A stretch of DNA of 64,000 nucleotides from Rhodococcus sp. SMB37 (GTDB taxonomy: Bacteria; Actinomycetota; Actinomycetes; Mycobacteriales; Mycobacteriaceae): the NCBI RefSeq assembly GCF_004345605.1, contig NZ_SLVY01000007.1:186001-250000 (forward strand). The letters run 5' to 3'. Each line of letters begins with the position of its first letter. Within the stretch, counting starts at the first letter, position 1. Position numbers and translations under genes: made by a program. The notes below the pieces were generated by a model that saw nothing but the letters and a program-made list of their open reading frames with translations, was not told the origin of the DNA and made no database searches. This document shows positions 1-64,000 of this stretch, piece after piece.

Positions 1-1
1 C

Positions 2-199
2 GAGATGCTCGTCCGCAACCGCGGCAAGCTCGTCGGGCAACGTGAACTACTCACCGAACTGTGGGGGCCGACGTACGTCACGCAGACGCACTATCTGCGC
101 GTCTACCTCACCCAGCTGCGGCACAAGCTCGAACCGGACCCCGCGCATCCGCGGCACTTGATCACGGAACCTGGTCGGGGCTACCGGTTCGAACCTTAA
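2..199 (+). CDS. kdpE: KdpE response regulator, C-terminal part (5' end outside window)
   Basis: This is the end of an OmpR/PhoB-type winged-helix DNA-binding domain. The reading frame is open from the first bases, so only about 65 C-terminal residues are present. The segments GQRELLTELWGP, THYLRVYLTQLRHKLE and HLITEPGRGYRFEP are typical of KdpE, which activates the KdpFABC high-affinity potassium uptake operon with the sensor kinase KdpD. The TAA stop at 197-199 lies inside a TTAA that looks like the terminal tetranucleotide of the adjacent insertion element, so the native stop may have been replaced. KdpD should lie upstream, outside the window. Family assignment is firm; the specific KdpE call is probable. 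Confidence 0.85.
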   Translation, partial: EMLVRNRGKLVGQRELLTELWGPTYVTQTHYLRVYLTQLRHKLEPDPAHPRHLITEPGRGYRFEP

Positions 200-330
200 C
201 GTCTCCCCTGCCTGAAGGCAGGAGATTCCCGACTCACACCGCACCCGAACCACCACCCGAAGGAGGCGGACCCCAGTGACCTACGTCGTCGACACCGGTG
301 TGGCCACGCTCCGCCACAGCCAGAATCACT
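196..330 (-). ncRNA. Candidate omega RNA (reRNA) overlapping the tnpB 3' end
   Basis: In IS200/IS605 elements the guide RNA of TnpB is transcribed from the end of tnpB through the right end of the element, with the guide copied from flanking DNA. Here the strand and position fit: the last tnpB codons, then a G-rich run, then the 207-222 hairpin, then TTAA. The guide would read into the kdpE 3' end. The placement rests on family architecture; I have not folded a full scaffold. Confidence 0.4.
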
Positions 331-1406
331 CCGGCAGCGTTCCGATCCCGGCACGCGGTGTGTCCGCATGCCCAGCATCGGAAGATTCGTTCCCCGAGTC
401 CGAGGGGTTGCTCGGCTCTCGCGAAACACCCCGAACACGTCATCGTCGTATACGCGGGCCGCACCAACACCACCTTCCGGCCGGCCCGCCTGCCACGTTC
501 GACAAGTTCCCGCTTCATGGTCGCGACCGCCGCATCCGCAGCCTTGCGCGCCATGTGCGATTTCGCCAGGAACTTCGGCTTGAAATCCTCCACCGCCAAC
601 AACTGATGCTCGTCGACAACCCGCGTGGCCCAGGCTCGTCCGTCGTGCCGGTTCTGCCGGGCCGCTTTCTTGTGCACCTTCGCGACCTGCCTGCGGGCCT
701 GCTGGTAGCCCTTCGACGGCGCCTGCCCCTTCCCACGCCGGCGTCGCGCCATCCGTTTCTGGGATTTCGCCAACTCCGCAGAGCACCGTCTCCGATATTC
801 GGCATGCGGCAGATCGAACTGCTCATCGGTGGCCGTCGCGGTCTGCGTGACGCCCCAGTCGATCCCCACACGACTGTCCTCCTCAACGGCAGGGATCAGC
901 TGTCTCTCGCGGGTCACCACAAACGACGCCCACCAATAGCCGAGCGAATCACGCGTGATGCGCACACTCGACGGCTCCGACGGCAAGTCACGGGACCACA
1001 CCACCGGCATCGTCACACCTTTGGGCACCAACTGCTCGTCGCGGATCCGGAAACCGCGGCGGGTGTATTCGAGCGACGGCAACGCCTTTTTCCGCGCCTT
1101 GTAGCGGGGACGACCGCGGCCTTTGACGGTGAACGAGGCATCCAACGCCTGCGCGTAGGTGCGGAGCATCTGCTGCTGCGCGACCTGAGAACCCTCCCGC
1201 AACCACGACGAACGGGCGCGGGTCTCGGTCAGCATGGTGCCCAGTTTCGTGAAGTTCGGTTTCCGACCAGTCTTCTGTTGGTGGACAGCTTCGTTCCACA
1301 AAAATCGGCAACGGTGCCATTCCTCGATCAGGGCACGTTCGGCGAGCGCATCCGGCCTCAGTCGGTACTTGTAACGCACCACCTCGGTCCCCATGCCCGG
1401 CACCAT
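234..1406 (-). CDS. tnpB: TnpB RNA-guided nuclease (OrfB family)
   Basis: TnpB proteins are RuvC-type, omega-RNA-guided DNA nucleases that help IS200/IS605 elements persist. The RuvC triad is visible in order: GIDWG (Asp), LAVEDF (Glu) and CRDRNAAG (Asp). Between the last two lies the four-Cys zinc finger CSGC...CWAC. An N-terminal helix-turn-helix/OrfB_IS605 region precedes the core, which includes the run KSQKRMARRRRGKGQ. From the chosen ATG (MVPGMGTEVV) the protein is about 390 residues, within the family range. The frame is open further upstream to 1463, but that stretch (MGCVEQPCR...) does not resemble TnpB. The gene looks intact. It shares its layout with the decayed copy near 39 kb but is clearly a different subtype. 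Confidence 0.88.
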   Translation of the reverse strand: MVPGMGTEVVRYKYRLRPDALAERALIEEWHRCRFLWNEAVHQQKTGRKPNFTKLGTMLTETRARSSWLREGSQVAQQQMLRTYAQALDASFTVKGRGRPRYKARKKALPSLEYTRRGFRIRDEQLVPKGVTMPVVWSRDLPSEPSSVRITRDSLGYWWASFVVTRERQLIPAVEEDSRVGIDWGVTQTATATDEQFDLPHAEYRRRCSAELAKSQKRMARRRRGKGQAPSKGYQQARRQVAKVHKKAARQNRHDGRAWATRVVDEHQLLAVEDFKPKFLAKSHMARKAADAAVATMKRELVERGRRAGRKVVLVRPAYTTMTCSGCFARAEQPLGLGERIFRCWACGHTACRDRNAAGVILAVAERGHTGVDDVGHWGPPPSGGGSGAV

Positions 1407-1489
1407 ATCCGCGCCCACCGACACGGTGTGCTCGGTCCGACACGGTTGCTCCACGCAGCCCACCTTTTGGAAGGAGGACGGCGCTTCCT

Positions 1490-1509
1490 CTCCCTCGTGA
1501 ACGAGGGAG
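1490..1509. repeat. Left-end subterminal hairpin of the tnpB element
   Basis: CTCCCTCG and CGAGGGAG form a perfect 8-bp stem around a TGAA loop, about 85 bases upstream of the tnpB start. The loop is identical to that of the hairpin at the other end (207-222), supporting these as the paired ends of one element. Confidence 0.7.
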
Positions 1510-1550
1510 TATCCGCGCCGAAGGCGGTGACGACTCCCGGATGGCCGGCG

Positions 1551-2903
1551 TCACGCAGTCGCAACAGCCGATCGCGATGCCGGCGCGTAGCGGTTCACCG
1601 GGCGTTCCAGTCCGTAGTGTCCACGCAGCGTCGTCGCGGTGTAGTCGGTGCGGAACAGGCCACGCTCCTGCAGGATCGGCACGACCAGCGCCGTGAAGTC
1701 CTCGAGGCCGCCGGGCAGATACGGCGGCATGACATTGAACCCGTCGGCCGCATCGCTGACGAACCAGAGCTGGATCTCGTCGGCGATCTGCGTGGGTGTA
1801 CCGGCGAAAGTGCGGTGCCCGCGCCCGCCGCCGAGCTTGGCGATCAGCTGCCGCACGGTGAGCTCCTCCTTCTCGGCGAGGTCCTTCACCAGCTGGTAGC
1901 GACTCTTGTTGCCCTGGATCTCGTCGATGGGCGGCAGCGGTGGCAACGGCGCGTCGAGTGAATGCTCGGTGAGGTCGACGCCGACCATCCGAGAGAGCTG
2001 GCGCAGTGAGTAGGCGGGCGAGATGAGATCGGTGAATTCCTGTTCGAGGGCCTTCGCCTCCTCCTCCGTTGCGCCGACGAACGGAACGATCCCCGGCAGG
2101 ATCTTGAGCGACTGTGGGTCGCGGCCCGCCTTGATGACGCGGGCTTTCAAGTCTCGGTAGAACTCCTGTCCTTCGGCCAGCGTACGTTGTGCGGTGAACA
2201 CGGCCTCTGCATATTCCGCAGCGAAGTCTTTGCCGCTCTCCGACGATCCGGCTTGCACCAGGACAGGACGGCCCTGCACCGAACGCGGTGAGTTGAGCGG
2301 ACCCCGGATCCGGAAGCGTTCACCTTCGTGCTCGACTGCATGGACCTTGGAAGGATCAGCGAATCGACCTGTTGCGGCATCGAGTTCGATCGCGTCGTCC
2401 TCCCAGCTGTCCCACAATGCAACAGCGACATCGACGAATTCGGCTGCGCGGTCGTAACGGCCTGCATGGTCGGGGGTCTCGTCGTACCCGAAATTGCGGG
2501 CCTCGTCCTCGCCCCCCGAGGTGACGATGTTCCAGCCTGCGCGGCCACCACTGATGTGATCGAGGGACGCGAATTTCCGAGCCAGGTTGTAGGGCTCGCT
2601 GTATCCGGTGGAGGCGGTGGCGATGAGACCGACGTGCTCGGTCACCACGGCCATTGCGCTCAGGAGTGTGATGGGCTCGAAGATGGCCTGCGCGTTGTGT
2701 TCGACGCGGGGGCCGATCGCGAGACCGTCCGCGAAGAACACCGAGTCGAGTTTTCCACGTTCGGCGATCTGCGCGAGTTCCTGGAAATGTTTCACATCGA
2801 GGACCCGGTGGGCCTCGGTGCGGGGGTGGCGCCACGCTGCTTCGTGATGGCCGACACCCATCAGGAATGCGTTGAGGTTGAGTTGCTTCGGAGAGTGAGA
2901 CAT
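1551..2903 (-). CDS. FMN-dependent monooxygenase, NtaA/SnaA/DszA/SfnG family
   Basis: A bacterial-luciferase-like flavin-dependent monooxygenase of 450 residues, full length for the NtaA/SnaA/DszA group. Characteristic segments are VGLIATASTGYSEPYNLARKFASLDHISGGRAGWN, NIVTS and HAGRYDRAAEFVDVAVALWDSW. Such enzymes use reduced FMN from a separate reductase to oxidise organosulfur or chelate substrates, releasing sulfite from sulfonates or sulfones. It is last in an operon with an SsuABC-type uptake system (43 bases after ssuC), which favours a desulfonation or sulfone role in sulfur scavenging. No flavin reductase is in the window. The exact substrate cannot be read. The tnpB element inserted just beyond its stop. 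Confidence 0.85.
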   Translation of the reverse strand: MSHSPKQLNLNAFLMGVGHHEAAWRHPRTEAHRVLDVKHFQELAQIAERGKLDSVFFADGLAIGPRVEHNAQAIFEPITLLSAMAVVTEHVGLIATASTGYSEPYNLARKFASLDHISGGRAGWNIVTSGGEDEARNFGYDETPDHAGRYDRAAEFVDVAVALWDSWEDDAIELDAATGRFADPSKVHAVEHEGERFRIRGPLNSPRSVQGRPVLVQAGSSESGKDFAAEYAEAVFTAQRTLAEGQEFYRDLKARVIKAGRDPQSLKILPGIVPFVGATEEEAKALEQEFTDLISPAYSLRQLSRMVGVDLTEHSLDAPLPPLPPIDEIQGNKSRYQLVKDLAEKEELTVRQLIAKLGGGRGHRTFAGTPTQIADEIQLWFVSDAADGFNVMPPYLPGGLEDFTALVVPILQERGLFRTDYTATTLRGHYGLERPVNRYAPASRSAVATA

Positions 2904-2946
2904 GACTACCTAACCGAGGACGTTTCTGGATGGATGAAGGGCACGA

Positions 2947-3819
2947 TCACTGCGAGACGCGCCAGCGTGAGAGCCTGCGTTCGACGGTCACGAGGATGCC
3001 GTTGAAGACGAGACCGACGATCGAGATCGCGATGATGCCTGCGTACATGTTCGGGATCTGGAAGTTCAGCTGTGACGCGGTGATCAGATATCCGAGACCG
3101 GCTTTGGCCCCGACCATTTCAGCGGCGATGAGCACCAGGATCGAGGATGCCGCGGCCATCCGGATTCCCGTGAAGATCGTCGGCACCGCAGCGGGCAGGA
3201 TCACTTTCTGGAACAGCCGGTACGACGGAAGCCCCAGTGAGCGAGCCGATTTGACCAGCAGCGCATCCACCGTGCGCACACCCGAAATGGTGTTGAGCAG
3301 GATCGGGAAGGTGCTCGCGTAGACCACGAGGGCAATCTTCGAGGTCTCACCGATGCCGAGGATCAGGATGAACACCGGAAGCAACGCGAGCGCGGCCGTA
3401 TTGCGGAAGATCTCGAGGATCGGGTTGAGTGTTTCGGCGACCGGCTTGTACCAGCCGATCGCCACACCGAGCGGAACCGCGAACACGAGCGCGATCGCGA
3501 ATCCGGTGAGTGCGCGAGTCAGGCTCGCACCCAGATGCTGCGCGAGTTGGCCGCCCACGACCAGCTCCCGAAACGCACTGAGCACCGTGGTGAGCGGAGG
3601 CAGGAACACGTCGTCGACGAGACCCACGCGTGGCGCGATCTCCCAGAGGGCGAAGAACGCGACGATGGCGACGGCCGGCTTGAAGATCTTCCACGCCACT
3701 GCACGTCCGCGGTCCACAGCGGTTGACGCGGAGGCAACGGCCCGTGTGTCCGCCTTCCGTTCGATGACGGACGCAGGCTCTTCGATGGGCCGGATCAGTG
3801 TGGAACTAGTGCTGGACAT
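2947..3819 (-). CDS. ssuC: Sulfonate-type ABC transporter permease
   Basis: An inner-membrane permease of the BPD_transp_1 type (290 residues). The N-terminus is hydrophilic (about residues 1-40), followed by about six membrane spans. The cytoplasmic EAA-type loop reads RSARSLGLPSYRLFQKVILPAAVPTIFTGIR, close to SsuC/TauC. It carries the substrate across the membrane using energy from SsuB. The start overlaps the end of ssuB by 14 bases, showing translational coupling. The substrate class (sulfonate or taurine-like) is inferred from the neighbouring binding protein and monooxygenase; nitrate/bicarbonate homologues are related but less likely. Confidence 0.88.
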   Translation of the reverse strand: MSSTSSTLIRPIEEPASVIERKADTRAVASASTAVDRGRAVAWKIFKPAVAIVAFFALWEIAPRVGLVDDVFLPPLTTVLSAFRELVVGGQLAQHLGASLTRALTGFAIALVFAVPLGVAIGWYKPVAETLNPILEIFRNTAALALLPVFILILGIGETSKIALVVYASTFPILLNTISGVRTVDALLVKSARSLGLPSYRLFQKVILPAAVPTIFTGIRMAAASSILVLIAAEMVGAKAGLGYLITASQLNFQIPNMYAGIIAISIVGLVFNGILVTVERRLSRWRVSQ

Positions 3820-4624
3820 GGTTCACCTCGGTATGTAGTTCGCTCCAGATGTCGTGGCGATGACGACGGAATGCGTCGCCGGACCTGACATCGTCGACGG
3901 TGCGATCGATCTCGATGTCGACGATGGTCTTGATTCGTCCGGGACGGGCGGTCAGGACTGCGACGCGCTGTCCGAGGTAGACGGCTTCGTCGATGCCGTG
4001 GGTGATGAACAGGATCGTCTTGCCGGTTTCCCGCCAGATCCGCAGGAGCTCGTCCTGCAAGGATTCGCGGGTCTGCGCGTCGAGCGCCGCGAAGGGTTCG
4101 TCCATCAACAGCACCTCGGGGTCGAACGCGAGGCTGCGCGCGATGGCCACACGTTGCTTCATGCCGCCCGAGAGTTCATGCGGGTAGCGGTCGCCGAAGC
4201 CGTGCAGCCCGACCAGTTCGAGGTAGTGCTCGGCGAGTTCACGTCGCTCCTTCTTCGGCAATCCCTTCGCTTCGAGGCCGAATTCGATGTTCGAGCGGGC
4301 GGTGCGCCACGGGAGGAGCGCGTACTGCTGGAAGACGATGCCCCGGTCGAGTCCCGGACCCGATATCTCGCGGCCGTCCAGAAGGATTCGGCCGGAGGTC
4401 GGTTCGCTCAGCCCGCCGAGAAGGTCGAGCAGCGTGGACTTGCCGCATCCGCTGGGGCCGACGAGGACGAGGAACTCGCCCTCCGCGAGGTCGATGCTGA
4501 CGTCGTCGAGCGCGGTCAATCGGCCGTTGCTGTCGCGAACGTCGAATTGCTTGGTCACGTTCTCCAGTCGGAGCTTCGGGGTCGTCTTCGGCGCCGTTTT
4601 CAGGGTCGTCTTCAGGATTGTCAC
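3806..4624 (-). CDS. ssuB: Sulfonate-type ABC transporter ATP-binding protein
   Basis: A 272-residue ABC ATPase. Walker A is GPSGCGKST, the Q-loop is IVFQQYALLPWRTARSN, the ABC signature is LSGGMKQR, Walker B is EVLLMDEP with the D-loop FAALDAQTR, and the switch histidine lies in FITHGIDEA. The PWRTA context after the Q-loop is typical of SsuB/TauB/NrtD proteins. It powers the SsuC permease. The start ATGA overlaps the ssuA stop by four bases. The N-terminus has a Thr/Lys-rich repeat (TLKTAPKTTPK) of no known role. Confidence 0.9.
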   Translation of the reverse strand: MTILKTTLKTAPKTTPKLRLENVTKQFDVRDSNGRLTALDDVSIDLAEGEFLVLVGPSGCGKSTLLDLLGGLSEPTSGRILLDGREISGPGLDRGIVFQQYALLPWRTARSNIEFGLEAKGLPKKERRELAEHYLELVGLHGFGDRYPHELSGGMKQRVAIARSLAFDPEVLLMDEPFAALDAQTRESLQDELLRIWRETGKTILFITHGIDEAVYLGQRVAVLTARPGRIKTIVDIEIDRTVDDVRSGDAFRRHRHDIWSELHTEVNHVQH

Positions 4625-5712
4625 TGCACTGCCTCCTCGACGGGTTCACCGTTCGGGCCGCTGTTCGGGTCGTAGGTTCCGTTGGCGTAGGGGTTGAATT
4701 CGTTGGTGTAGACCTCGGAGGTCGTGAACGTGCCCTCGTCGAGTTCACCGTTGCGGGTCAGCCAGTCCAGCCACGTCCGGATTTCCTTGTCGGCGATCAC
4801 GCCGCCCGGACCGGCAACTCCGGTGCTCTTCCAATAGCCCACGAGGTCGGTGTTCTCGTTGCGGCCGCGACTGTTGATGATGTCCTCGAACTCGGCGACC
4901 ACCTCGTCGCGGGGAGTGGTCTGAGCCCAGCGGATGGCACGTGCGGTGCCCTGCACGAAATCTTCGACGGCGCCGCGGTTGGTCGCGATGAAGTCGTCGC
5001 GGAACACATACGTTCCGTAGGTGAACGCTCCGAACAGCGATTCATCGGTGAACAGTGGCCGAATTCCACCGCGCTCGACGGCGGTCTCACGGAACACACT
5101 TCCAAGGGTTCCGACGTCGATCTGGCCTTCGCGAAGTGCCTGCTCGGTGTTGACCGGAGGCACCACAGTGAGTTCGACCTGTGCGATCTCCTCGGGTGTC
5201 AAGCCCTCCTGCGCGAGCCATTCACGCGTCAGGAATTCGTGGTGGGCTCCGAGTGTGTTCATGCCGACCTTCTTGCCGATCAGATCGCGCGCCTCACGGA
5301 TCGGGCTGTCGTCGAGTACGTAGTACCCCTGGAAACTCTCTTTGTCCGCGCCGTAGTAGCCGAGGACAGAGGTGAGCGGCGCGCCACCGGCCTGAGCTTT
5401 GATGACGGCACCGTTGAAGGCCCCGCCGAACTCGACCTGCCCGGTGGCGGTGTTCTGCAACGACTGGGGTCCGTTGCCGTTGTCGCCGATCCATTCGAGT
5501 TCGACGTCCTCGTAATATCCGAGCGCTTCGGCAAGCTCGGCGTAGACGACCTGTGCGGGTGAACCCTCGTACCGCAGGACGGTCTTACCGTCGGCGGTCA
5601 CGGCGGCATCCGAGCTCGACGAGCAGGCTACGGTCAGTGAGGTCAAAGTGAGAAGTGCTGCAGCTGCGGAGATGGCGGTCACGAGGCGCCGGCGCAGCGT
5701 GTGGTGAGACAT
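4621..5712 (-). CDS. ssuA: Sulfonate-type ABC transporter substrate-binding lipoprotein
   Basis: A periplasmic-type binding protein of about 363 residues from the ATG giving MSHHTLRRR. This start is chosen because AAGGA lies upstream and a proper lipoprotein signal follows: twin-Arg-containing n-region, hydrophobic stretch, lipobox LTVAC. The mature part matches the SsuA/TauA/NrtA fold (YAELAEALGYYEDVELEW, QVEFGGAFNGAVIKAQA, GKKVGMNTLGAHHEFL). It captures the substrate outside the membrane and delivers it to SsuC. It is the first structural gene of the operon and follows a Cys-rich leader peptide whose stop lies 65 bases upstream of this start. The precise ligand is inferred from context. Confidence 0.87.
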   Translation of the reverse strand: MSHHTLRRRLVTAISAAAALLTLTSLTVACSSSSDAAVTADGKTVLRYEGSPAQVVYAELAEALGYYEDVELEWIGDNGNGPQSLQNTATGQVEFGGAFNGAVIKAQAGGAPLTSVLGYYGADKESFQGYYVLDDSPIREARDLIGKKVGMNTLGAHHEFLTREWLAQEGLTPEEIAQVELTVVPPVNTEQALREGQIDVGTLGSVFRETAVERGGIRPLFTDESLFGAFTYGTYVFRDDFIATNRGAVEDFVQGTARAIRWAQTTPRDEVVAEFEDIINSRGRNENTDLVGYWKSTGVAGPGGVIADKEIRTWLDWLTRNGELDEGTFTTSEVYTNEFNPYANGTYDPNSGPNGEPVEEAVQ

Positions 5713-5777
5713 CGTGTTCGAGGTGTCCTTGCGTCGGCCCGTATGCACGGGCACCGGTTCGAGTGTGTGGTTGCGGT

Positions 5778-5804
5778 TCAGCGACAACACGGACAGCTAC
5801 GCAC
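5778..5804 (-). CDS. Cys-rich leader peptide (8 codons) of the sulfonate operon
   Basis: A GTG-initiated mini-ORF encodes Val/Met-Arg-Ser-Cys-Pro-Cys-Cys-Arg followed by TGA. AGAAGGGA lies about eight bases before the GTG. Three of eight codons are Cys (TGT), a rare residue. Short polycysteine ORFs ahead of sulfur-acquisition genes act as cysteine-responsive attenuators in mycobacteria, and the position here (65 bases before ssuA) is the same. Inferred function: ribosome stalling at Cys codons when charged tRNA-Cys is low raises expression of the uptake operon. The coding match is exact; the mechanism is inferred. Confidence 0.72.
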   Translation of the reverse strand: MRSCPCCR

Positions 5805-5990
5805 GACGATTTCCCTTCTGTTCGATGACGACCGTGCAAGCATCGCGATCTGTCACCTCACCGACAATGGTTCGGCGCACGGTGAGTAAAAGGAGACGCC
5901 ACAGATGCGCGCTCGACGGACAAGTGCGTCGTGCCGAGCGCGGTTATCCGCTGCGTTCGCTGATAGCTGCGTTCCCGAAAATCAGGGGCG

Positions 5991-6482
5991 TCACTCGAGG
6001 CGATAGCGTCTGCCGAGTTCGTCGAGTCGCGCGCGAAGCCCTTCGAGAATGGGGCGCTGCCCTTTGTGAAGCTTGAACTCGGCGTCGGGCAGCGACCACC
6101 ACCGTGCGTCGTCGACCTCCGGAAACTGTTGTATCTTCCCCGACTTCGGAGGCCATTCGAGGTCGAACATGTTGCTGGACACCAACTGCAGGTCTGTCGC
6201 GGTTTCGCCGGTGTAGACGCTCACGATCTTCCCGGACGGCTGCTTGTAACGTCCCAGCAGAGTCAAAGGCACATCGGGAGCGGGAAATCCGCACTCCTCC
6301 TCGAATTCGCGCAATGCGACGTCGCGAGGATCCTCCTCGTCGCCGTACTCGCCCTTGGGAACCGACCACGCGGCCTCGTCCTTACCCTTCCAGTACGGCC
6401 CACCCGGATGCACGAGCCACACCTGAAGAAGGCCCGAGTCGTCGATGCGATACAGCAGCAGGCCCGCGCTCGTGACGGTCAT
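5991..6482 (-). CDS. Nudix hydrolase
   Basis: A 163-residue Nudix-fold protein. The full Nudix box is present: G-x5-E-x7-REFEEECG, running from KGEYGDEEDP to EECGF at about residues 43-66. It hydrolyses a nucleoside diphosphate linked to another moiety using Mg2+ held by the box glutamates. Sequence such as AGLLLYRID, WSVPKGEYGDEEDPRDVALREF and PEVDDARWWSLPDAEFKLHKGQRPIL resembles the NTP-pyrophosphohydrolase branch that includes DR1025-like enzymes. It overlaps the upstream GyrI-like gene by four bases (ATGA), so the two are co-translated. The substrate is unknown. Confidence 0.9.
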   Translation of the reverse strand: MTVTSAGLLLYRIDDSGLLQVWLVHPGGPYWKGKDEAAWSVPKGEYGDEEDPRDVALREFEEECGFPAPDVPLTLLGRYKQPSGKIVSVYTGETATDLQLVSSNMFDLEWPPKSGKIQQFPEVDDARWWSLPDAEFKLHKGQRPILEGLRARLDELGRRYRLE

Positions 6483-7096
6483 GCGACGGCAACCGGCTGT
6501 CGAAGTATGGTTTTCAGCTTCTCCGGTGCGGTGCGCCGGGGGTCGCTCAGGTAGATCTCGTGATGTTTGCCGTCGAAGGTGAGACCTCGCTCGGGAATCA
6601 CACTGTGGTGAAGCCTCTCGAGAATCGGGCCTTCATCGTCGTACGCGCCGATGTGCAGGATCTGTACGCACTTTCCCTCGGTCCACGTCGTCGAATACAG
6701 CTTCGGTAACCCCGGCAGATCCTTCTTCGCCGCCGCGACAGACTTCGCCGAGTCGATCATGTCGTGGGTGATCCACGGCGGCTGGTTGATCATCATCGTC
6801 CACTTCCAGGCCTGTTTGTCGCGGGTGACGAAGGTCGACATGTCGTCGGCCCACCACAATCCTTCCAACGGCCCCACAACGGCATCGCGCTCGAGGTTCT
6901 GCTTCGACACGAACTTCACCGTGTACGCCACGCTGTACAGGGCCTCGACCGCCTCCGCATATGCCGAGCTGATGTTCGGGTCTCCACTCCCGTCGACCGC
7001 GAGGTACCGGAACTCGGGTACATCCACTTCCGTAAAGTCGTCGGACGGCGGAGAATACAAGTCCTTGTGTGCACGTTTGACGTCGTACTTCTCCAT
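6479..7096 (-). CDS. GyrI-like small-molecule-binding domain protein
   Basis: A 205-residue stand-alone GyrI-like (SHS2/effector-binding) protein, chosen to start at MEKYDVKRAHKDLYSPP. Conserved blocks are FTEVDVPEFRYLAVDGSGDPN, LYSVAYTVKF, PLEGLWWADD, WKWTMMINQPPWIT and HHEIYLSDPRRTAPEKLKTILRQPV, typical of GyrI-like proteins that bind or hydrolyse small molecules. No DNA-binding domain is attached. It forms a two-gene unit with the downstream Nudix gene and is divergent from the ECF41 sigma gene (44 bases apart). Its ligand is not known. Confidence 0.85.
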   Translation of the reverse strand: MEKYDVKRAHKDLYSPPSDDFTEVDVPEFRYLAVDGSGDPNISSAYAEAVEALYSVAYTVKFVSKQNLERDAVVGPLEGLWWADDMSTFVTRDKQAWKWTMMINQPPWITHDMIDSAKSVAAAKKDLPGLPKLYSTTWTEGKCVQILHIGAYDDEGPILERLHHSVIPERGLTFDGKHHEIYLSDPRRTAPEKLKTILRQPVAVA

Positions 7097-7140
7097 ACGC
7101 CCCCTCGTCCCCAATGCCGTCGCGTCGTAGCATCGAGGAT

Positions 7141-8064
7141 ATGCGCGCACCCGCGATGGCGGAATCGTTCGAAGAACACCGTGGCCACTTGCTGTCGGTC
7201 GCATACCGGCTCACCGGCAGCGTGGCCGACGCCGAAGACGCGGTGCAGGATGCGTGGCTTCGACTCGACAGCGCAGACGCCGACAGTATCGACGATCTGC
7301 GGGCGTGGTTGACCACCGTCGTGGGACGACTGTGCCTCGACAGGCTGAAATCGGCCGTGGCCCGCCGCGAGAAGTACGTGGGCCAGTGGCTGCCCGAGCC
7401 GATCGTCACACCCCTCGCGGGCGCGACGCCGCCCGATCCGCTCGAGCAGGTCGTGCGCAGTGAGGACAACCGTCTGGCGGCACTCGTCGTGCTCGATACC
7501 CTCACCCCCACACAACGGATCGCGTTCGTGCTGCACGACGGATTCGGTGTCCCGTTCGACGAGGTAGCGCGCATCCTCGACATCGAGGTTCCGGCGGCGC
7601 GGCAACTCGCGTCACGTGGTCGACGCGCCGTCGCCGACGCCCCGCCACCACCGTCCCCGAGCGAACACGAGCACGCAGTACAGCAGCTGATGGCAGCCAT
7701 CGCCACCGGCGACATCGACAAGGTGATCGCGGCACTCCACCCGGACGCCCGCATGATCGGCGACGCAGGCGGAACCACGCGCACTGCAGTCAACGTCATC
7801 GTGGGCCCCGAGAACTTTGCGCGGTTCTTCCTCGGGCTCGTACGCCTCTACGGCGCGGAGGCACTCACGTCGCTCGAGCCCGCGCTCATCAACGGCGAGC
7901 TGGGGTTCCTCAATCGCGGGTCTGCCGGCGACGACACACACCGAGGGTTTCCCGGACGCGTCATGGGAGTCACTGTGCGTGACGGACGCGTGTGGGCCGC
8001 ATACGACATGGCAAACCCGGCCAAGCTCGGCGGTGTCCGACTTCCGTCCGACCCGCAAGGGTGA
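7141..8064 (+). CDS. ECF41-type RNA polymerase sigma factor with SnoaL-like C-terminal domain
   Basis: A 307-residue sigma factor starting at MRAPAMAESFEEHR. Region 2 is at about residues 8-75 (HRGHLLSVAYRLTGSVADAEDAVQDAWLRL) and region 4 at about 110-165 (LTPTQRIAFVLHDGFGVPFDEVARILDIEVPAARQLASRGRRAV). A SnoaL/NTF2-like domain fills the C-terminal third and ends NPAKLGGVRLP. This layout (like SigJ) defines group ECF41, in which the fused C-terminal domain controls activity. ECF41 genes are normally adjacent to a COE partner (carboxymuconolactone decarboxylase, oxidoreductase or epimerase) that they transcribe. That partner appears to be the gene at 9466-10098, which has a matching promoter. 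Confidence 0.9.
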   Translation: MRAPAMAESFEEHRGHLLSVAYRLTGSVADAEDAVQDAWLRLDSADADSIDDLRAWLTTVVGRLCLDRLKSAVARREKYVGQWLPEPIVTPLAGATPPDPLEQVVRSEDNRLAALVVLDTLTPTQRIAFVLHDGFGVPFDEVARILDIEVPAARQLASRGRRAVADAPPPPSPSEHEHAVQQLMAAIATGDIDKVIAALHPDARMIGDAGGTTRTAVNVIVGPENFARFFLGLVRLYGAEALTSLEPALINGELGFLNRGSAGDDTHRGFPGRVMGVTVRDGRVWAAYDMANPAKLGGVRLPSDPQG

Positions 8065-8099
8065 ACGTGGATCAGCGCATCGACTTCATCAGGGAGGAT

Positions 8100-8150
8100 T
8101 CGAACGGATGTTCCAAAAACCTTGAAGTTCGAATGCTCATTCGATAGAAT
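8100..8150 (+). promoter_or_regulatory. SOS-type (LexA) box and leaderless promoter for the DUF222 gene
   Basis: TCGAACGGATGTTCCA at 8100-8115 matches the actinobacterial LexA box TCGAAC-R-N-R-TGTTCGA at 15 of 16 positions. Downstream, TTGAAG (8122-8127), a 17-base spacer and TAGAAT (8145-8150) form a good promoter. The spacer holds a second palindrome, TCGAATGCTCATTCGA (8129-8144), that shares the TCGAA...TTCGA arms. The ATG at 8157 lies six bases after the -10, implying a leaderless mRNA. Confidence 0.65.
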
Positions 8151-8156
8151 TCGGAC

Positions 8157-9389
8157 ATGGGTGGGGAGCAATGGAAACTCGACAATCGTCAGCTGATGGC
8201 CACCACGCTCGCCGTCTGCGCCGAGATCCACACGCTGCAGGTGCAACGCGTCGATCTGGTCATCGACATGTTCGAACGCGACACCTTCCTCGAGCACGGC
8301 TACCGTAGCCCCGCGCATTGGCTGGCCGCTGCGACGAACCTCGAGATCGGTGAATCTCATCGCATCGAAGCACTCGCGAAGCTACTGCGGCTCGAACCGG
8401 AAGTACGCGAAGCGTATTCATCCGGATTACTCGACGCTGAGAAGGCCCGCCAGATCGCCTACTTCTGCCAGCACTACCCGAAGAACATGAACCCCTGCGA
8501 CTTCGAGAAGGCCCGCACCATCCTGCTCGAACACGCCAGCGAAAAGGTCGCGACGAAGGCTACCGTGCGAGCCCTGATCCGCAGACTCGAGCATCTCTTC
8601 GGCACCGGCGACGGTCCACCACCGGGTGAAGACTCGTCGCGTAACGAACTGTTCGTCTCCACCACCTGGCACGGCCGGGTGGTGATCAAAGGCGAGTTCG
8701 ACGCCGTCACCGGTGCCCGCCTGCGGCATCTGCTCTCCCCGCTCTCCGCACCACGGCCCGAGACGGGCGGTGTGAAGGATGATCGGCCGGCGTCGAAACG
8801 CAACGCCGATGCGCTCGACCAGCTGTTGCAGTTCGTCGAAGCCGCCGGACTCGCCCCCGTCGAAGGCGGTGTGAAGCCGCATTTATCGGTCACCGCGTCG
8901 ATCAAAGACCTCACCAACAACGCCGCACTGAAAGAACTGTTCGCGAACAGCCCCGAACACGGATATGCCACCGAACCATGGGCCGGACCGATCTCGATCG
9001 ACGCCGCCCGCATGCTCGCCTGCGACTGCCACGTCACGAGCATTCTTCTCGACGAACACGGCGTGCCCCTTGTGCACGGCCGCATGCAACGCACGGCGAC
9101 CGTCGCGCAACGTCGCGCCCTGGCGGTGCGGGACGGAGGATGCGCCTTCCCTGCATGTAGCACTCCGCCGGCGTGGACGGATGCGCATCACGTGGAGCAT
9201 TGGGCCGACGGCGGCAACACCGACCTCGACAATTTGGTGTTGTTATGTGGTCATCATCATCGGTTGATGCACCACACAGGCTGGGACGTGAAAATTACGG
9301 AATCCCGGCGGCCGCAGTTCGTTCCACCCGCGAGTGTCGATCTGTTCCGGACACCGATACCGGGAAACCGACCGGATCTGGTCGCCTGA
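8157..9389 (+). CDS. DUF222 / HNH endonuclease (13E12 repeat family)
   Basis: A 410-residue protein with the N-terminal DUF222 domain (ERDTFLEHGYRSPAHWLAAATNLEIGESHRIEALAKLL) and a C-terminal HNH nuclease. The HNH core reads CAFPACSTPPAWTDAHHVEHWADGGNTDLDNLVLLCGHHHRLMHH, with metal-binding Cys pairs and catalytic His residues present. These proteins are abundant in mycolic-acid actinobacteria (mycobacterial 13E12 family). Some mycobacterial members are DNA-damage inducible, which fits the LexA box here. They are often scattered between otherwise linked genes, and this one separates the ECF41 sigma gene from its apparent partner. The biological role is unknown. Confidence 0.88.
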   Translation: MGGEQWKLDNRQLMATTLAVCAEIHTLQVQRVDLVIDMFERDTFLEHGYRSPAHWLAAATNLEIGESHRIEALAKLLRLEPEVREAYSSGLLDAEKARQIAYFCQHYPKNMNPCDFEKARTILLEHASEKVATKATVRALIRRLEHLFGTGDGPPPGEDSSRNELFVSTTWHGRVVIKGEFDAVTGARLRHLLSPLSAPRPETGGVKDDRPASKRNADALDQLLQFVEAAGLAPVEGGVKPHLSVTASIKDLTNNAALKELFANSPEHGYATEPWAGPISIDAARMLACDCHVTSILLDEHGVPLVHGRMQRTATVAQRRALAVRDGGCAFPACSTPPAWTDAHHVEHWADGGNTDLDNLVLLCGHHHRLMHHTGWDVKITESRRPQFVPPASVDLFRTPIPGNRPDLVA

Positions 9390-9408
9390 CCCACAACCGA
9401 ACATCTCC

Positions 9409-9452
9409 AGCCAGCGTCACCAGGGCACCCGTGTGCCCTGGTGACGCTGGCT
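9409..9452. terminator. Bidirectional terminator, 20-bp perfect stem
   Basis: Arms AGCCAGCGTCACCAGGGCAC (9409-9428) and its exact complement (9433-9452) enclose a CCGT loop. The stem sits between the convergent DUF222 (stop 9389) and CMD (stop 9466) genes. It has no U-tract, as is common in actinobacteria. Confidence 0.85.
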
Positions 9453-9465
9453 GCGTCGACACGCG

Positions 9466-10098
9466 TTACTTCGCGGACCGCGGCGTGATCACCGATTTCG
9501 TGCTGTCCTGAGTGTCACCGGCTGCCGGCGCTTCCGCCCACGGCACACGACACGCATCGGTGCTGAAGCCCTGGTCGTGTATTCCGAGCGCCGAGTTCAT
9601 CCGTGCGCGCATGTTCTCGAGCGCAATCTGGTACGTCAGTTCCACGACACCCGCCCGACCGAACCGCTGTTCGAGGTCGGCGACCTGCTCGTCGGTCACA
9701 TCGTTCGCCACGTCGCCGGTCATCGCGTCGGCGTAGGCGATCGCGGCCCTCTCGTCGTCGCTGTAGAGATCCGAGGTCGCGTACTCGGCGATGCGCTCGA
9801 GCCTATCGGTGTCCAGACCGTCGAGCCGCTGCAGCATCGTCCCGAAATCCACGCACCACGAGCAGCCCACCGTCCACGCGGTGCGGTACACCGCGATTTC
9901 CCGGACGTTCTTCGGCAGCACCTTCGATGCCCGATCGACGAGCATCTCGTGCAGACCGCTCGCGCGCAACAATCCGGGGTGGTACGCCACCACGGTGAAC
10001 GGCTCGGGAATCTGGTCGAACATGCGTCCTGCGACCTTGTACATCGCCTTCGTCGTCAATCCCGCCTGGTCCGGGGTCAACGGTGGTATCCGTGTCAT
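9466..10098 (-). CDS. Carboxymuconolactone decarboxylase-family (AhpD-like) protein; likely ECF41 partner
   Basis: A 210-residue alpha-helical AhpD/CMD-fold protein starting at MTRIPPLTPDQAG. The active-site region GCSWCVDFGTMLQ holds a CxxC pair followed by the usual acidic residue, suggesting a peroxidase or disulfide role. Later blocks are YSDDERAAIAYADAMTG and AGVVELTYQIALENMRARMNSALGI. CMD proteins are the commonest COE partners of ECF41 sigma factors, and the promoter of this gene (10138-10165) matches the ECF41 consensus. It is convergent with the DUF222 gene, so the usual side-by-side order with the sigma gene is disturbed. A lactone substrate is unlikely. Confidence 0.87.
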   Translation of the reverse strand: MTRIPPLTPDQAGLTTKAMYKVAGRMFDQIPEPFTVVAYHPGLLRASGLHEMLVDRASKVLPKNVREIAVYRTAWTVGCSWCVDFGTMLQRLDGLDTDRLERIAEYATSDLYSDDERAAIAYADAMTGDVANDVTDEQVADLEQRFGRAGVVELTYQIALENMRARMNSALGIHDQGFSTDACRVPWAEAPAAGDTQDSTKSVITPRSAK

Positions 10099-10137
10099 GG
10101 CCTGTCTCCTCCGTCGTTGTTTCGTCCTCCATCTGTT

Positions 10138-10165
10138 GGACGAGACAGCGCAGCCGGATGTGACA
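10138..10165 (-). promoter_or_regulatory. ECF41-type promoter of the CMD gene
   Basis: On the minus strand TGTCACA (10165-10159), exactly 16 bases, then CGTCC (10142-10138). This matches the ECF41 target motif TGTCACA-N16-CGTC as I recall it from the ECF41 literature. It lies about 40 bases ahead of the CMD start, which also has GGAGGAGA upstream. Confidence 0.75.
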
Positions 10166-10208
10166 CGGCAGCCGAACATGGCGGATGTGCGGCGACTACG
10201 CTGCAGAA

Positions 10209-11402
10209 ATGGCAGATTCGTCGAACTCGCGACAGGCTCGCACCGTCGCTCGCCTGCGACCGTTCGCCTCCACGATCTTCGCCGAGATGACCTCGCTCGC
10301 CGTCGAGCACGGTGCGATCAACCTCGGGCAGGGCTTCCCCGACACCGACGGTCCGTCCGAGATGCTCGAGGTCGCCCGTCGAGCGATCGCCGATGGAGTC
10401 AACCAATACCCGCCGGGGTCCGGGATGCCCGCGTTGAGGACGGCGATCGCCGCCGACCGGTCGGCGCGCTACGGCCTCCATCACGACCCGGACACCGAGG
10501 TCCTGGTGACCGTCGGCGCGACCGAGGCCATCAGTGCTGCGCTGCTCGGTCTCGTCGAACCCGGCGACGAAGTGCTGCTCACCGAGCCCTACTACGACTC
10601 CTACGCGGCCTCGGTCGCGATGGCCGGCGCGACCCGACGGACTGTGCCGCTGACTCGATCGGGCAGCGGGTTCGTCCTCGACGTCGATGCGCTTCGGTCC
10701 GCGGTCACGGACCGCACCCGCATGCTCGTCGTCAACACCCCGCACAACCCGACAGGGACGGTGTACGACGACGACGCGCTGGCCGCGATCGCCGAACTCG
10801 CGTGCGAGCGCGATCTGCTGGTGCTGTCCGACGAGGTCTACGAACACCTCGTCTTCGACGGCCGCCATCACACTCCCGTCGCGTCCCTACCCGGAATGGC
10901 CGAGCGCACGATCACGGTGTCGAGCGCCGCGAAGACCTTCAACGTCACCGGCTGGAAGATCGGGTGGGCGATCGGCCCCCGCGCCCTGATCGACGGAGTA
11001 CGCGCGGCCAAACAGTTCATGACGTTCGTCGGCGGCGCGCCGTTCCAGCCCGCGGTCGCGCACGCGCTCACTCACGAGCAACCATGGGTCGCATCGATGC
11101 GTGAGGACCTACAGCGCAAACGGACACTGTTGTCGGGCGCGCTCGTCGAGGCCGGTTTCGACGTGCTCGATTCGGCGGGTACGTATTTCGTCTGCGCGGA
11201 CATCACGCCGCTCGGCTTCCGCGACGGGGTTTCGTTCTGTCGGTCACTGCCGGAGAAGGTGGGTGTCGCCGCAGTGCCGGTGAGCGTGTTCGTCGACGAT
11301 ACCCCGGCATGGAATCATCTGGTGCGTTTCGCGTTCTGCAAGCGCGATGATGTTCTCGCCGAAGCGGTCCGGCGACTTCACGGTATCGGGGAGGAATTGT
11401 AG
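10209..11402 (+). CDS. Class I/II pyridoxal-phosphate aminotransferase
   Basis: A 397-residue fold-type I aminotransferase, starting at MADSSNSRQARTV. The PLP lysine is in SSAAKTFNVTGWKIGWAIGP. Other hallmarks are INLGQGFPDTDGP, NQYPPGSGMPALRTAIA, NTPHNPTGTV and DEVYEHLVFDG. The sequence belongs with kynurenine/methionine-type aminotransferases and the actinobacterial N-succinyldiaminopimelate aminotransferase DapC (Rv0858c-like). DapC would act in lysine biosynthesis, but the call cannot be made specific from sequence alone. The following AraC-type gene starts four bases after its stop, so they are probably co-transcribed. Confidence 0.85.
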   Translation: MADSSNSRQARTVARLRPFASTIFAEMTSLAVEHGAINLGQGFPDTDGPSEMLEVARRAIADGVNQYPPGSGMPALRTAIAADRSARYGLHHDPDTEVLVTVGATEAISAALLGLVEPGDEVLLTEPYYDSYAASVAMAGATRRTVPLTRSGSGFVLDVDALRSAVTDRTRMLVVNTPHNPTGTVYDDDALAAIAELACERDLLVLSDEVYEHLVFDGRHHTPVASLPGMAERTITVSSAAKTFNVTGWKIGWAIGPRALIDGVRAAKQFMTFVGGAPFQPAVAHALTHEQPWVASMREDLQRKRTLLSGALVEAGFDVLDSAGTYFVCADITPLGFRDGVSFCRSLPEKVGVAAVPVSVFVDDTPAWNHLVRFAFCKRDDVLAEAVRRLHGIGEEL

Positions 11403-11405
11403 ACG

Positions 11406-12410
11406 ATGTCGGCACCGACGATTCCCTCCGATTTCGTCAGCCGAGCAGTGAGTGTGGCGGCGGACGACGGCATCGACCTCACGCCGGCACTCGACGCAGG
11501 CAGGATCAGCCGAGCGGTACTCGCCCAGCCGCACGCGCGTCTCACCCCCGAGCAGGTCAGCCTGTTCACTCGCGCAGTCTGGCAGATCACCGACGACGAG
11601 CTGTTCGGACTCGGTACCGGTTCGGTACCGCGCGGGTCGTTCCGGATCATGACGTTGACGTTGATCCACTGTCCGGACCTCGCGCATGCGCTCGCTCGCA
11701 TCATCGAGGTCAACCGGGTCCTTCAGGGACTCCCGAAGATGAGTCTGTCCATCGGCGAGACGAGCACCTACCTCGATGTGGGCCTTCCCGCCGAGGTGAC
11801 GGAAAAGACCCGCGTGACAGTCGATTTCCTCTTGATGCTCATGCACCGATTCGCGGCATGGCTCGTTGGCGGCCGAGTACCGCTCGTGTCGGTGGCGCTG
11901 CCGTACACCGAGCCCGATCCCGTCCTCGCCCGCAGCTACGACGCGATCTTCGGTGTCCCCGTCACCTTCCTTGCGGGCCGCGCCGCCCTCGAAATCGACA
12001 GCGCCGCTCTGAGGTCGCCGATCATCCGGTCGGAGGAAGCACTCGAGGAATATCTGCGAGACTCCCCGAACCTCATGCTGTCGGAGCGCGACTACGAATC
12101 GACAGTATCCACCCAGGTACGCAGGATCTTCGAGTCGGGCATCAAGGGACGCACCGCGACCGCCGACGAGATCGCCGACATGCTTGCGGTGAGTCCGCCG
12201 CACCTGCGACGACTGCTGCGTCAGGAGGGCACCTCCCTCGGCCGGCTGCGCGACGAAGTGCTGTGCGACCTGGCGATCGCCGGACTACGGCGTGGTGAAC
12301 CGGTGGACAACCTGTCGGCGCGTCTCGGATTCTCCGAACCGAGCGCATTCCGACGCGCGTTCAAGCGGTGGACGGGCAACACGCCGCGCGCCTACCGGGC
12401 ACACGACTGA
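11406..12410 (+). CDS. AraC-family transcriptional regulator
   Basis: A 334-residue regulator. The N-terminal two thirds match the AraC-type effector domain of the OruR/ArgR-like group (PHARLTPEQVSLFTRAVWQITDDELFGLGTGSVPRGSFRIM). The C-terminal 90 residues carry two helix-turn-helix motifs (TADEIADMLAVSPPHLRRLLRQEGTSLGRLRDEV and PVDNLSARLGFSEPSAFRRAFKRWTGNTPRAYR). It likely controls a nearby metabolic gene, possibly the aminotransferase four bases upstream. The effector is unknown. Confidence 0.88.
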   Translation: MSAPTIPSDFVSRAVSVAADDGIDLTPALDAGRISRAVLAQPHARLTPEQVSLFTRAVWQITDDELFGLGTGSVPRGSFRIMTLTLIHCPDLAHALARIIEVNRVLQGLPKMSLSIGETSTYLDVGLPAEVTEKTRVTVDFLLMLMHRFAAWLVGGRVPLVSVALPYTEPDPVLARSYDAIFGVPVTFLAGRAALEIDSAALRSPIIRSEEALEEYLRDSPNLMLSERDYESTVSTQVRRIFESGIKGRTATADEIADMLAVSPPHLRRLLRQEGTSLGRLRDEVLCDLAIAGLRRGEPVDNLSARLGFSEPSAFRRAFKRWTGNTPRAYRAHD

Positions 12411-12433
12411 GAAGTGACCCCGGCAAGCGGCTG

Positions 12434-12859
12434 TCACACGATGCAGAACTCGTTGCCTTCCGGATCGGCCATCGTGATCCACTCGTAAGGCCCCTGGCTG
12501 CCACGATGCAGCATCGTGGCGCCCGCGCCTGCGAGCCGCTCGGCTACCATCTCTCGACCGTCTCCCGCCTGGATATCCAGGTGCATCCGGTTCTTCACCG
12601 TCTTTCCCTCCGGGACCCGCTGGAACAACATCCGGGGCCGGTGCGGGTGGTCGGGGTCGGCGATCGCGGCCCCTGCTCGCCACACGAGTGTGCCGTCGAA
12701 AATTTCGGTGTCTTCCTCGCGTGCGTGACCGGCTGCCACCAGCCCGCGGATGAAGTGCTCGTCGCTGGGTTCGACGCGCCACTCGAGCGCTTCGGCCCAC
12801 CACCGCGCCTGAATGTGGGGGTTGTTGCAATCGACTGTCACCTGAAATTCGTATCCCAT
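12434..12859 (-). CDS. VOC-superfamily (glyoxalase/bleomycin-resistance-like) protein
   Basis: A small (141-residue) protein with the paired beta-alpha-beta-beta-beta modules of the vicinal oxygen chelate fold (MGYEFQVTVDCNNPHIQARWWAEAL; MHLDIQAGDG; WITMADPEGNEFCIV). Potential metal ligands (His in MHLDI, Glu in NEFCIV) are present. It resembles the glyoxalase-like DUF4937/VOC proteins common in Rhodococcus. The substrate is unknown. It is divergent from ectD and convergent with the AraC-type gene. Confidence 0.82.
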   Translation of the reverse strand: MGYEFQVTVDCNNPHIQARWWAEALEWRVEPSDEHFIRGLVAAGHAREEDTEIFDGTLVWRAGAAIADPDHPHRPRMLFQRVPEGKTVKNRMHLDIQAGDGREMVAERLAGAGATMLHRGSQGPYEWITMADPEGNEFCIV

Positions 12860-12905
12860 CTCACGACCCTAACTCCGACCTCCGACAGGGCTCCCCGCTC
12901 GACGC

Positions 12906-12957
12906 GCAACCCGACGAACTGGGCATTCTCTGTCGCCTGCCCTGTATGTCGGGTTGC
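12906..12957. repeat. 10-bp inverted repeat in the VOC/ectD divergent region
   Basis: GCAACCCGAC (12906-12915) and its exact complement GTCGGGTTGC (12948-12957) are separated by 32 bases, 70 bases before the ectD start. The pair could be an operator with two half-sites or a long hairpin in the ectD leader. No matching regulator is evident. Confidence 0.45.
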
Positions 12958-13026
12958 ATAACCGGCCCCGGAGTGAGACGGTCGAGAGGAACCATCGTCG
13001 ATCCTCGAGAGGGTGATTCGGAAGAC

Positions 13027-13914
13027 ATGCGCACGGTCGTGAAGGACGAATATCCGACTCGCAACCGAACTGTTTCGGAATCCATCGCGCGAAAAGATCC
13101 TGTCGTCTGGGGCTCCGCCACCGGACCACTCGATTCCTCTGCAGTCACGGAATACGAGAAAAGCGGATTCCACACGGCGAAGGCACTTCTCGCCGCCAAC
13201 GATGTCGGCAACCTATTGGAAGAAACATCACGACTCGGTCGTGAACTCGGCAACGACGAACGGGTGATCCGCGAGCAGGGCAGCGGTGATGTGCGCTCGA
13301 TCTTCGACGTACACCGCCTGAGCAATCTCGTCGACAGAATCATTCGACGTCCCGAAGTAGTGGGCATAGCAAGGCAATTGCTCGATTCGGACGTGTACGT
13401 CCACCAGTCCCGACTCAACGTCAAACCTGGATTCCGGGGCGGTCCGTTCTACTGGCACTCCGACTTCGAGACGTGGCACGCCGAAGACGGAATGCCGGCT
13501 CCTCGTGCGCTCAGCATCTCGATCGCATTGACCGAAAACTACGGATTCAATGGCGGATTGATGATCATGCCTGGTTCACACAAGACGTTCGTCTCGTGTG
13601 TCGGCGAGACTCCGGACGACTACTACCGAGAGTCGCTGGTCACCCATGTCCCGCCGACAGGGTCGCCCGACGAAGACACCCTGACCCGGATGAGCGCCGA
13701 GTGCGGCATCACCACGTTCCGCGGATCTGCGGGTTCGGCAACGGTTTTCGATTCGAACTGCATGCACGGATCGAACGGGAACATCACACCGCTCCCCCGT
13801 TCCAACCTGTTCGTGGTGTTCAACAGCGTCGAGAACACGCCTACCGAGCCGTTCGCGGCGAGCAAGCCGCGCCCGTCGTACCTCGGTAGCAGGGACTTCA
13901 CGCCCCTGGCCTGA
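13027..13914 (+). CDS. ectD: Ectoine hydroxylase (Fe(II)/2-oxoglutarate dioxygenase)
   Basis: A 295-residue PhyH-superfamily enzyme starting at MRTVVKDEYPTRNR, the usual EctD length. The EctD signature FYWHSDFETWHAEDGMP carries the HxD iron ligands, and the distal His is in DSNCMHGSNGN. EctD converts the compatible solute ectoine to 5-hydroxyectoine, using oxygen and 2-oxoglutarate. There are no ectABC genes around it, so it would act on ectoine made elsewhere or imported. Its last 17 bases overlap the end of a convergent membrane-protein gene relic. The ectD tail is duplicated at the far side of the accessory island (19924-19979). Confidence 0.93.
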   Translation: MRTVVKDEYPTRNRTVSESIARKDPVVWGSATGPLDSSAVTEYEKSGFHTAKALLAANDVGNLLEETSRLGRELGNDERVIREQGSGDVRSIFDVHRLSNLVDRIIRRPEVVGIARQLLDSDVYVHQSRLNVKPGFRGGPFYWHSDFETWHAEDGMPAPRALSISIALTENYGFNGGLMIMPGSHKTFVSCVGETPDDYYRESLVTHVPPTGSPDEDTLTRMSAECGITTFRGSAGSATVFDSNCMHGSNGNITPLPRSNLFVVFNSVENTPTEPFAASKPRPSYLGSRDFTPLA

Positions 13915-14063
13915 ACCGCCCTGGTCTGGACTGCTCGGCTCTGAGCTGCGCCGCCACCGCCCCGGGATCGTCGACCTGCAACGACAGGCGCGATACCGAG
14001 GCGGTGGCGCGTGTGTGTTCGAAGAAGGCCGGTCGCCGGACCTCGACGGGTTCGGTCAGCACC
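13858..14063 (+). repeat. Left copy of the direct repeat flanking the accessory island
   Basis: About 206 bases, from the last codons of ectD into the 3' end of a membrane-protein gene, align in the same orientation with 19924-20115. Long identical stretches include CTCGGTAGCAG, GGGATCGTCGACCTGC and GGTTCGGTCAGCACC. The copies differ by scattered substitutions and one 15-base (in-frame) indel. Homology stops sharply at 14063/20115 and near 13858/19924. Confidence 0.85.
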
Positions 14064-14065
14064 GG
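13898..14065 (-). pseudogene. 3' fragment of a membrane-protein gene (copy of the 19964-20809 gene)
   Basis: Minus-strand translation gives LTEPVEVRRPAFFEHTRATASVSRLSLQVDDPGAVAAQLRAEQ..., nearly matching the C-terminus of the intact gene at 19964-20809 (LTEPVVVRRPAFFDRTRSTASV...). The rest of the gene is absent. Its frame stays open, and five extra residues near the end reflect a 15-base insertion. It lies inside the left direct repeat. Confidence 0.8.
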
Positions 14066-14099
14066 CCAGAGGATGATTGGGACCTTGTACTCCCGCGAC

Positions 14100-14216
14100 A
14101 TCCACGTCGGGGAGTTGATTTTCCACAGTGCCAAGGGCTGTCGATATACGGCGGTTCGGTTCACGCAGCGGCTCGTGAATGCTGGCATCGCCCGTTCACC
14201 GGCAGTATCGGGATAA
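14100..14216 (+). pseudogene. IS3-family transposase (OrfB, rve) remnant
   Basis: The translation HVGELIFHSAKGCRYTAVRF followed by TQRLVNAGIARS matches the second catalytic-Asp region of IS3-family OrfB, normally of the form LIHHSDRGSQYT-xx-FT-x-L-x-x-AGI. The Asp is replaced (HSAKG) and no further transposase sequence surrounds it. It abuts the end of the left direct repeat, suggesting an insertion sequence took part in forming the island boundary. Confidence 0.6.
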
Positions 14217-14258
14217 TTGATCTGGATCAATGAAGTAAATTTCTGCGGTCTCTACGCT
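14217..14258 (+). promoter_or_regulatory. FNR-type box and class II promoter of the metal-transport operon
   Basis: TTGAT-CTGG-ATCAA at 14217-14230 is a perfect FNR consensus palindrome, with one more matching pair outside (ATTGATC...GATCAAT). A -10 hexamer TACGCT (TANNNT) lies at 14253-14258. The inferred start near 14265 puts the box centre at about -41.5, the class II activator position. The Crp/Fnr regulator in the same island has the E-x-x-S-R recognition helix that reads TTGAT half-sites. Confidence 0.75.
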
Positions 14259-14323
14259 GAGCTTGTCGACCAGAAGCGCTGAGGCGCGATCGACGTCGAA
14301 ATTCAGTCGAGGAGGACTGCAGT

Positions 14324-14557
14324 ATGAATACCACTACCACCACACACACCGTTCTTCGCGCCGAAGGCTTTTCTTGCCCATCCTGCGTGGCGAAAATCGA
14401 GAAGCGGGTTAACCGCTTGAAGGGCGTCAAGAAGGTGGAGGTCCACTTCGCGTCCGCTCGCATCGAGGTCGATCACGATGCAGAGGTGGCGTCGGTGGAC
14501 GACATCGTCGCAGCCGTAGCCAAGGCGGGATACACCGCCCGGCCCTCGGCATTTTGA
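14324..14557 (+). CDS. HMA-domain metallochaperone (CopZ-like)
   Basis: A 77-residue protein consisting of one heavy-metal-associated domain. The metal-binding motif is GFSCPSCVAKIEKRV (Cys18, Cys21), followed by the ferredoxin-like fold strands VKKVEVHFASARIEVDHD and VAAVAKAGYTARP. Such proteins hand soft metal ions (usually Cu+) to P1B ATPases or buffer them. It has a strong ribosome-binding site (GAGGAGG) and lies 87 bases before the ATPase gene, which has no HMA domain of its own, so the pair act as separated domains of one system. The Cys-Pro-Ser-Cys variant and the odd ATPase make the metal uncertain. Confidence 0.85.
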   Translation: MNTTTTTHTVLRAEGFSCPSCVAKIEKRVNRLKGVKKVEVHFASARIEVDHDAEVASVDDIVAAVAKAGYTARPSAF

Positions 14558-14644
14558 TTACGTCCGCCCCCGGGCATCCCAGATCAACCGGCCGAGGCGG
14601 GCACGGACAGATCCCAGGTCTCACGTCTGAAAGGACGTAGCGTC

Positions 14645-16645
14645 GTGAACAGGTTCCAACGGTGGATCTACGGCAAGTGGTCGGTTCCCACCACCGCCGG
14701 TGCGCTGATTGCCATTTCTCTGCTCCTCGAGCATGTGCTGAGCGAGTCGCTCAATCCCACTGTCGGGCCCCAGTGGTGGATCGACGCCGCGGAGCACTCC
14801 ACCACGTCCCCGGTCTTCACGCTGGCGAACGCACTGATGCTCGCCGCGGCGGTAGTGGCCGGCTACGGCATTGTTGTCGCGGCGTTGCGCGCCCTGACGG
14901 TCAAGCACCTCGCCATCGATCTTCTGGTCTCGATCGCGGCGATCGGTGCGATCATCATCGGCAACTTCTGGGAAGCGGCTGCGGTCACGTTCCTGTTCGC
15001 CATCGGCCACGCGCTCGAGGCAGCGACCATCAACAAGACTCGCTCGGCTCTGGCCGAACTGGTGGCCGTGGCCCCGGACACCGCTGTCGTCATGCGCAAC
15101 GGCGAACAGCAGCAGGTTCCCGCGTCCGAGGTCAGGATGGGCGAAATCGTTCTGGTGAAGAACGGCGCCAAGGTCCCGGTCGACGGACAGGTCGTGGCCG
15201 GTACCGGCGCGATCGACGAGGCCTCGATCACCGGTGAATCGATCCCGGTCGAGAAATCCAAGTCGGATCAGGTCTTTGCCGGTACGGTTTCCCGCGGTGG
15301 TTTCCTGCAGGTGCTTGCCACCGGCATCGGAGCCGACACGACCTTGGCCCGCATCATCCACCGTGTGGAGGACGCTCAGGACGCCAAGGCCAAAACCCAG
15401 GCGTTCATCGACCGGTTCTCCACCTGGTACACCCCGGCCGTCATGGTGCTGGCCCTTGTGGCCGGGCTGATCTCCGGCGACGTCGTCCTGGCACTGACCC
15501 TGCTGGTCATCGGTTGCCCCGGCGCGCTGGTCATCTCCATTCCGGTCGCGATCGTCTCCGGTATCGGCCGTGCCGCCCGCAACGGCATCCTCATCAAGGG
15601 CGGCGAGTTCCTCGAAACCTCCGCGAAGATCTCGGCCGTGGCGGTCGACAAGACCGGAACCCTTACCGAGGGTCGGCCGCAGCTGACCGACGTCGTGGTG
15701 TTGGCGCCCGACCTCGATCGTGTCGAGGTGCTGCGTTGGGCCGCAGCCGCCGAGGCAGGGTCGGAGCACCCTCTCGCCCGCCCGATCCTCGACACCGCCC
15801 GCGCCGAGGGAGTGGCGCCGAAGGGTATTCCAGGCACCGTCACCCCGGTGCCGGGCAAGGGCATCGTGACCGATGTCGAGGGCAGGCAGGTCCTCATCGG
15901 CAATATGCCCTTGTTGGAGCAGTACGGCGTCATCGACGACGTGGACGCCGCGGCCGCGGCAAGAGAACTTGCCGCGGCGGGTAGGACCCCCATGATCGTG
16001 GCCGTCGACAGTGCGGTCATCGGCGTCGTCGCTGTGGCGGACCAGATTCGCCGGGACGCGCCGGAGATGGTCCGGCGATTGCACGACGCCGGCGTCGAGA
16101 AGGTCGTCATGCTCACCGGTGACACCCGACTGGTGGCCGAGGCCGTCGGCAAGGCGACAGATATCGACGAAATCCACGCCGGCCTCCTTCCCGAGGACAA
16201 GCTGGACGCGGTGTCGGAGTTGCAGCGGCAGGGACACACGGTGGCCATGGTGGGCGACGGCGTGAACGACGCCCCGGCCCTGGCCACCGCGGACATCGGG
16301 GTGGCCATGGGAGCGGCAGGTTCGGCCGTCGCCGTGGAGACCGCGGACATCGCGCTGATGGGCGACAACCTGCTCAAACTCCCGGAGTCGATCGGGTTGG
16401 CCAAGCGCACGGTGGCGGTGATGCAACAGAACATCGCGATCGCTCTGTTCACCGTCGTCGTTCTCTTGGCGGGTGTCTTCTTCGGTGGTGTGACGATGTC
16501 GATCGGGATGCTCGTCCACGAGGGTTCGGTGCTCATCGTGATCATCAACGCCATGCGACTGCTGCGAAATACGCAGGGTTCCACCGCGAACCCCCAGAGA
16601 AAGCAGATCCGAGCGGCAACCGACGCCGAGACGATTGCTGTCTGA
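14645..16645 (+). CDS. P1B-type heavy-metal-translocating ATPase with unusual CPG/HEGSV motifs
   Basis: A 666-residue metal-export ATPase in the cell membrane. Standard P-type motifs are present: TGES (EASITGESIPVEKS), the phosphorylated Asp in DKTGTLTEG, the HP motif in GSEHPLARP, and GDGVNDAPAL. The transmembrane-6 motif reads IGCPGALVIS, so the usual CPC/SPC triad is CPG. Transmembrane 8 reads LVHEGSVLIVIINAMRLLR, like the HEGS/T motif of P1B-4 (Co/Fe/Ni) pumps. There is no N-terminal metal-binding domain. It is encoded between an HMA chaperone and a cupin behind an FNR-type promoter. Metal specificity cannot be assigned: motifs are mixed between Zn/Cu and Co/Fe types. Confidence 0.88.
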   Translation: MNRFQRWIYGKWSVPTTAGALIAISLLLEHVLSESLNPTVGPQWWIDAAEHSTTSPVFTLANALMLAAAVVAGYGIVVAALRALTVKHLAIDLLVSIAAIGAIIIGNFWEAAAVTFLFAIGHALEAATINKTRSALAELVAVAPDTAVVMRNGEQQQVPASEVRMGEIVLVKNGAKVPVDGQVVAGTGAIDEASITGESIPVEKSKSDQVFAGTVSRGGFLQVLATGIGADTTLARIIHRVEDAQDAKAKTQAFIDRFSTWYTPAVMVLALVAGLISGDVVLALTLLVIGCPGALVISIPVAIVSGIGRAARNGILIKGGEFLETSAKISAVAVDKTGTLTEGRPQLTDVVVLAPDLDRVEVLRWAAAAEAGSEHPLARPILDTARAEGVAPKGIPGTVTPVPGKGIVTDVEGRQVLIGNMPLLEQYGVIDDVDAAAAARELAAAGRTPMIVAVDSAVIGVVAVADQIRRDAPEMVRRLHDAGVEKVVMLTGDTRLVAEAVGKATDIDEIHAGLLPEDKLDAVSELQRQGHTVAMVGDGVNDAPALATADIGVAMGAAGSAVAVETADIALMGDNLLKLPESIGLAKRTVAVMQQNIAIALFTVVVLLAGVFFGGVTMSIGMLVHEGSVLIVIINAMRLLRNTQGSTANPQRKQIRAATDAETIAV

Positions 16646-16746
16646 AACCGAAGCCGGGCGTGGCCCGTCACCCCGGACCCCGCGCGGTACCGACAACCAC
16701 CATCCACCCGCGACAGATCACCACCAACACACGCAAGGAGTGTGCA

Positions 16747-17172
16747 ATGAGCAAGCAGAACTTCTCCCTCGAGGGCAACGTCGAGCATTTCACGATCGAG
16801 GACGTGGCCCGGGCCAACCCGGACTTCCGCAAGGTGCTGTGGACCGGCAAATACGCCCAGATCGTGGTCATGACCATCCCGGTCGGCGGTGAGATCGGGG
16901 ATGAGGTCCACGAGAGCACCGACCAGATCCTGACCTTCGTCTCCGGAACAGGCGAAGCCGTGCTGAACGGGCACACCCACATGGTCGAGGCCGGCGATCA
17001 GTGCGCGGTCGCCGCGGGTGCTCGCCACAACTTCCGCAATATCGGCGACGAACCTTTGGTGCTGTACACGATGTACAGCCCGCCGGAGCACGCCGCCGAC
17101 GGCGCCTATGCCACCAAGGAAGAGGCCGACGCGGCCGAGGCCGCCGGCGAGGACGAGCCCCCGCATGCCTAG
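16747..17172 (+). CDS. Cupin-domain protein of the metal-transport operon
   Basis: A 141-residue small cupin starting at MSKQNFSLEGNVEHF. It has cupin motif 1 (GDEVHESTDQILTFVSGTGEAVLNG) and motif 2 (VEAGDQCAVAAGARHNFRNIGDEPL) with His and Glu residues suited to metal binding. The tail (DGAYATKEEADAAEAAGEDEPPHA) is acidic, Ala-rich and probably disordered. Similar proteins are found beside stress and metal-resistance genes in actinobacteria. It follows the ATPase by 101 bases, probably in the same transcript. Enzymatic activity is unknown. Confidence 0.85.
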   Translation: MSKQNFSLEGNVEHFTIEDVARANPDFRKVLWTGKYAQIVVMTIPVGGEIGDEVHESTDQILTFVSGTGEAVLNGHTHMVEAGDQCAVAAGARHNFRNIGDEPLVLYTMYSPPEHAADGAYATKEEADAAEAAGEDEPPHA

Positions 17173-17173
17173 C

Positions 17174-17402
17174 GAAGGATTCCTCACGCATCCTCACCAC
17201 CGCGAAACCTGACACCGCACGCGAACTCGGCCGGGCGCCCGTCCAACCCACGGACGAGAGTCTGGAGAAGATCACCGAAGTAATCGGGTACGGCCTCGTG
17301 GACCCCACCGTGACGGCGCGCTACGGCCTGGACGACACTGCCCGGGCGATCGCCGCCGTCGAGGAAGGGCACACCGTAGGCACGCTCGTCGTCGAGCCGT
17401 GA
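17174..17402 (+). pseudogene. C-terminal fragment of a zinc-type alcohol dehydrogenase / quinone oxidoreductase
   Basis: The translation ends ESLEKITEVIGYGLVDPTVTARYGLDDTARAIAAVEEGHTVGTLVVEP. This is the standard C-terminus of MDR-family reductases (typically DTAxAIAAVEEGHTxGKVVV). Neither the catalytic nor the nucleotide-binding part is present. No start codon or ribosome-binding site is evident, and the fragment begins at the cupin stop. Confidence 0.7.
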
Positions 17403-17449
17403 CCTGACCGGCGGGGACAGTACGCCGAACGCACCGGGCAGCCGATGAG

Positions 17450-17478
17450 CTCGCTGCTCGCACGACGCGAGCAGCGAG
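17450..17478 (+). terminator. Terminator-like hairpin, 12-bp perfect stem
   Basis: CTCGCTGCTCGC, loop ACGAC, GCGAGCAGCGAG. It follows the alcohol dehydrogenase remnant and probably ends the chaperone-ATPase-cupin transcript. The rest of 17403-17608 shows no gene; a 16-base palindrome TCCTGAGCGCTCAGGA (17599-17614) covers the stop of the next gene. Confidence 0.65.
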
Positions 17479-17608
17479 TACCTCGGAAATGGTGGTGCTC
17501 CGGCAGGTGGCGCGGTCGGATGCCCGAAAGGGGTCAGATTTCAGGCGGCGTTGACAGCGCCGCAATTCGTAAGCTCCCAGAGAGCCAGGAGTGAGGGATC
17601 CTGAGCGC

Positions 17609-17953
17609 TCAGGAGTATGATTGTTGGCCTTGCTGGCTCGTCACCGTGGTAAGTAGAAAGACGCTGTCGGCGAGGGCCAGCACCGAATGGCGTTCATGGG
17701 TGAGAATCCACAGTTCGCCTTCGCCGAATTCCCCTTGAGACTCCTCTTCGAGGTCGACGCGAACTCGTCCCGCGAGTACTTGGAGGCTCGCCGCCGGCGG
17801 GGAATTGTGTTCGGCAAGCCGGGTGCCCTCCCGAAGTGCGATCACCGTCTGACGGAGTGGTCCATCATTGGCGACGAGTGCGGCGCTGCGGCCGTGTTTG
17901 TCCGTTCGCGCCGTGGAGAGATGGGATTCGGTCAGCTCTCTGAGATTCGCCAT
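17609..17953 (-). CDS. Small cupin-domain protein
   Basis: A 114-residue single-domain cupin starting MANLRELTESHLSTART. The beta-barrel core includes LREGTRLAEHNSPPAASLQVLAGRVRVDLEEESQGEFGEGELWILTHERHSVLALADSVFLLTTV, similar to the small LuxR/DUF-type cupins annotated near Crp/Fnr regulators and stress genes. A possible metal-binding His is in AEHNSPP. It points opposite to the metal-transport operon. An AAAGGA-type ribosome-binding site precedes the ATG. The role is unknown. Confidence 0.75.
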   Translation of the reverse strand: MANLRELTESHLSTARTDKHGRSAALVANDGPLRQTVIALREGTRLAEHNSPPAASLQVLAGRVRVDLEEESQGEFGEGELWILTHERHSVLALADSVFLLTTVTSQQGQQSYS

Positions 17954-18074
17954 GATCGTCCTTTCCGCGTGCCTGCTGGGTCTGTCTCAACCTACGTGGG
18001 CGAACCGATCGAACTTCGTCGTGGTCGACACCCGCCTGCGATCCGCGGCCGCCGCAGCCGCCGACGTGATCGCG

Positions 18075-18242
18075 GCAGCTTCCCCAGGAGCGAAGCGACC
18101 CGAAAACCGGCAGCGACTCGCCTCGAGTATCCGTATACAGCGGATCCGGCTGCACGTCGGAGGTGTTCTTCAGCAGACCGTCGATGATGTAGACCATGGG
18201 GCACGCTTCACCGTCGAACTGCCCATACCCACCACCGGGCAC
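18075..18242 (-). pseudogene. Tn3-family transposase (TnpA) remnant
   Basis: Minus-strand translation gives YGQFDGEACPMVYIIDGLLK then NTSDVQPDPLYTDTRGESLPVFG. This resembles the conserved Tn3 TnpA region of the form YVIEGLL-xNxSDIQPDxxHADTQGQS-x-PVFG, here degraded (DTRGES for DTQGQS). Only about 55 residues of a protein near 1000 residues remain. It records a past Tn3-type transposon in the island. Confidence 0.6.
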
Positions 18243-18356
18243 TGACCCGCTGCGTTCCGAGCCCGAGGGAAAGAACGCAGGACTGCTACCGCGAACGCGG
18301 TAGCCACCCGAGAAACCGACATCTGTCGAGCCGACGGTCAGGTGACCGAAAGCTAC
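18243..18356. other. Short gap with one hairpin, no gene
   Basis: Between the Tn3 remnant and the MerR-type promoter there is no coding signal. GCTACCGC-GAAC-GCGGTAGC (18285-18304) is an 8-bp hairpin that could be a terminator or part of a lost mobile element end. Confidence 0.4.
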
Positions 18357-18388
18357 TTGCCCCTATACATGGGTACAGGGTTCAGAAT
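18357..18388 (+). promoter_or_regulatory. MerR-type promoter/operator
   Basis: TTGCCC (18357-18362) and CAGAAT (18383-18388) are separated by 20 bases, the stretched spacing of MerR-controlled promoters. The spacer contains the dyad CCCTATAC-ATG-GGTACAGGG. It lies directly before the MerR relic at 18395, so the operator outlived its regulator. Confidence 0.6.
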
Positions 18389-18394
18389 GGCGGT

Positions 18395-18640
18395 ATGCGC
18401 AGAAGCGAGCTGGCAACCCGTGCCGGAGTCAACGTCCAGATACTGCGATACGTCCAGACACTGCGATACTACGAACGCCGGGGCCTGCTGGCGCAACCAC
18501 CGCGGTCACCGTCGGGGTATCGGGCCTACCCGCCCGGCACCGGTGGTCCGGTTCATAAAACGAGCCCAAGCCCACGGGTTCAGCCTCGACCGGACAAGGC
18601 ACGCCGGGCAGTGCGGTGGGGAGAAGACCGGTGACGGGTG
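18395..18640 (+). pseudogene. MerR-family regulator, broken by internal duplication and frameshift
   Basis: The start MRRSELATRAGVNVQ, followed by TLRYYERRGLLAQPPRSPSGYRAYPP, is a typical MerR DNA-binding domain. A tandem duplication repeats the 'I/T-LRY' codons (ILRYVQTLRYY), adding residues to the recognition region. After YRAYPP the frame shifts: the continuation VVRFIKRAQAHGFSLD is found one frame over. The effector-binding half is missing. The gene cannot make a normal regulator. Confidence 0.75.
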
Positions 18641-18650
18641 AGGAGCGGCG

Positions 18651-19364
18651 ATGACCTCGGGACGCCTCCACGGTGACGCGGCGCACGATCACGACCATCG
18701 GTTCCGATGCGTGAGCCTCGTGCCGTTGTTCGCGGCGCTGTCGGAGAAAGACCGGCATCGGATTGCCGAATCAGCGGTCACACGACGGTACGAACGCGGC
18801 GAACACGTCTTCCGGGCCGGGGACCGGCTGGACCTGCACATCGTCCATCGGGGGCGGGTCAAGGTGTACCGGCTGCTCGAATCCGGCAGTGAACAACTGA
18901 TCCGTATCCTGGGGACGGGCGAGTTCCTCGGCGAGACCGCGGTGCTGTCCGAAACGGAAGTCGACCACTTCGCCGTCGCCCTCGACGACGCGGAGGTGTG
19001 CTCGATCGACCGGCGCCGGATTCTCGCCGTCCTCACCGAACGGCCGTCGGTGGCGGTGACGATGTTGCAGACCGTCTCGCAACGGTTGTCGGCCGCCGAA
19101 CAGATGGTGTCGTCGTTGACCGGGCGGTCGGTCGAGCAGCGACTGGCCGAGCATCTGCTGCAGCTGGCATACGATGCAGATTCGCTACGGTTCCGCTTGC
19201 CGTCCAGCAAGAAGGACCTCGCCTCGTATCTGGGCACGACAGCAGAAACGCTCAGCCGTCGGCTCTCGGCGTTGCAGAAGGCCGGGGCCATCCGTCTCGG
19301 CCCCGGTCGATTCGTGGAGATCTGCGACGAGCAGGTGTTGCGGTCCGGTGCCCACGCCGGCTGA
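18651..19364 (+). CDS. Crp/Fnr-family transcriptional regulator
   Basis: A 237-residue regulator with an N-terminal cyclic-nucleotide-binding-type beta-roll (about 25-140: GEHVFRAGDRLDLHIVHRGRVKVYRLLESGSEQLIRILGTGEFLGETAVL) and a C-terminal winged helix. The recognition helix GTTAETLSRRLSALQ has the E-x-x-S-R pattern of FNR, which reads TTGAT. The N-terminus is His/Asp-rich (HDHDHRFRC, with Cys20) and a second Cys (Cys117) sits where FNR has a cluster ligand, so iron-sulfur, metal or redox sensing is possible, though FNR's four-Cys set is not complete. A perfect FNR box precedes the metal-transport operon of the same island, the probable target. Confidence 0.88.
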   Translation: MTSGRLHGDAAHDHDHRFRCVSLVPLFAALSEKDRHRIAESAVTRRYERGEHVFRAGDRLDLHIVHRGRVKVYRLLESGSEQLIRILGTGEFLGETAVLSETEVDHFAVALDDAEVCSIDRRRILAVLTERPSVAVTMLQTVSQRLSAAEQMVSSLTGRSVEQRLAEHLLQLAYDADSLRFRLPSSKKDLASYLGTTAETLSRRLSALQKAGAIRLGPGRFVEICDEQVLRSGAHAG

Positions 19365-19779
19365 CCGACGACCGAAACCGGGGGTGACCCGGCTGCGGAC
19401 CTGGGGTGCGGGGTGAGAACAGGGATCAGACGCCGATGAGCGAACCCATGCTGAAGGCCAGGGTCGCGATCGCCCCGGCGCGCATCGATGTCCTGGACAA
19501 CCCCCGAAACACCTCGGCGACGACTACCTTGGTGGCGCGGTCCTACACTCCGCCCCGCGCCCCGGATCCACTGAAAAATCTTGACTACAAACCTACTACA
19601 CCCCTCGGGTGTGGACAGGGGCGTCCGGGTCCGGCCACACCGACCGAGGAAGGTATCCGACGGTATAGGCGCTCACGAATGTTCCCTTCGGGCGACAACT
19701 CGGCCGCCACCCGTCACCCCAACCCCGCAGGTCGGTCGCCGAGGATTCCTGATTCCGGCCGAAACGCATATCGATGCCT
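19365..19779. other. Non-coding or unrecognised stretch
   Basis: No recognisable gene. One open frame begins MSEPMLKARVAIAPARIDVLD (from 19437), but it matches no family I know and its composition is unconvincing. An inverted repeat ACACCC-CTC-GGGTGT (19598-19612) follows TTGACT (19581-19586) and might be a decayed metal-responsive operator. Confidence 0.35.
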
Positions 19780-19925
19780 CTTTGGCGAGGGTGAGCGCGG
19801 CGCGCTCACGGTCGGTGCACAGGTCGGTGTCACGCCAGGCGGGCAGGACGGCGATGCGATGCGGTGATTCCCGCCCGCGAGGGCGTCGCGGGTGTGCGCG
19901 TGGAGACAGTAGGCGCAGCCATTGC
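19780..19925 (-). pseudogene. AhpD/carboxymuconolactone-decarboxylase-family remnant
   Basis: Minus-strand translation gives NGCAYCLHAHTRDALAGG, the CxxC active-site motif of AhpD-like proteins. After a frameshift it continues RIAVLPAWRDTDLCTDRERAALTLAKEA. Both ends are missing. Its N-terminal break coincides with the boundary of the right direct repeat, so it was truncated when the island boundary formed. Confidence 0.65.
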
Positions 19926-20115
19926 GAGCAGGCCACGTCCGTCGTACCTCGGTAGCAGAGACTTCATGCCCCTGTCTTGAACTGCTCTGCTCTGAACTGT
20001 GCGGCCACCGCCTCGGGATCGTCGACCTGCAACGACAGGCGCGATACCGAGGCGGTCGAGCGTGTGCGGTCGAAGAAGGCCGGTCGCCTGACTACGACGG
20101 GTTCGGTCAGCACCA
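19924..20115 (+). repeat. Right copy of the direct repeat flanking the accessory island
   Basis: Same orientation as 13858-14063. It begins with the last 18 codons of an ectD copy (ASRPRPSYLGSRDFMPLS, then TGA) and continues into the 3' end of the intact membrane-protein gene. It lacks the 15-base insertion of the left copy. Confidence 0.85.
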
Positions 20116-20809
20116 GGTCCAGACAGGTGCCGTCCGGCCCCGGAAGATACAGTGCATTGTCGGCGACGGTCTGAGACGTGTGCTCCCACCGCCTCCGTGC
20201 GACCGCTCGACCGACCTCCCGCGGGTCGAGCTCCACGATCACCTGATGTCCGGCCCGGATCGTCAGTCGTGTGTCCGTCAACAGGTGCGGATGTGTGATC
20301 CGACCTGCGAGAATCCCGAAGATCTGAATGAGTCCCCAGACTGAGAGCACAAGCAGTGCGGTACGGATCGCAGGCCATGGCACAAGCACGTGAACGACGG
20401 CTGTTTCGATGACGCATGCGACGAGGAAGGCCATCGGGATCCCCATCGTGCCCCTCGTGTATCCGACCGGCATCACGCCGGGCCCCGCGCCGTCGTAGCG
20501 TCGGTGGACAAAGAGCCATATCGCGCGGTAGCCACGTATCTCGAACCGAATGAGGTGGGCTGCGACCTTCCCGATCACCTCGTCGAGGATCGCATTCCAC
20601 TCGAGCCCCTCTCGTCGCAGCGATCGGATACGCAGCACGGTGATCACGCCGACCACGATGGCGAGCGGAATCTCGACCGCCGACCACAACCCGAACGCCG
20701 CACCCGCGCTCAGAATCCCGAGTGCTGCGAGCACGGCATTGACGACCGCCACCATGATCGTGATCGCCACGGCCGCCCCGTGCAGGCGACGTGCTCGTGC
20801 CCCGATCAT
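19964..20809 (-). CDS. Membrane protein of unknown function, coupled to a MerR gene
   Basis: A 281-residue protein starting MIGARARRLHGAAVAITIM. Hydrophobic segments near residues 10-55 (ITIMVAVVNAVLAALGIL; FGLWSAVEIPLAIVVGVITVL) and 130-180 (IPMAFLVACVIETAVVHVLVPW; ALLVLSVWGLIQIFGILAG) suggest four membrane spans. A cytoplasmic-type C-terminal domain ends TASVSRLSLQVDDPEAVAAQFRAEQ. I do not recognise the family. Its ATG overlaps the TGA of the upstream MerR-type gene (ATGA), so it is probably a translationally coupled target of that regulator. The 3' end lies in the right direct repeat. Confidence 0.75.
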   Translation of the reverse strand: MIGARARRLHGAAVAITIMVAVVNAVLAALGILSAGAAFGLWSAVEIPLAIVVGVITVLRIRSLRREGLEWNAILDEVIGKVAAHLIRFEIRGYRAIWLFVHRRYDGAGPGVMPVGYTRGTMGIPMAFLVACVIETAVVHVLVPWPAIRTALLVLSVWGLIQIFGILAGRITHPHLLTDTRLTIRAGHQVIVELDPREVGRAVARRRWEHTSQTVADNALYLPGPDGTCLDLVLTEPVVVRRPAFFDRTRSTASVSRLSLQVDDPEAVAAQFRAEQFKTGA

Positions 20810-21621
20810 CGTTGCGCTCCCGCCGCATCGGCGACCATTGCGATGACCCGGATCGCGACCGCCCGCTGCGCGGGGTCGGGGAGTACTTCGGACATCATCG
20901 ACTCTCCGCTCGCCGCGTGGCCGGCCGCGGTCGCGGCCCATTCCGCGAAGACGCCGTCGCCGCGGTCGGTGAGCACGGTGAGGAATCCGGTCAGCCCTGC
21001 GGCAACCGCCTCGACTTCGTCTGCGACATCGACGGGTGCGCGCCCAGCGAGCGCACCGAACCTGCGATACAAGGCCACCACGGATTCCCGCTGAGCCGGA
21101 TCGGTGAGCACCGAGGTCGCGGCATCGAGGAATTCCTGCGGGGCCTGACCGGACAGCGCGACGATCTCCCAACTGTCACGCTCGTGTTCGAAGACCTCAC
21201 GTGTGCGCGGATCGTCTTCACCATCGATGAGCTCGTCGAATGCCCGAACAAGGGGCTCGGGAAGCGGTGAGATGGCTTCGCCGCGGCTGTGTCCGTCGAG
21301 CATCACAGCCAGTGCGTGCCGTTTTCCTTCGAGCGCGTGCAGTTGCGTGTCGAGGTCGGCGATCAACGCCTCGAGATCTGCAGCGAGGTCGTCCCGCGCC
21401 TCGCCGTCGTGAGCGGCGCCGACCACCGTCGGGATGGCGCCGAGAGGCACACCCGACCTGGCCAGCCAGCGGATGCGCATCAAACGCACGAGGTCCTCCA
21501 GCGAGTACACGCGGTACCCGTTGGAGGACCTCGGTGGTTCCGGCAGCAACCCGAGCCGGTGATAGTGCCGGACCGTGCGCACGGTCGTGTCTGCCGCCGC
21601 GGCCAGTTCGCCGATTCTCAT
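20806..21621 (-). CDS. MerR-family transcriptional regulator
   Basis: A 271-residue regulator. The N-terminal winged helix-turn-helix reads MRIGELAAAADTTVRTVRHYHRLGLLPEPPRSSNGYRVYSLEDLVRL, then a coiled-coil dimerisation helix (DLAADLEALIADLDTQLHALEGKRHALAVML) and a long C-terminal effector domain of about 150 residues, larger than in metal-sensing MerR proteins and without obvious metal-binding Cys. It is likely a drug- or lipid-type sensor. It is co-translated with the downstream membrane protein and preceded by a MerR-type dyad at 21635-21658, suggesting autoregulation. Confidence 0.87.
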   Translation of the reverse strand: MRIGELAAAADTTVRTVRHYHRLGLLPEPPRSSNGYRVYSLEDLVRLMRIRWLARSGVPLGAIPTVVGAAHDGEARDDLAADLEALIADLDTQLHALEGKRHALAVMLDGHSRGEAISPLPEPLVRAFDELIDGEDDPRTREVFEHERDSWEIVALSGQAPQEFLDAATSVLTDPAQRESVVALYRRFGALAGRAPVDVADEVEAVAAGLTGFLTVLTDRGDGVFAEWAATAAGHAASGESMMSEVLPDPAQRAVAIRVIAMVADAAGAQR

Positions 21622-21634
21622 GGCTCCAGCATCA

Positions 21635-21658
21635 ACCCTGACGTTACGTCGGGGTCAA
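21635..21658 (-). promoter_or_regulatory. MerR-type operator with -35 element
   Basis: The dyad ACCCTGACGT-T-ACGTCGGGGT (19 of 20 arm positions consistent) lies 14 bases before the MerR start. On the minus strand TTGACC (21658-21653) provides a -35 just outside the dyad, the usual geometry for MerR-family autoregulation. Confidence 0.6.
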
Positions 21659-21661
21659 GTT

Positions 21662-22747
21662 CTACGACCGGCGAGCGCGCACTGCGTCCGCGAGACGGTC
21701 GAGCTGGTCGACGGTGGTCGCCCAGTCGATGCACGCATCGGTGATCGACTTGCCGTACTCGAGCTCATCCGATTTCCCGAGCGTCAGATCCTGTCGGCCG
21801 GCTTCGATGAAGCTTTCGAGCATGACACCGACGATGCCCTTTTCACCTGCGACGATACGGTCGGCGATGTCGGTGACGACGTCGACCTGCTTTTCGTGGT
21901 TCTTGCTGCTGTTGCCGTGGCTCGCGTCGATGACGACACGCTCGGGCAGACCCGACTTGCGCAGGCGCGCCATCGTGTCGGCGACGGTCTCGGCGTCGTA
22001 GTTGGGTCCTGCGCTGCCGCCGCGCAGGATGACGTGGCAATCCGGATTGCCTGCCGTCTCGATCAGTGCGGTGTTGCCCTCGAGATCGGTTCCGGGGAAC
22101 ACGTGGCTCGCGCCGGCGGCACGCGTGCCGTCGACCGCAACCTGCACGTCGCCCTCGGTGGAGTTCTTGATCCCGACCGGCATCGACAGCGCGCTGCACA
22201 GCTGGCGGTGCACCTGGCTGGCGGCGGTGCGGGCACCGATCGCACCGTAGGTGACCAGGTCGGCGTAGTACTGCGGCAGGATCGGGTCGAGGAACTCGCA
22301 GCCGACGGGCAGGCCGAGACTCGACACGTCGAGGAGCAGCTTGCGGCCGATCCGCAGACCCGTGTTGATGTCGTACGTGCCGTCGAGGTGCGGGTCGTTG
22401 AGCAGACCCTTCCAGCCCAGCGTCGTACGGGGCTTCTCGAAGTACACGCGCATCACGATATGCAAGTCGTCGCGCAGTTCGTCGGCCTTCGCCGCGAGCT
22501 TGCGGGCGTAATCCATCGCAGCGGCAGGGTCGTGCACCGAGCACGGACCCACGACGACGACGAGACGATCGTCGGTGCCGTTCAGGATTCCGACGGTGTC
22601 GGCGCGACCCGAACGCACGGTCGCGGCGGCGACCTCGTCGGGGGCATGTTCGGCACGCACGACGGACGGTGCCGCAAGCGGGCTGACCCGCACGGTGCGC
22701 TGCTCGTCGAGATTTGCAGTGGAGATGCTGTTCGTCTGAATACTCAT
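21662..22747 (-). CDS. aroF: 3-deoxy-7-phosphoheptulonate (DAHP) synthase, class I
   Basis: A 361-residue type I-alpha DAHP synthase (AroF/G/H group) that condenses phosphoenolpyruvate and erythrose 4-phosphate, the first step of the shikimate pathway. Conserved blocks are [72 protein letters not shown]-like (here [13 protein letters not shown]) and [16 protein letters not shown]. The length is typical. It is preceded by an aromatic-residue leader peptide and a hairpin, which suggests attenuation by aromatic amino acid supply. Paralogue assignment (F, G or H) is not possible from sequence alone. Confidence 0.92.
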   Translation of the reverse strand: [361 protein letters not shown]

Positions 22748-22802
22748 CGGGTTCTCGGTTCCTGTTCCCAGGCCGACCCTCGAGGATGCTGTGATCTCCA
22801 GC

Positions 22803-22824
22803 GAGCCGGTCTGTCATCCGGCTC
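22803..22824 (-). promoter_or_regulatory. Attenuator-type hairpin in the DAHP synthase leader
   Basis: GAGCCGG and CCGGCTC form a 7-bp perfect stem with an 8-base loop, 14 bases after the leader-peptide stop and 55 bases before the structural gene. There is no T-run. It may act as terminator or as ribosome-binding-site-proximal structure in ribosome-mediated attenuation. Confidence 0.5.
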
Positions 22825-22838
22825 GTAGGTGGAAGAAG

Positions 22839-22907
22839 TCAGCGCGTGGTGACGCCGACCGACCCCACCAGGGCCGGCCTGCTAAACCAGAAATATGCGC
22901 GCTGCAT
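22839..22907 (-). CDS. Aromatic-amino-acid-rich leader peptide of DAHP synthase
   Basis: A 22-codon ORF starting ATG encodes Met-Gln-Arg-Ala-Tyr-Phe-Trp-Phe-Ser-Arg..., four aromatic codons in a row covering all three end products of the pathway. It stops at TGA, 91 bases before aroF. TATGGT (22920-22915), a TANNNT -10, lies just upstream and would give a leaderless or near-leaderless transcript. Ribosome-mediated attenuation at aromatic biosynthesis genes is known in Corynebacterium. Here the reading frame and aromatic run are seen directly; the regulatory role is inferred. Confidence 0.72.
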   Translation of the reverse strand: MQRAYFWFSRPALVGSVGVTTR

Positions 22908-22955
22908 GCCGACGACCATAACAGAAGCCTTTATCGCAGTGGTGTGACGGTCGCC

Positions 22956-24356
22956 TCACAGTGGCCCGGCGGATCCGGCCGGCTGCGAACTTCCCTGCGT
23001 TCGGTGTGGATCGAAGTGCCGCGGATTCGCGACACGCAGCCTTTCGACGACCGCACCGATCACCGCGGAGTGCACATCCGGATCGGACATGTCGAGTCCT
23101 CCATTGCGGAGACGGAGCGCCAGTTCCGCCTCGTCGCGACAGTCCACACGCGCCAGACGCCCGGAATGCGCCACCCGCTGACCGGAACCGATCTGGTGTT
23201 CTCTCCGCACGACTCGCAGGAGACTCGTGCAGATCTTCAAGCGATACGCCGCACCGGCATCGGTGAGCGACGGGGCGATTCCATCACCGAGCTCCTCGAT
23301 CACCGCATCGAGCAGATCAGCGACGCCGGGAAGTCCGTGCAGATCTCCGGGGAGTTCGGGGGCCGGTACCGGTTCCGGAGGTGGCACCACGTCGTCGACC
23401 AGTCCCATGATCCGCAGCAGGTCCCATTCGGATTCACACACCCGCCTGCCGATCGCCGCCAACTCGGCGGACGGTTCCGTTCCGGCGATGTGCTTCTGCG
23501 CCTGAAAACGTCCGAGGACGAGCCATCGCAACGTTCCGAAAACCTCCCACCAGTGCAGATCCTTCGGGTCGGGCCGCCACCGCGCGACACGTTCGTATCC
23601 GTCGAGCAACTCTTCGCGTGTACCGACCCCGGCCACCGGCGCGTCACCGCCGAAACGCCACGCGCGCACGCACAACCATCCGAGATCTTCGACCGGGTCC
23701 CCGATGTGCGCGAGCTCCCAATCGAGAACCCCCGCGGTGCCGTCGCCTGCGATCAGGAGATTGCCGAGTCGGAAATCACCGTGCACCAACGCTTTACCAT
23801 GCGCCGGGGGACGATGCGCATTCAGCCACCGCAATGCGATCTCGACAACGGGTCTCGGCTCGGAGAACGAACGGTAGAGATCCTGCACGACGTGGAGCGG
23901 GTCGTCGGTGCCGAGCATCGCAACCTCCGACACGGGAACGGCGTGGATGCGGGCGAGGATTCCGCCGAGTTCGCCTGCGAGCCGCGTTCGCGCTCCGGAC
24001 AACCCCTCGTTCCGCTGAATTTTCCTCGGAATGCTTTCCCCCGGTAGACGTTCCATGATGAGGAACGGCGCGTCGAGGCCGGGCGCGGTGTCGGCGGCGA
24101 CGACGACCTCCGGCACCGGCACTCCCGCCGCTCGCGCCGCGCGCAGGCACGCGGCTTCGGCGCGCATCCGCGGTGCGTCGCCGTGGCCGGGCGGGTCGCG
24201 GCGCAACACGTAGCCGCCCGTGCCCTCACTGTGGACCGCGTCGAACGACCAGATCTGCCTGCTGGCACCGCCGGTGAGCCGGCGCAGGTTCGTCACCGAC
24301 ACCGCCGCTCCCCAGTGCGCCGACAGGATTTCGGCGATGCCCGCCGCTACTTCCAC
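22956..24356 (-). CDS. Phosphotransferase (APH/ACAD10-11-type kinase) family protein
   Basis: A 466-residue protein with an aminoglycoside-phosphotransferase-like kinase fold in the first 330 residues. The catalytic loop HGDFRLGNLLI and the metal-binding Asp in VLDWELAHIGDP are present. The N-lobe begins LTGGASRQIWSFDA. The C-terminal about 120 residues form a separate helical domain (LPGVADLLDAVIEEL...). Relatives are fused or adjacent to acyl-CoA dehydrogenases (human ACAD10/11) and phosphorylate hydroxyacyl-CoA substrates for dehydration. Here the acyl-CoA dehydrogenase gene overlaps it by 10 bases, which supports the same role. Confidence 0.85.
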   Translation of the reverse strand: MEVAAGIAEILSAHWGAAVSVTNLRRLTGGASRQIWSFDAVHSEGTGGYVLRRDPPGHGDAPRMRAEAACLRAARAAGVPVPEVVVAADTAPGLDAPFLIMERLPGESIPRKIQRNEGLSGARTRLAGELGGILARIHAVPVSEVAMLGTDDPLHVVQDLYRSFSEPRPVVEIALRWLNAHRPPAHGKALVHGDFRLGNLLIAGDGTAGVLDWELAHIGDPVEDLGWLCVRAWRFGGDAPVAGVGTREELLDGYERVARWRPDPKDLHWWEVFGTLRWLVLGRFQAQKHIAGTEPSAELAAIGRRVCESEWDLLRIMGLVDDVVPPPEPVPAPELPGDLHGLPGVADLLDAVIEELGDGIAPSLTDAGAAYRLKICTSLLRVVRREHQIGSGQRVAHSGRLARVDCRDEAELALRLRNGGLDMSDPDVHSAVIGAVVERLRVANPRHFDPHRTQGSSQPAGSAGPL

Positions 24357-25531
24357 GGCGCTGCCTCCCCGTCACGCAGGAGTCGTCGCGCGGTGGACAT
24401 GCGGTGCACCTCGTCGGGCCCGTCGTAGATTCGCGCGTAACGGGCCTGGCGATACATTCTTTCGAGCGGTGTGTCGGCGGTCAGCCCGAGCGCGCCGTGC
24501 ACCTGGATGGCCCGGTCGATGACGTTGTGGAGCATCCGAGCTCCCCAGAACTTCACGAGCCCGATCTGCACTCGCGCATCCTCGCCGGAATCCATGACCC
24601 GGGCGGCGTCGAGCGTCATCAGCCTCGACGCGTGGATCTCCGCGGCCGATTCGGCCACATACCTTTGGATCTCGCCCTTCTCGGACAGCAACGATCCGTG
24701 GGCGAATCGTTCGTCGGCTCGTGCACACATCAACTCGAACGCACGTTGCGCCTGCCCGAGCCAGCGCATGGCATGGAAGATCCGCCCCGGCCCGAGCCTG
24801 TCCTGTGCGACGACGAATCCGTTGCCGCGCGCGCCGAGCAGGTTCGTCGCAGGTACCCGCACATCGGTGTAGCGGACCTCGTAGTGGTCGCTGGGATCGT
24901 GACCCATCGTCGGAATGGAGCGGACGATCTCGAAGCCGGGAGTGTCGGCGGGGACGATGATCGCGCTGATGCTGCGATGCAATGCTGTCGACTCGGGTTC
25001 GGTGCGGGCGAACACCGTGCAGTAACCGGCCTCCCGGGCGCCAGTGGTGAACCACTTGTGTCCGTTGATGATCCAGTGATCTCCGTCGAGGGTTGCGGCG
25101 GTCCGGACGAGAATCGGATCGGATCCGGCCACCTCGGGTTCGGTCATTCCGACGGACGGGAGGATCTCTCCCGACACGAGCCCGGGAACCCAGCGGCGAC
25201 GTTGTTCGTCGGTGCCGTGGCGGTGCAGCATCAGCGCATCCTGCATCGACACCGATCCCACGGCAAGTTGCCCGAACTCCGAGCGGCCGATGATCTCGTT
25301 GAGGTAGACGAAGTCGAGGAACGGCACTCCTCCCCCACCGATCTCCTCCGGATGCCCGAGCGCCCACAACCCGAGGTCTTTCGCGCGGGATTTCAGTCGG
25401 GTGAGTGCCGCCACCGCTTCGTCATCATGCCGTGAGAGGACGGGCTCGAGGGGGACGACCTCGTCGTCGATGAAGGAGCGCATGCGGGTGCACAGCTCTG
25501 CCACCCGCCCCTCCGGCCGGTTCGCTGTCAT
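24347..25531 (-). CDS. Acyl-CoA dehydrogenase (ACAD11-like)
   Basis: A 394-residue FAD-dependent acyl-CoA dehydrogenase starting at MTANRPEGRVAEL. Conserved features are SVGMTEPEVAGSDP, HWIINGHKWFTTGA and the C-terminal IQVHGALGLTADTPLERMYRQARYARIYDGPDEVHR, where the catalytic base and FAD-binding residues lie. The sequence fits the ACAD10/11 branch. Together with the downstream overlapping kinase gene it probably processes hydroxylated or branched acyl-CoA chains. The start is about 120 bases from an IdeR-type iron box that faces the other way. Confidence 0.9.
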   Translation of the reverse strand: MTANRPEGRVAELCTRMRSFIDDEVVPLEPVLSRHDDEAVAALTRLKSRAKDLGLWALGHPEEIGGGGVPFLDFVYLNEIIGRSEFGQLAVGSVSMQDALMLHRHGTDEQRRRWVPGLVSGEILPSVGMTEPEVAGSDPILVRTAATLDGDHWIINGHKWFTTGAREAGYCTVFARTEPESTALHRSISAIIVPADTPGFEIVRSIPTMGHDPSDHYEVRYTDVRVPATNLLGARGNGFVVAQDRLGPGRIFHAMRWLGQAQRAFELMCARADERFAHGSLLSEKGEIQRYVAESAAEIHASRLMTLDAARVMDSGEDARVQIGLVKFWGARMLHNVIDRAIQVHGALGLTADTPLERMYRQARYARIYDGPDEVHRMSTARRLLRDGEAAPWK

Positions 25532-25654
25532 GGCCGCCAATCTATCGGCACACACATGCGTTCACATGCATTTCGATCCGCCACGGGTCGGCGTGCGCGC
25601 TTCTGTGGGTCGGCTTCGACCCGGCGCCCGATCGGCAGCGCCGAAACCAGGCCC

Positions 25655-25683
25655 TTGCGCATAAGGATTGCCTAACCTATATT
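25655..25683 (+). promoter_or_regulatory. Promoter overlapped by an IdeR/DtxR-type iron box
   Basis: TTGCGC (25655-25660), 17 bases, then TATATT (25678-25683) form a good sigma-A-type promoter. TAAGGATTGCCTAACCTAT (25662-25680) fills the spacer and matches the IdeR consensus TTAGGTTAGCCTAACCTAA at 15 of 19 positions. Binding there would block transcription in iron-replete cells. There is no plus-strand gene downstream, only the candidate sRNA. Confidence 0.7.
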
Positions 25684-25689
25684 CATCAG

Positions 25690-25795
25690 TGGGCCTGTTG
25701 AGGACCGAGCGGAGAGCTGAGGGCTGCAGCGAACTCCCGGTCCCCGCCTACGGCGGGTCCCGTTGCTTTCGAGCGCGGGGCCCGCCGGTTTCGTC
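25690..25795 (+). ncRNA. Candidate iron-responsive small RNA
   Basis: The region starts about seven bases after the IdeR-controlled -10 and ends at a terminator-like hairpin: GGCGGGTCCCG (25752-25762) pairs with CGGGGCCCGCC (25776-25786) and is followed by GGTTTCG. The predicted transcript is about 105 nt and contains no convincing ORF. The layout resembles MrsI, the IdeR-regulated iron-sparing sRNA of mycobacteria, which is about 100 nt. Sequence similarity to MrsI could not be checked. The rest of the 25532-25829 gap shows nothing else. Confidence 0.5.
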
Positions 25796-25829
25796 TCCAC
25801 CACCTTCGCACAGCTCGGCAGCGCCCGCG

Positions 25830-26711
25830 CTATCTTTCCTCGACACCCTCACTCACGGGCATCGTGCGCGCCTGCGGCTTGCCGAGCAGAGCCCGCAACG
25901 AGAATCGGCCGAGTTCTGGATCATAGGGCCGATACGCGGCGTAGACGAGAACGTGGAACTTCTCGTGCAGCCTCACGGCTCGGCGGATCTCCGGCGTCAT
26001 CCTCCCGTGCAGGTCGAAGGTCTTCACCCCCGACTCGATGTAGGACCGGAACTCCCGCGGCGGCGTCAGCGCCCGCCTCGGCGAGATGTCCACCCGCATG
26101 TCGCTGAGCTGGACGATGGAGACCTCCGCCGCGCCCAGACACAGGGCGAGGTCGAGATCCTCGTGAATATCCGGAGCCACGCTCACGTCGTCACGAACCT
26201 TCTCCCACGCGGCTCGGCGGATCGCCATATTGGCTCCGTGCAGATTGCGATACGGTCGCTCTCCACCGAAAATGCCACGCTGAACCTGCTTTTCGACATA
26301 CCACCCCTTGATTCTGCGATAGGGGGAGTCGTACGAATTGTTCAGTCCGCTGATGGCACCGACCTCCTCGGTGTCGCCCCTTCCGAAGAAGTCACACACC
26401 GCCCGGGCCCAGTGCGGACGGACACGCGTATCCGCATCGACCCGTCCGAGGATGTCGCCATCGGCTGCTTCGAATCCGGCATTTCTCGCATGCGCGACAC
26501 CGGGTTTCGATTCTTGCACAAGCTTGATCTTCGGGCATCGCTCCTGCGCACGCCGTACGACGTCGACGGTGGAATCGGTGCAGTTGTTGTCGACCACGAC
26601 GATATCGACGAGGTCGTGCTGCTGCTCGATCAACGCGTCGAGGCACGGTCCGATATACCTCTCCTCGTTGTGGACGGGAACGATGACGGACAATCCGGCT
26701 CGTGTGACCAT
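25830..26711 (-). CDS. Family 2 glycosyltransferase
   Basis: A 293-residue GT-A-fold glycosyltransferase. The N-terminus LSVIVPVHNEERYIGPCLDAL and IVVVDNNCTDST are the nucleotide-sugar-binding start of GT2 enzymes. The DxD motif is in GRVDADTRV, and the acceptor/base region is near APDIHEDLDLALCL. A C-terminal amphipathic stretch may contact the membrane. It probably transfers a sugar to a lipid or cell-envelope acceptor. The gene follows the clp terminator on the same strand and faces the sRNA terminator end-on. The substrate is unknown. Confidence 0.88.
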   Translation of the reverse strand: MVTRAGLSVIVPVHNEERYIGPCLDALIEQQHDLVDIVVVDNNCTDSTVDVVRRAQERCPKIKLVQESKPGVAHARNAGFEAADGDILGRVDADTRVRPHWARAVCDFFGRGDTEEVGAISGLNNSYDSPYRRIKGWYVEKQVQRGIFGGERPYRNLHGANMAIRRAAWEKVRDDVSVAPDIHEDLDLALCLGAAEVSIVQLSDMRVDISPRRALTPPREFRSYIESGVKTFDLHGRMTPEIRRAVRLHEKFHVLVYAAYRPYDPELGRFSLRALLGKPQARTMPVSEGVEER

Positions 26712-26742
26712 GACTCTCGATGCTACCGCCCACGCAGCAATC

Positions 26743-26776
26743 GGCCCGCCTCAGGTGTTGCCATCCGAGGCGGGCC
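26743..26776 (-). terminator. Terminator downstream of the clp gene
   Basis: GGCCCGCCTC and GAGGCGGGCC form a 10-bp perfect stem with a 14-base loop, 29 bases beyond the clp stop and before the glycosyltransferase start. Confidence 0.75.
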
Positions 26777-26804
26777 AATGCATCTCTTTACCAACCGTTT
26801 CCGG

Positions 26805-29231
26805 TCACCTGACGACCAATTCTCCGTCCTCGACGGCCACGGTCACCGCGCCGCCTTCGACGAGTTCGTCGTCGAGCAACAGATCTGCGATGCGATCATC
26901 GACCTCGCGCTGGATCGCGCGACGCAACGGCCTGGCACCGAACTCGGGTTGGTGCCCACGATCGGCGAGCCAGTCGACGGCCACACCATCGATATCGAGA
27001 TCGATGCCCTTGTCCGCCAGCTTCTTCCGAGTGTCGCCGAGTAACAGATCGGTGATGCGCCGCAGCTGCTCATCGTCGAGCTTGCGGAACAACACGATCT
27101 CGTCGATCCGGTTGAGGAACTCCGGTCGCATCGTCTCCCGCAACCGAGCCATCACCCTGTCGCGCAACGGCTTCTCGGCCGCCTCTGCATCACCGGTGGT
27201 GAAACCGAGCGCGCCACCGCGGCTCGAGATGATGTCCGATCCGAGGTTGCTCGTCATGATCACCACGGTGTTGCTGAAATCGACCGTGCGGCCTTCTCCG
27301 TCGGTCAGGCGACCGTCGTCGAGGACCTGGAGGAGCGTGTTGAACACGTCCGGGTGCGCCTTCTCGATCTCGTCGAGCAGCACCACCGAGTACGGGTTGC
27401 GCCGGACCTTCTCGGTGAGCTGGCCGGCTTCGCCGTACCCGACATACCCGGGAGGGGCGCCGACGAGACGACTGACCGTGTGCCGCTCACCGAACTCACT
27501 CATGTCGACGCGCAGCATCGATCGCTCGTCTCCGAACAGCACCTCCGCCAAGGCTTTCGCCAGCTCGGTCTTGCCGACACCGGTCGGCCCGAGGAACAGG
27601 AAGCTGCCCACCGGCCGGCCCGGATCGCTCATCCCCGAACGACTACGACGGACCGCGCGTGCCACCGCGCGGACGGCTTCGTCCTGTCCGACGACACGCT
27701 CGTGCAGTTCGCTCTCGAGGTTCCGAAGCCGGTCCTTCTCGCCACTCGTCATCCGGGTGACGGGAATACCCGTTGCGCGGGAGACGATCTCGGCGATCAG
27801 CTCCGTGTCGACCACGGGGACATCGGCGTCGTCGCTCGCGGGTGCACCCGAGTCGATCCTGGTCTGGACCTTGACGATCTCGTCGCGGATCCGCGACGCC
27901 TCCTCGTAATCTTCGGATGCGACGGCAGCGTCCTTCTCCGCCTCGAGCGAGACCACCTGCTCGCGGAGCGCATCGGTGTCGACCCGCGGGGTGCGCAGCC
28001 GCAGCCGCGCTCCGGCCTGGTCGATCAGGTCGATGGCCTTGTCGGGAAGGTGCCGGTCCGGCAGGTACCGCACCGACAGGTCCACTGCGGCCTCGATCGC
28101 CTCGTCGGCATACCGGACACCGTGGAACTGTGCGTACCGGTCGCGGAGTCCGAGCAGGATGGTGACGGCATCGTCGTGCGACGGCTCGCCCACCGTGACG
28201 GGCTGGAATCGCCGCTCGAGCGCCGGGTCCTTCTCGATGTGCTTACGGTATTCGTCGAGCGTGGTCGCGCCGACGATGTGCAGTTCGCCGCGGGCGAGCT
28301 TCGGCTTGAGGATGTTGCTCGCGTCCATCGAGCCCTCACTGCCGCCACCACCTGCACCGACGACGGTGTGCAGCTCGTCGATGAAGACGATCAGCGCACC
28401 CTCCTGCGCGGTGATCTCGTCGAGGACCGAGGTGAGCCGCTCCTCGAAGTCACCGCGATATCGGGTACCGGCCACCATCGAGGTCAGGTCCAGCTGGACG
28501 ATGCGCTTGTCGCGCAGAGTGTCCGGGACGTCGCCGTCCACGATGCGCTGGGCCAGTCCCTCGACGATCGCGGTCTTGCCGACACCTGCTTCACCCACGA
28601 GCACCGGGTTGTTCTTGGTGCGACGCGAGAGAATCTCGATGGTCTGCTCGATCTCGTCGGCACGACCGATGACGGGGTCCACCCCACCCTTTCGAGCACG
28701 ATCGGTCAGGTCGACGCCGTACTTGTCGAGGGTAGGCGTAGACGATTCCGTCTCCGCCGGTGCCGCAGGTACCGGCTGGAGCGCGGTCTGCAGCGACTGC
28801 GGGGTGACCCCCAGCGACGCGAGCAGACGCCCCGGCGCGCGAGTCTGGTCGGCAGCGAGCGTGAAGAACAGGTGTTCTGGATCGATATACGTGGATCCGA
28901 GGGCACGCGACAGCTGATGAGCCTCGAGCAGCGCGGTCTTCACCGCACCGCTGAGGGCAGGTGCAGTCACACCGCTCCCGGAATCACCCTGGGGGAGTCG
29001 CTGCTCCACGGCCTTGATCACGTCGGCGGGATCAGCACCGGAGCGGGTCATGACAGTCCGGGCCGGGTCCTGCTCAGCCATTGCACGCAGAACGTGCAGG
29101 GCATCGAGATCTGCGTCGCCGCGTTCCGCTGCGAAACGCGCCGCATTGGCCATGAGCTCTTGCGTCCCGCGGCTCATGAAGCGCGAGATATCGATGCGGC
29201 CGGGGCCACCAGGCCCGAAGAATGACGGCAT
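26805..29231 (-). CDS. Clp/Hsp100 AAA+ ATPase (ClpC-like, HspR-type promoter)
   Basis: An 808-residue Hsp100 unfoldase with two ATPase modules. An N-domain (about 12-155) is followed by AAA-1 with Walker A GEAGVGKT and Walker B VFIDE. A short middle region carries a UVR-type motif ([17 protein letters not shown]). AAA-2 has [21 protein letters not shown], the Walker [14 protein letters not shown] and sensor-2 GARPLRR. The UVR motif and short middle region favour ClpC over ClpB, but the N-terminus is atypical ([16 protein letters not shown]). Such proteins unfold damaged proteins for ClpP or disaggregate them. A perfect-spacing HAIR box precedes it, so it is probably heat-shock induced through HspR. 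AGAAAGG is its ribosome-binding site. Confidence 0.9.
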
Positions 29232-29251
29232 TCCGAAGCCTTTCTGTTGAA

Positions 29252-29272
29252 CTTGAGTCGTACTTACTCAAC
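29252..29272 (-). promoter_or_regulatory. HspR operator (HAIR box)
   Basis: CTTGAGT-CGTACTT-ACTCAAC matches the HAIR consensus CTTGAGT-N7-ACTCAAG at 13 of 14 arm positions with exact spacing. It lies 21 bases upstream of the clp start and 90 bases from the divergent helicase gene, so it may affect both. Confidence 0.85.
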
Positions 29273-29361
29273 TAACGTGCACAACAGGCAATCAATTCCC
29301 CAGATCATGTGATCCACAGCACACCTTCGCGGCGGCCGGAGTGTCCGCGTAGCGTGGACAC

Positions 29362-31662
29362 GTGCACACGCAGTACGGGCCGCAGCTCACGCTGTTCGCC
29401 GCCGAGCTCGACTTCGTTCTCGATGAATTCCAGATCCGTGCCTGTCGCGCACTCGAGCACCACCGCGACGTCCTGGTCTGCGCACCGACCGGCTCCGGGA
29501 AGACGGTCGTGGGCGAATTCGCCGCCCATCTCGCCCTCCGGTCGAACGGGGCGTGCTTCTACACCACACCGATCAAGGCACTGAGCAATCAGAAGTTCCA
29601 CGACTTCGCCGAACGATTCGGTGACGACCGGGTGGGCCTGCTCACCGGCGACCTCACACACAATCCGGACGCACCGGTGGTCGTCATGACCACCGAAGTC
29701 CTGCGGAGCATGCTGCACGGCCACTCCCCACTGCTGACCGGCCTGACCCACGTCGTCATGGACGAGGTGCACTATCTCGCCGACAGCGAGCGCGGAGCGG
29801 TGTGGGAGGAATCGATCCTGCATCTCCCGACGTCCGTACGACTCGCGAGCCTCTCGGCGACTGTGAGCAACGCCGAGGAATTCGGCGAGTGGATCGCCCG
29901 CGTCCGCGGCGAGACGACCGTGGTCGTCGAGGAAACCCGCCCGGTGCCACTCACTCAGCACATGCTCGCGGGAGGTCGCCTGTTCGATCTGCTGTCGCCA
30001 CTCGACGGGAGTGTCGACGACAACCTCGACCGCTACATCGCGCATCGACGCCTCGTCGAGGCAGCTCCGCCACCGGCCTCCGGGCGCAGACGCCGCGTGC
30101 GACGCAGCCACCGGCCCGAGCCGGCCGGAGCCGACCGACCCGAGATCGTCGCACGCCTGGAAGCCGAACAGCTACTGCCTGCCATCTGGTTCCGTTTCAG
30201 CCGCGCCGGGTGTGACGCCGCCGTCACCGAATGCCTCGAGGCCTCGGTGCGGCTCACCGACGGATCCGACCTGTCCGAGATCCGGTCCATCGCGGAGAAA
30301 CACACCGCCACACTGCCTCCCGCCGATCTCGATGCGCTGGGCTACGCCGACTGGATCGACGGGCTCGAGCGCGGTTTCGCCGCGCACCACGCGGGCCTCG
30401 TCCCCGCATTCCGGCACACCGTCGAAGAACTGTTCGCCCGCAACCTGGTGAAGGTGGTCTTCGCGACAGAGACACTCGCGGTGGGTGTGAACATGCCGGC
30501 CCGGACGGTCGTGCTGGAACGTCTCGTCAAACCGACGGCCGACGGGCCGGTACGGCTGACTGCCGGCGAGTACACCCAGTTGACCGGCCGCGCCGGCCGG
30601 CGCGGCATCGACGAACAGGGACATGCCGTGGTGCTGTGGAGTCCCGATATCGCCCCCGCAACGGTCGCCGGGCTCGCCTCCACCCGCACCTATCCCCTGC
30701 ACAGTTCGCTGCGCGTCGGATACAACACGGCGGTCAATCTCATCGACGATCTCGGCGTGGACGGTGCTCGTGCGCTGCTCGGGCGCTCGTTCGCCCAGTT
30801 CCAGGCGCAGAACTCAGTCGCTGCGCTGGCAGAGACCGCCCGGGTCAACACGGCGACCCTCGCGGCGCTCGATGCGCAGCTCAGCGAGGCCGACGGATTC
30901 GCCGAATACCGGAGCCTGCGCGACCGGCTCGCCATTGCCCGCAGCACCGCACCGGCCGACACGGTCACCGTGCTCGCGCGTGCGGTCCGCTCTCATCCCG
31001 GTCACCGCCGAGGCGACCGCGACCGTCTGCTCGCACTCGCCGCCCGGCGCAGTGCCCTGCACACAGACACCGAACTGCTACTCGCACAGGTTCATACGGT
31101 CTCGGGGCAGCTGGTCGAGACGTTCGATCGCACCCTTGCACTGCTCGACGAACGCGGGCACGTCCTGCACGACCCCTTCAGCGGGCACGCGCACGTCACC
31201 GACGACGGGCATCGACTCAGTCGAATCTATTGCCGCAGCGATCTTCTCGTATCCGAGTGCCTACGCACCGGGGCCTGGTCCGGTCTCGAACCTGCCGAGT
31301 TGGCCGCGGTTGCGTCGAGCGTGCTCGGCGAGAATCGCCGTCGCACAGCCACAACCGCGGGGCGGACGACACCCGCGGTCGACGAGGCGCTGCGCGCGAC
31401 GGTCCGGTTGTGGGGCGAACTCGCCGCCGCCGAGGAACGGCACGGTCTGACGGTGAGCCCGGAGCCCGATCCGGCTCCGGTTGCTGCGATCTACCGGTGG
31501 GCGCGCGGCGACGGACTCGCCGCAGCACTGCAGGCGGCCTCCGATTCGGGGCACTCGGGCGGAGATCTGGTCCGCCACTACCTGCGGACACTCGACCTCG
31601 TCGACCAGACCCGGCTGTGCCGCCGGAACGCACTACCGCTCGTGCCGTCCACGCTACTTTGA
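29362..31662 (+). CDS. Ski2-like DEAD/DEAH-box helicase (HelY-like)
   Basis: A 766-residue superfamily 2 helicase with a GTG start. Helicase motifs are in order: I APTGSGKT, Ia YTTPIKALSNQK, II DEVH, III LSATVSN, V ATETLAVGVNMPA and VI QLTGRAGRRG. The helicase core covers about residues 25-460; a winged-helix/ratchet-type region and Ski2-like C-terminal domain follow. It resembles mycobacterial HelY, an RNA helicase-type protein, but is shorter than the about 900 residues of HelY, so it may be a paralogue. It is divergent from the HspR-type clp gene. Confidence 0.88.
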   Translation: MHTQYGPQLTLFAAELDFVLDEFQIRACRALEHHRDVLVCAPTGSGKTVVGEFAAHLALRSNGACFYTTPIKALSNQKFHDFAERFGDDRVGLLTGDLTHNPDAPVVVMTTEVLRSMLHGHSPLLTGLTHVVMDEVHYLADSERGAVWEESILHLPTSVRLASLSATVSNAEEFGEWIARVRGETTVVVEETRPVPLTQHMLAGGRLFDLLSPLDGSVDDNLDRYIAHRRLVEAAPPPASGRRRRVRRSHRPEPAGADRPEIVARLEAEQLLPAIWFRFSRAGCDAAVTECLEASVRLTDGSDLSEIRSIAEKHTATLPPADLDALGYADWIDGLERGFAAHHAGLVPAFRHTVEELFARNLVKVVFATETLAVGVNMPARTVVLERLVKPTADGPVRLTAGEYTQLTGRAGRRGIDEQGHAVVLWSPDIAPATVAGLASTRTYPLHSSLRVGYNTAVNLIDDLGVDGARALLGRSFAQFQAQNSVAALAETARVNTATLAALDAQLSEADGFAEYRSLRDRLAIARSTAPADTVTVLARAVRSHPGHRRGDRDRLLALAARRSALHTDTELLLAQVHTVSGQLVETFDRTLALLDERGHVLHDPFSGHAHVTDDGHRLSRIYCRSDLLVSECLRTGAWSGLEPAELAAVASSVLGENRRRTATTAGRTTPAVDEALRATVRLWGELAAAEERHGLTVSPEPDPAPVAAIYRWARGDGLAAALQAASDSGHSGGDLVRHYLRTLDLVDQTRLCRRNALPLVPSTLL

Positions 31663-31676
31663 CCTCCTCGTCGGCG

Positions 31677-32567
31677 TCATTCCGACAACATGTCCACACC
31701 GCACAGCTTCTCCGACAGTGCCCACAACCTCGATGCAACGTCTTCGTCCCTGGAACGAGCGCTCGACTGCACCCTCTTCGGATGCCCGCGCATCTCGAAG
31801 AACGAGTCGGGACCGTAGAAGCCACCCGGCTCGACGTCGGGGACCGTCGCCGCATACAGCGACGGCAACGCGCCCATTGCGGGTGACTGCCCGATGATCG
31901 GCGTCGAGAGCTCCATGAGCTTTCCGTACAGGGTCTCGCTGCGGAACTGCAGATTGGTCGACGAGTACCCCGGATGCACAACCAGTGAGCGCACCGGCGA
32001 CTCGCGCTCGGTCAGGCGTCGTTGCAGTTCGTACGCGAACAACAGGTTGGCGAGCTTCGACTGTCCGTACGCGAGCCAGCGGTCGTATCGCCGGTGCTCC
32101 CAATTGAGATCGTCGAGATCGATCCGTCCGATCCGATGCATCGCGCTGCTCACCGTCACGACCCGGTCGGTGATGCGTCCGAGCAACAGTGCAGTGAGCG
32201 CGAAATGCCCGAGGTGGTTGGTGCCGATCTGCATCTCGAAGCCGTCGGCGGTCCGCCGCAGCGGAACTGCCATCACACCCGCATTGTTGATCAGGACGTC
32301 GACCACCTCGTGCGACGCGGCGAGGCCGTCGACGAACTCGCGCACCGAGTCCAGATCGGCCAGGTCCAGCCGGCGCACCTGAACGCCGTCACCCAGTTCG
32401 GCCGCGACCTTTTCGCCTTTCCCGACATCGCGGCATGCGAGCACCACGCGCGCACCCGCCGCAGCCAGGGCCCGTGTCGTTTCGGCGCCCAGTCCGCTGT
32501 TCGCGCCCGTCACGACGAACGTCCGGCCGGTCTGATCGGGGATGTCCTGCGCAGTCCATGCCACCAT
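31677..32567 (-). CDS. Short-chain dehydrogenase/reductase (retinol-dehydrogenase-like)
   Basis: A 296-residue SDR starting MVAWTAQDIPDQTG. The NAD(P) motif is TGANSGLG, the structural motif NNAGV is in LINNAGVMAVP, and the catalytic YxxxK is YGQSKLAN. The block [24 protein letters not shown] is typical of the retinol-dehydrogenase-like group. It has a paralogue at 39779-40651. It is convergent with the helicase gene (14 bases between stops). The substrate is unknown. Confidence 0.9.
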   Translation of the reverse strand: MVAWTAQDIPDQTGRTFVVTGANSGLGAETTRALAAAGARVVLACRDVGKGEKVAAELGDGVQVRRLDLADLDSVREFVDGLAASHEVVDVLINNAGVMAVPLRRTADGFEMQIGTNHLGHFALTALLLGRITDRVVTVSSAMHRIGRIDLDDLNWEHRRYDRWLAYGQSKLANLLFAYELQRRLTERESPVRSLVVHPGYSSTNLQFRSETLYGKLMELSTPIIGQSPAMGALPSLYAATVPDVEPGGFYGPDSFFEMRGHPKRVQSSARSRDEDVASRLWALSEKLCGVDMLSE

Positions 32568-32628
32568 GACGGCCAGACTACGGGTGACTGGGCTTGCGGA
32601 ACAGATATCGGTGCTGCCGGAGCAGCGG

Positions 32629-33678
32629 TCAGGACCCGAGACCCGCGAGGAACACCCCGGCCAGCGCGATCGACGCGACCCACACGGTCGAGATCGCGGC
32701 AAGCACGAAGGGTCGCGCACCCACCTTCTTGATGGTCACTACGTGCACACCGGCGCCGAGGGCAAACATCGCCGCGGTGAGCAGCGCGGTCTGCACGACG
32801 GACGCCACGTCGAGTGCAACGTCCGGAACCAGCCCGGTTGCTCGCACCGCAACGCACACGAGAAACGCTGCAACGAACAGCGGTACCAGGGGCGGGCGGT
32901 GCGCGTCTGCTCCGGAGTCGGTGAGCCGACGACGCACACCGAGAATCGCGATCACCGGCGCAAGCATCATTACCCGAGCCAGCTTCGTCACCGCGGCCAC
33001 CCCCAGCGCCGCACCACCGATCACTCCGCCTGCCGCAACGACCTGAGCGACCTCGTGGATCGAGCCTCCCGCCCACACACCGGCAGCCTCGTCGGACAGG
33101 CCGAGAGCCTGCGCCAGCAGAGGTACGGCGGGTATCATCAAGGTTCCGAAGATCACCACCAGCGCGACGGCGGTGAGCACCTCTTCCTCTTTCGCGTCGA
33201 CGACACCGTCCACAGCGGCGACGGCTGCCGCGCCGCAGATCGAGAATCCACACGCGATGAGGATGCGCTGGGTCCACGTGAGCCCGAGCAGTCCGCCGAC
33301 GAACATCGTTCCCGAGATTCCGAGGGCGACCACGGCGATCACCACGACGATGACCTTCCAGCCGAGCCCGAGCACGTCCGCGAGGAGTAATTGCAGACCG
33401 AGCAGTGCGATGCCCACACGCAGCAGGCGCTTGGCCGAGAAGGTCAGACCCGGGCGCACACGCTGGGGAAGGTCGACCACGTTCGCAACGACCGCGCCGA
33501 GAACGATCGCGATCAGCAGCGGGCTGACGGTCGGGAGAAACGCGTTTATTCCCATCGCCGCCGCCGTTGCTGCCGCGCACAGCGCAAGTCCCGGCGCGAG
33601 GTCGGTTGCCGCCGACAGCCGGCTCGAGCCTCGGGTCGGAGCCTCTGACGGGGGCGCGGTGACAGTGGGGGTGTGCAT
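32629..33678 (-). CDS. YeiH/UPF0324-family membrane transporter (putative sulfate exporter)
   Basis: A 349-residue integral membrane protein with about ten hydrophobic spans (LAPGLALCAAATAAAMGI; LLIAIVLGAVVANV; VIVVVIAVVALGISGTMFVGGLLGL). Signature segments are LLRVGIALLGLQLLLADVLGLG, CGFSICGAAAVAAV and WAGGSIHEVAQVVAAGG, which mark the UPF0324/YeiH family of putative sulfate or anion exporters. A LysR-type regulator often neighbours these genes but none is seen here. The real substrate is uncertain. Confidence 0.87.
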   Translation of the reverse strand: MHTPTVTAPPSEAPTRGSSRLSAATDLAPGLALCAAATAAAMGINAFLPTVSPLLIAIVLGAVVANVVDLPQRVRPGLTFSAKRLLRVGIALLGLQLLLADVLGLGWKVIVVVIAVVALGISGTMFVGGLLGLTWTQRILIACGFSICGAAAVAAVDGVVDAKEEEVLTAVALVVIFGTLMIPAVPLLAQALGLSDEAAGVWAGGSIHEVAQVVAAGGVIGGAALGVAAVTKLARVMMLAPVIAILGVRRRLTDSGADAHRPPLVPLFVAAFLVCVAVRATGLVPDVALDVASVVQTALLTAAMFALGAGVHVVTIKKVGARPFVLAAISTVWVASIALAGVFLAGLGS

Positions 33679-33752
33679 ACGTCGACTCTGCGCTGCATCG
33701 GCACATGCCGATAGACGTCACTCGAGCATGAGAACATATCGAACTGATATGC

Positions 33753-34436
33753 CTACGCCCTCGGACATGCACCTACAACATGACCGTCCGCCACCTCGAC
33801 CACATCGTCGACCGCGACGAGATGAGCACGATCGTGGGTGACCAGGACGGTCGCCGCGCCTTGCCGATGGGTGAGCCCGACGATGAGGTCGACGATCTCG
33901 GCGCCACGGTCGTGATCGAGCGCGCTCGTCGGCTCGTCGACGAGAAGCACCGGCGGCTCGTTCATCAACGCGCGCGCAATATTGACGCGCTGACGCTGCC
34001 CCCCGGAGAGCTGATGCGGGCGCCGTTCCGCCCGACCGGCCAACCCCACCGCGTCGAGGAGAGCCAGGGCCCTACCGCGGGCCGCGGACACGGACCGTCC
34101 GTCGATCGCGGCGGTGACCTGGAGTTGCTCGACGGCGGTCAGTGACGGCAGAAGATTCGGCTGCTGGAACACGATGCCGATCTTCTTACGACGCAGATCC
34201 GCCAGCGCACCGCGGGACATACCGGCCGTGGATGTCCCAGCCACGGTGACCGTGCCGGAGTCCGGTGCGATCAAGGTCGCGGCGACGGCGAGCAGGCTCG
34301 ACTTCCCGGAACCCGACGGACCGACGACCGCGGTGACGTTGCCGGCTTCGACGTCGAGGGTGACGCGGTCGAGCGCGACAAGACGCTCGTCGCCGTCCGG
34401 ATAGGTGAGAGTGACATCGGTCAGGTTCAGGCTCAT
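33753..34436 (-). CDS. ABC exporter ATP-binding protein (MacB/LolD-type)
   Basis: A 227-residue ABC ATPase: Walker A GPSGSGKSS, signature LSGGQRQRVNIARAL, Walker B VLLVDEPTSALD, and switch His in VLVTHDRAH. It resembles LolD/MacB-type ATPases that work with FtsX-like permeases. Its start overlaps the stop of the FtsX-like gene by four bases. The pair lies divergently from a two-component system, an arrangement common for antimicrobial-peptide or envelope-stress exporters controlled by their neighbouring system. Confidence 0.9.
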   Translation of the reverse strand: MSLNLTDVTLTYPDGDERLVALDRVTLDVEAGNVTAVVGPSGSGKSSLLAVAATLIAPDSGTVTVAGTSTAGMSRGALADLRRKKIGIVFQQPNLLPSLTAVEQLQVTAAIDGRSVSAARGRALALLDAVGLAGRAERRPHQLSGGQRQRVNIARALMNEPPVLLVDEPTSALDHDRGAEIVDLIVGLTHRQGAATVLVTHDRAHLVAVDDVVEVADGHVVGACPRA

Positions 34437-35488
34437 CGGGCACTTCCCAGGGCAATCAGAGGGTCGACGGAGGTGACACGGCGGACCGCGAGGGCTGCAC
34501 CGGCAGCTCCCAGCGCGATCATCACCGCTGCAGGAATCAGGACTGTCGAGAGCGACAGACCGAAGGGGACGGAACCGGAGATCACCGCGCCGAAGGCCGC
34601 AGCGAGACCGGTACCGACGAGAGTGCAGACGGTCAGCAGAACCACCGCCTGCCCGAGAGCATCACGCAGCAGGACGGAGGTCGGGGCTCCGAGCGCCTTC
34701 AACACGGCGATGTCGCCGCTGCGCTGGACCGTCCACACGGTGAAGAACGCACCGATGACGAGCGCGGAGATACCGAACAGGAACACCCGCATCAGCTGCA
34801 GCGATCCGTTCTCCGAGGTATACGAACCGATGGCGGACAGCGAGTCGCCCTTCGAGACGGTCTCTGTTCCGATACTCAGATCAGCTGCGGTGCTGTCGAA
34901 TCCGTCGACGACATTCAGTGCGATCACCGTGGCGGCCGGTTCGGTGAGAGCGGTCCACACAACTGGGAGGTGACCGAAGGAGTCGTCCCCGTGCACCGCC
35001 GTCACATTCAGCTCGCGATCGTTGACCGTGATCCGGTCGCCGACCACGGCTGCCAGGTCCTCGGCAGCCGTCTCCGACAACACCGCCGATTCTTCAGAGA
35101 CCGGTTCACCGCCCGGAACGAGGCTCGATCCTGCATCGACGGCGAACATCGACACCGTCCCGGTCACGGGACTGCTCGGCGATCCTGCCGTCACCCTCGT
35201 GGTGGAAATGGCAAGAGGCTCGGCGCCGGTCACCCCCGGGGCATCGGCCCACTGTCTCCACTGCTCACTCGTGAGGGTGGAGTTCGTGAACGACAGGGCC
35301 TCGCCGCCGGGATCGGAGAACACGAGGCGATCGACGGGCAGATCCGTGATGGCGGAAATGTTCTGGCGGGCGAGTCCGGCCGTCAGACCGGACAACAACC
35401 CGACCAGGAGGGTGATCAGGACGATGACGGCCGCCATGAGGGCGAATCTGCCCTTGGCGAATCTCAGGTCTCTCCAGGCGACGAACAC
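34433..35488 (-). CDS. FtsX/MacB-type ABC transporter permease
   Basis: A 351-residue permease; the GTG at 35488 (VFVAWRDLRFAKGRFALM) is chosen because AGGAG lies 11 bases upstream. One membrane span near residues 15-40 is followed by a large extracytoplasmic MacB-like domain (about 45-225), then three spans (LFGISALVIGAFFTVWTV; AVVLLTVCTLVGTGLAAAFGAV; VLIPAAVMIALGAAGAALAV). This is the DevC/FtsX topology. It drives export or mechanotransmission together with the ATPase that overlaps its end. The substrate is unknown; the adjacent kinase and response regulator may sense it. Confidence 0.87.
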   Translation of the reverse strand: MFVAWRDLRFAKGRFALMAAVIVLITLLVGLLSGLTAGLARQNISAITDLPVDRLVFSDPGGEALSFTNSTLTSEQWRQWADAPGVTGAEPLAISTTRVTAGSPSSPVTGTVSMFAVDAGSSLVPGGEPVSEESAVLSETAAEDLAAVVGDRITVNDRELNVTAVHGDDSFGHLPVVWTALTEPAATVIALNVVDGFDSTAADLSIGTETVSKGDSLSAIGSYTSENGSLQLMRVFLFGISALVIGAFFTVWTVQRSGDIAVLKALGAPTSVLLRDALGQAVVLLTVCTLVGTGLAAAFGAVISGSVPFGLSLSTVLIPAAVMIALGAAGAALAVRRVTSVDPLIALGSAR

Positions 35489-35640
35489 GGTGCGGCACAC
35501 TCCTATGGCTGAATCGGACGGGGCCGAATACGAACGGAGTCGGTATCGGATGTCCTCCACTGTCGTCGCAGCAGCCCCTGTGATCATCTGGCGACCGTGG
35601 TGACTTTCCGGATCGAACTGAGGCGTTCGGCCTCTACCTT

Positions 35641-35676
35641 TCGACAGATGTCGATGCGCGGCGAAGTCCGTAAACT
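35641..35676 (+). promoter_or_regulatory. Palindrome and leaderless promoter between the ABC and two-component genes
   Basis: TCGACA-GA-TGTCGA (35641-35654) is a perfect inverted repeat, with a further TCGACA copy at 35679-35684. TAAACT (35671-35676) is a likely -10, and the kinase GTG at 35686 follows nine bases later, so the transcript is probably leaderless. The palindrome is a candidate site for the neighbouring response regulator. Confidence 0.5.
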
Positions 35677-35685
35677 GGCTCGACA

Positions 35686-36879
35686 GTGAATACTTCGACG
35701 ACCGCCACCAAGGTCCTGGCCTGGTGCCTGCACCTGCTCGTGATCGGCCTGCTTGCCCTGACGGTCGTGCGCGCGGTAGCGGGCGACGCTCCTGATGCGG
35801 GCGCGGTGGCCACCGTGTCGGTCGTCCTTGCCCTGACCTACGCAGCAGGGCCGCTGCTGCCGGTCGTCGCACGGTCCACGCGCGCGGCGGCGCTCTGGCT
35901 CGTCGCAGTCGGCGTCGTCTGGCTGGTTCTGATGTCACTGTCCGCGGAAGGCCTGTGGCTGGCATTCCCCCTGTACTTCGTGCAGCTCCACCTGCTGCCG
36001 CGGCGCTACGGGCTGGTCGCGGTGGCCGTCACCGCGATCGGGGCCGTGGCGGGGTTCGCCCTCCACCAGGACACCGTGACACCTGCCGCGGTGATAGGTC
36101 CGACGCTGGGCGCAGCGGTCGCCGTCGCCGTCGTGTGGGGATACCAGACCCTGTATCGGGAGAGTGACCAGCGTCGGATGCTGATCGACGAGCTGACTGC
36201 GACACGCGCCGACTTGGCGGCCGCACAGCACCGCGCTGGTGTCCTCCAGGAACGCGAGCGACTGGCGCGCGAAATCCATGACACTCTCGCTCAGGGCCTG
36301 TCCAGCATCCAATTGCTGCTGCGCGCCGCCGAACGTGCGCTGCCGGATCGCACCGATGCCGCTGCAGACCTCGTTGTGCAGGCCCGGACCGCCGCTGTGG
36401 ACAATCTGGCCGAGGCTCGGCGGTTCGTCGCTGCCCTGACTCCCCCGGCACTCGAGGGCACGACCCTCGCCGACGCACTCGATCGCCTCTGCACGACCAC
36501 ATCGGCGCGGCACGGCCTCGATGCCCGGTTCGACCTGACCGGGACCCCGGTTCCCCTAACCACCGCCCATGAGGTGGCGTTGCTGCGTGTCGCACAGTCT
36601 GCGCTCGCGAACACCGTGAGTCACGCCGACGCCACGACAGTGAAGATCACCCTCAGTTTCCTCGACGACCAGGTCGCTGTGGACATCGTCGACGACGGGC
36701 GCGGATTCGACCCCGCCTCGGTACGCCCTCCGGGGCCGGACGGCGACGGTTTCGGGTTGGCTGCCATGCGTGCACGCATACTCGATCTCCGGGGCACGTT
36801 CACCCTCGAGTCCGAACCCGGGACAGGCACTGCCCTCGCTGCTCGTCTTCCACTCCCCACGATCGAGGTGGATCCGTGA
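35686..36879 (+). CDS. Sensor histidine kinase, NarL-partner (HisKA_3) type
   Basis: A 397-residue membrane sensor with a GTG start. Roughly five to six hydrophobic spans occupy residues 1-150 (CLHLLVIGLLALTVVRAV; AALWLVAVGVVWLVLMSL; LVAVAVTAIGAVAGFAL; VIGPTLGAAVAVAVVWG). A coiled linker and HisKA_3 domain follow with the phospho-acceptor His in REIHDTLAQGLSSIQ. The ATPase domain is marked by ALANTVSHADA and DIVDDGRGFDP. The short extracellular loops suggest signal sensing within the membrane, as in LiaS/VraS-type envelope-stress kinases. The response regulator overlaps its end by four bases. Confidence 0.9.
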   Translation: MNTSTTATKVLAWCLHLLVIGLLALTVVRAVAGDAPDAGAVATVSVVLALTYAAGPLLPVVARSTRAAALWLVAVGVVWLVLMSLSAEGLWLAFPLYFVQLHLLPRRYGLVAVAVTAIGAVAGFALHQDTVTPAAVIGPTLGAAVAVAVVWGYQTLYRESDQRRMLIDELTATRADLAAAQHRAGVLQERERLAREIHDTLAQGLSSIQLLLRAAERALPDRTDAAADLVVQARTAAVDNLAEARRFVAALTPPALEGTTLADALDRLCTTTSARHGLDARFDLTGTPVPLTTAHEVALLRVAQSALANTVSHADATTVKITLSFLDDQVAVDIVDDGRGFDPASVRPPGPDGDGFGLAAMRARILDLRGTFTLESEPGTGTALAARLPLPTIEVDP

Positions 36880-37511
36880 CAGGTGAACCCATCCGACTGC
36901 TGCTCGCCGACGATCATCCCGTCGTCCGTGCCGGGTTACGCGCCGTGCTCGAGACCGAGCCGGGTATGACCGTGGTCGCGGAGGCCGCGACAGCAGAGGA
37001 AGCTGTCAATCGCGCGGCGGAGGGCGACATCGACGTCGTCGTCATGGATCTTCGGTTCGGTGGTGGTATGACCGGCGCGGAGGCCACCGCCGCGATCACC
37101 GCCCGCCCCGACGCGCCGCGGATCCTGGTCGTGACGACCTACGGCACCGACGCCGACACGCTGCCCGCGATCGAGGCCGGCGCGACCGGGTACCTCCTCA
37201 AGGACGCTCCGCCCGAAGAGCTCGCCGCGGGGATCCGCACGGCTGCGGCCGGACGCACCACTCTGGCGCCCGCCGTGGCCGATCGACTCGTCACCCGGTT
37301 GCGCAATCCGGGCACCGCGCTGACCCGACGCGAGGTCGAGGTCCTCACGCTCGTGGCCGAGGGTTTGTCCAACCAGCGGATCGGACGGCGATTGCATCTG
37401 ACCGAAGGCACCGTCAAGTCGCATCTCGCGCACATCTACACCAAGCTCGGCGTCGACTCCCGCACCGCAGCGGTCGCGACGGCCACCGAACTCGGCTACA
37501 TCCGCCGCTGA
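36876..37511 (+). CDS. NarL/LuxR-type response regulator
   Basis: A 211-residue response regulator with a GTG start. The receiver domain carries the acidic pair in LLADDHP, the phospho-acceptor Asp in VVVMDLRF, and Lys in YLLKDAPP. The C-terminal LuxR-type helix-turn-helix is LTRREVEVLTLVAEGLSNQRIGRRLHLTEGTVKSHLAHIYTKLGV. It is the partner of the overlapping kinase gene. The likely target is the divergent ABC exporter. Confidence 0.93.
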   Translation: MTGEPIRLLLADDHPVVRAGLRAVLETEPGMTVVAEAATAEEAVNRAAEGDIDVVVMDLRFGGGMTGAEATAAITARPDAPRILVVTTYGTDADTLPAIEAGATGYLLKDAPPEELAAGIRTAAAGRTTLAPAVADRLVTRLRNPGTALTRREVEVLTLVAEGLSNQRIGRRLHLTEGTVKSHLAHIYTKLGVDSRTAAVATATELGYIRR

Positions 37512-37586
37512 CGGATCCGCGTAGGTCCAGGCGGCCGGCGCGCCGATTCCCTCGTAGACTGCGCCGAACGACACGACCGATTCAAC

Positions 37587-38741
37587 ATGCGGAAGGTTCG
37601 ACGATTGAGCCGGCATTCGGGAGGAACAGATCGCTCGCTCGTCTCGGCGCTGCGCGCGAAGGTCGGCGACGCTGCTGCCGACGTCTACGACCTGCACGGC
37701 GAGACGCTGTACGGGTACGTGCGCGGGTTCCTCGATCCGTCCACCGCCTCCGACGTGGTGCACGATGCGGTGTGGATCGCGATCGATCGGATCCGGACGC
37801 TGCGTGATCCCGACATGTTCCGGCCGTGGCTGTACGCGATCGCGCGGTCGGAGTGCGTTCGCGCCTCCAGCGGTTCTGCGCTGGGGTACGTTCCCGCCGG
37901 CCCCGAAGCGGACGTCGATTCCGAGACCACTGTCCTCGCCCCTGTGCACGCGCTGGATGCGACAGATCTCGAGGCGGTCGACCTCACCGTGCGGCACGGG
38001 TTCACCGACCGTCAGGTCGCGGCGATCATCGGCCGGGGATTCGATGTCGCCGCAGCGCTCGAGCACGCGAACGCTGTCTCCACCGACCCGGCCGGGCAAC
38101 TCACTCAACTGCCGACAGCATCGCCACCGCCTTATCTGCGCGACCGTGTGCTCACAGCGCCGCCGTCCGCCGCGGAACGCACCGCAATGGGCCGCCGGAT
38201 CGATCCTGTCGACCGCGCAGGTTTTCCGGCGCCAGGGCGACCACGACGCGCGATCGTCGCGTGGGGCGCGTCCGCAGCCGGGGTCGCAGCATTGGTCGCC
38301 GTCGCGGTGTTCGCATTCGTCGATCGTGCGCCCGCCGAGCAGAGTGTCCCGAGTCCGAGCGGCGCGACCCTGCGCGTGGACCTCGGGGACTACCCGCAGG
38401 GCACCACCGCCCCCGTCACGACTACACCGACCACCACACCCCCGGAGACGAACACGTCGACCGTTGCTTCGGTCCCGGTCCCCACGACCGAGGTGACCGA
38501 CGCCGTGACGGAGACATCGTCGCCACAGACCTCCACCGATCCGTCGCCCACGACCGAGCCCTCCCCCACGACCACCGAGACCGGGTGGACGTCTCGACGC
38601 GACCGTTCCCGCGACAACGACTCCGACGACGAATCCGAGCGCTCGGAAACCGGCGGAAACAGCGGTGGCGGTTCGACGAATACGGCACCACCGGTATTCA
38701 CGTTCGAACCCGGGGTGCCGTCCGGGCTGTCGGAGAAATAG
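37587..38741 (+). CDS. ECF-sigma-like protein with transmembrane segment and Thr/Pro-rich tail
   Basis: A 384-residue protein of unusual build. Residues 30-100 match sigma region 2 (ADVYDLHGETLYGYVRGFLDPSTASDVVHDAVWIAIDRIR). Residues 125-165 resemble a weak region 4 (DLEAVDLTVRHGFTDRQVAAIIGRGFDVAAALEHANA). A single membrane span follows near 228-250 (VAWGASAAGVAALVAVAVFAFV), then a 130-residue Thr/Pro/Ser-rich, probably extracytoplasmic tail. Fused sigma/membrane proteins occur in actinobacteria; the tail could act as a built-in anti-sigma anchor or sensor. No separate anti-sigma gene is adjacent. Whether it still drives transcription is unknown. Confidence 0.72.
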   Translation: MRKVRRLSRHSGGTDRSLVSALRAKVGDAAADVYDLHGETLYGYVRGFLDPSTASDVVHDAVWIAIDRIRTLRDPDMFRPWLYAIARSECVRASSGSALGYVPAGPEADVDSETTVLAPVHALDATDLEAVDLTVRHGFTDRQVAAIIGRGFDVAAALEHANAVSTDPAGQLTQLPTASPPPYLRDRVLTAPPSAAERTAMGRRIDPVDRAGFPAPGRPRRAIVAWGASAAGVAALVAVAVFAFVDRAPAEQSVPSPSGATLRVDLGDYPQGTTAPVTTTPTTTPPETNTSTVASVPVPTTEVTDAVTETSSPQTSTDPSPTTEPSPTTTETGWTSRRDRSRDNDSDDESERSETGGNSGGGSTNTAPPVFTFEPGVPSGLSEK

Positions 38742-38750
38742 GCCGACCAT

Positions 38751-39772
38751 GCGCGTGACTACGGCGCGAACGTCACCGGAACCTCGCCAGGAACACACCG
38801 CGTTCCAGTCGTTCTTCACGGGCACCGCCAAATACCCACGGTTCAAGAACCGGCATTCTCGCCAGTCCGCGCACTACACCCGCTCCGCGTTCCGCATCAA
38901 AACGGACGGGTTGTGGCTGGCGAAGACCACTGCGCCGCTGAAGGTGGCGTGGTCCTGGCCCGGCATCGACCTTGCCACTCTCGACCCGACAATGGTGGTT
39001 GTCTCCCGCGAGGCCGACGGGCGGTGGTTCGTGACGTTCGCCGTCGACACGTCCGATCCCGCTCCGCTTCCGGATACTGGCGAGTCGGTCGGTGTGGACC
39101 TCGGCATCAAGGACTTCGCGGTCCTCTCGACCGGGGAGAAGATCGCGAATCCGAAGCACATGGCCCGGCACGAACGCGGCCTGCGCCGCCACCAGAGGCG
39201 CCTGGCGCGGATGCAGAAAGGCTCGAACAACCGAGCCAAGCAACGCCGGAGGGTGACACGCAAGCACTCCCGTGTCCGCGATGCCCGCCGCGACTTCCTC
39301 CACAAGACCAGCACGGATCTCGTGGCGCGGTTCGACACGATCGCCGTCGAAGACCTCGCCCCGCGCAACATGGTCCGCAACCGCAGCCTGGCCAAGTCGA
39401 TCAGCGAATGCGGGTGGGGTGAGTTCCGGTCGATGCTCGAGTACAAGGCCGAGCAGGCCGGTCGCCGGTTCGTGGTGATCGACCGCTGGTTTCCCGAGCT
39501 CGCAGACGTGCAGCGTGTGCGAGTATCTGCTCGCTGTGCTATTCCTCGGGACACGCCACTGGTCGTGTCCCGACTGCGGTACCCGGCACGATCGGGACGT
39601 CAATGCCGCGAAGAACATCCTCGTCGCCGCCGGGCCGGCGGAGACACCAAACGCCTGTGGAGGCGATGTCAGACGGCACGGGTCTTCCCGTCCGCACTCG
39701 CCGGTGAAACAGGAACTCTCGGATGTGAGTCCGAGAATCCCCGTCTTTCAGGGCGGGGAGTAGTCAAGGCAG
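38751..39772 (+). pseudogene. tnpB pseudogene: 5'-truncated and frameshifted IS200/IS605-type element
   Basis: The translation from TAFQSFFTGTAKYPRFKNRH onward is TnpB. The RuvC Asp is in GVDLGIKDFAVLSTGEK and the Glu in AVEDLAPRNM. The N-terminal third is missing. An extra T in TTT (39490-39492) shifts the frame inside WFP|SSQTCSVC. The zinc-finger and final part (CPDCGTRHDRDVNAAKNI) continue in another frame to 39763. The right-end hairpin at 39739-39758 and the flanking GTCAA survive. It cannot encode a working nuclease. It is a different subtype from the copy at 234-1406. Confidence 0.85.
39739..39758 (+). repeat. Right-end hairpin of the decayed tnpB element
   Basis: CCCCGTC...GGCGGGG, the typical IS1341-type terminal stem-loop with TTTCAG in the loop, followed by GGAGTAGTCAA. 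It marks the 3' limit of the relic. Confidence 0.75.
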
Positions 39773-39778
39773 GAAGCG

Positions 39779-40651
39779 TCACGGGAGGAGGGGAAACGTC
39801 ACGCCGGTGAACTTCTCCGACAGCTCCCAGAGCCTGCGGGCGACGTCGCGGTCGCGCGCCCTGCGCGCGATCCGGGCCTGGTGCGGTGCGCCGTACAACA
39901 GCATGTCCGGTCCGATCAGACCACCGGTCATCGACGGATCCGCCGCCGCGCACACCACCGATTCGGCGCCCTGCGCGGGAGTGCGCTGCAGGACCTTCTT
40001 GCCGAAACCGAAGAGTCCGTCGAACCACGTGCCAGTGTTGCTCCCGACCTCCGTCGCGGCATAGCCGGGGTGGGCAGCGATCGCACGCAACGGCGAACGG
40101 GACTCCGCGAGGCGCCGTTCGAGTTCCAGGCTGAACACCAGGTTCGCGAGCTTGGACTGCGCATAGGCGCCGGCTCTGCTGTAGCGGCGGTGCTCCCAGT
40201 TGAGATCGTCGAGATTCAACCGGCCGAGAAGGTGGGCAGCGCTGGACACCGTGACAACGCGCGTGGTGATGCGGTCGAGCAACAATCCGGTCAGCGCGAA
40301 ATGCCCCAGGTGATTCGTGCCGAACTGCATCTCGAAACCATCCGGCGTCCGGGTCAGTGGCAGCGCCATGACCCCGGCATTGTTCACGAGTACGTCGACC
40401 GTGCGCTTACCGAGTTCGGCGGAGAACTCGTGGACCGAATCGAGGTCGGCCAGATCGAGCCGGCGCATAGACGCATTCGGGCCGATCTCCGATGCGATGC
40501 GTTCGCCCTTGGCCGTGTTGCGTCCTGCGAGCAGGACCGTTGCCCCGGCTGCGCCGAGTGAACGAGCAGTTGCTTCCCCCACACCACTGGTAGCGCCGGT
40601 CACCAAGAAGGTGACCGGCGCTACCTGTGACGCAGTGGACTCAGGCGCCAA
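39779..40651 (-). CDS. Short-chain dehydrogenase/reductase (paralogue of the 31.7 kb gene)
   Basis: A 290-residue SDR: cofactor motif [13 protein letters not shown] in [11 protein letters not shown], and active-site YAQSKLAN. It shares [11 protein letters not shown] and the C-terminal layout with the SDR at 31677-32567, so the two are paralogues. The start at 40651 overlaps the end of the upstream mycolyltransferase by 11 bases. A 16-bp hairpin lies inside its first codons, so expression from the upstream transcript may be limited. The substrate is unknown. Confidence 0.88.
40589..40625 (-). terminator. Strong hairpin inside the start of the SDR gene
   Basis: GGTAGCGCCGGTCACC and its exact complement form a 16-bp stem with a 5-base loop, 16 bases beyond the mycolyltransferase stop. 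It is placed like a terminator for that gene, yet it is also codons about 10-21 of the SDR ([13 protein letters not shown]). Confidence 0.6.
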
Positions 40652-41633
40652 TCGACGCCTTCATCATAGGGAGCATCTCCCAGAGTTCGTCCTGCCAGTA
40701 GCCCCACGTGTGGGTGCCCGTGGCGGGGAAGGAGAAGTGTGCGGAGTCGATACCGAGTGTGGCCAGGCGGACCTGGAATGCGCGGTTCTGTGCGAGTGCG
40801 AGTGCTTCGAGCCCCATCGCGTTGGCGGTGTTGAACACGCCGATCGCGGAGTTGGGACGGTCGTGCTCGCCGGGCAGGCCACTCGATGCGGCAATCCACA
40901 TCGGCAGACCACGCAGGTTCGGTGCCGCGACGAACGGGTCGTGGCGCAACCACGCCGAATCCCACGGTGGGCCCCACATGGCGTCGGAGTTGTAGCCTCC
41001 GGCGTCGAGCATCGCGATGCGGATCGCTTCACGCATGCCGGGTGCGGACAGGTTCAGGTATCCGGACAGCGAGCCTGCGAAGCCGAACTGGTCTCGGTGG
41101 TAGGCGGCGAGGATCAGTGCGGCGTTTCCGCCCATCGACAACCCGACGACCGCATTGTTGCTGCGGGAGATGCCGTAGGCGGCGGCGAGGTGATCGGGGA
41201 GATTCTGGGTGAGGAACGATTCCCACTTGTAAGTGTATTGCTGGCCGTTGATGTTGCTCGGCGCGTACCAGTCGGCGTAGAAGCTCGACTGTCCACCCAC
41301 CGGCATCACGACGTTGATGCCGTTGTCGGCGAGCCATGCGGCGTTGGTCTCGTGCTCCCAGCCGCTGACATCGTCGGTGGCGCGCAGGCCGTCGAGCAGA
41401 TACACGGCCTTGTTGCTGCCGTTGTTCGCGTGCCAGATACGCACCTTGATCTGACCGACGCCGCCGGGTGCTGCGACCCAGTCCTCGGAGAAGCGGGTGT
41501 ACGGGTCTGCAGACGCGGTTCCGGCGCCGAAACCTGCGAAGACGAGCGTGAGCGGAACCACGATCGCCGCCACGAGCAGCCGCACCAAGGCGCGCGTTCC
41601 GCGTCGCGTTCCGTTTTCGGACGAATTCGTCAC
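40641..41633 (-). CDS. Secreted mycolyltransferase (antigen 85 family)
   Basis: A 330-residue exported alpha/beta hydrolase. The signal peptide occupies about residues 1-43 ([28 protein letters not shown], cleavage after ASA). The nucleophile Ser is in GLSMGG, and the catalytic His is in [25 protein letters not shown] and [19 protein letters not shown] are antigen-85 hallmarks. It transfers mycolic acids between trehalose monomycolate and arabinogalactan or trehalose in the cell envelope. Presence of this enzyme places the organism among mycolic-acid actinobacteria. The SDR gene overlaps its end. Confidence 0.93.
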
Positions 41634-41778
41634 ACCAAGCTCTCCTTAAACGTCTTCCCCAGAAATCACTCTCGTCACACAATATAAGTGGACGCGAGAC
41701 TTAAGCAGGCTTGCACACAATCGTTATCCTGCAAAGCCGAAACCGAAATCGACGCCTCGGCGACTACCGTATCTTCAC

Positions 41779-42690
41779 GTGCCCGACGCTCCCCTGCCCG
41801 TCCGAGACGGACTGAATCCCACCCGTCTACGGCTTCCGGAAAACTGCATGTCAGAGACGGTAGCGGAGTATCTGTGCGCCCGTTTCCCCGACGACGCTGC
41901 ACGGATCGAAGAGAAGATCGAATCCGGTGAGGTCTTGGCCGGAGACGGAACTGTGATCTCGCGGACCAGTCCGTACGTTCCACGCACGTTCGTGTTCCTC
42001 TACCGTGATCCGCCCACTGAGACCCGCGTTCCGTTCGAAATCGACATTCTCTACCGTGACGACAATCTGCTCGTCGTCGACAAACCTCACTTTCTTCCCA
42101 CCACGCCCCGAGGATCGTGGGTCGCGGAAACCGCGCTCGTGCGGCTACGCCGCGAATTCGACCTTCCCGAACTCACACCTGCACACCGACTCGACCGTCT
42201 CACCGCAGGAGTGCTCATCTTCACCGTTCGCCGCGAGGCACGCCGCCCGTACCAGATGCTCTTCGATACCCGGATGGTCGAGAAGGAGTACGAAGCGGTC
42301 GCGCCCGCTGCGCCGCACCTCCGATTCCCCCTCGACGTGCAGAGCCGCATCGAGAAGGAACGCGGGGTGCTCCAGGCGCGTGAAGTTCCCGGCGAGGCCA
42401 ACGCCGTCACCCGCATCGACGTGCACGACGTCCAGGGCGAACGTGCGTTGTACCGGCTGTTACCGACCACCGGGAAAACACATCAATTGCGCGTACACAT
42501 GAACTCCGCGGGCATTCCCATCGTGGGCGATCCTCTCTATCCACGCGTGTACGACGTTGCACGTGACGACTATTCGTCACCGCTCCAACTGCTTGCGCGC
42601 GCGATCGAATTCGACGATCCGATCACGGGTCGGTGGACTCGCTTCACAAGCCGCAGAAACCTGGCAGCATGGGGACACAGCACCCCATGA
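41779..42690 (+). CDS. RluA-family pseudouridine synthase
   Basis: A 303-residue tRNA/rRNA pseudouridine synthase, GTG start. The catalytic Asp is in AHRLDRLTAGVLIFT. Other family motifs are ILYRDDNLLVVDKPHFLPTTP, and KTHQLRVHMNSAGIPIVGDPLYP near the end. An N-terminal extension of about 60 residues resembles an S4-like region (TVAEYLCARFPDDAARIEEKIESGEVLAGDG). It isomerises uridine in a structured RNA; the target cannot be told. The SRPBCC gene follows by 38 bases. Confidence 0.92.
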   Translation: MPDAPLPVRDGLNPTRLRLPENCMSETVAEYLCARFPDDAARIEEKIESGEVLAGDGTVISRTSPYVPRTFVFLYRDPPTETRVPFEIDILYRDDNLLVVDKPHFLPTTPRGSWVAETALVRLRREFDLPELTPAHRLDRLTAGVLIFTVRREARRPYQMLFDTRMVEKEYEAVAPAAPHLRFPLDVQSRIEKERGVLQAREVPGEANAVTRIDVHDVQGERALYRLLPTTGKTHQLRVHMNSAGIPIVGDPLYPRVYDVARDDYSSPLQLLARAIEFDDPITGRWTRFTSRRNLAAWGHSTP

Positions 42691-42728
42691 CCCCGTTGAC
42701 GGCACGGGCTTCTTGTCTTGGAGGACCC

Positions 42729-43235
42729 ATGAATCTCGGCAGCATTTCTCGTACTTATGACGGCCGAGTGGCCCTGCGCTTCGAACGCGCTTTCCCCCAT
42801 GCACCTGAGAAAGTGTGGAGTGTCATCACAAATCCCGAGTATCTCGACGCGTGGTTTCCCGCGGCGGTCGAGTGGGACCTCACTCCGGGTGCGCAACTGC
42901 AGTTCCGCACCACCGACGAACAGGTACGCCGCTTCGGTCTTCCGGCCGGGCACACAGCGAGCGGTTCGGTCCTCGTCGTGCACCCCGGACAGATGCTCGA
43001 GCTGATGTGGGACTCCGATGTCCTGCACTGGGAGCTGACACCCGACGGATCCGGCGGATGCTGGCTCACCCTCACCCACACCACGGACACCGAGGACGAC
43101 GCATACGCCCACGGCGCGGGGTGGCATGCCGGGTTCGAAGTCGTCGAGGCCCAGCTCGACGGCAGGCCGATCGATTGGTCCATGTGGGAACGTGCGGAGG
43201 AACTGGCCGAGCACTACCGCGGTCCCGGCAGCTGA
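42729..43235 (+). CDS. SRPBCC (Aha1-like START) domain protein
   Basis: A 168-residue protein starting MNLGSISRTYDGRVALRFERAF, chosen because TTGGAGGAC precedes the ATG. The fold is shown by RFERAFPHAPEKVWSVITNPEYLDAWFPAAVEWDL and by WLTLTHTTDTEDDAYAHGAGWHAGFEVVEAQLDG. The WHxGxE-type motif is typical of Aha1/AHSA1-type SRPBCC proteins. They bind hydrophobic ligands or act as activators. It probably shares a transcript with the pseudouridine synthase. The ligand is unknown. Confidence 0.87.
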   Translation: MNLGSISRTYDGRVALRFERAFPHAPEKVWSVITNPEYLDAWFPAAVEWDLTPGAQLQFRTTDEQVRRFGLPAGHTASGSVLVVHPGQMLELMWDSDVLHWELTPDGSGGCWLTLTHTTDTEDDAYAHGAGWHAGFEVVEAQLDGRPIDWSMWERAEELAEHYRGPGS

Positions 43236-43256
43236 AGTGGGCCGGTGGCCGGGCTG

Positions 43257-43784
43257 TCAGGTTTGCTCGGTGGGCACTCGCCGCCCGGCACGGTCCGTCA
43301 CTCTGGCGACGATCTCCGACGCCCACGAACCGATCTCGTCCCAATCGCGGAAGTCGCCGAGCCGAGCCCCCGTCATCCGCACGACCACGCGCTCACCGGC
43401 GCTGAGTACGGCAGGATCGATCTTGCCGGCGAAGGTCCGGTGCTCATGGGCACCGGTACGTGCCATTGCAGGCGCGACATCGTAATGATTGTTCACAGGA
43501 CGTCCCTGCTCCGCGATCGGTCCGGACGAGAAGAGGAAGACCTCGCGACTTCGCAGCGGCCCGGAGTACTCGTCGAGGAAATCTCTGGCCTCACGCAACC
43601 ACCGATTGCGGTAGACAGCGCTGCCCACGATCACGACGTCGTAGCCGGCGACGCTCGATACTGCGCCGGGCGCGCGGACATCGACGTCGGCGCCGTGATG
43701 ACGCAAGCCCGCGGCCAAGGCCGTTGCGAGTTCCGCGGTGGAGCCATGTTTGCTCGCCACCGCCACCAAAATCCTCATTCTCAC
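43257..43784 (-). CDS. Flavodoxin-domain protein (HemG-like)
   Basis: A 175-residue flavodoxin-fold protein. The FMN phosphate loop is SKHGSTAELA, followed by VVIVGSAVYRNRWLREARDFL (flavin-contacting loop) and a C-terminal helix. Members include menaquinone-dependent protoporphyrinogen oxidase HemG-like proteins and general FMN electron carriers. The initiator could be the first ATG or the one three codons later (MRILVAV). It is convergent with the SRPBCC gene. The partner is not known. Confidence 0.85.
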   Translation of the reverse strand: MRMRILVAVASKHGSTAELATALAAGLRHHGADVDVRAPGAVSSVAGYDVVIVGSAVYRNRWLREARDFLDEYSGPLRSREVFLFSSGPIAEQGRPVNNHYDVAPAMARTGAHEHRTFAGKIDPAVLSAGERVVVRMTGARLGDFRDWDEIGSWASEIVARVTDRAGRRVPTEQT

Positions 43785-43961
43785 CCTCCGGAGGCCCGCG
43801 TTTCCCCATGATCACCCGGATATCGGCAGAAGACCAGAGCACAAGTGCCCATCTCCCGAACCTCTGTGGTAGTTCACATCCCTCACTCGGGACATATCGG
43901 GAACTCGATGGCACAGTTGCACTCCAGGGAGCACTCGGTGCACACCACCGACAGGAGGACC

Positions 43962-45488
43962 ATGACGCCTGCGAGATCGACCACATCGACGTCCGAGGAG
44001 ACCGAACGCAAGTACACGGCGACACCCGACCAGAATCTGCCCGATCTGTCGGGAATTGCGGGAGTCACGTCGATCGACGTCGACACGGTCGACCTGTCTG
44101 CTCAATACTTCGACACCTCCGACCTGCAGTTGCTGCGGTCGAAGATCACCCTTCGCCGTCGCGAAGGCGGCGACGACGCGGGCTGGCATTCGAAACTTCC
44201 CGCTGGTGGCGACAGCAGGACCGAGCTTCATCACCCGTTCGCGGCCGATCATCCCACCGACGTGGTGCCCGATGCACTGCTCGGCCTGCTCCGGGGGGTC
44301 CGACGGAACCGCCCTGTAGCTCTCGCCGCGCTTCTGAACACACGACGCCACCGGCATCGGCTCCGCGGGACCGACGGTTCGCTGCTCGCGGAAGTGGTCC
44401 TCGACGACGTGACCGCGATCCGCAGCGTCGACGACGCCGAACCGCAGTGGCGGGAGATCGAGGTCGAACTCGGGCCGGAGGCCGATCTCTCGATCCTGGA
44501 TGCCGTCGAGGAGCTCCTCGTCGCGCAGGGCATCACACGCTCCCCCAGTCCGTCGAAGGTGCACCGGGTACTCGGCGATCTCATCCCGGCCCCCGAACAC
44601 CTTCGCGGTACCGCCGGATATCTGCGCGACTATCTCGCACATGAACGACAGACGCTGCTGATGTCCGACATCGCCGTACGCCGCGACGCGCCCGATGCCG
44701 TGCACAGCATGCGCAAAGCGGCCCGCCGCCTCCGCAGCGCCCTGCAGACCTACGCCGACGATTTCGCGATCGACACCGCACTCGTCGAGGAACTGCGCTG
44801 GCTCGGAAGGTGTCTGAGCCCATCCCGCGACCTCGAGGTCCAGCACGAACGTCTCGCCGATCGGGTCGCGGAGATCAGCGTCGAGCAGTATCGCGAGGCC
44901 ACACGTGCGCGCATCGACGAGTACTTCACAGCCAAGTCGGTTGCGGCGCGCTCCGAAGCGATCACCACCCTCGACTCCGATCGGTATCTGGCGCTGATCG
45001 ACAATCTCGACACACTGATCGACGAACTGTCCTCCGTGCCGAAGAAACGGGACAAGCAACGCCGGCCCAAGCCCGCAAAGCTCGCCGGGTCGATCGAGAG
45101 CCTCGCCAAGAAGGTGTCGAAGCGTGTGAACCGGGTGGCCGAGGCCCCCGACGACGCCGAGCGCGACGAACGGATGCATCGCGCACGCAAGGGGTCGAAG
45201 CGGCTGCGCTACGCGATCGAGGTGATCGCGCCGCTGCACCCGAAACGCGCCGAGCACGCGCTCGACCGGTTCGACGAGTTCCAGGATTTGCTGGGTGAGT
45301 TCCAGGACTCGGTGGTCGCCCGCGACCATCTGCTCGACATCGTGTCCGAGCAAGGGCACTCCGCCGAGTCCAGTTTCGGTCTCGGTGTTCTGCACCGGCT
45401 CGAAGCGGAGATCGGCGTGCAACAGGCCGTACACCTCGAGTCGGCATGGAAGAAGGCATACAAGTCCGCCCGTACGTTGTGGCGCTGA
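43962..45488 (+). CDS. CYTH-CHAD domain protein
   Basis: A 508-residue protein starting MTPARSTTSTSEETERKYT. The CYTH domain (about 10-200) begins with the ExExK-like ETERKY, has LRRREGGDDAGWHSKL and ends WREIEVELG. The CHAD domain (about 215-500) consists of His-rich helical repeats (VHSMRKAARRLRSALQTY; MHRARKGSKRLRYAIEVI). CYTH domains act on triphosphates or polyphosphate, and CHAD domains bind polyphosphate, so the protein probably binds or hydrolyses polyphosphate in the cytoplasm. The start has AGGAGG just upstream. A possible DosR box starts three bases after its stop. Confidence 0.9.
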   Translation: MTPARSTTSTSEETERKYTATPDQNLPDLSGIAGVTSIDVDTVDLSAQYFDTSDLQLLRSKITLRRREGGDDAGWHSKLPAGGDSRTELHHPFAADHPTDVVPDALLGLLRGVRRNRPVALAALLNTRRHRHRLRGTDGSLLAEVVLDDVTAIRSVDDAEPQWREIEVELGPEADLSILDAVEELLVAQGITRSPSPSKVHRVLGDLIPAPEHLRGTAGYLRDYLAHERQTLLMSDIAVRRDAPDAVHSMRKAARRLRSALQTYADDFAIDTALVEELRWLGRCLSPSRDLEVQHERLADRVAEISVEQYREATRARIDEYFTAKSVAARSEAITTLDSDRYLALIDNLDTLIDELSSVPKKRDKQRRPKPAKLAGSIESLAKKVSKRVNRVAEAPDDAERDERMHRARKGSKRLRYAIEVIAPLHPKRAEHALDRFDEFQDLLGEFQDSVVARDHLLDIVSEQGHSAESSFGLGVLHRLEAEIGVQQAVHLESAWKKAYKSARTLWR

Positions 45489-45491
45489 ATC

Positions 45492-45506
45492 GGGACCTAC
45501 GACCCT
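45492..45506 (+). promoter_or_regulatory. Possible DosR/DevR box upstream of the universal stress protein
   Basis: GGGACCTACGACCCT matches the DosR core GGGAC-N4-G-N-CCC-T; several outer positions of the full 20-mer differ. A -10-like TAACGT lies at 45554-45559, which would centre the box near -67, within the range of mycobacterial DosR sites. Confidence 0.45.
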
Positions 45507-45621
45507 GTCGGGAAGCGCCGACATTCCCGGGTATGCGCCGGATTCGCATGGCGTAACGTGACATCCGTAGCCGATCGGTCGCCCGTCCCCGCAGGTCGCC
45601 GTACAAGTGAAGGAGACATCG

Positions 45622-46515
45622 ATGAGCACACCGAGCACAAGCAAGGCCGTCGTTGCAGGCGTCGACGGTTCCGAGACCGCCGCGGCAGCCGCCCGGTGGG
45701 CAGGCGCCCTGGCCGCGCGCCTCGACGCGCCCCTCAAGCTCGTTCATTCGCTGCCCAGCGAAGGGATCTTCTACAGCGAAGCTGCTGTGCTGATCCAGTC
45801 CCAGATGATCGACCAGCTCGAGAAGGACGGTAAGCAGGTCCTCTCCGACGTCGCCGATCTCGTTCGCGCCGACAATCCCGGCCTAGAGGTGCAGAGCTTC
45901 ATCGGCCCCGGGCCCGCCGCCACCTCCCTTCTCGAGGCCGCCGAAGACGCTCGCGTCCTCGTCATGGGCGCCACGGGAGCGGGCAAGGTCGAGAACTTCC
46001 TGCTCGGCTCGACGGTCGTACGCGTCTCCAACCACGCACCGTGCCCGGTGGTGGTGTGGCGGGGCGACACCACCGATCCGCTTCCCAGCACCAAGCCTAT
46101 CGTCGTGGGCGTGGATGGAAGCGAACTCTCCGCTGCGGCAGTGGAATACGCGTTCGAGTACGCACAGACCCTCGGGGCACCGCTCTCGGCCGTGCACTCG
46201 TGGATCGGCGACGCCGCACTCGGTGTCGGTGCCACCGCCGCGCTGGTCGACTGGAAGGCTGTGGAGGAGTCGGAGTCGGCCGTGCTCGCCGAGTCCCTCG
46301 CAGGTCTGCACGAGAAGTATCCGGACGTCGAGGTCAGCCGCGTCATCGATCGCGGACCGGCCGCGAAGGTGCTGCTGAATCACCTGCAGGATGCGCAGCT
46401 CGCCGTCGTCGGCAGCCACGGTCGGGGCCAGTTCGCCGCCGCCCTGCTCGGCTCCACCAGCCAGAACCTTCTGCACAACGCGCCCTGCCCTGTTCTGGTC
46501 GCACGCAGGCCCTGA
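45622..46515 (+). CDS. Universal stress protein with two UspA domains
   Basis: A 297-residue tandem UspA protein. Each domain ends in an ATP-binding motif of the G-x2-G-x9-GS/T type: GATGAGKVENFLLGSTVVRVSNHAPCPVVV and GSHGRGQFAAALLGSTSQNLLHNAPCPVLV. The domain starts are AVVAGVDGSETAAAAARWA and PIVVGVDGSELSAAAVEYA. AAGGAG before the ATG decides the start. It resembles the mycobacterial Rv2005c/Rv2623 proteins of the hypoxia (DosR) regulon, and a DosR-like box lies upstream. It ends at a strong terminator. Confidence 0.92.
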   Translation: MSTPSTSKAVVAGVDGSETAAAAARWAGALAARLDAPLKLVHSLPSEGIFYSEAAVLIQSQMIDQLEKDGKQVLSDVADLVRADNPGLEVQSFIGPGPAATSLLEAAEDARVLVMGATGAGKVENFLLGSTVVRVSNHAPCPVVVWRGDTTDPLPSTKPIVVGVDGSELSAAAVEYAFEYAQTLGAPLSAVHSWIGDAALGVGATAALVDWKAVEESESAVLAESLAGLHEKYPDVEVSRVIDRGPAAKVLLNHLQDAQLAVVGSHGRGQFAAALLGSTSQNLLHNAPCPVLVARRP

Positions 46516-46536
46516 CCGAGCACCGAACGAAGACGA

Positions 46537-46571
46537 TCAGGCCCACGCCCCACTACGGGGCGTGGGCCTGA
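46537..46571. terminator. Bidirectional terminator, 15-bp perfect stem
   Basis: TCAGGCCCACGCCCC, loop ACTAC, GGGGCGTGGGCCTGA. It sits between the convergent universal stress (stop 46515) and VIT-family (stop 46584) genes. Confidence 0.88.
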
Positions 46572-46583
46572 TGCGCGAATCGT

Positions 46584-47306
46584 TCAGAGTGCAACGCCGA
46601 ATGCAGCGCCGAGTCCGTAGGTCACCGCCATGGCGAGCGCGCCCCCGAGCACGACGCGTACCACCGCGCGTCCCGGTCGCGCGCCACCCAGCCAGGCACC
46701 GACCGATCCGGTCGCGGCGAGCGCGAGCAACACCGCCACGAACGTCACTGGGATACGAACAGATTCGGTTACGAACACGATCATCAGAAGCGGCGCCAAC
46801 GCACCCGTCGTAAATGCGACCGCAGACGACAGCGCCGCGACCCACGGGTTCGCGAGCTCGGTCGGATCGATCCCCAGCTCGATCTCCGCGTGAGCGCGAA
46901 GAGCGTTGCGAGCGGTCAGTTCCTCCGCAGCCGAATGCGCAGTGGCCCTCGACAGCCCCTTGCTCTCGAGCAAGCCGGTCAGTTCTTCGAGTTCCGCTTC
47001 GGGCATCGCCTCGAGCTCGCGGCGTTCGGTCCGCAACGCGGCTCGTTCGGTGTCGCGCTGCGCACTCACCGACACATACTCCCCCAGCGCCATCGAGACC
47101 GCACCCGCAGCCAGCCCCGCCACACCGGCAACGAGAATCGTCGACCGGTCTGTGGTGGCTGCGGCAATGCCGACGACCAGGCCGGCGGTGGAGACGATTC
47201 CGTCGTTCGCTCCGAGCACCCCTGCCCGCAACCAGTTCAGCTTGGTGGCCAGACCACTGGTGTGCGGCTCTGCGGCATGGTCGGGCACTGACTCCGGTAT
47301 CGACAT
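46584..47306 (-). CDS. VIT1/CCC1-family membrane transporter
   Basis: A 240-residue membrane protein starting MSIPESVPDHAAEPHTSG. Family features are LNWLRAGVLGANDGIVSTAGLVVGIA in the first membrane helix and GAVSMALGEYVSVSAQRDTE before the cytosolic helical, Glu-rich metal-binding region (TERRELEAMPEAELEELTGLLESKGLS). Three more hydrophobic helices follow. Relatives move Fe2+ or Mn2+ out of the cytoplasm. It neighbours stress genes but no iron box was found for it. Confidence 0.88.
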   Translation of the reverse strand: MSIPESVPDHAAEPHTSGLATKLNWLRAGVLGANDGIVSTAGLVVGIAAATTDRSTILVAGVAGLAAGAVSMALGEYVSVSAQRDTERAALRTERRELEAMPEAELEELTGLLESKGLSRATAHSAAEELTARNALRAHAEIELGIDPTELANPWVAALSSAVAFTTGALAPLLMIVFVTESVRIPVTFVAVLLALAATGSVGAWLGGARPGRAVVRVVLGGALAMAVTYGLGAAFGVAL

Positions 47307-47359
47307 GATCGCCAGAGTAGAACTCACAGGCCGCTTCCGATAGAACGGCCAGGCTCACC

Positions 47360-48835
47360 TCACCAGGGTCCGCAGCCGAGTTCCCGTTCGAGCCAGTCGG
47401 TGTCGGGTGACCCTCCCCCGGTCGTGTCGAGGACCACAGCACCCGGCCACCCGTCGCGTCGCTGCAGTTGATCGTCGAGTACCGCGGCCGTCGCATCGGA
47501 AGCATCGTCTCCGCGTGCGGTACGAGATTCGATGCGCTGCACCAGTACCTCCCGATCGGCTGTGCATTCGATCTCGATCAGATCTGCGGTCGTCGAAGCC
47601 GCGACCTCCCCCGCAGTGCGACGATGCTCTTCCGACAGCCACGTCGCGTCGAGCACCACCGATTCGCCCCGCGCAATGAGCTCGCCGGCTCGGCGACACA
47701 GTTCCCGGTACGTCGCCTCGGTGCTCTCCGCCGTGTACAGACCCGAGCCGATTCCGTCACCGGTGCGTTCGGTCGGGGCCATCCCGGCGAGTTCTTTGCG
47801 AATCACGTCACTTCGCAGGACGGTCGCCCGGAGATGGTGTCCGATCGTCCGCGCCAGCGTTGACTTCCCGGTTGCAGCAACACCACCGACGAGGACCAGC
47901 CGCACCCGCCCGCGGTCCAAGTTGCGGGCGACCTGTGCAAGGAATCCGAGGGCCACTTCGCGTGAGGCAATGTCTCCCTGCTCGTGGCGTAACGCAGTCA
48001 CCTTGGCGCGCACCAATGCCCGGTAGGCGATGTAGTGGTGCACCAGCGACGCGGGAGGGCGGTCGTCCGCATGGGTGGCGTACGCAGCGAGCAAGGTGCG
48101 CGCCGCATCGAGATCGTCCAGGCGTTCGAAATCCATTGCGAGAAAAGCAAGGTCGAGGGTCGTGTCTCCGTAGCGCAGTTCGTCGTCGAATTCGAGGCAG
48201 TCGATGATGCGGGCGCCGTCGTCCATACAGAAGATGTCGTCGCAGAGCATGTCTCCGTGCCCGTCGACCGCCCGGCCGGCCGCAATGCGCTCGTCGAACA
48301 ACGCCGTACGTCCCAGCAGGTAACGCTCGGACGCGGCGCGGATCCGAGTCAGGGTGGGCCCGGCCTCCCGGCCTACCTTCAGACGGTCGAGATGATCGAG
48401 GCTCAGCCGCCACAGTTCGGCGACGAATTCCACAGTTGCGCACCGATCGATGTCCTGGCCGTGCGGCGACGCCGCATGCAACGCGGCAACCTGCCGTGCC
48501 ACGTCTTCGACAGCCGCGCCGACGTCTTCACCCCGTTCGATCAATGCCGCCATACGCCGTTCGTCGGGAAGTCTCTTCATGACGACGAAGTGCTCACAGA
48601 CCTCCCCGCCCGGATCGTGCATGTCGGCCACGCCGAGATACACGTCCGGGGCGAGGCGCCGGTTGAGTTCCACCTCGCGGTGGCAGATCCACTCCCGCGC
48701 AGCGCGCGTGCGATTGTCGAGAAAACCCAGATCGAGTGGCTTCTTCATCTTGTGCACTCGATCACCGACGAAGAACACCACCGAACTGTGGGTTTCCCGC
48801 ATCGACGCGTACGCGGTCTCTGCTTGCCCGTTCAC
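47360..48835 (-). CDS. Fused APH-like kinase and P-loop kinase (Rv2004c-like)
   Basis: A 491-residue two-domain protein. Residues about 1-320 are an aminoglycoside-phosphotransferase-like kinase (catalytic DGHGDMLCDDIFCM; IDCLEFDDELRYGDTTLDLAFLAMDFERL). Residues about 320-490 form an AAA/P-loop kinase (GGVAATGKSTLARTIGHHLRATVLRSDVIRKEL; VVLDATWLSEEHR). This matches the mycobacterial Rv2004c type, which lies beside a universal stress gene in the DosR regulon. Here also the universal stress gene is close by. The substrate is unknown. Confidence 0.85.
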   Translation of the reverse strand: MNGQAETAYASMRETHSSVVFFVGDRVHKMKKPLDLGFLDNRTRAAREWICHREVELNRRLAPDVYLGVADMHDPGGEVCEHFVVMKRLPDERRMAALIERGEDVGAAVEDVARQVAALHAASPHGQDIDRCATVEFVAELWRLSLDHLDRLKVGREAGPTLTRIRAASERYLLGRTALFDERIAAGRAVDGHGDMLCDDIFCMDDGARIIDCLEFDDELRYGDTTLDLAFLAMDFERLDDLDAARTLLAAYATHADDRPPASLVHHYIAYRALVRAKVTALRHEQGDIASREVALGFLAQVARNLDRGRVRLVLVGGVAATGKSTLARTIGHHLRATVLRSDVIRKELAGMAPTERTGDGIGSGLYTAESTEATYRELCRRAGELIARGESVVLDATWLSEEHRRTAGEVAASTTADLIEIECTADREVLVQRIESRTARGDDASDATAAVLDDQLQRRDGWPGAVVLDTTGGGSPDTDWLERELGCGPW

Positions 48836-48992
48836 TGCGCACCTCTCGTGTCGTTCTGCAGTCTTCTGGTCCTACTGTGCCCGCATCTCGCGGTTCGTGT
48901 ACCGGAGCCGCACAGTGACTTGCGCCGTTGCGCCTGAGCGTCCCGCCCGAAAGCGGTAGTTTGCTGTCGAGTGGATATCGGACAGGGGAACA

Positions 48993-51386
48993 ATGAGTAT
49001 CGACAGGGAGTCCAACGTCAACGAGGACAGCACCGCCGGGAAAGGCCGAGTCGTCATCCTGTCCGCAGCGAGGACGAAGATCGAACGTGAACTCCTGAAC
49101 CGATGGTGCAACTCGGCGGATGTCCCCGCCGAGTACCGCGGGCCCGGCCGCCCCGACGTCCTGGACCTCGACTCACGTGTCCTCGCCTCCACGCTCTCCG
49201 ACCGAACCGACGATCCGCTCCTGCTCCCCGTCCGAGTGGTGTGGCTCCCTTCCGAACGCGACGGGGCCCGTCGCGCACGCTTCTCGGATGTGCTCGCACT
49301 GACCAACCCCCGCAACCCCAACGTCCTGATCCAGAAGTGGCTGGTCGGCAGGTCCTCCGACCGGTATCGCATCGTCGTGGCAGCACCCGCACGCCTCGAC
49401 GACCTTCGTGAGCAGCTTGCCGCCGAGGAACACGGCCGGGTTCCGGATGCGGCGTCCCTCGCGCGGTACGTGACTCGTCGCGCCGTGGTCGCGCTCGAGC
49501 GTGCCGAACGCGCGGTCATCGGCGACCGATACAAGGTGCCCCGGCTCGTTGCCGCACAGATCATGGATCAGCCGTCGTTCCGGCGACGTCTCGACACCAT
49601 CTCCACCGACGAGCACCTTTCCCGCGACGAAGTCGACGCACGAGCCCGCGATGCATTGGATGAGCTCGTGGCGGTGCAGTCACGCCTGGTCACGGACCTC
49701 TTCACGCAGGCCATGCGGCCACTGCATTCATCGGCGTGGACGGTGCATGCCGACGACTCCGGGCTGGAGTCTCTGCGCGAGCTCAATCGCACGCATCCAC
49801 TGGTGTTCCTGCCGTCCCACCGCTCGTACGCCGACGCGTTCGTCCTGGGCAGCATCCTGGCCGATCACGACTTCCCCGGTAACCACCTGATGGGCGGTGC
49901 CAACCTCACGTTCTGGCCGATCGGCCCCATCGCACGTCGCACAGGCACCGTGTTCATCCGGCGGAGTTTCGGGAACGACACGGTGTACAAGGCGGCGTTG
50001 GAGGAGTACTTCGCGTTTCTGCTGAGCAAACGATTCAATCTCGAGTGGTACTTCGAAGGAGGCCGCACTCGCACCGGCAAACTCCGCCGGCCGCGCTACG
50101 GTCTCCTCAACTACGTCGCAAACGCCATCCGTAGTGGTCGTGTCGACGACGCGATGCTGGTACCTGTGTCGATCACCTACGAGGGGCTCGCCGAGGTCGC
50201 GGCCGTGGCTGCCGAGCAGACCGGCGCCCCGAAGAAGCCCGAGGGTCTGAGGTGGCTGGCGAATTATGCCCGCAATCAGCAGCGCAGTGCCGGCAACGTC
50301 TACGTGCAGTTCGGCACACCGTTGTCGATGAGAGCGCAGCTCGCGGCGGGCGGGGATCCTGACCTGTCGGATTCGTGGGCAGAGGAGGGCGCAGCTCCCG
50401 ACCCCGCAGTCCGGGAGGGTCTGCAGCGCAAGGCCATGCAGAAGGTGGCATTCGAAGTGGCGGTGGGTATCAACCGCACTACCCCGGTCACCGTGAACAG
50501 TCTTGTCACCCTGGCCCTGCTCGGGGTCCGCGACCGGGCGCTCACGCTCGACGAAGTGCGCGCCGTGGTCGCGCCGGTCCGCAGCTATCTCGACGCCCGC
50601 GGTGCCCCGCAGGGTGAAGTGGGGCTCCTCGATCACGAGGGTGGACTCGCCCAGGTCCTCGCGGCGCTGACCGACGCCGGTGTCGTGACGACGTACTCCG
50701 GGGGCGACGAGGCGGTGTACTCGATCCAACCGGGTCAGCATCTCGTCGCCGCGTTCTATCGCAACAGCGGTATCCACTGGTTCGTCAACCGCTCGATCCT
50801 CGAACTTGCTGTGCTCTTCGTCCATGAACATCCCAGCGACAATCCGGTGCTTACGGCGTGGTACGAAGCGAAGAAGCTGCGCGACCTGCTCAAGTTCGAA
50901 TTCTTCTTCCCCGACCGCGACACCTTCGAATCGGAGTTGCGGGCGGAAGTGGAGCTCCTCGTCCCCGAATGGGAGTGGGGAACGCCACTTCCTTCAGAGG
51001 GTCGGGCACTCAACGCGCTGGTCGAGGGCGGGCTCTTCATGTCGCACCGCACATTGCGCTCGCTCTTCGACGCGCAGCTCGTCGTCGCCGAGCGGCTGGC
51101 GCGCAGGGATCCTACGCTCGAGGTCGATCGCGATGCATTTCTCGACGAGTGTGTCGCGGTGGGTCGGCAGATGCTGTTGCAAGGCCGGTTGCACGGTTCG
51201 GAGTCCGTATCCTCGGAACTGTTCGCAACAGCTTTGGAGCTGGCGCGCAACCGCGGGCTTCTCGACCGAGACGACGACTCGGTCGCGCAGAAGCGTCGCG
51301 AGTTCGCGTCGCAGCTGCTTGCCGTCGGTGAGCGGGTCGCGTTGGCCGAGTCACTCGACGTGTCGAACAGGAAGGCGGAGCGGTGA
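48993..51386 (+). CDS. plsB2: Glycerol-3-phosphate acyltransferase
   Basis: A 797-residue membrane-associated acyltransferase that puts the first acyl chain on glycerol 3-phosphate. The H-x4-D motif is in LPSHRSYADAFVLG. Downstream come GGANLTFWPIGPIARRTGTVFIRRSF, the substrate motif EGGRTRTGKLRRPRYGLL and PVSITYEGL. The length and blocks match mycobacterial PlsB2. It is the first gene of a three-gene operon, and its end overlaps the next gene by four bases, so phosphatidic acid synthesis is encoded as a unit. Confidence 0.95.
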   Translation: MSIDRESNVNEDSTAGKGRVVILSAARTKIERELLNRWCNSADVPAEYRGPGRPDVLDLDSRVLASTLSDRTDDPLLLPVRVVWLPSERDGARRARFSDVLALTNPRNPNVLIQKWLVGRSSDRYRIVVAAPARLDDLREQLAAEEHGRVPDAASLARYVTRRAVVALERAERAVIGDRYKVPRLVAAQIMDQPSFRRRLDTISTDEHLSRDEVDARARDALDELVAVQSRLVTDLFTQAMRPLHSSAWTVHADDSGLESLRELNRTHPLVFLPSHRSYADAFVLGSILADHDFPGNHLMGGANLTFWPIGPIARRTGTVFIRRSFGNDTVYKAALEEYFAFLLSKRFNLEWYFEGGRTRTGKLRRPRYGLLNYVANAIRSGRVDDAMLVPVSITYEGLAEVAAVAAEQTGAPKKPEGLRWLANYARNQQRSAGNVYVQFGTPLSMRAQLAAGGDPDLSDSWAEEGAAPDPAVREGLQRKAMQKVAFEVAVGINRTTPVTVNSLVTLALLGVRDRALTLDEVRAVVAPVRSYLDARGAPQGEVGLLDHEGGLAQVLAALTDAGVVTTYSGGDEAVYSIQPGQHLVAAFYRNSGIHWFVNRSILELAVLFVHEHPSDNPVLTAWYEAKKLRDLLKFEFFFPDRDTFESELRAEVELLVPEWEWGTPLPSEGRALNALVEGGLFMSHRTLRSLFDAQLVVAERLARRDPTLEVDRDAFLDECVAVGRQMLLQGRLHGSESVSSELFATALELARNRGLLDRDDDSVAQKRREFASQLLAVGERVALAESLDVSNRKAER

Positions 51387-52813
51387 ACATCGAGCAGGCA
51401 CTGCACAGGGTGCGGACAGGGCCACAGGGCCCCGAGGTGGCTGCGTTCTTCGACTTCGACGGCACCATCGTGCACGGTTTCTCGGGGTTGCATTTCTTCC
51501 GCGACCGGCTCCTCGCAGGCAAGGTGACCGCGGCCGAACTCGCGTCGACCATGGTCAACGGTTTGCGCGGAACCGACAGCGAAGCCGATTTCGAGCGCTT
51601 CGTCGCGGTCGCGTTCAAGGCGTGGCGCGGCCACAGCGAGGAAGAACTGTACGAGATCGGGCAACGCTTGTTCATGTCGACGATCGCCGGTCATCTGTAC
51701 CCCGAGGCGTGGCAGCTCATCGGGGCGCACCAGAATGCCGGCCACACCGTCGTGATCGCGTCGTCGGCGTCGCGCTACCAGATCCAGGCAGCGGCCGACG
51801 CACTCGGCGTGGAGCATGTACTGTTCACTCCGCTCGAGGTGGTCGACGGCGTGCTGACCGGAAGGGTCGATGGAAAGTCGTTGTGGCGCAGCGGGAAAGC
51901 CGATGCCACACACGCATTCATCGACGAGCACGGGATCGACGGTCCACGTAGCTACACCTACTCCAACGGTGGTGAGGACGCCGAGTTCCTCGCCACGACC
52001 GGGAACCCGACCGCGACCAACCCCGACGGCACGCTCGACCGGATCGCACGCGAACGCAAGTGGCCCATCCTGCGGTTCCGACCGCGAGGCACGCCGGGAG
52101 TGAAGGAAGCGGTGCGCACCGCCGCCGCCTACGGCGGAATCGTCGGTTCGGTCTGGACGGGGCTCGGGCTCGGGCTGGTCAATCGCAGCCGCAAGGTTGC
52201 GCTCGACTCGATCATGAACATCGGATCCGACGTGTCGCTCGCGCTCGCAGGTATCGACGTGCGGGTGCGCGGAGAAGCCAATGCGTGGGAACACCGCCCG
52301 GCGGTGTTCATCTTCAACCATCAGAGTCAGCTCGACCCGGTGCTCCTCGCCAAGGTGCTGCGCCACGACTTCACCGGCATCACGAAGAAGGAGATGGCGA
52401 CCGACCCATTGTTCGGTCCGCTGTTGCGTTTCGCCGGTGCCACCTTCGTCGACCGCGGCAACACCGAACGCGCCGTGGAGGCGCTGGCACCCGTGGTGGA
52501 CACCCTGCGGCAGGGCACCTCGGTCATCATTGCGCCGGAGGGCACTCGCTCTCCCACACCGCAGATCGGGCCGTTCAAGAAGGGCGCTTTCCGCATCGCT
52601 ATGCAGGCGCAGGTCCCGGTCGTTCCCGTGGTGATCCGCAATGCCGGGGAGATGCTGTGGAAGCACTCGACCCTGCTCCGGTCGGGCACCGTCGACGTCG
52701 CGGTACTCGACCCCATCGATGTGAGTGAGTGGCGCGTCTCCGATCTCGACACGCACATCACCGCAGTCGAGGACCTGTACCGAAAGACCCTCACGGACTG
52801 GCCGACCGCGTAG
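51383..52813 (+). CDS. plsC: HAD-phosphatase / 1-acylglycerol-3-phosphate acyltransferase fusion
   Basis: A 476-residue bifunctional protein with a GTG start. The N-terminal HAD-IB domain (about 10-225) has FFDFDGTIV and the serine-phosphatase-like block VIASSASRYQIQAAADALGVEHVLFT. The C-terminal acyltransferase (about 265-460) has HQSQLD (H-x4-D), FVDRGNTERAVEAL and PEGTRS. It adds the second acyl chain after PlsB, and the HAD part may remove a phosphate from a lipid or phosphoserine-like substrate. It overlaps the plsB2 stop by four bases. Confidence 0.93.
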   Translation: MNIEQALHRVRTGPQGPEVAAFFDFDGTIVHGFSGLHFFRDRLLAGKVTAAELASTMVNGLRGTDSEADFERFVAVAFKAWRGHSEEELYEIGQRLFMSTIAGHLYPEAWQLIGAHQNAGHTVVIASSASRYQIQAAADALGVEHVLFTPLEVVDGVLTGRVDGKSLWRSGKADATHAFIDEHGIDGPRSYTYSNGGEDAEFLATTGNPTATNPDGTLDRIARERKWPILRFRPRGTPGVKEAVRTAAAYGGIVGSVWTGLGLGLVNRSRKVALDSIMNIGSDVSLALAGIDVRVRGEANAWEHRPAVFIFNHQSQLDPVLLAKVLRHDFTGITKKEMATDPLFGPLLRFAGATFVDRGNTERAVEALAPVVDTLRQGTSVIIAPEGTRSPTPQIGPFKKGAFRIAMQAQVPVVPVVIRNAGEMLWKHSTLLRSGTVDVAVLDPIDVSEWRVSDLDTHITAVEDLYRKTLTDWPTA

Positions 52814-54019
52814 ATGACGGACGACGACACCCCCGACGAGCAGGCAACGAACGGCGCCGACGCGAGTGACTCCACCGACACGAGTGACACCGACACGACA
52901 GGCCGGGCGAGCAACAAGGACTCGAGCAAAGGCAACGAGGACTCCGGCAAGAGCAACGGCAACGGCAACGGTTCTGCTCTCACCCCGAAGCGGCGTCGCT
53001 ACCTGAAGTGGATCGTCGGCGCCCTGCTCGTGGTGGTCCTCACCGTCGAGGTGATCCTCGTGTGGCCGGAGCTGACCGACGGCGTCAGCGGTCTCGGCCA
53101 CCTGTACTGGTGGTGGGTGATCGCCGCGATCCTCGCCTCGGTTGCGGAGATGACCAGTTTCGCGAGCGTGCAACGCACGCTGCTGTCCGCCGCAGATGTG
53201 AAGGTGACTCTTCGCCAATCACTGGCCGTAGCGCTCGCGTCGAACTCGATGAGCGTGACCCTGCCGGGTGGCCCCGTCGTGGGAACCACCTTCACCTACC
53301 GGCAGATGCGCAAGTGGGGAGCGGCCCCCGTCATCGCAACGTGGCAGCTCGTGATGGCCGGTCTGCTCCAGGCCGCGGGGCTCGCGCTCCTCGGGCTCGT
53401 GGGTGCTCTCATGATCGGCGCCACCACGAACCCGTTCTCGCTCATCTTCTCCATCGGTGGCCTCGCCGCGTTCCTGGTGCTCATCCAGTACGCGGCCAGC
53501 AACCCCGGTTCGCTCGAGTCTATCGGCCTGATCTCACTGCGAGGGCTCAACCGGCTCAGGAAGAAGCCGGCCGATGCCGGCTCACGGGCGTGGCGCAAGA
53601 TCGTCGATCAGATCGGTGCCGTGAAACTCGATCGCCCGCATGCCGCACGTGCCTTCGGCTGGTCGCTGTTCAATTGGGTATGCGACGGCGCATGCCTCGC
53701 GTTCGCCGCCTACGCCGTCGGAGGCACACCCAGCCTCGCCGGTATCGCCGTCGCCTACGCCGCCGGAACCGCGACGAGCCGTGCGATTCCATTACTGCCC
53801 GCGGGCCTCGGTGTGATGGACGCGGTGCTCGTCCCCGCCCTCACGGCAAGCGGAATGTCCGGCGCGGAGGCTCTGTCGGCGGTGCTTGTGTATCGCCTGG
53901 TCAGCTTCGTGCTGATCGCCGTCATCGGATGGATCGTGTTTGCCTTGCGCTACCGCGGCGCACCGGACGACGAGGACGACGACCCGGGTCCGGGACTCGA
54001 CAAACTGTGGCAGGACTGA
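52814..54019 (+). CDS. UPF0104 / lysylphosphatidylglycerol-synthase-TM-like membrane protein
   Basis: A 401-residue membrane protein starting one base after the plsC stop. An acidic Ser/Thr/Asp-rich, probably disordered head of about 55 residues is followed by eight or so membrane spans (WIVGALLVVVLTVEVILVWP; VIATWQLVMAGLLQAAGLALLGLVGALM; GLGVMDAVLVPALTASGMSGAEALSAVLVYRLVSF). It matches the flippase-like TM part of MprF-type lipid synthases, without the aminoacyltransferase. Its location in the plsB2-plsC operon suggests a role in phospholipid translocation, which is inferred from position. Confidence 0.82.
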   Translation: MTDDDTPDEQATNGADASDSTDTSDTDTTGRASNKDSSKGNEDSGKSNGNGNGSALTPKRRRYLKWIVGALLVVVLTVEVILVWPELTDGVSGLGHLYWWWVIAAILASVAEMTSFASVQRTLLSAADVKVTLRQSLAVALASNSMSVTLPGGPVVGTTFTYRQMRKWGAAPVIATWQLVMAGLLQAAGLALLGLVGALMIGATTNPFSLIFSIGGLAAFLVLIQYAASNPGSLESIGLISLRGLNRLRKKPADAGSRAWRKIVDQIGAVKLDRPHAARAFGWSLFNWVCDGACLAFAAYAVGGTPSLAGIAVAYAAGTATSRAIPLLPAGLGVMDAVLVPALTASGMSGAEALSAVLVYRLVSFVLIAVIGWIVFALRYRGAPDDEDDDPGPGLDKLWQD

Positions 54020-54132
54020 CTTTGTCGGGTGTGTGCCGACACCGCACCTGATCATGAATCCCGAATTTGTTCCGATTCCGGCGCTGTGAGGACTAGCGTC
54101 TACGCAATCGAACGAGTGGAGGGACGAGGTTC

Positions 54133-55695
54133 GTGGCACAGCACGAAGCTGCACACAAGCGCGAGGTCTGGTCGGGGCGGTCGGTGTTCATCATGGCCGC
54201 CATCGGCTCGGCTGTCGGCCTGGGAAATATCTGGCGATTCCCCTATATCGCGTACGAGAACGGCGGTGGGGCATTTCTCATCCCCTACCTGGTGGCCCTG
54301 CTCACCGCAGGTATTCCGTTGCTGTTCGTCGACTATGCAATGGGCCACAAGTTTCGAGGATCGCCGCCGCTGGCGTTCCGGCGACTCAACCGCGGGAGTG
54401 AGTTCATCGGTTGGTGGCAGGTCCTGATCTGCTTCGTCATCGGCGTCTACTACGCGGTGATCGTCGCGTGGGCAGGGTGCTACACGTTCTTTTCGATCAC
54501 CGAGGCCTGGGGCGACAACCCCGAGGGGTTCTTCCTCGAGGACTTCCTTCACATGGACGCCGAGTCGACGTTCGGTCTGAGCTTCGTTCCCGGTGTCGCG
54601 TGGCCGCTGGTCCTGGTGTGGGTCCTGGTAGTGGCGGTGCTAGCGCTCGGCGTGCAGCGCGGAATCGGCAACGCCAACAAAATCTTCGTCCCGTTGCTTG
54701 TCGTGCTGTTCGGCGCCCTGGTTATCCAGGCACTGTTGCTCGACGGTTCCGCTCTCGGCCTCGACGCGTTCTTCACCCCCAATTGGGAAGCACTGACCGA
54801 CACGGGTGTATGGATCGCGGCCTACGCGCAGATCTTCTTCTCACTGTCGGTCGCCTTCGGCATCATGCTCACCTACTCGTCGTACCTGAAGAAGAAGACG
54901 AACTTGACCGGGTCCGGTCTGGTGGTGGGCTTCTCCAACTCGAGTTTCGAGGTGCTCGCCGGCATCGGCGTGTTCTCGGCACTCGGATTCATGGCTCAAG
55001 CGCAGGGCGTCGCGGTCGACGAGGTCGTGGCGAGCGGCATCGGTCTGGCCTTCATCGCGTTCCCGACGATCGTGTCGCAGATGCCCGGCGGTCCCATCTT
55101 CGGCGTGTTGTTCTTCGGGTCGCTCGTGTTCGCGGGTTTCACGTCGATGATCAGCATCATCCAGGTGACGATCTCCGCATTCCAGGACAAGACCGGTCTC
55201 GGCAAGGTGCCCGCGGCACTGACGATCGGTGGCGCTGCAGCGATCGTCTCGATACTCCTGTTCCCCACTACGACCGGCCTGAACACCCTTGATGTGGTGG
55301 ACCGCTTTGCGAATCAGTTCGGCATCGTGGGTGTCGCGTTCGTTGCCGTCATCGTGATCGCGTGGGTATTGCGACGCCTGCCCGAGCTCCGTGATCACCT
55401 CAACTCGGTGTCGTCGTTCAAGGTGGGCCTGGGCTGGCAGATCTTCGTCGGGGTCATCACACCCGTCGTGCTCGGTTACATGCTCTTCAGTGAGATTCGC
55501 GACCGCATCGACGAGGGATACGGGGGTCTGCCCGATGATCTCGTGACCGCATTCGGATGGGGTGTGCAGATCTCGGTGATCGTGCTGGCAGTCGTCATGT
55601 CGTTCGTGCCGTGGCGCCGCGGTATCGAGGATGAATTCGAACTGGACGAGAACCGTCCGGCACTCACCAAGACACAGCAGGGAGAGAACTCGTGA
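54133..55695 (+). CDS. Sodium-dependent amino-acid transporter, NSS (SNF) family
   Basis: A 520-residue LeuT-fold transporter. The family signature GSAVGLGNIWRFPYIAYENGGGAFLIPYL is in helix 1, and further spans include YYAVIVAWAGCYTFFSI and AYAQIFFSLSVAFGIMLTYSSYL. It uses the sodium gradient to bring in amino acids. A MetP-like role (methionine/alanine import) is suggested by the tiny MetS-like ORF whose GTG overlaps its stop. It is well separated from the phospholipid operon upstream. Confidence 0.92.
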   Translation: MAQHEAAHKREVWSGRSVFIMAAIGSAVGLGNIWRFPYIAYENGGGAFLIPYLVALLTAGIPLLFVDYAMGHKFRGSPPLAFRRLNRGSEFIGWWQVLICFVIGVYYAVIVAWAGCYTFFSITEAWGDNPEGFFLEDFLHMDAESTFGLSFVPGVAWPLVLVWVLVVAVLALGVQRGIGNANKIFVPLLVVLFGALVIQALLLDGSALGLDAFFTPNWEALTDTGVWIAAYAQIFFSLSVAFGIMLTYSSYLKKKTNLTGSGLVVGFSNSSFEVLAGIGVFSALGFMAQAQGVAVDEVVASGIGLAFIAFPTIVSQMPGGPIFGVLFFGSLVFAGFTSMISIIQVTISAFQDKTGLGKVPAALTIGGAAAIVSILLFPTTTGLNTLDVVDRFANQFGIVGVAFVAVIVIAWVLRRLPELRDHLNSVSSFKVGLGWQIFVGVITPVVLGYMLFSEIRDRIDEGYGGLPDDLVTAFGWGVQISVIVLAVVMSFVPWRRGIEDEFELDENRPALTKTQQGENS

Positions 55696-55799
55696 ACACC
55701 TCAGCGATCGTGATGATGGTCCTCGCTTTGGCCACCTTGTGGGGCGGGCTGATCGCGAGCGTGCTTCACCTGCGTAGGCACCCCGACGAAATGGAGTGA
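55692..55799 (+). CDS. MetS-like small subunit of the NSS transporter (35 residues)
   Basis: A tiny membrane protein: MNTSAIVMMVLALATLWG, then GLIASVLHLRRHPDEME, with one hydrophobic helix and a short charged tail. The GTG start (55692) overlaps the transporter stop, giving tight coupling. It matches the MetS family (methionine and alanine importer small subunit), in which a single-helix peptide is needed for MetP function in Corynebacterium. A terminator follows. Confidence 0.85.
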   Translation: MNTSAIVMMVLALATLWGGLIASVLHLRRHPDEME

Positions 55800-55835
55800 T
55801 CTGCTCGGCACACAGTGTCGGTTGAGTAACACACG

Positions 55836-55863
55836 GGGCGGCGCTCTGGCCGGAGCGCCGCCC
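55836..55863 (+). terminator. Terminator after the transporter operon
   Basis: GGGCGGCGCTC, loop TGGCCG, GAGCGCCGCCC, followed by CTTGTGCTTTCC. It is an 11-bp stem, 36 bases after the MetS-like stop. Confidence 0.85.
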
Positions 55864-55885
55864 TTGTGCTTTCCTGGGTCTCGAC

Positions 55886-55959
55886 AGTCTCAACCTTTAC
55901 TTGAGACTGAGTGTTGGAACAGTGTTGAAACGATGTGTCGAGACCGACGTGTCGAGACC
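55886..55959 (+). promoter_or_regulatory. Cluster of repeats upstream of the secreted protein gene
   Basis: Within 74 bases there are a perfect inverted repeat AGTCTCAA-N7-TTGAGACT (55886-55908), two near-repeats of GTGTTGRAAC (about 55911-55931) and two copies of GTGTCGAGACC (55935-55945, 55949-55959). The last two repeat every 14 bases. This looks like a multi-site operator. No regulator can be matched to it. Confidence 0.5.
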
Positions 55960-55977
55960 TGATGCACAGGAGCACAC

Positions 55978-56823
55978 ATGACCCGCAGGACCACGCGCCC
56001 CCGGATGCGCCCCTTCGCCGCCGCGGCCACGTTGGCCGTCGCGGCCGGCCTCGCACTGCCCGCCGTCGCCACCGCTCAACCGGCACCCGAACCACCGATA
56101 GTCGACGCGCCCGCGCCTGCCGATATCCCCACCCCCGCGGCCGACAGCGCAATCGTCACCGCGCTCGGCGTCCTCCGCTCGACACCGGGCGCCGACCAGG
56201 CCGCGATCGCCGCGGCCGAGGCCATCGCCGGTGCGCGCGGCAGCGCCGTCGACGCAGCCGAAGGCACACCGCTCGCCGTCTACGACGAGGGGACGGAATT
56301 CCTGCGCAGGCTCGGCGTGGAGCCGTTCCTCTACCCCACCGGTGCTCCCTTCTGCACCTCCGACGGCAACCTACCCCTCGGAATCGCCCCCGCGCTGGCC
56401 GGCGCAGTACCCGGCCCGTGGCCGGGGCAGAGCATCGGAGAGTTCTCCCTCGACGTCGTGGACCCAGCACAGACCTTGTTCGCCTTCGTGCCGATGGGCC
56501 TGGAGGACGACGCGAACGCCGATGGCATCCAGCTCGCATGGCTCAACGTCAACACCCTCCAGGGCGGGCTGGTGCCCATGGGCACACTCGACGAAGCCTC
56601 GCGTGCGGCGATCCCCGACACGATCCCGGCACCCATGCGGCCCATGGTGGAGGCGGCGATATCCAAGTTCCTCGCCGATACCGTTCCGTTCGGTGGCGTG
56701 CGCGTTGCGCCGGTCGACACCGGTGCGGGCACCGTCCTGGCCGCCGTGTTCGGCACGGTACAGAACGGCGAGTCGTCGTGCTTCTTCCTGCCGACCGTCG
56801 GCATCGTCGACGTGCCCGCCTGA
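55978..56823 (+). CDS. Secreted protein of unknown function
   Basis: A 281-residue exported protein. The signal peptide is RRTTRPRMRPFAAAATLAVAAGLALPAVATA, with AxA cleavage near residue 33; a twin-Arg (TRRT) makes Tat export possible. A Pro/Ala-rich linker follows, then a globular region with two Cys (PFCTSDG near residue 124 and SSCFFLPT near the C-terminus) that may form a disulfide. I recognise it only as a type of conserved secreted protein of mycolic-acid actinobacteria, not as a named family. Its promoter region holds an unusual repeat cluster. Confidence 0.75.
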   Translation: MTRRTTRPRMRPFAAAATLAVAAGLALPAVATAQPAPEPPIVDAPAPADIPTPAADSAIVTALGVLRSTPGADQAAIAAAEAIAGARGSAVDAAEGTPLAVYDEGTEFLRRLGVEPFLYPTGAPFCTSDGNLPLGIAPALAGAVPGPWPGQSIGEFSLDVVDPAQTLFAFVPMGLEDDANADGIQLAWLNVNTLQGGLVPMGTLDEASRAAIPDTIPAPMRPMVEAAISKFLADTVPFGGVRVAPVDTGAGTVLAAVFGTVQNGESSCFFLPTVGIVDVPA

Positions 56824-56854
56824 CGCCTGTCGGAACCGGCTGCAGTGGGTGTGC

Positions 56855-57508
56855 TCAGCTCGCCCGCTGCAGCCGTTCGAGGCGATCGAAGACCAACCGC
56901 ACCGCGGTGTCCATATGGATGAGAACACCCTCGGCGCTCTGCCGCCCATTCGCCCAGGCGACCAAGGTCGACATCCACACGTCCGCAACGATGCGCACCG
57001 CGTTGAGCACCTCTTCGGTGACGATCTCGATACCGGCCGACTTGGCGAACAGCTCGGTGAGCACCTGCCCGAGCCGGTCGAGTTCGGGAGCCGACGACGC
57101 ATCGGCGAACATCACGGCGCGCACCAGCGCGTCGTACTGTTTCGGGTCCTGTTCCAGCCTCGCGACGGACGCGCGCAAGACACCCATGATCCGCTCGTGC
57201 GGTGTGTCGCCGGGGAGAGCAGCGCCGGAGAAGTGCTCGCCGACCTCTTCGAACTGCGTCACCATCGCCACCACGAGCAACTGGTTCTTCGACGGGAAGT
57301 ACCGGTAGACCGTGCCGAGCGCAACACCCGACCGATCCGCGACAGCACGCATCTGCACGGCGTCGTAGCCACCCTCGGACGCGAGCTGCTTCGCAGAGTC
57401 GACGATCCTCAGATACCGCGCACGCTGCGCCGGCTTCAGCCCTGATCCCGGCGACTGGGCAACCGGATGTTTCCGTGCCTCGGCCCCCATGGCCGACTCT
57501 TCCGTCAT
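56855..57508 (-). CDS. TetR-family regulator, KstR-like
   Basis: A 217-residue TetR regulator starting MTEESAMGAEARKHP. The helix-turn-helix reads ASEGGYDAVQMRAVADRSGVALGTVYRYFPSKNQLLV, closely resembling KstR, the repressor of cholesterol catabolism genes. VMFADASSAPELDRLGQVLTELFA is also KstR-like. A perfect KstR-type half-palindrome motif lies 97 bases upstream, between this gene and the divergent oxidoreductase, so it probably controls itself and its neighbours. KstR represses until a steroid-derived CoA thioester binds; the ligand here is not known. It may be a paralogue of the main KstR. Confidence 0.85.
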   Translation of the reverse strand: MTEESAMGAEARKHPVAQSPGSGLKPAQRARYLRIVDSAKQLASEGGYDAVQMRAVADRSGVALGTVYRYFPSKNQLLVVAMVTQFEEVGEHFSGAALPGDTPHERIMGVLRASVARLEQDPKQYDALVRAVMFADASSAPELDRLGQVLTELFAKSAGIEIVTEEVLNAVRIVADVWMSTLVAWANGRQSAEGVLIHMDTAVRLVFDRLERLQRAS

Positions 57509-57604
57509 CACGTCACCTTCCGCTAGTGCAGGTCCAGGATAGTGGAGCGGTCGCATCGACCCAGAAATACTAGACACCTGTCCGGAAACTCTTCCATCCG
57601 GAGG

Positions 57605-57618
57605 TAGAACGCGTTACA
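57605..57618. promoter_or_regulatory. KstR-type operator
   Basis: TAGAACGCGTTACA fits the KstR consensus T-N2-AAC-N2-GTT-N2-A exactly. It lies 33 bases before the oxidoreductase start in the TetR/oxidoreductase divergent region. Confidence 0.75.
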
Positions 57619-57650
57619 TTTTCTGCGTCATCCGATGAGAAGGGGTCACT

Positions 57651-58502
57651 GTGCGCCACGGAATCACCCTGTTCACGAGCGATCGGGGAATCCGACCCGA
57701 CGTCGCCGCGAAAGTCGCAGAAGAAGCGGGCTTCGACAGCTTCTACGTGCCCGAACACACACACATCCCGGTCCGGCGCGAATCCGCACACCCCGGAACC
57801 GGCAACGAGACCCTCCCCGACGACCGGTACATGCGCACCCTCGACCCGTGGGTCGCACTCGGCCTCGCCGCAGCCGTCACCTCCACCATCAGGCTGGGAA
57901 CCTCGGTCGCCCTCCCCCTCGAACACGATCCCATCACGCTCGCGAAGACAATCGCCACGCTCGATCACCTCACCGGCGGTCGTGTCGTCCTTGGCGCCGG
58001 ATTCGGTTGGAATGCAGAAGAACTCGCAGATCATGGAGTCCCGCCGAAGAAGAAGCGGACAGCGCTGCGCGAGTATCTCGAAGCCATGCAGTCGCTGTGG
58101 ACCCAGGAAGAAGCGTCCTACGACGGCACGTTCGTATCGTTCGGGCCGAGCTGGGCATGGCCCAAACCACTGCAGCAACCTCGCCCACCGGTCCTGCTCG
58201 GCGCCGGCGCCACCGATCGGAACTTCGAGTGGATCGTCCGCTCCGGCGACGGCTGGATCACCACCCCCACCGAACGCGACATCGTCGACAACGTGCAGCG
58301 CCTCCACAAGATGTGGGCCGACGCGGGCCGCACCGGCACACCCCAGGTGCTGGCGCTCGCCGGCCGTCCCGACCCGGACCAGTTGGCCCAGTGGCGCGAC
58401 GCCGGCGTCACCGAAGTGATCTTCGGACTCCCCGACCGCTCCGCGGACGAGGTCGTCTCGTACATCGGTCGCCTCGCCGGAAAGCTCGGCCTCGCTTCCT
58501 GA
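57651..58502 (+). CDS. LLM-class F420-dependent oxidoreductase
   Basis: A 283-residue luciferase-like TIM-barrel oxidoreductase, GTG start. Family features are GFDSFYVPEHTHIP near the N-terminus, GTSVALPLEHDPITLAKTIATLDHLTGGRVVLGAGFGWNAEE and PPVLLGAGATDRNFEWIVRSGDGWI. The sequence fits the Rv2161c/Rv0953c-like F420 subgroup. It is the first gene of the KstR-box-controlled unit with the KSTD-like flavoprotein, so a steroid or lipid substrate is inferred from context. Confidence 0.85.
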   Translation: MRHGITLFTSDRGIRPDVAAKVAEEAGFDSFYVPEHTHIPVRRESAHPGTGNETLPDDRYMRTLDPWVALGLAAAVTSTIRLGTSVALPLEHDPITLAKTIATLDHLTGGRVVLGAGFGWNAEELADHGVPPKKKRTALREYLEAMQSLWTQEEASYDGTFVSFGPSWAWPKPLQQPRPPVLLGAGATDRNFEWIVRSGDGWITTPTERDIVDNVQRLHKMWADAGRTGTPQVLALAGRPDPDQLAQWRDAGVTEVIFGLPDRSADEVVSYIGRLAGKLGLAS

Positions 58503-58530
58503 CCCACCCGCACCAGAAACGGATCACTAC

Positions 58531-59994
58531 ATGAGCACCGACGTCCATCCCCTGCTCGCCGACCAGGTCATCACCTGGGATCACGAGGCCGACGTTGTCG
58601 TCGCCGGCTACGGCATCGCGGGCGTGTCCGCGTCCATCGAAGCCGCCCGCAGTGGCGCCGAGGTCCTCGTCCTCGAACGCACCGGCGGGTGGGGCGGAGC
58701 CGCGTCCCTGTCCGGCGGCATCGTCTACCTCGGCGGAGGCACCGCGCTGCAGAAAGCGCTCGGATTCGACGACTCGGCCGAGAACATGAAGGCCTTCATG
58801 CTCGCCGCTCTCGGCCCGGGAGCCGACGAGGCGAAGATCTCGGAGTATTGCGGCGGCAGCGTCGAACACTACAACTGGCTCGTAGACAACGGCGTGGTGT
58901 TCAAAGAGAGTTTCTGGGGCGAGCCCGGTTGGGAGATCCCCGGCGACGACGGCCTCATGTTCTCCGGCGGCGAGAACTCGGCGCCATTCAACGAGATAGC
59001 AACGCCCGCACCGCGTGGTCACGTCCCACAGATGACCGACAAGCGCACCGGAGAGAAGGGCGGCGGCTTCAAGCTCATGGAGCCGCTGTCGAAGGTGGCC
59101 GAAGAACTCGGCGTCAGAGCCGAATACGACGTACGTGTACAGCGACTCATCGTCGACGGCGACGGACGCGTCGTAGGCCTCGCTGCCAAGCAGTACGGCA
59201 AGGACGTCCACGTCCGGGCACGGCGCGGGGTCGTCTTGGCCACCGGCAGTTTCGCATACAACAAGGACATGGTCGCCACCTATGCACCGCAGCTGAACGG
59301 CCGGCCCGCCGCGGCCATCGAGGAACACGACGGCCGCGCCATCCGTATGGCTCAGGCGCTCGGCGCCGATCTCGCGCACATGGACGCAACCGAGGTCGCG
59401 TTCTTCGGCGACCCACAGTTGATGGCGCGCGGAATACTCGTCAACGCCCGCGGCCAGCGCTACGTCCCCGAAGACACCTACCCGGGCCGCATCGGGCAGC
59501 AGACACTGCTCAAGAACGACAATCAGGCATACCTGATCATCGACGAGAGCGCGTACGAAGAAGGCTGCGCGACAGTCAGTTCCACTCCGTATTTCCGATT
59601 CCAGCCCAAGTGGGTGGCGGAGACCGTCGAAGAACTCGAATCCGACATGGGCCTACCGGCCGGCACGCTGCAGTCCACCGTCGAGGTGTACAACCGGCAC
59701 GCAGCCGACGGTTCCGACCCGGTGCTCGGCAAGAAGTCCGAATGGGTCAAGCCGATCGGAACACCCGTTGCCGCACTGGATCTGCGCAACTGCACGGCCG
59801 GATTCACACTCGGTGGTCTGCGTACCACCGTCGACTCCGAGGTCCTGCACGTCTCGGGTGAGCCGATCCCCGGCCTCTACGCGGCGGGCCGCTGCACGTC
59901 GGGCGTGTGCGCGTGGGGCTACGCGAGCGGTACCTCGCTCGGCGACGGCAGCTTCTTCGGGCGCCGGGCCGGAATCTCCGCCGCCAAGGGCTGA
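58531..59994 (+). CDS. FAD-dependent dehydrogenase, KSTD/fumarate-reductase family
   Basis: A 487-residue FAD enzyme. The Rossmann motif is VVVAGYGIAGVSASIEAARSGAEVLVLER. Other family features are GGGFKLMEPLSKVAEELGV, VVLATGSFAYNKDMV and the C-terminal FAD-binding block GLYAAGRCTSGVCAWGYASGTSLGDGSFFGRRAG. This is the fold of 3-ketosteroid-delta1-dehydrogenases and related FAD-binding dehydrogenases. It follows the F420-type gene by 28 bases. The KSTD-type fold and neighbours make a ring-oxidation role plausible, but the true substrate is unproven. Confidence 0.82.
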   Translation: MSTDVHPLLADQVITWDHEADVVVAGYGIAGVSASIEAARSGAEVLVLERTGGWGGAASLSGGIVYLGGGTALQKALGFDDSAENMKAFMLAALGPGADEAKISEYCGGSVEHYNWLVDNGVVFKESFWGEPGWEIPGDDGLMFSGGENSAPFNEIATPAPRGHVPQMTDKRTGEKGGGFKLMEPLSKVAEELGVRAEYDVRVQRLIVDGDGRVVGLAAKQYGKDVHVRARRGVVLATGSFAYNKDMVATYAPQLNGRPAAAIEEHDGRAIRMAQALGADLAHMDATEVAFFGDPQLMARGILVNARGQRYVPEDTYPGRIGQQTLLKNDNQAYLIIDESAYEEGCATVSSTPYFRFQPKWVAETVEELESDMGLPAGTLQSTVEVYNRHAADGSDPVLGKKSEWVKPIGTPVAALDLRNCTAGFTLGGLRTTVDSEVLHVSGEPIPGLYAAGRCTSGVCAWGYASGTSLGDGSFFGRRAGISAAKG

Positions 59995-60015
59995 CGCCCC
60001 CTCTCCCGCGCTTTC

Positions 60016-60066
60016 GACCGAATGTCACCTTTGGCCACTCACATCGACCAAAGGTGACATTCGGTC
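60016..60066. terminator. Bidirectional terminator, 19-bp perfect stem
   Basis: GACCGAATGTCACCTTTGG (60016-60034) and its exact complement (60048-60066) enclose a 13-base loop. It separates the convergent KSTD-like and GMC genes. Its length and AT content differ from the other terminators here, so it may be a dispersed repeat element. Confidence 0.75.
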
Positions 60067-60078
60067 ATTCTGCAACGG

Positions 60079-61647
60079 TCAGAACACGCTGCCGAGATCG
60101 CGGGCGACGATGTCGTCCGCGCCGTACTCGGCCAGCGCCGCGATCGTCATCGACGGATTGCATGCGCCCGTCGACCCCGGGATCTTCGCACCATCCACGA
60201 CGTACAGTCCCCGCTGGCCGAGAACACGGCCTGCGTCGTCGCACACCATGTCTAGCGGTGCCCCACCCAAGGGATGAAACGTGTTGATGTCCACAGCATT
60301 GACGTCGATCATGATCGCCGCCGGACCCACGATGCGACGGATTCGTGATTCGATCGCACGCGTGAGCGCGCGGTCGTAGGCCTGGTCCCAGTTCAGTACC
60401 GCGTCGTCACGGCCGGCGTCGTAGCTCCACCTGCCGAGTCCCTTCACCACTCCGAGCCCGATCACCGAGGTCGTCCCGATATCGGCCGGGAACGGCACCG
60501 GCCCCGTGACGATCATCAGCGCACCCGCAGGGTCGGAATGGTCGCGCATGCCGACACACGCAGGCCCGCCTTGGAATGCCCCGGGACTCGCCAGCGGGGA
60601 TGTCACCGAGAAGACTCTGTCACCGTTGTTTCCCCAGCCTGTTCCCACCGCATCGGGGAGATCCGTGATCAGACCCTTGCCGTGCGCCTTCATCAGGAGG
60701 CGGGTCGTCCCCGCCGACCCGGCTCCGAGGAACAGTGCGTCGGACACGATCCGCTTGCGCTCCAGCACGGTTCCGTCGGTGTGAATCCGGTCGACGTGCG
60801 TGATCCACGTTCCATCCGGTCCACGCTCGATATCGTTGACCCGGTGGAGGATCACGACATCGACGTGACCCGTCGCCTCCGCTTTCGCGAGATAGGTGAC
60901 GTCGACGGAGAACTTACCGCCGTTGTTGACCCCGTAGATGACATCGCCGGTCGTGTACGACGGATTCAGTTCGCCGGTGAGTTCGCGGCGCGCGAAGTCC
61001 CAATCGATCGACATCGGCACCCGGAACGTCTCGTACCCTTCCGCTTCCGCGCGGTCGAGGAATCCTCGCGACGATCGGTACCGTTCGTGGCCGAGCACAT
61101 CGTCCGGAATGGTCGCCATCCGCAGCATCCGCTCGACACGGCGATAATGGTCGGAATCGAGGCGGTCGTAGTCGATCGACGACGACACCGATTGCGCAAA
61201 ACGTTCACCATCGGGCTGCAACGTCATTCCGTGGTAGGCGAGAGAACTACCACCCACCCCTGCTCCGCACAGGATGTCCATCCCGTCGCCGGGAACGCGT
61301 TCGATGAGTCCGGTGAACGACTCCGTCGGGACGGGCGGTGTTCCCGGCATGACCGGAATCGGCGACAACCAGGACATTCGACGATCGGGGTGGAGCATAC
61401 GCGGGAACGTCTCGGCATTCGGCCCCGTCGGCCACCGGATGCCACGTTCCAAGACGACGGTCTGTACCCCCGCACGCCCGAGGTGCATCGCAGTGATCGC
61501 ACCACCGAACCCGCTTCCGATGACGACAGCGCGGTGGCGTTCCTCGGTGACCTCGGCGCGAGCGCGCGGAACCGCGGTCAAGGTCAAACCCACCGCCGCG
61601 ACTGCGGCACCGCCCAGAAAAGCCCTGCGAGACAGCGCAGTACTCAA
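60079..61647 (-). CDS. GMC oxidoreductase, cholesterol-oxidase-like, Tat-exported
   Basis: A 522-residue flavoprotein, probably starting at a TTG (STALSRRAFLGG) preceded by AAGGGGGG. The Tat signal SRRAFLGGAAVAAVGLTLTAVPRARA indicates export as a folded flavoprotein. The FAD motif is VVIGSGFGGAITAMHLGRAG. GAGVGGSSLAYHGM, the active-site His in HPLGGAPLDMV and GSTGACNPSMTIAALAEYGA match class I cholesterol oxidases. It would oxidise the 3-beta-hydroxyl of a sterol to a ketone, releasing hydrogen peroxide. Other GMC alcohol oxidases are possible. Confidence 0.8.
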   Translation of the reverse strand: MSTALSRRAFLGGAAVAAVGLTLTAVPRARAEVTEERHRAVVIGSGFGGAITAMHLGRAGVQTVVLERGIRWPTGPNAETFPRMLHPDRRMSWLSPIPVMPGTPPVPTESFTGLIERVPGDGMDILCGAGVGGSSLAYHGMTLQPDGERFAQSVSSSIDYDRLDSDHYRRVERMLRMATIPDDVLGHERYRSSRGFLDRAEAEGYETFRVPMSIDWDFARRELTGELNPSYTTGDVIYGVNNGGKFSVDVTYLAKAEATGHVDVVILHRVNDIERGPDGTWITHVDRIHTDGTVLERKRIVSDALFLGAGSAGTTRLLMKAHGKGLITDLPDAVGTGWGNNGDRVFSVTSPLASPGAFQGGPACVGMRDHSDPAGALMIVTGPVPFPADIGTTSVIGLGVVKGLGRWSYDAGRDDAVLNWDQAYDRALTRAIESRIRRIVGPAAIMIDVNAVDINTFHPLGGAPLDMVCDDAGRVLGQRGLYVVDGAKIPGSTGACNPSMTIAALAEYGADDIVARDLGSVF

Positions 61648-61675
61648 GGTCCCCCCTTCGGTCCGAACTCGAATG

Positions 61676-62935
61676 TCAGAGCACCGTGAGTGGCAGCGGG
61701 ATCCCCCGGTCTGCGAAGACGAACTCCGCGCCCGAGCTGAATCTGGTGATCTGCACGTCCTTGGACTCACGCGCGGGTGTGTCCTCACGGATCACGTCGA
61801 CAACCAATGCGTCCGGTGACTCCGCTACCGGCCGCGTCGAGAAGTGCGCGTCGACCCCGCGGACGAGCGCATCGAGTGGCCCGAGGTGGTCGGCGTCGAT
61901 GAAAGTCGTCCACCCGCCGTCGATATCCACGCCCGAGCCACGGCCGATGCGCAGCCGGAGGTGATCATCGCGGTTCTCGATCGTGCGCCCGACGTACTGA
62001 TACGGCGCGAGGACGGGGTGGATGCCGAGGATTGTCGCCAGGTCGTCGAACGTGCCGGACAGACCGAGCGCGTTGCGGAGCCGTTCCGACGTCAGACCGG
62101 CGATACCGGTGAGTTGCTTCCGGAGAAGCGTGGATGCCGACGCTTCGTCGGTGCGCTTGCGCACACCGATCAGGAACCCGAGTGTGAGCATGTGCTGCTG
62201 GAGGCACACCTCCTCGGCGATCCGGACGAGCGCCGAATGCGAGAAGTCGCCGAAACGCACGTCCGAGAGCAACGGTCCCGAGTAATCGTCGCGTCCACCG
62301 CCGCCGGGAACGATCGGACTCAACTCGACCGTCCTCGCCACGGTTCGTCCCAGCGCCTCGGTGTGAGGCTCGACGGCAGGCGGAACATGCGCCGGGTCGA
62401 TCGTCACCGTCCACGCGCAGTGGGGGTTCCGATCCTCGGGACGTCGGGGTGGGCGGTGGATCGGTCGCACCTGTGTGTGCGGATTCGTCGCGAGCGCGGT
62501 GGCGTCGAAGGTCGGGTCTTCGATGTCGTGGCACATCGCGGTCACGTACTCGTCTCCGAGCGGTTCGACGTCCATGAGCGCGCCGCAGTGATCGAGCCAG
62601 AACTCACCGTGATTGCGGTCGTCGACGCGGAACCGGAAGTCCATGAACTGCGGTGGCGCCCCGATGTCGAGTTGCAGGCCCTTGAAGATCGTCACGACAT
62701 CATCGCCCTCGTACTTCAGCGCCCGCTGCATGCGCCGGGTGTACCAAGGTGACGATGCCTGCCATTCTTCGATCGCGACGGCCGCCATGCCCTCCCGGCC
62801 GAACGCAGAGATCAGATGGGCCATGCCGGAGCGGTCGATCAATTGACCGCACAGCAACAGTTCCGGGACGAGAATCGCGAGATCCTCCCGCGACAACGCC
62901 TCGAACGAGGCACCCGTCCGCACCGTGGTCACCAC
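61676..62935 (-). CDS. Conserved protein of unknown function in the steroid-linked operon
   Basis: A 419-residue protein starting MVTTVRTGASFEALSREDLAILVPELLLCGQLIDRSGMAH. No signal peptide or membrane span is obvious. Two half-similar regions may exist (IFKGLQLDIGAPPQFMDFRFRVDD and TFIDADHLGPLDALVRGVDA), and a His/Asp-rich middle (RNHGEFWLDHCGALMDVE) could bind metal. I do not recognise the family. It overlaps the upstream NTF2-like gene by seven bases and precedes the GMC oxidase by 28, so it belongs to the cyp51 operon. Confidence 0.7.
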   Translation of the reverse strand: MVTTVRTGASFEALSREDLAILVPELLLCGQLIDRSGMAHLISAFGREGMAAVAIEEWQASSPWYTRRMQRALKYEGDDVVTIFKGLQLDIGAPPQFMDFRFRVDDRNHGEFWLDHCGALMDVEPLGDEYVTAMCHDIEDPTFDATALATNPHTQVRPIHRPPRRPEDRNPHCAWTVTIDPAHVPPAVEPHTEALGRTVARTVELSPIVPGGGGRDDYSGPLLSDVRFGDFSHSALVRIAEEVCLQQHMLTLGFLIGVRKRTDEASASTLLRKQLTGIAGLTSERLRNALGLSGTFDDLATILGIHPVLAPYQYVGRTIENRDDHLRLRIGRGSGVDIDGGWTTFIDADHLGPLDALVRGVDAHFSTRPVAESPDALVVDVIREDTPARESKDVQITRFSSGAEFVFADRGIPLPLTVL

Positions 62936-63480
62936 AGGGACACCGGTGCCTGGCCCGCGGGGTACCAGCCGGGTAGACGCTTACCGGACGTGGAACGCTC
63001 GATACGTTTGTTCATGCCATCGGACAGCGCCCCGTCGGTGATCATCTCGAGGAACAGGTGCGACACGTTCCCGAAATCGAAGAAATCGCGCTGCCACGAC
63101 CATTGGAAATTCCCGCCGTAGCGGAACCAGCTACCACCGATTCCGTGCACCGAGTAGTGCTCGCCGTTGTCGCGCTTCGCGTCGGCGATCTGCTTCCACA
63201 TACCGATCACGTCGCCGGTACGGTCATCGACGATCAGCTGCTGGTAGGGGTACTCCCACCCTTCCAGACCACGCATCTCCTGGCCCAGCGCGAGCTCGCG
63301 GATCTCGTCGCGGCCGACAGCCATGAAATCGTCCTTGGGACCGTAGTTCCACCCGTAGGTGGCATCCTCGGTGTACATCTCGGCCAGAGGCTTCCAATCA
63401 CCCGCCTCTTCGGCCCGCTTGTTGGCGTCGATCCAGCGGGAAATCATCTCGTCGAGCTCAGCACGGTCGAACGTGGACAT
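62929..63480 (-). CDS. NTF2/SnoaL-like protein of the cyp51 operon
   Basis: A 183-residue NTF2-fold protein starting MSTFDRAELDEMISRWI. Core segments are WIDANKRAEEAGDWKPLAEMYTEDATYGWNYGP and DVIGMWKQIADAKRDNGEHYSVHGIGGSWFRYGGNFQWSWQRDFF. In mycobacteria the cyp51 operon includes Rv0760c, an NTF2-like protein that binds steroids, so a steroid-ligand or isomerase-like role is plausible here. It lies 14 bases after the ferredoxin gene. No catalytic Asp pair could be assigned. Confidence 0.8.
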   Translation of the reverse strand: MSTFDRAELDEMISRWIDANKRAEEAGDWKPLAEMYTEDATYGWNYGPKDDFMAVGRDEIRELALGQEMRGLEGWEYPYQQLIVDDRTGDVIGMWKQIADAKRDNGEHYSVHGIGGSWFRYGGNFQWSWQRDFFDFGNVSHLFLEMITDGALSDGMNKRIERSTSGKRLPGWYPAGQAPVSLW

Positions 63481-63494
63481 AGCGTCTCCTGAGG

Positions 63495-63689
63495 TCAGTC
63501 TTGAATCAGTCGCAATGCTCGGGTGGGGCAATAGCGGACGGCGGCTTCGACGTCGTCGCGCAGGTCTTCGGGGATCTCGTCGATGAGGACCTCCACGGTG
63601 CCGTGTTTGGGGACTCGGAACACGTCGGGTGCTTCCATCTCGCACATGGCGTGTCCCTGGCACAGGTCGAGATCCACTTCGATCTTCAC
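63495..63689 (-). CDS. [3Fe-4S] ferredoxin, P450 redox partner
   Basis: A 64-residue ferredoxin starting at GTG (VKIEVDLDLCQGHAMC). Cluster ligands are Cys10, Cys16 and Cys54 (RYCP), with His13 where a fourth Cys would be, giving the three-Cys set of [3Fe-4S] proteins. It is the counterpart of mycobacterial Rv0763c, encoded next to cyp51, and delivers electrons to the P450. Its GTG lies two bases after the cyp51 stop, showing translational coupling. Longer upstream frames do not look like ferredoxin. Confidence 0.92.
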   Translation of the reverse strand: MKIEVDLDLCQGHAMCEMEAPDVFRVPKHGTVEVLIDEIPEDLRDDVEAAVRYCPTRALRLIQD

Positions 63690-63691
63690 GA

Positions 63692-64000
63692 CTACTCCGT
63701 TTCCCGGGTGCGGCGTCGATACCGCACCGTGCACGGCTGCGCGAGCTGCACCACCATCTTCGAGTGATCGTTCCGGTAGGTATCCGCGGGCTGGGCAAGC
63801 TCGAATTCGAAGTCGCGCAACAGGATCGAGAAAATAGCCTTGAGCTGCATCAACGCGAATGCCGCGCCGACGCACCGGTGCCGGCCGGCACCGAAGGGAA
63901 TCCACGTCCACCGGTTGACGATGTCTTCCTGGTTCGGGTCGATGTAGCGACCCGGGTCGAACACATCAGGATTCGGAAAGTCCTCGGCGATGCGGTTGGA
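63692..64000 (-). CDS. cyp51: CYP51 sterol 14-alpha-demethylase, C-terminal part (5' end outside window)
   Basis: About 103 C-terminal residues of a cytochrome P450. The heme-binding loop is FGAGRHRCVGAAFALMQLKA, with the axial Cys. The surrounding NRWTWIPFGAG, AIFSILLRDFEFELAQP, DTYRNDHSKMVVQLAQP and VRYRRRT match mycobacterial CYP51B1 almost word for word. It would remove the 14-alpha-methyl group of a sterol in three oxidations. It is the first readable gene of the cyp51-ferredoxin-NTF2-unknown-GMC operon, whose upstream part continues outside the window. Confidence 0.92.
   Translation of the reverse strand, partial: SNRIAEDFPNPDVFDPGRYIDPNQEDIVNRWTWIPFGAGRHRCVGAAFALMQLKAIFSILLRDFEFELAQPADTYRNDHSKMVVQLAQPCTVRYRRRTRETE

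Follow-up and report, generated by a model that had tools for sequence, protein, structure and literature searches.

The 64-kb window analysed here (64,000 nucleotides of a Rhodococcus sp. SMB37 contig) carries an insertion in which a Crp/Fnr-family regulator, P0004, very probably activates the promoter of an operon for an HMA metallochaperone, a P1B-type metal ATPase and a cupin protein, acting from the FNR-type palindrome TTGATCTGGATCAA; the evidence is comparative. Regulator, box, spacing and ATPase are widely conserved as one module. The first-pass annotation is confirmed in what it observed and partly supported in how it read the observation: control by the island's own regulator is supported, but the view that such a circuit is unusual is not. 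We think it likely that the account holds as a whole, namely that in an acquired cassette P0004, gated by thiols or metal, would activate a class II promoter at TTGATCTGGATCAA and so the genes for handling a divalent cargo.

A metal-handling cassette and its predicted promoter

Positions 14064–19923 (5.9 kb) are an insertion and form a self-contained metal-handling cassette. Direct repeats flank it, with copies at 84% (13858–13939 and 19924–20005) and 89% (13919–14063 and 19970–20114), and three relatives from the genus have an empty site with the repeat in single copy. These data bear out the proposed island location, and the cassette was probably acquired horizontally. Its features are as follows.

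13858–14063, no strand: left direct repeat (ectD end and part of the gene on the right flank), left insertion edge
14217–14230, plus strand: FNR-type palindrome TTGATCTGGATCAA, centre at predicted −41.5; equivalent element and spacing in related loci
14253–14258, plus strand: predicted −10 element TACGCT, 22 bases 3′ of TTGATCTGGATCAA
14324–14557, plus strand: HMA metallochaperone, 77 aa, CPSC motif (PF00403, 6.6e-15)
14645–16645, plus strand: P1B-type metal ATPase P0002, 666 aa, GTG start (TIGR01525, 570 bits, cut-off 346)
16747–17172, plus strand: small cupin protein, 141 aa (PF07883, 1.8e-15)
17205–17402, plus strand: C-terminal remnant of an NADP-dependent oxidoreductase (blastp of the L006 oxidoreductase against ORF 17001–17402)
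18651–19364, plus strand: Crp/Fnr-family regulator P0004, 237 aa, with Cys20, Cys117 and an E-T-L-S-R helix (PF00027 and PF13545)
19924–20114, no strand: right direct repeat, right insertion edge

The earlier reading had placed a perfect TTGAT-N4-ATCAA box near −41.5, ahead of a TANNNT element and the HMA, ATPase and cupin genes; box and −10 element were found in this arrangement, and the three genes have the expected domain matches. With +1 placed at 14265, a predicted start, the centre of TTGATCTGGATCAA falls at −41.5, the geometry of a class II CRP/FNR promoter with a matching −10 element. TTGATCTGGATCAA is the sole perfect TTGATN4ATCAA in the window and one of five in the 6,225,368-base genome (reversed pattern, 0). 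Three of the other four lie within coding frames and one is apparently intergenic, as judged by eye from the ORFs; none has the required −10 spacing, and they were rejected as further targets of P0004 in this genome. The composite TTGAYN4RTCAA-N21–22-TANNNT occurs once in the genome, at this operon (reversed-pattern controls, 0).

Cupin counterparts 76–80% identical adjoin the ATPase in four related loci (L006, L007, L008 and L133), and in related operons an NADP-dependent oxidoreductase gene stands 3′ of the cupin gene. The P0004 gene follows 1.5 kb past the operon, separated from it by gene remnants, and lacks an upstream box in the window.

The regulator and its likely input

P0004 has the Crp/Fnr fold, a cNMP-binding-like domain plus HTH_Crp_2. 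The E-x-x-S-R helix ascribed to it was located at E199-T-L-S202-R203, and the motif is kept in 88 of 89 regulators. For the regulator alignment A4, sequences whose similarity ratio to a selected one reached 0.80 were left out. Querying its own genome with P0004 returned one other Crp/Fnr protein at E ≤ 1e-3. HTH_Crp_2 has 15 matches there, six above the cut-off and four of these just above it; the two strong matches are P0004 itself and a protein whose helix, RETVNKA, is of GlxR/CRP type. Other regulators were rejected as readers of the box because the genome holds no second strong FNR-type candidate, leaving P0004 as the sole one. A P0004 dimer would bind TTGATCTGGATCAA at −41.5 and, once bound, activate the class II promoter of the operon for HMA protein, CPG-type P1B ATPase and cupin.

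Oxygen-sensing FNR has four cysteine ligands for its [4Fe–4S] cluster, three of them near the N terminus. The His/Asp-rich N terminus, Cys20 and Cys117 described in the first pass are all present in P0004, as is a third cysteine, Cys225, that had gone unmentioned; there are no others. Unlike Gram-negative FNR, P0004 has Cys20 alone in its N-terminal part and no four-cysteine site. A classical Fe–S FNR was rejected because the cysteines are too few, in line with the earlier judgement that Cys20 and Cys117 are not a standard cluster site.

The suggestion that these residues sense in a new way fares less well. Of the 89 regulators, 86 have Cys20 and 88 have Cys117, and in the AlphaFold2 model (pLDDT 89.8; helix 10–22, strand 114–119) one lies in the N-terminal helix and the other in the β-roll. 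By position, the two look like the two-cysteine pattern of FLP, and not evidently like a new type of sensor. P0004 shares the E-x-x-S-R helix with FLP and, by prediction, a TTGAT-type target, and FLP, FlpA and FlpB of lactic acid bacteria likewise have two cysteines rather than four; what sets the present cassette apart is its cupin and oxidoreductase genes, its actinobacterial setting and its nature as an insertion. FLP of L. casei reportedly forms an intramolecular disulphide that alters DNA binding. The mechanism of the two-cysteine proteins is debated (PMC5039431).

P0004 might thus be a pure redox or oxygen switch, with an FLP-type dithiol–disulphide or labile Fe–S, that turns the pump on in a reduced or oxygen-poor cytosol, with no direct sensing of metal. 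We regard this as plausible, though short of an even chance. It would suit the two near-invariant cysteines, the distance between them, which hardly varies (98 residues in 72 of 86 regulators), and the alignment of Cys117 to an FNR cysteine (A. fischeri). It also has a parallel in Cmr of M. tuberculosis, likewise an actinobacterial Crp/Fnr protein with two cysteines, whose Cys36–Cys131 disulphide weakens DNA binding (PMC5499769). However, His makes up 15% of the 20 residues preceding Cys20 and 2.1% of the sequence after it, and metal genes are linked to the regulator; both observations argue for a metal input too. The His-rich tail is family-wide, although absent from two Microbacterium regulators; by eye it is present in regulators with and without a nearby ATPase, and was therefore rejected as a marker of the ATPase-linked group.

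We favour P0004 as a putative thiol- or metal-gated activator of divalent-metal export. Cys20 and Cys117 may govern its activity through their thiol state or through bound metal, perhaps assisted by the His-rich tail, such that reduced or metal-loaded P0004 would turn the pump on; we are less sure of these steps than of binding and activation.

Regulator, box and ATPase in other genomes

In a scan that started from the regulator, 45 of 80 related regulators were located within 5 kb of a CPG-type ATPase, and 35 had none within that distance (28 when restricted to the 70 regulators with 3 kb on either side). Box-N22-TANNNT stands upstream of an HMA, ATPase, Dps or regulator gene in 33 of the 45 CPG loci (51 sites). 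Other box-to-TANNNT gaps, from 12 to 35, yielded 0–9 sites in the same windows, and 300 shuffles, with several Bacillus species kept separate in the genus grouping, gave a mean of 0.01 locus and a maximum of 1. Among 75 distinct boxes upstream in ATPase loci, 67 are separated from a TANNNT by exactly 22 bases, TTGATCTGGATCAA included; boxes identical over their 14 bases and the following 46 were counted once, and L008, a locus with no regulator in it, was excluded. The strict upstream composite is absent from 12 of the 45 loci. A further 20 composite sites, in 18 CPG loci, fall outside the counted windows: some are the palindrome's other reading or precede other genes, and several have no clear gene.

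A search by ATPase of 396 genomes of the phylum found 11 CPG loci besides our own. HMA lies next door in all 11, an E-x-x-S-R Crp/Fnr gene is adjacent in 10, and a single TGAYN4RTCA class II site stands at the HMA start in nine; neither partner was seen at two CPC loci, one of which is on a contig of 4.2 kb. Chromosomes and plasmids of Bacillota and Actinomycetota carry the same kinds of regulator and ATPase, with the same box and spacing. On a Lactococcus plasmid, a relative adjoins an ATPase of this type, and class II boxes are present; lactic acid bacterial plasmid relatives are mostly 32–40% identical to P0004. The Microbacterium sites diverge (ATGATCTATGTCAA), and one Ligilactobacillus plasmid has the regulator with no HMA or ATPase nearby. 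A Dps gene neighbours the circuit in 14 of the 45 CPG loci, 12 of them from Companilactobacillus. Across the neighbourhoods of 106 loci, FetB occurs in two and VIT1 in two; no composite site precedes FetAB or VIT1, so both were rejected as regulon members and the iron link is one of neighbourhood only.

Metal exporters are usually regulated by ArsR, MerR, CsoR, Fur or DtxR proteins, and FNR-type control had been called unusual. The counts from the regulator scan, with which the search by ATPase agrees, do not support this. The FlpA regulon of lactic acid bacteria, too, is listed under metal homeostasis (PMC3616900), a connection that the P0004 circuit shares; given this and the recurrence across phyla, calling the circuit unusual is not supported. 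Since the pairing of switch and pump recurs in many bacteria, what is new here is a variant of a little-studied circuit, not a one-off. A literature search of titles and abstract openings, with subscription papers mostly outside it, turned up no description of such a circuit in Actinomycetota or of a CPG subclass of P1B ATPases.

P0004 might also read the box while having had control of hemerythrin-type genes as its ancestral role, the pairing with the pump being recent. Its two closest relatives, L016 (61%) and L022 (58%), adjoin hemerythrin genes and have no CPG ATPase in the flanks examined (the L022 contig ends directly before its regulator), and the distance of the P0004 gene from the operon would fit. 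We nevertheless find this rather unlikely: the actinobacterial regulators L019 (51%) and L025 (47%) have a CPG ATPase nearby, and the cassette promoter shows the complete class II layout.

The CPG-type ATPase and its candidate cargo

The ATPase, P0002, has CPGALVI in TM4 and GMLVHEGSV in TM8 (alignment A3). The 71 CPG ATPases form a single clade with no other TM4 motif inside it, and a search pattern for the TM8 motif, HE(A/G/L/V)S(V/I), matched 60 of them and missed 11; the clade is also found on plasmids of Enterococcus, Listeria, Leuconostoc and Weissella. The best PDB match of P0002 is 7qbz, of P1B-4 type. Because it retains the TM8 HE and has no HMA match by Pfam within the protein, P0002 appears akin to P1B-4 (CoaT, PfeT, PmtA, CtpD), and its HEGS resembles the HEGST of sCoaT. 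It differs in having CPG instead of SPC in M4, in reading HEGSV where HEGxT has its T in M6, and in its separate HMA partner. Aligned with ZntA (4umv), CPG and HE replace the CPC and Asp region of P1B-2 (ZntA/CadA). The clade, mostly HExS in TM8, thus matches neither class by its motifs, which was less expected.

Two sources describe P1B-4 ATPases as exporters of Fe(II), Zn or Cd (PMC8880997, PMC10654040). It seems unlikely to us that the FNR-type circuit serves Cu(I) export. CopZ-type models are among the HMA matches and the C. marinum locus has CueP in its vicinity, but the CopZ models score below their cut-offs, P0002 reaches 373 bits with the copper model TIGR01511 (cut-off 397) and 511 bits, above the cut-off, with the cadmium-type TIGR01512, and its TM4 and TM8 read CPG, not CPC, and HExS. 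CPSC is present in most neighbouring HMA proteins of related loci, so Cu(I) keeps a small probability. Last, a chance palindrome, with the operon under a housekeeping regulator, is extremely improbable and was discarded: the genome does have four more perfect boxes, of which three are in coding sequence, but the composite is unique there and conserved at the same position in related loci.

In the circuit that we favour, the HMA protein would hand metal to P0002, a pump without an HMA domain of its own, and the cupin may buffer or bind metal. The direction of pumping is predicted to be export. We are least sure of the cargo, which may be divalent (one of Fe, Zn, Co and Cd) and not Cu(I). Only tentatively would we go further and suggest a dual-input Crp/Fnr activator, reading metal and redox through His tail, Cys20 and Cys117, that is dedicated to an uncharacterized CPG/HExS subclass of P1B ATPases with its own metal specificity, with regulator, class II promoter, HMA and pump moving between phyla as a module.

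The repeated pairing of a two-cysteine, His-tailed FNR-type activator with one distinct clade of ATPases points to redox state and metal export being coupled directly. The circuit offers a clean, single-promoter test system for FLP-type two-cysteine proteins. It also brings to light a pump clade, plasmid-borne as well, for which we found no assigned cargo in the literature searched.

A predicted class II FNR-type promoter and its candidate reader

The first-pass annotation had described an FNR-type box, class II spacing to a -10 element, a run of HMA, P1B ATPase and cupin genes and a Crp/Fnr protein, all of which are confirmed in the sequence.

Features of the cassette and its flanks
12946-13914, ectoine hydroxylase gene (TIGR02408 above cut-off), part of the left flank, immediately left of the insertion
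13858-14063 and 19924-20114, direct repeats flanking the cassette, about 190-205 bases, 84-89% identity
14217-14230, FNR-type box TTGATCTGGATCAA, the sole perfect TTGATN4ATCAA in the 64 kb
14253-14258, predicted -10 TACGCT, exactly 22 bases 3' of the box
14324-14557, 3' of the box, HMA protein (metallochaperone)
14645-16645, 3' of the box, P1B ATPase P0002
16747-17172, 3' of the box, cupin
17205-17402, C-terminal remnant of the NADP-dependent oxidoreductase encoded 3' of the cupin on plasmids of Microbacterium and Cellulomonas
17609-17953, (-), 114-aa ORF within the cassette, no match in Pfam or NCBIfam
18342-18641, ORF, no match in Pfam or NCBIfam
18395-18540, MerR-like N-terminal fragment (ORF remnant, translation judged by eye), between operon and regulator gene
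18651-19364, operon strand, 3' of the cupin gene, Crp/Fnr protein P0004

If transcription starts at 14265, the box would be centred at -41.5. The 6.2-Mb genome contains five perfect TTGATN4ATCAA boxes including TTGATCTGGATCAA; three of the remaining four lie within coding frames and one is apparently intergenic (ORFs judged by eye). The composite TTGAYN4RTCAA-N21-22-TANNNT matched once genome-wide, at the window promoter, and the reversed pattern gave no match in the whole genome. A one-mismatch box, TTGAGCTGCATCAA, lies at 63840-63853, close to the window end.

With P0004 as query, one further Crp/Fnr protein was found in the genome at E <= 1e-3. HTH_Crp_2 gave 15 matches, six of them above the 27-bit cut-off and two strong (68 and 65 bits; next 29), namely P0004 and a protein whose helix, RETVNKA, is of the GlxR/CRP type. 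The recognition helix of P0004 is E-T-L-S-R, a type that reads TTGA in the FNR family. Going by the strong matches, P0004 is therefore the only good candidate reader of the box.

The cassette (about 14064-19923) is an insertion. In three genus relatives (G010, G011 and G016) the left flank adjoins the right-flank gene and the repeat is single-copy; therefore, a homologous segment probably arrived with the insertion. Among 18 genus genomes, the regulator was found at E <= 1e-50 only in its own genome and the cupin at E <= 1e-30 in two, the second beside genes for HMA and for an ATPase of 82% identity.

Recurrence of the circuit in other genomes and plasmids

Named bacterial genomes were scanned with a four-sequence regulator alignment, and the best 80 of 524 confirmed relatives were analysed as loci. 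An ATPase with the TM4 motif CPG lay within 5 kb of the regulator in 45 of these 80 (42/70 where each side had 3 kb); an HMA gene was present in 44 of these 45 and a Dps gene in 14, 12 of the latter in Companilactobacillus. Together with the window and eight plasmid loci (89 in total, the scan part again being the best 80 of 524), TTGAYN4RTCAA occurred at 1.00/kb in the upstream regions of genes for HMA, ATPase, Dps, cupin or regulator versus 0.025/kb elsewhere, and 44/54 ATPase loci had such an upstream box. TANNNT stood at a gap of 22 in 67 of 75 distinct boxes, which are not independent events because many come from close relatives; gaps of 27 and 36 were seen 15 and 19 times and the rest, up to 65, at most five times each. 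Among the best 80 of 524, the strict composite (box-N22-TANNNT) was upstream in 33/45 CPG loci (20/29 genus-like labels) versus a mean of 0.01 locus and a maximum of 1 in 300 Markov shuffles, and in 2/35 loci without a CPG ATPase. Outside the counted windows, 18/45 CPG loci held 20 additional composites, some being the opposite reading of a palindrome and several preceding no clear gene; others precede an HMA gene more than 5 kb from the regulator (L025), a divergent HMA gene (L090) and an acyl-CoA dehydrogenase-like gene (L094, by eye).

At locus L070 (3473), a class II composite lies 147 bases 5' of a gene for a Ric/YtfE-type di-iron repair-like product (by eye). Hemerythrin genes adjoin the regulators closest to P0004 among the best 80 of 524, in L016 (61%; 10683-11258) and L022 (58%; near 1078), and no CPG ATPase was found in the stretches examined around these two regulators.

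Starting from the pump, 13 of 396 genomes of the phylum, own included, were positive for the ATPase at E <= 1e-140. With the own genome excluded, 13 matches remained in 12 genomes (11 CPG, 2 CPC). HMA adjoined the ATPase in 11/11 CPG loci of this sample and an E-x-x-S-R Crp/Fnr gene was adjacent in 10/11; L122 had none in 13.8 kb, though a class II site is present there. Neither CPC locus had an HMA neighbour or such a regulator, L118 being only a 4.2-kb contig. Exactly one TGAYN4RTCA with class II TANNNT was found at the HMA start in 9/11 CPG loci, with none on the opposite strand; L127 and L129 had no such site there. These sites span -92 to +162 relative to the longest possible HMA start, and therefore precede the likely true start. 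The pump-first regulators share 30-34% identity with P0004 and have a different cysteine layout; a regulator search of the same sample at E <= 1e-35 matched the own genome only, so the close P0004 type looks rare in it. A second regulator subgroup (L121, L123-L131 and L014), mostly from actinobacterial genomes of this sample and tied to CPG pumps, has a conserved P-x-x-C ahead of the place usually taken by Cys20, and its boxes are mostly degenerate TGAYN4RTCA.

On each of two Microbacterium plasmids the regulator gene is grouped with those for HMA, ATPase, cupin and oxidoreductase. On a plasmid of Corynebacterium marinum, class II sites precede the genes for HMA, a hypothetical protein, the ATPase and an oxidoreductase. 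Regulator, HMA and ATPase accompany a Dps or Dps-like protein on one plasmid each of Weissella, Leuconostoc, Carnobacterium, Aerococcus, Enterococcus, Listeria, Lactococcus and Staphylococcus; the one Ligilactobacillus plasmid examined has the regulator, with no HMA, ATPase or Dps neighbours seen. FetB (iron export) and VIT1 each occurred in 2/106 loci, with no composite site 5' of their genes. On a haloarchaeal plasmid (L015, 4559-6698), HMA and a CPG ATPase lie beside a different helix-turn-helix regulator.

The pump and the proposed mechanism

In a FastTree phylogeny of the core region of 85 ATPases (71 CPG, 14 others), the 71 CPG sequences formed one clade with support of 1.0. P1B-4 pumps are characterized by SPC and HEGxT (PMC8880997), whereas P0002 has CPG and HEGSV, and neither SPC nor HEGxT. 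Against structures, its profile scored best with the P1B-4 entry 7qbz (539 bits), a modest lead over ZntA (511) and CopA (497). The cargo may be a divalent metal.

We propose that P0004 would activate the operon from the site at -41.5. More tentatively, the signal could be the thiol state of, and/or metal binding at, Cys20, Cys117 and the His-rich tail; the identity of the metal is the weakest element of the scheme. The sequence elements, their geometry, their conservation and the insertion are directly observed. The circuit is very likely real. It is not unique to the window, being one variant of a pump-linked system of FLP-like type that occurs widely.
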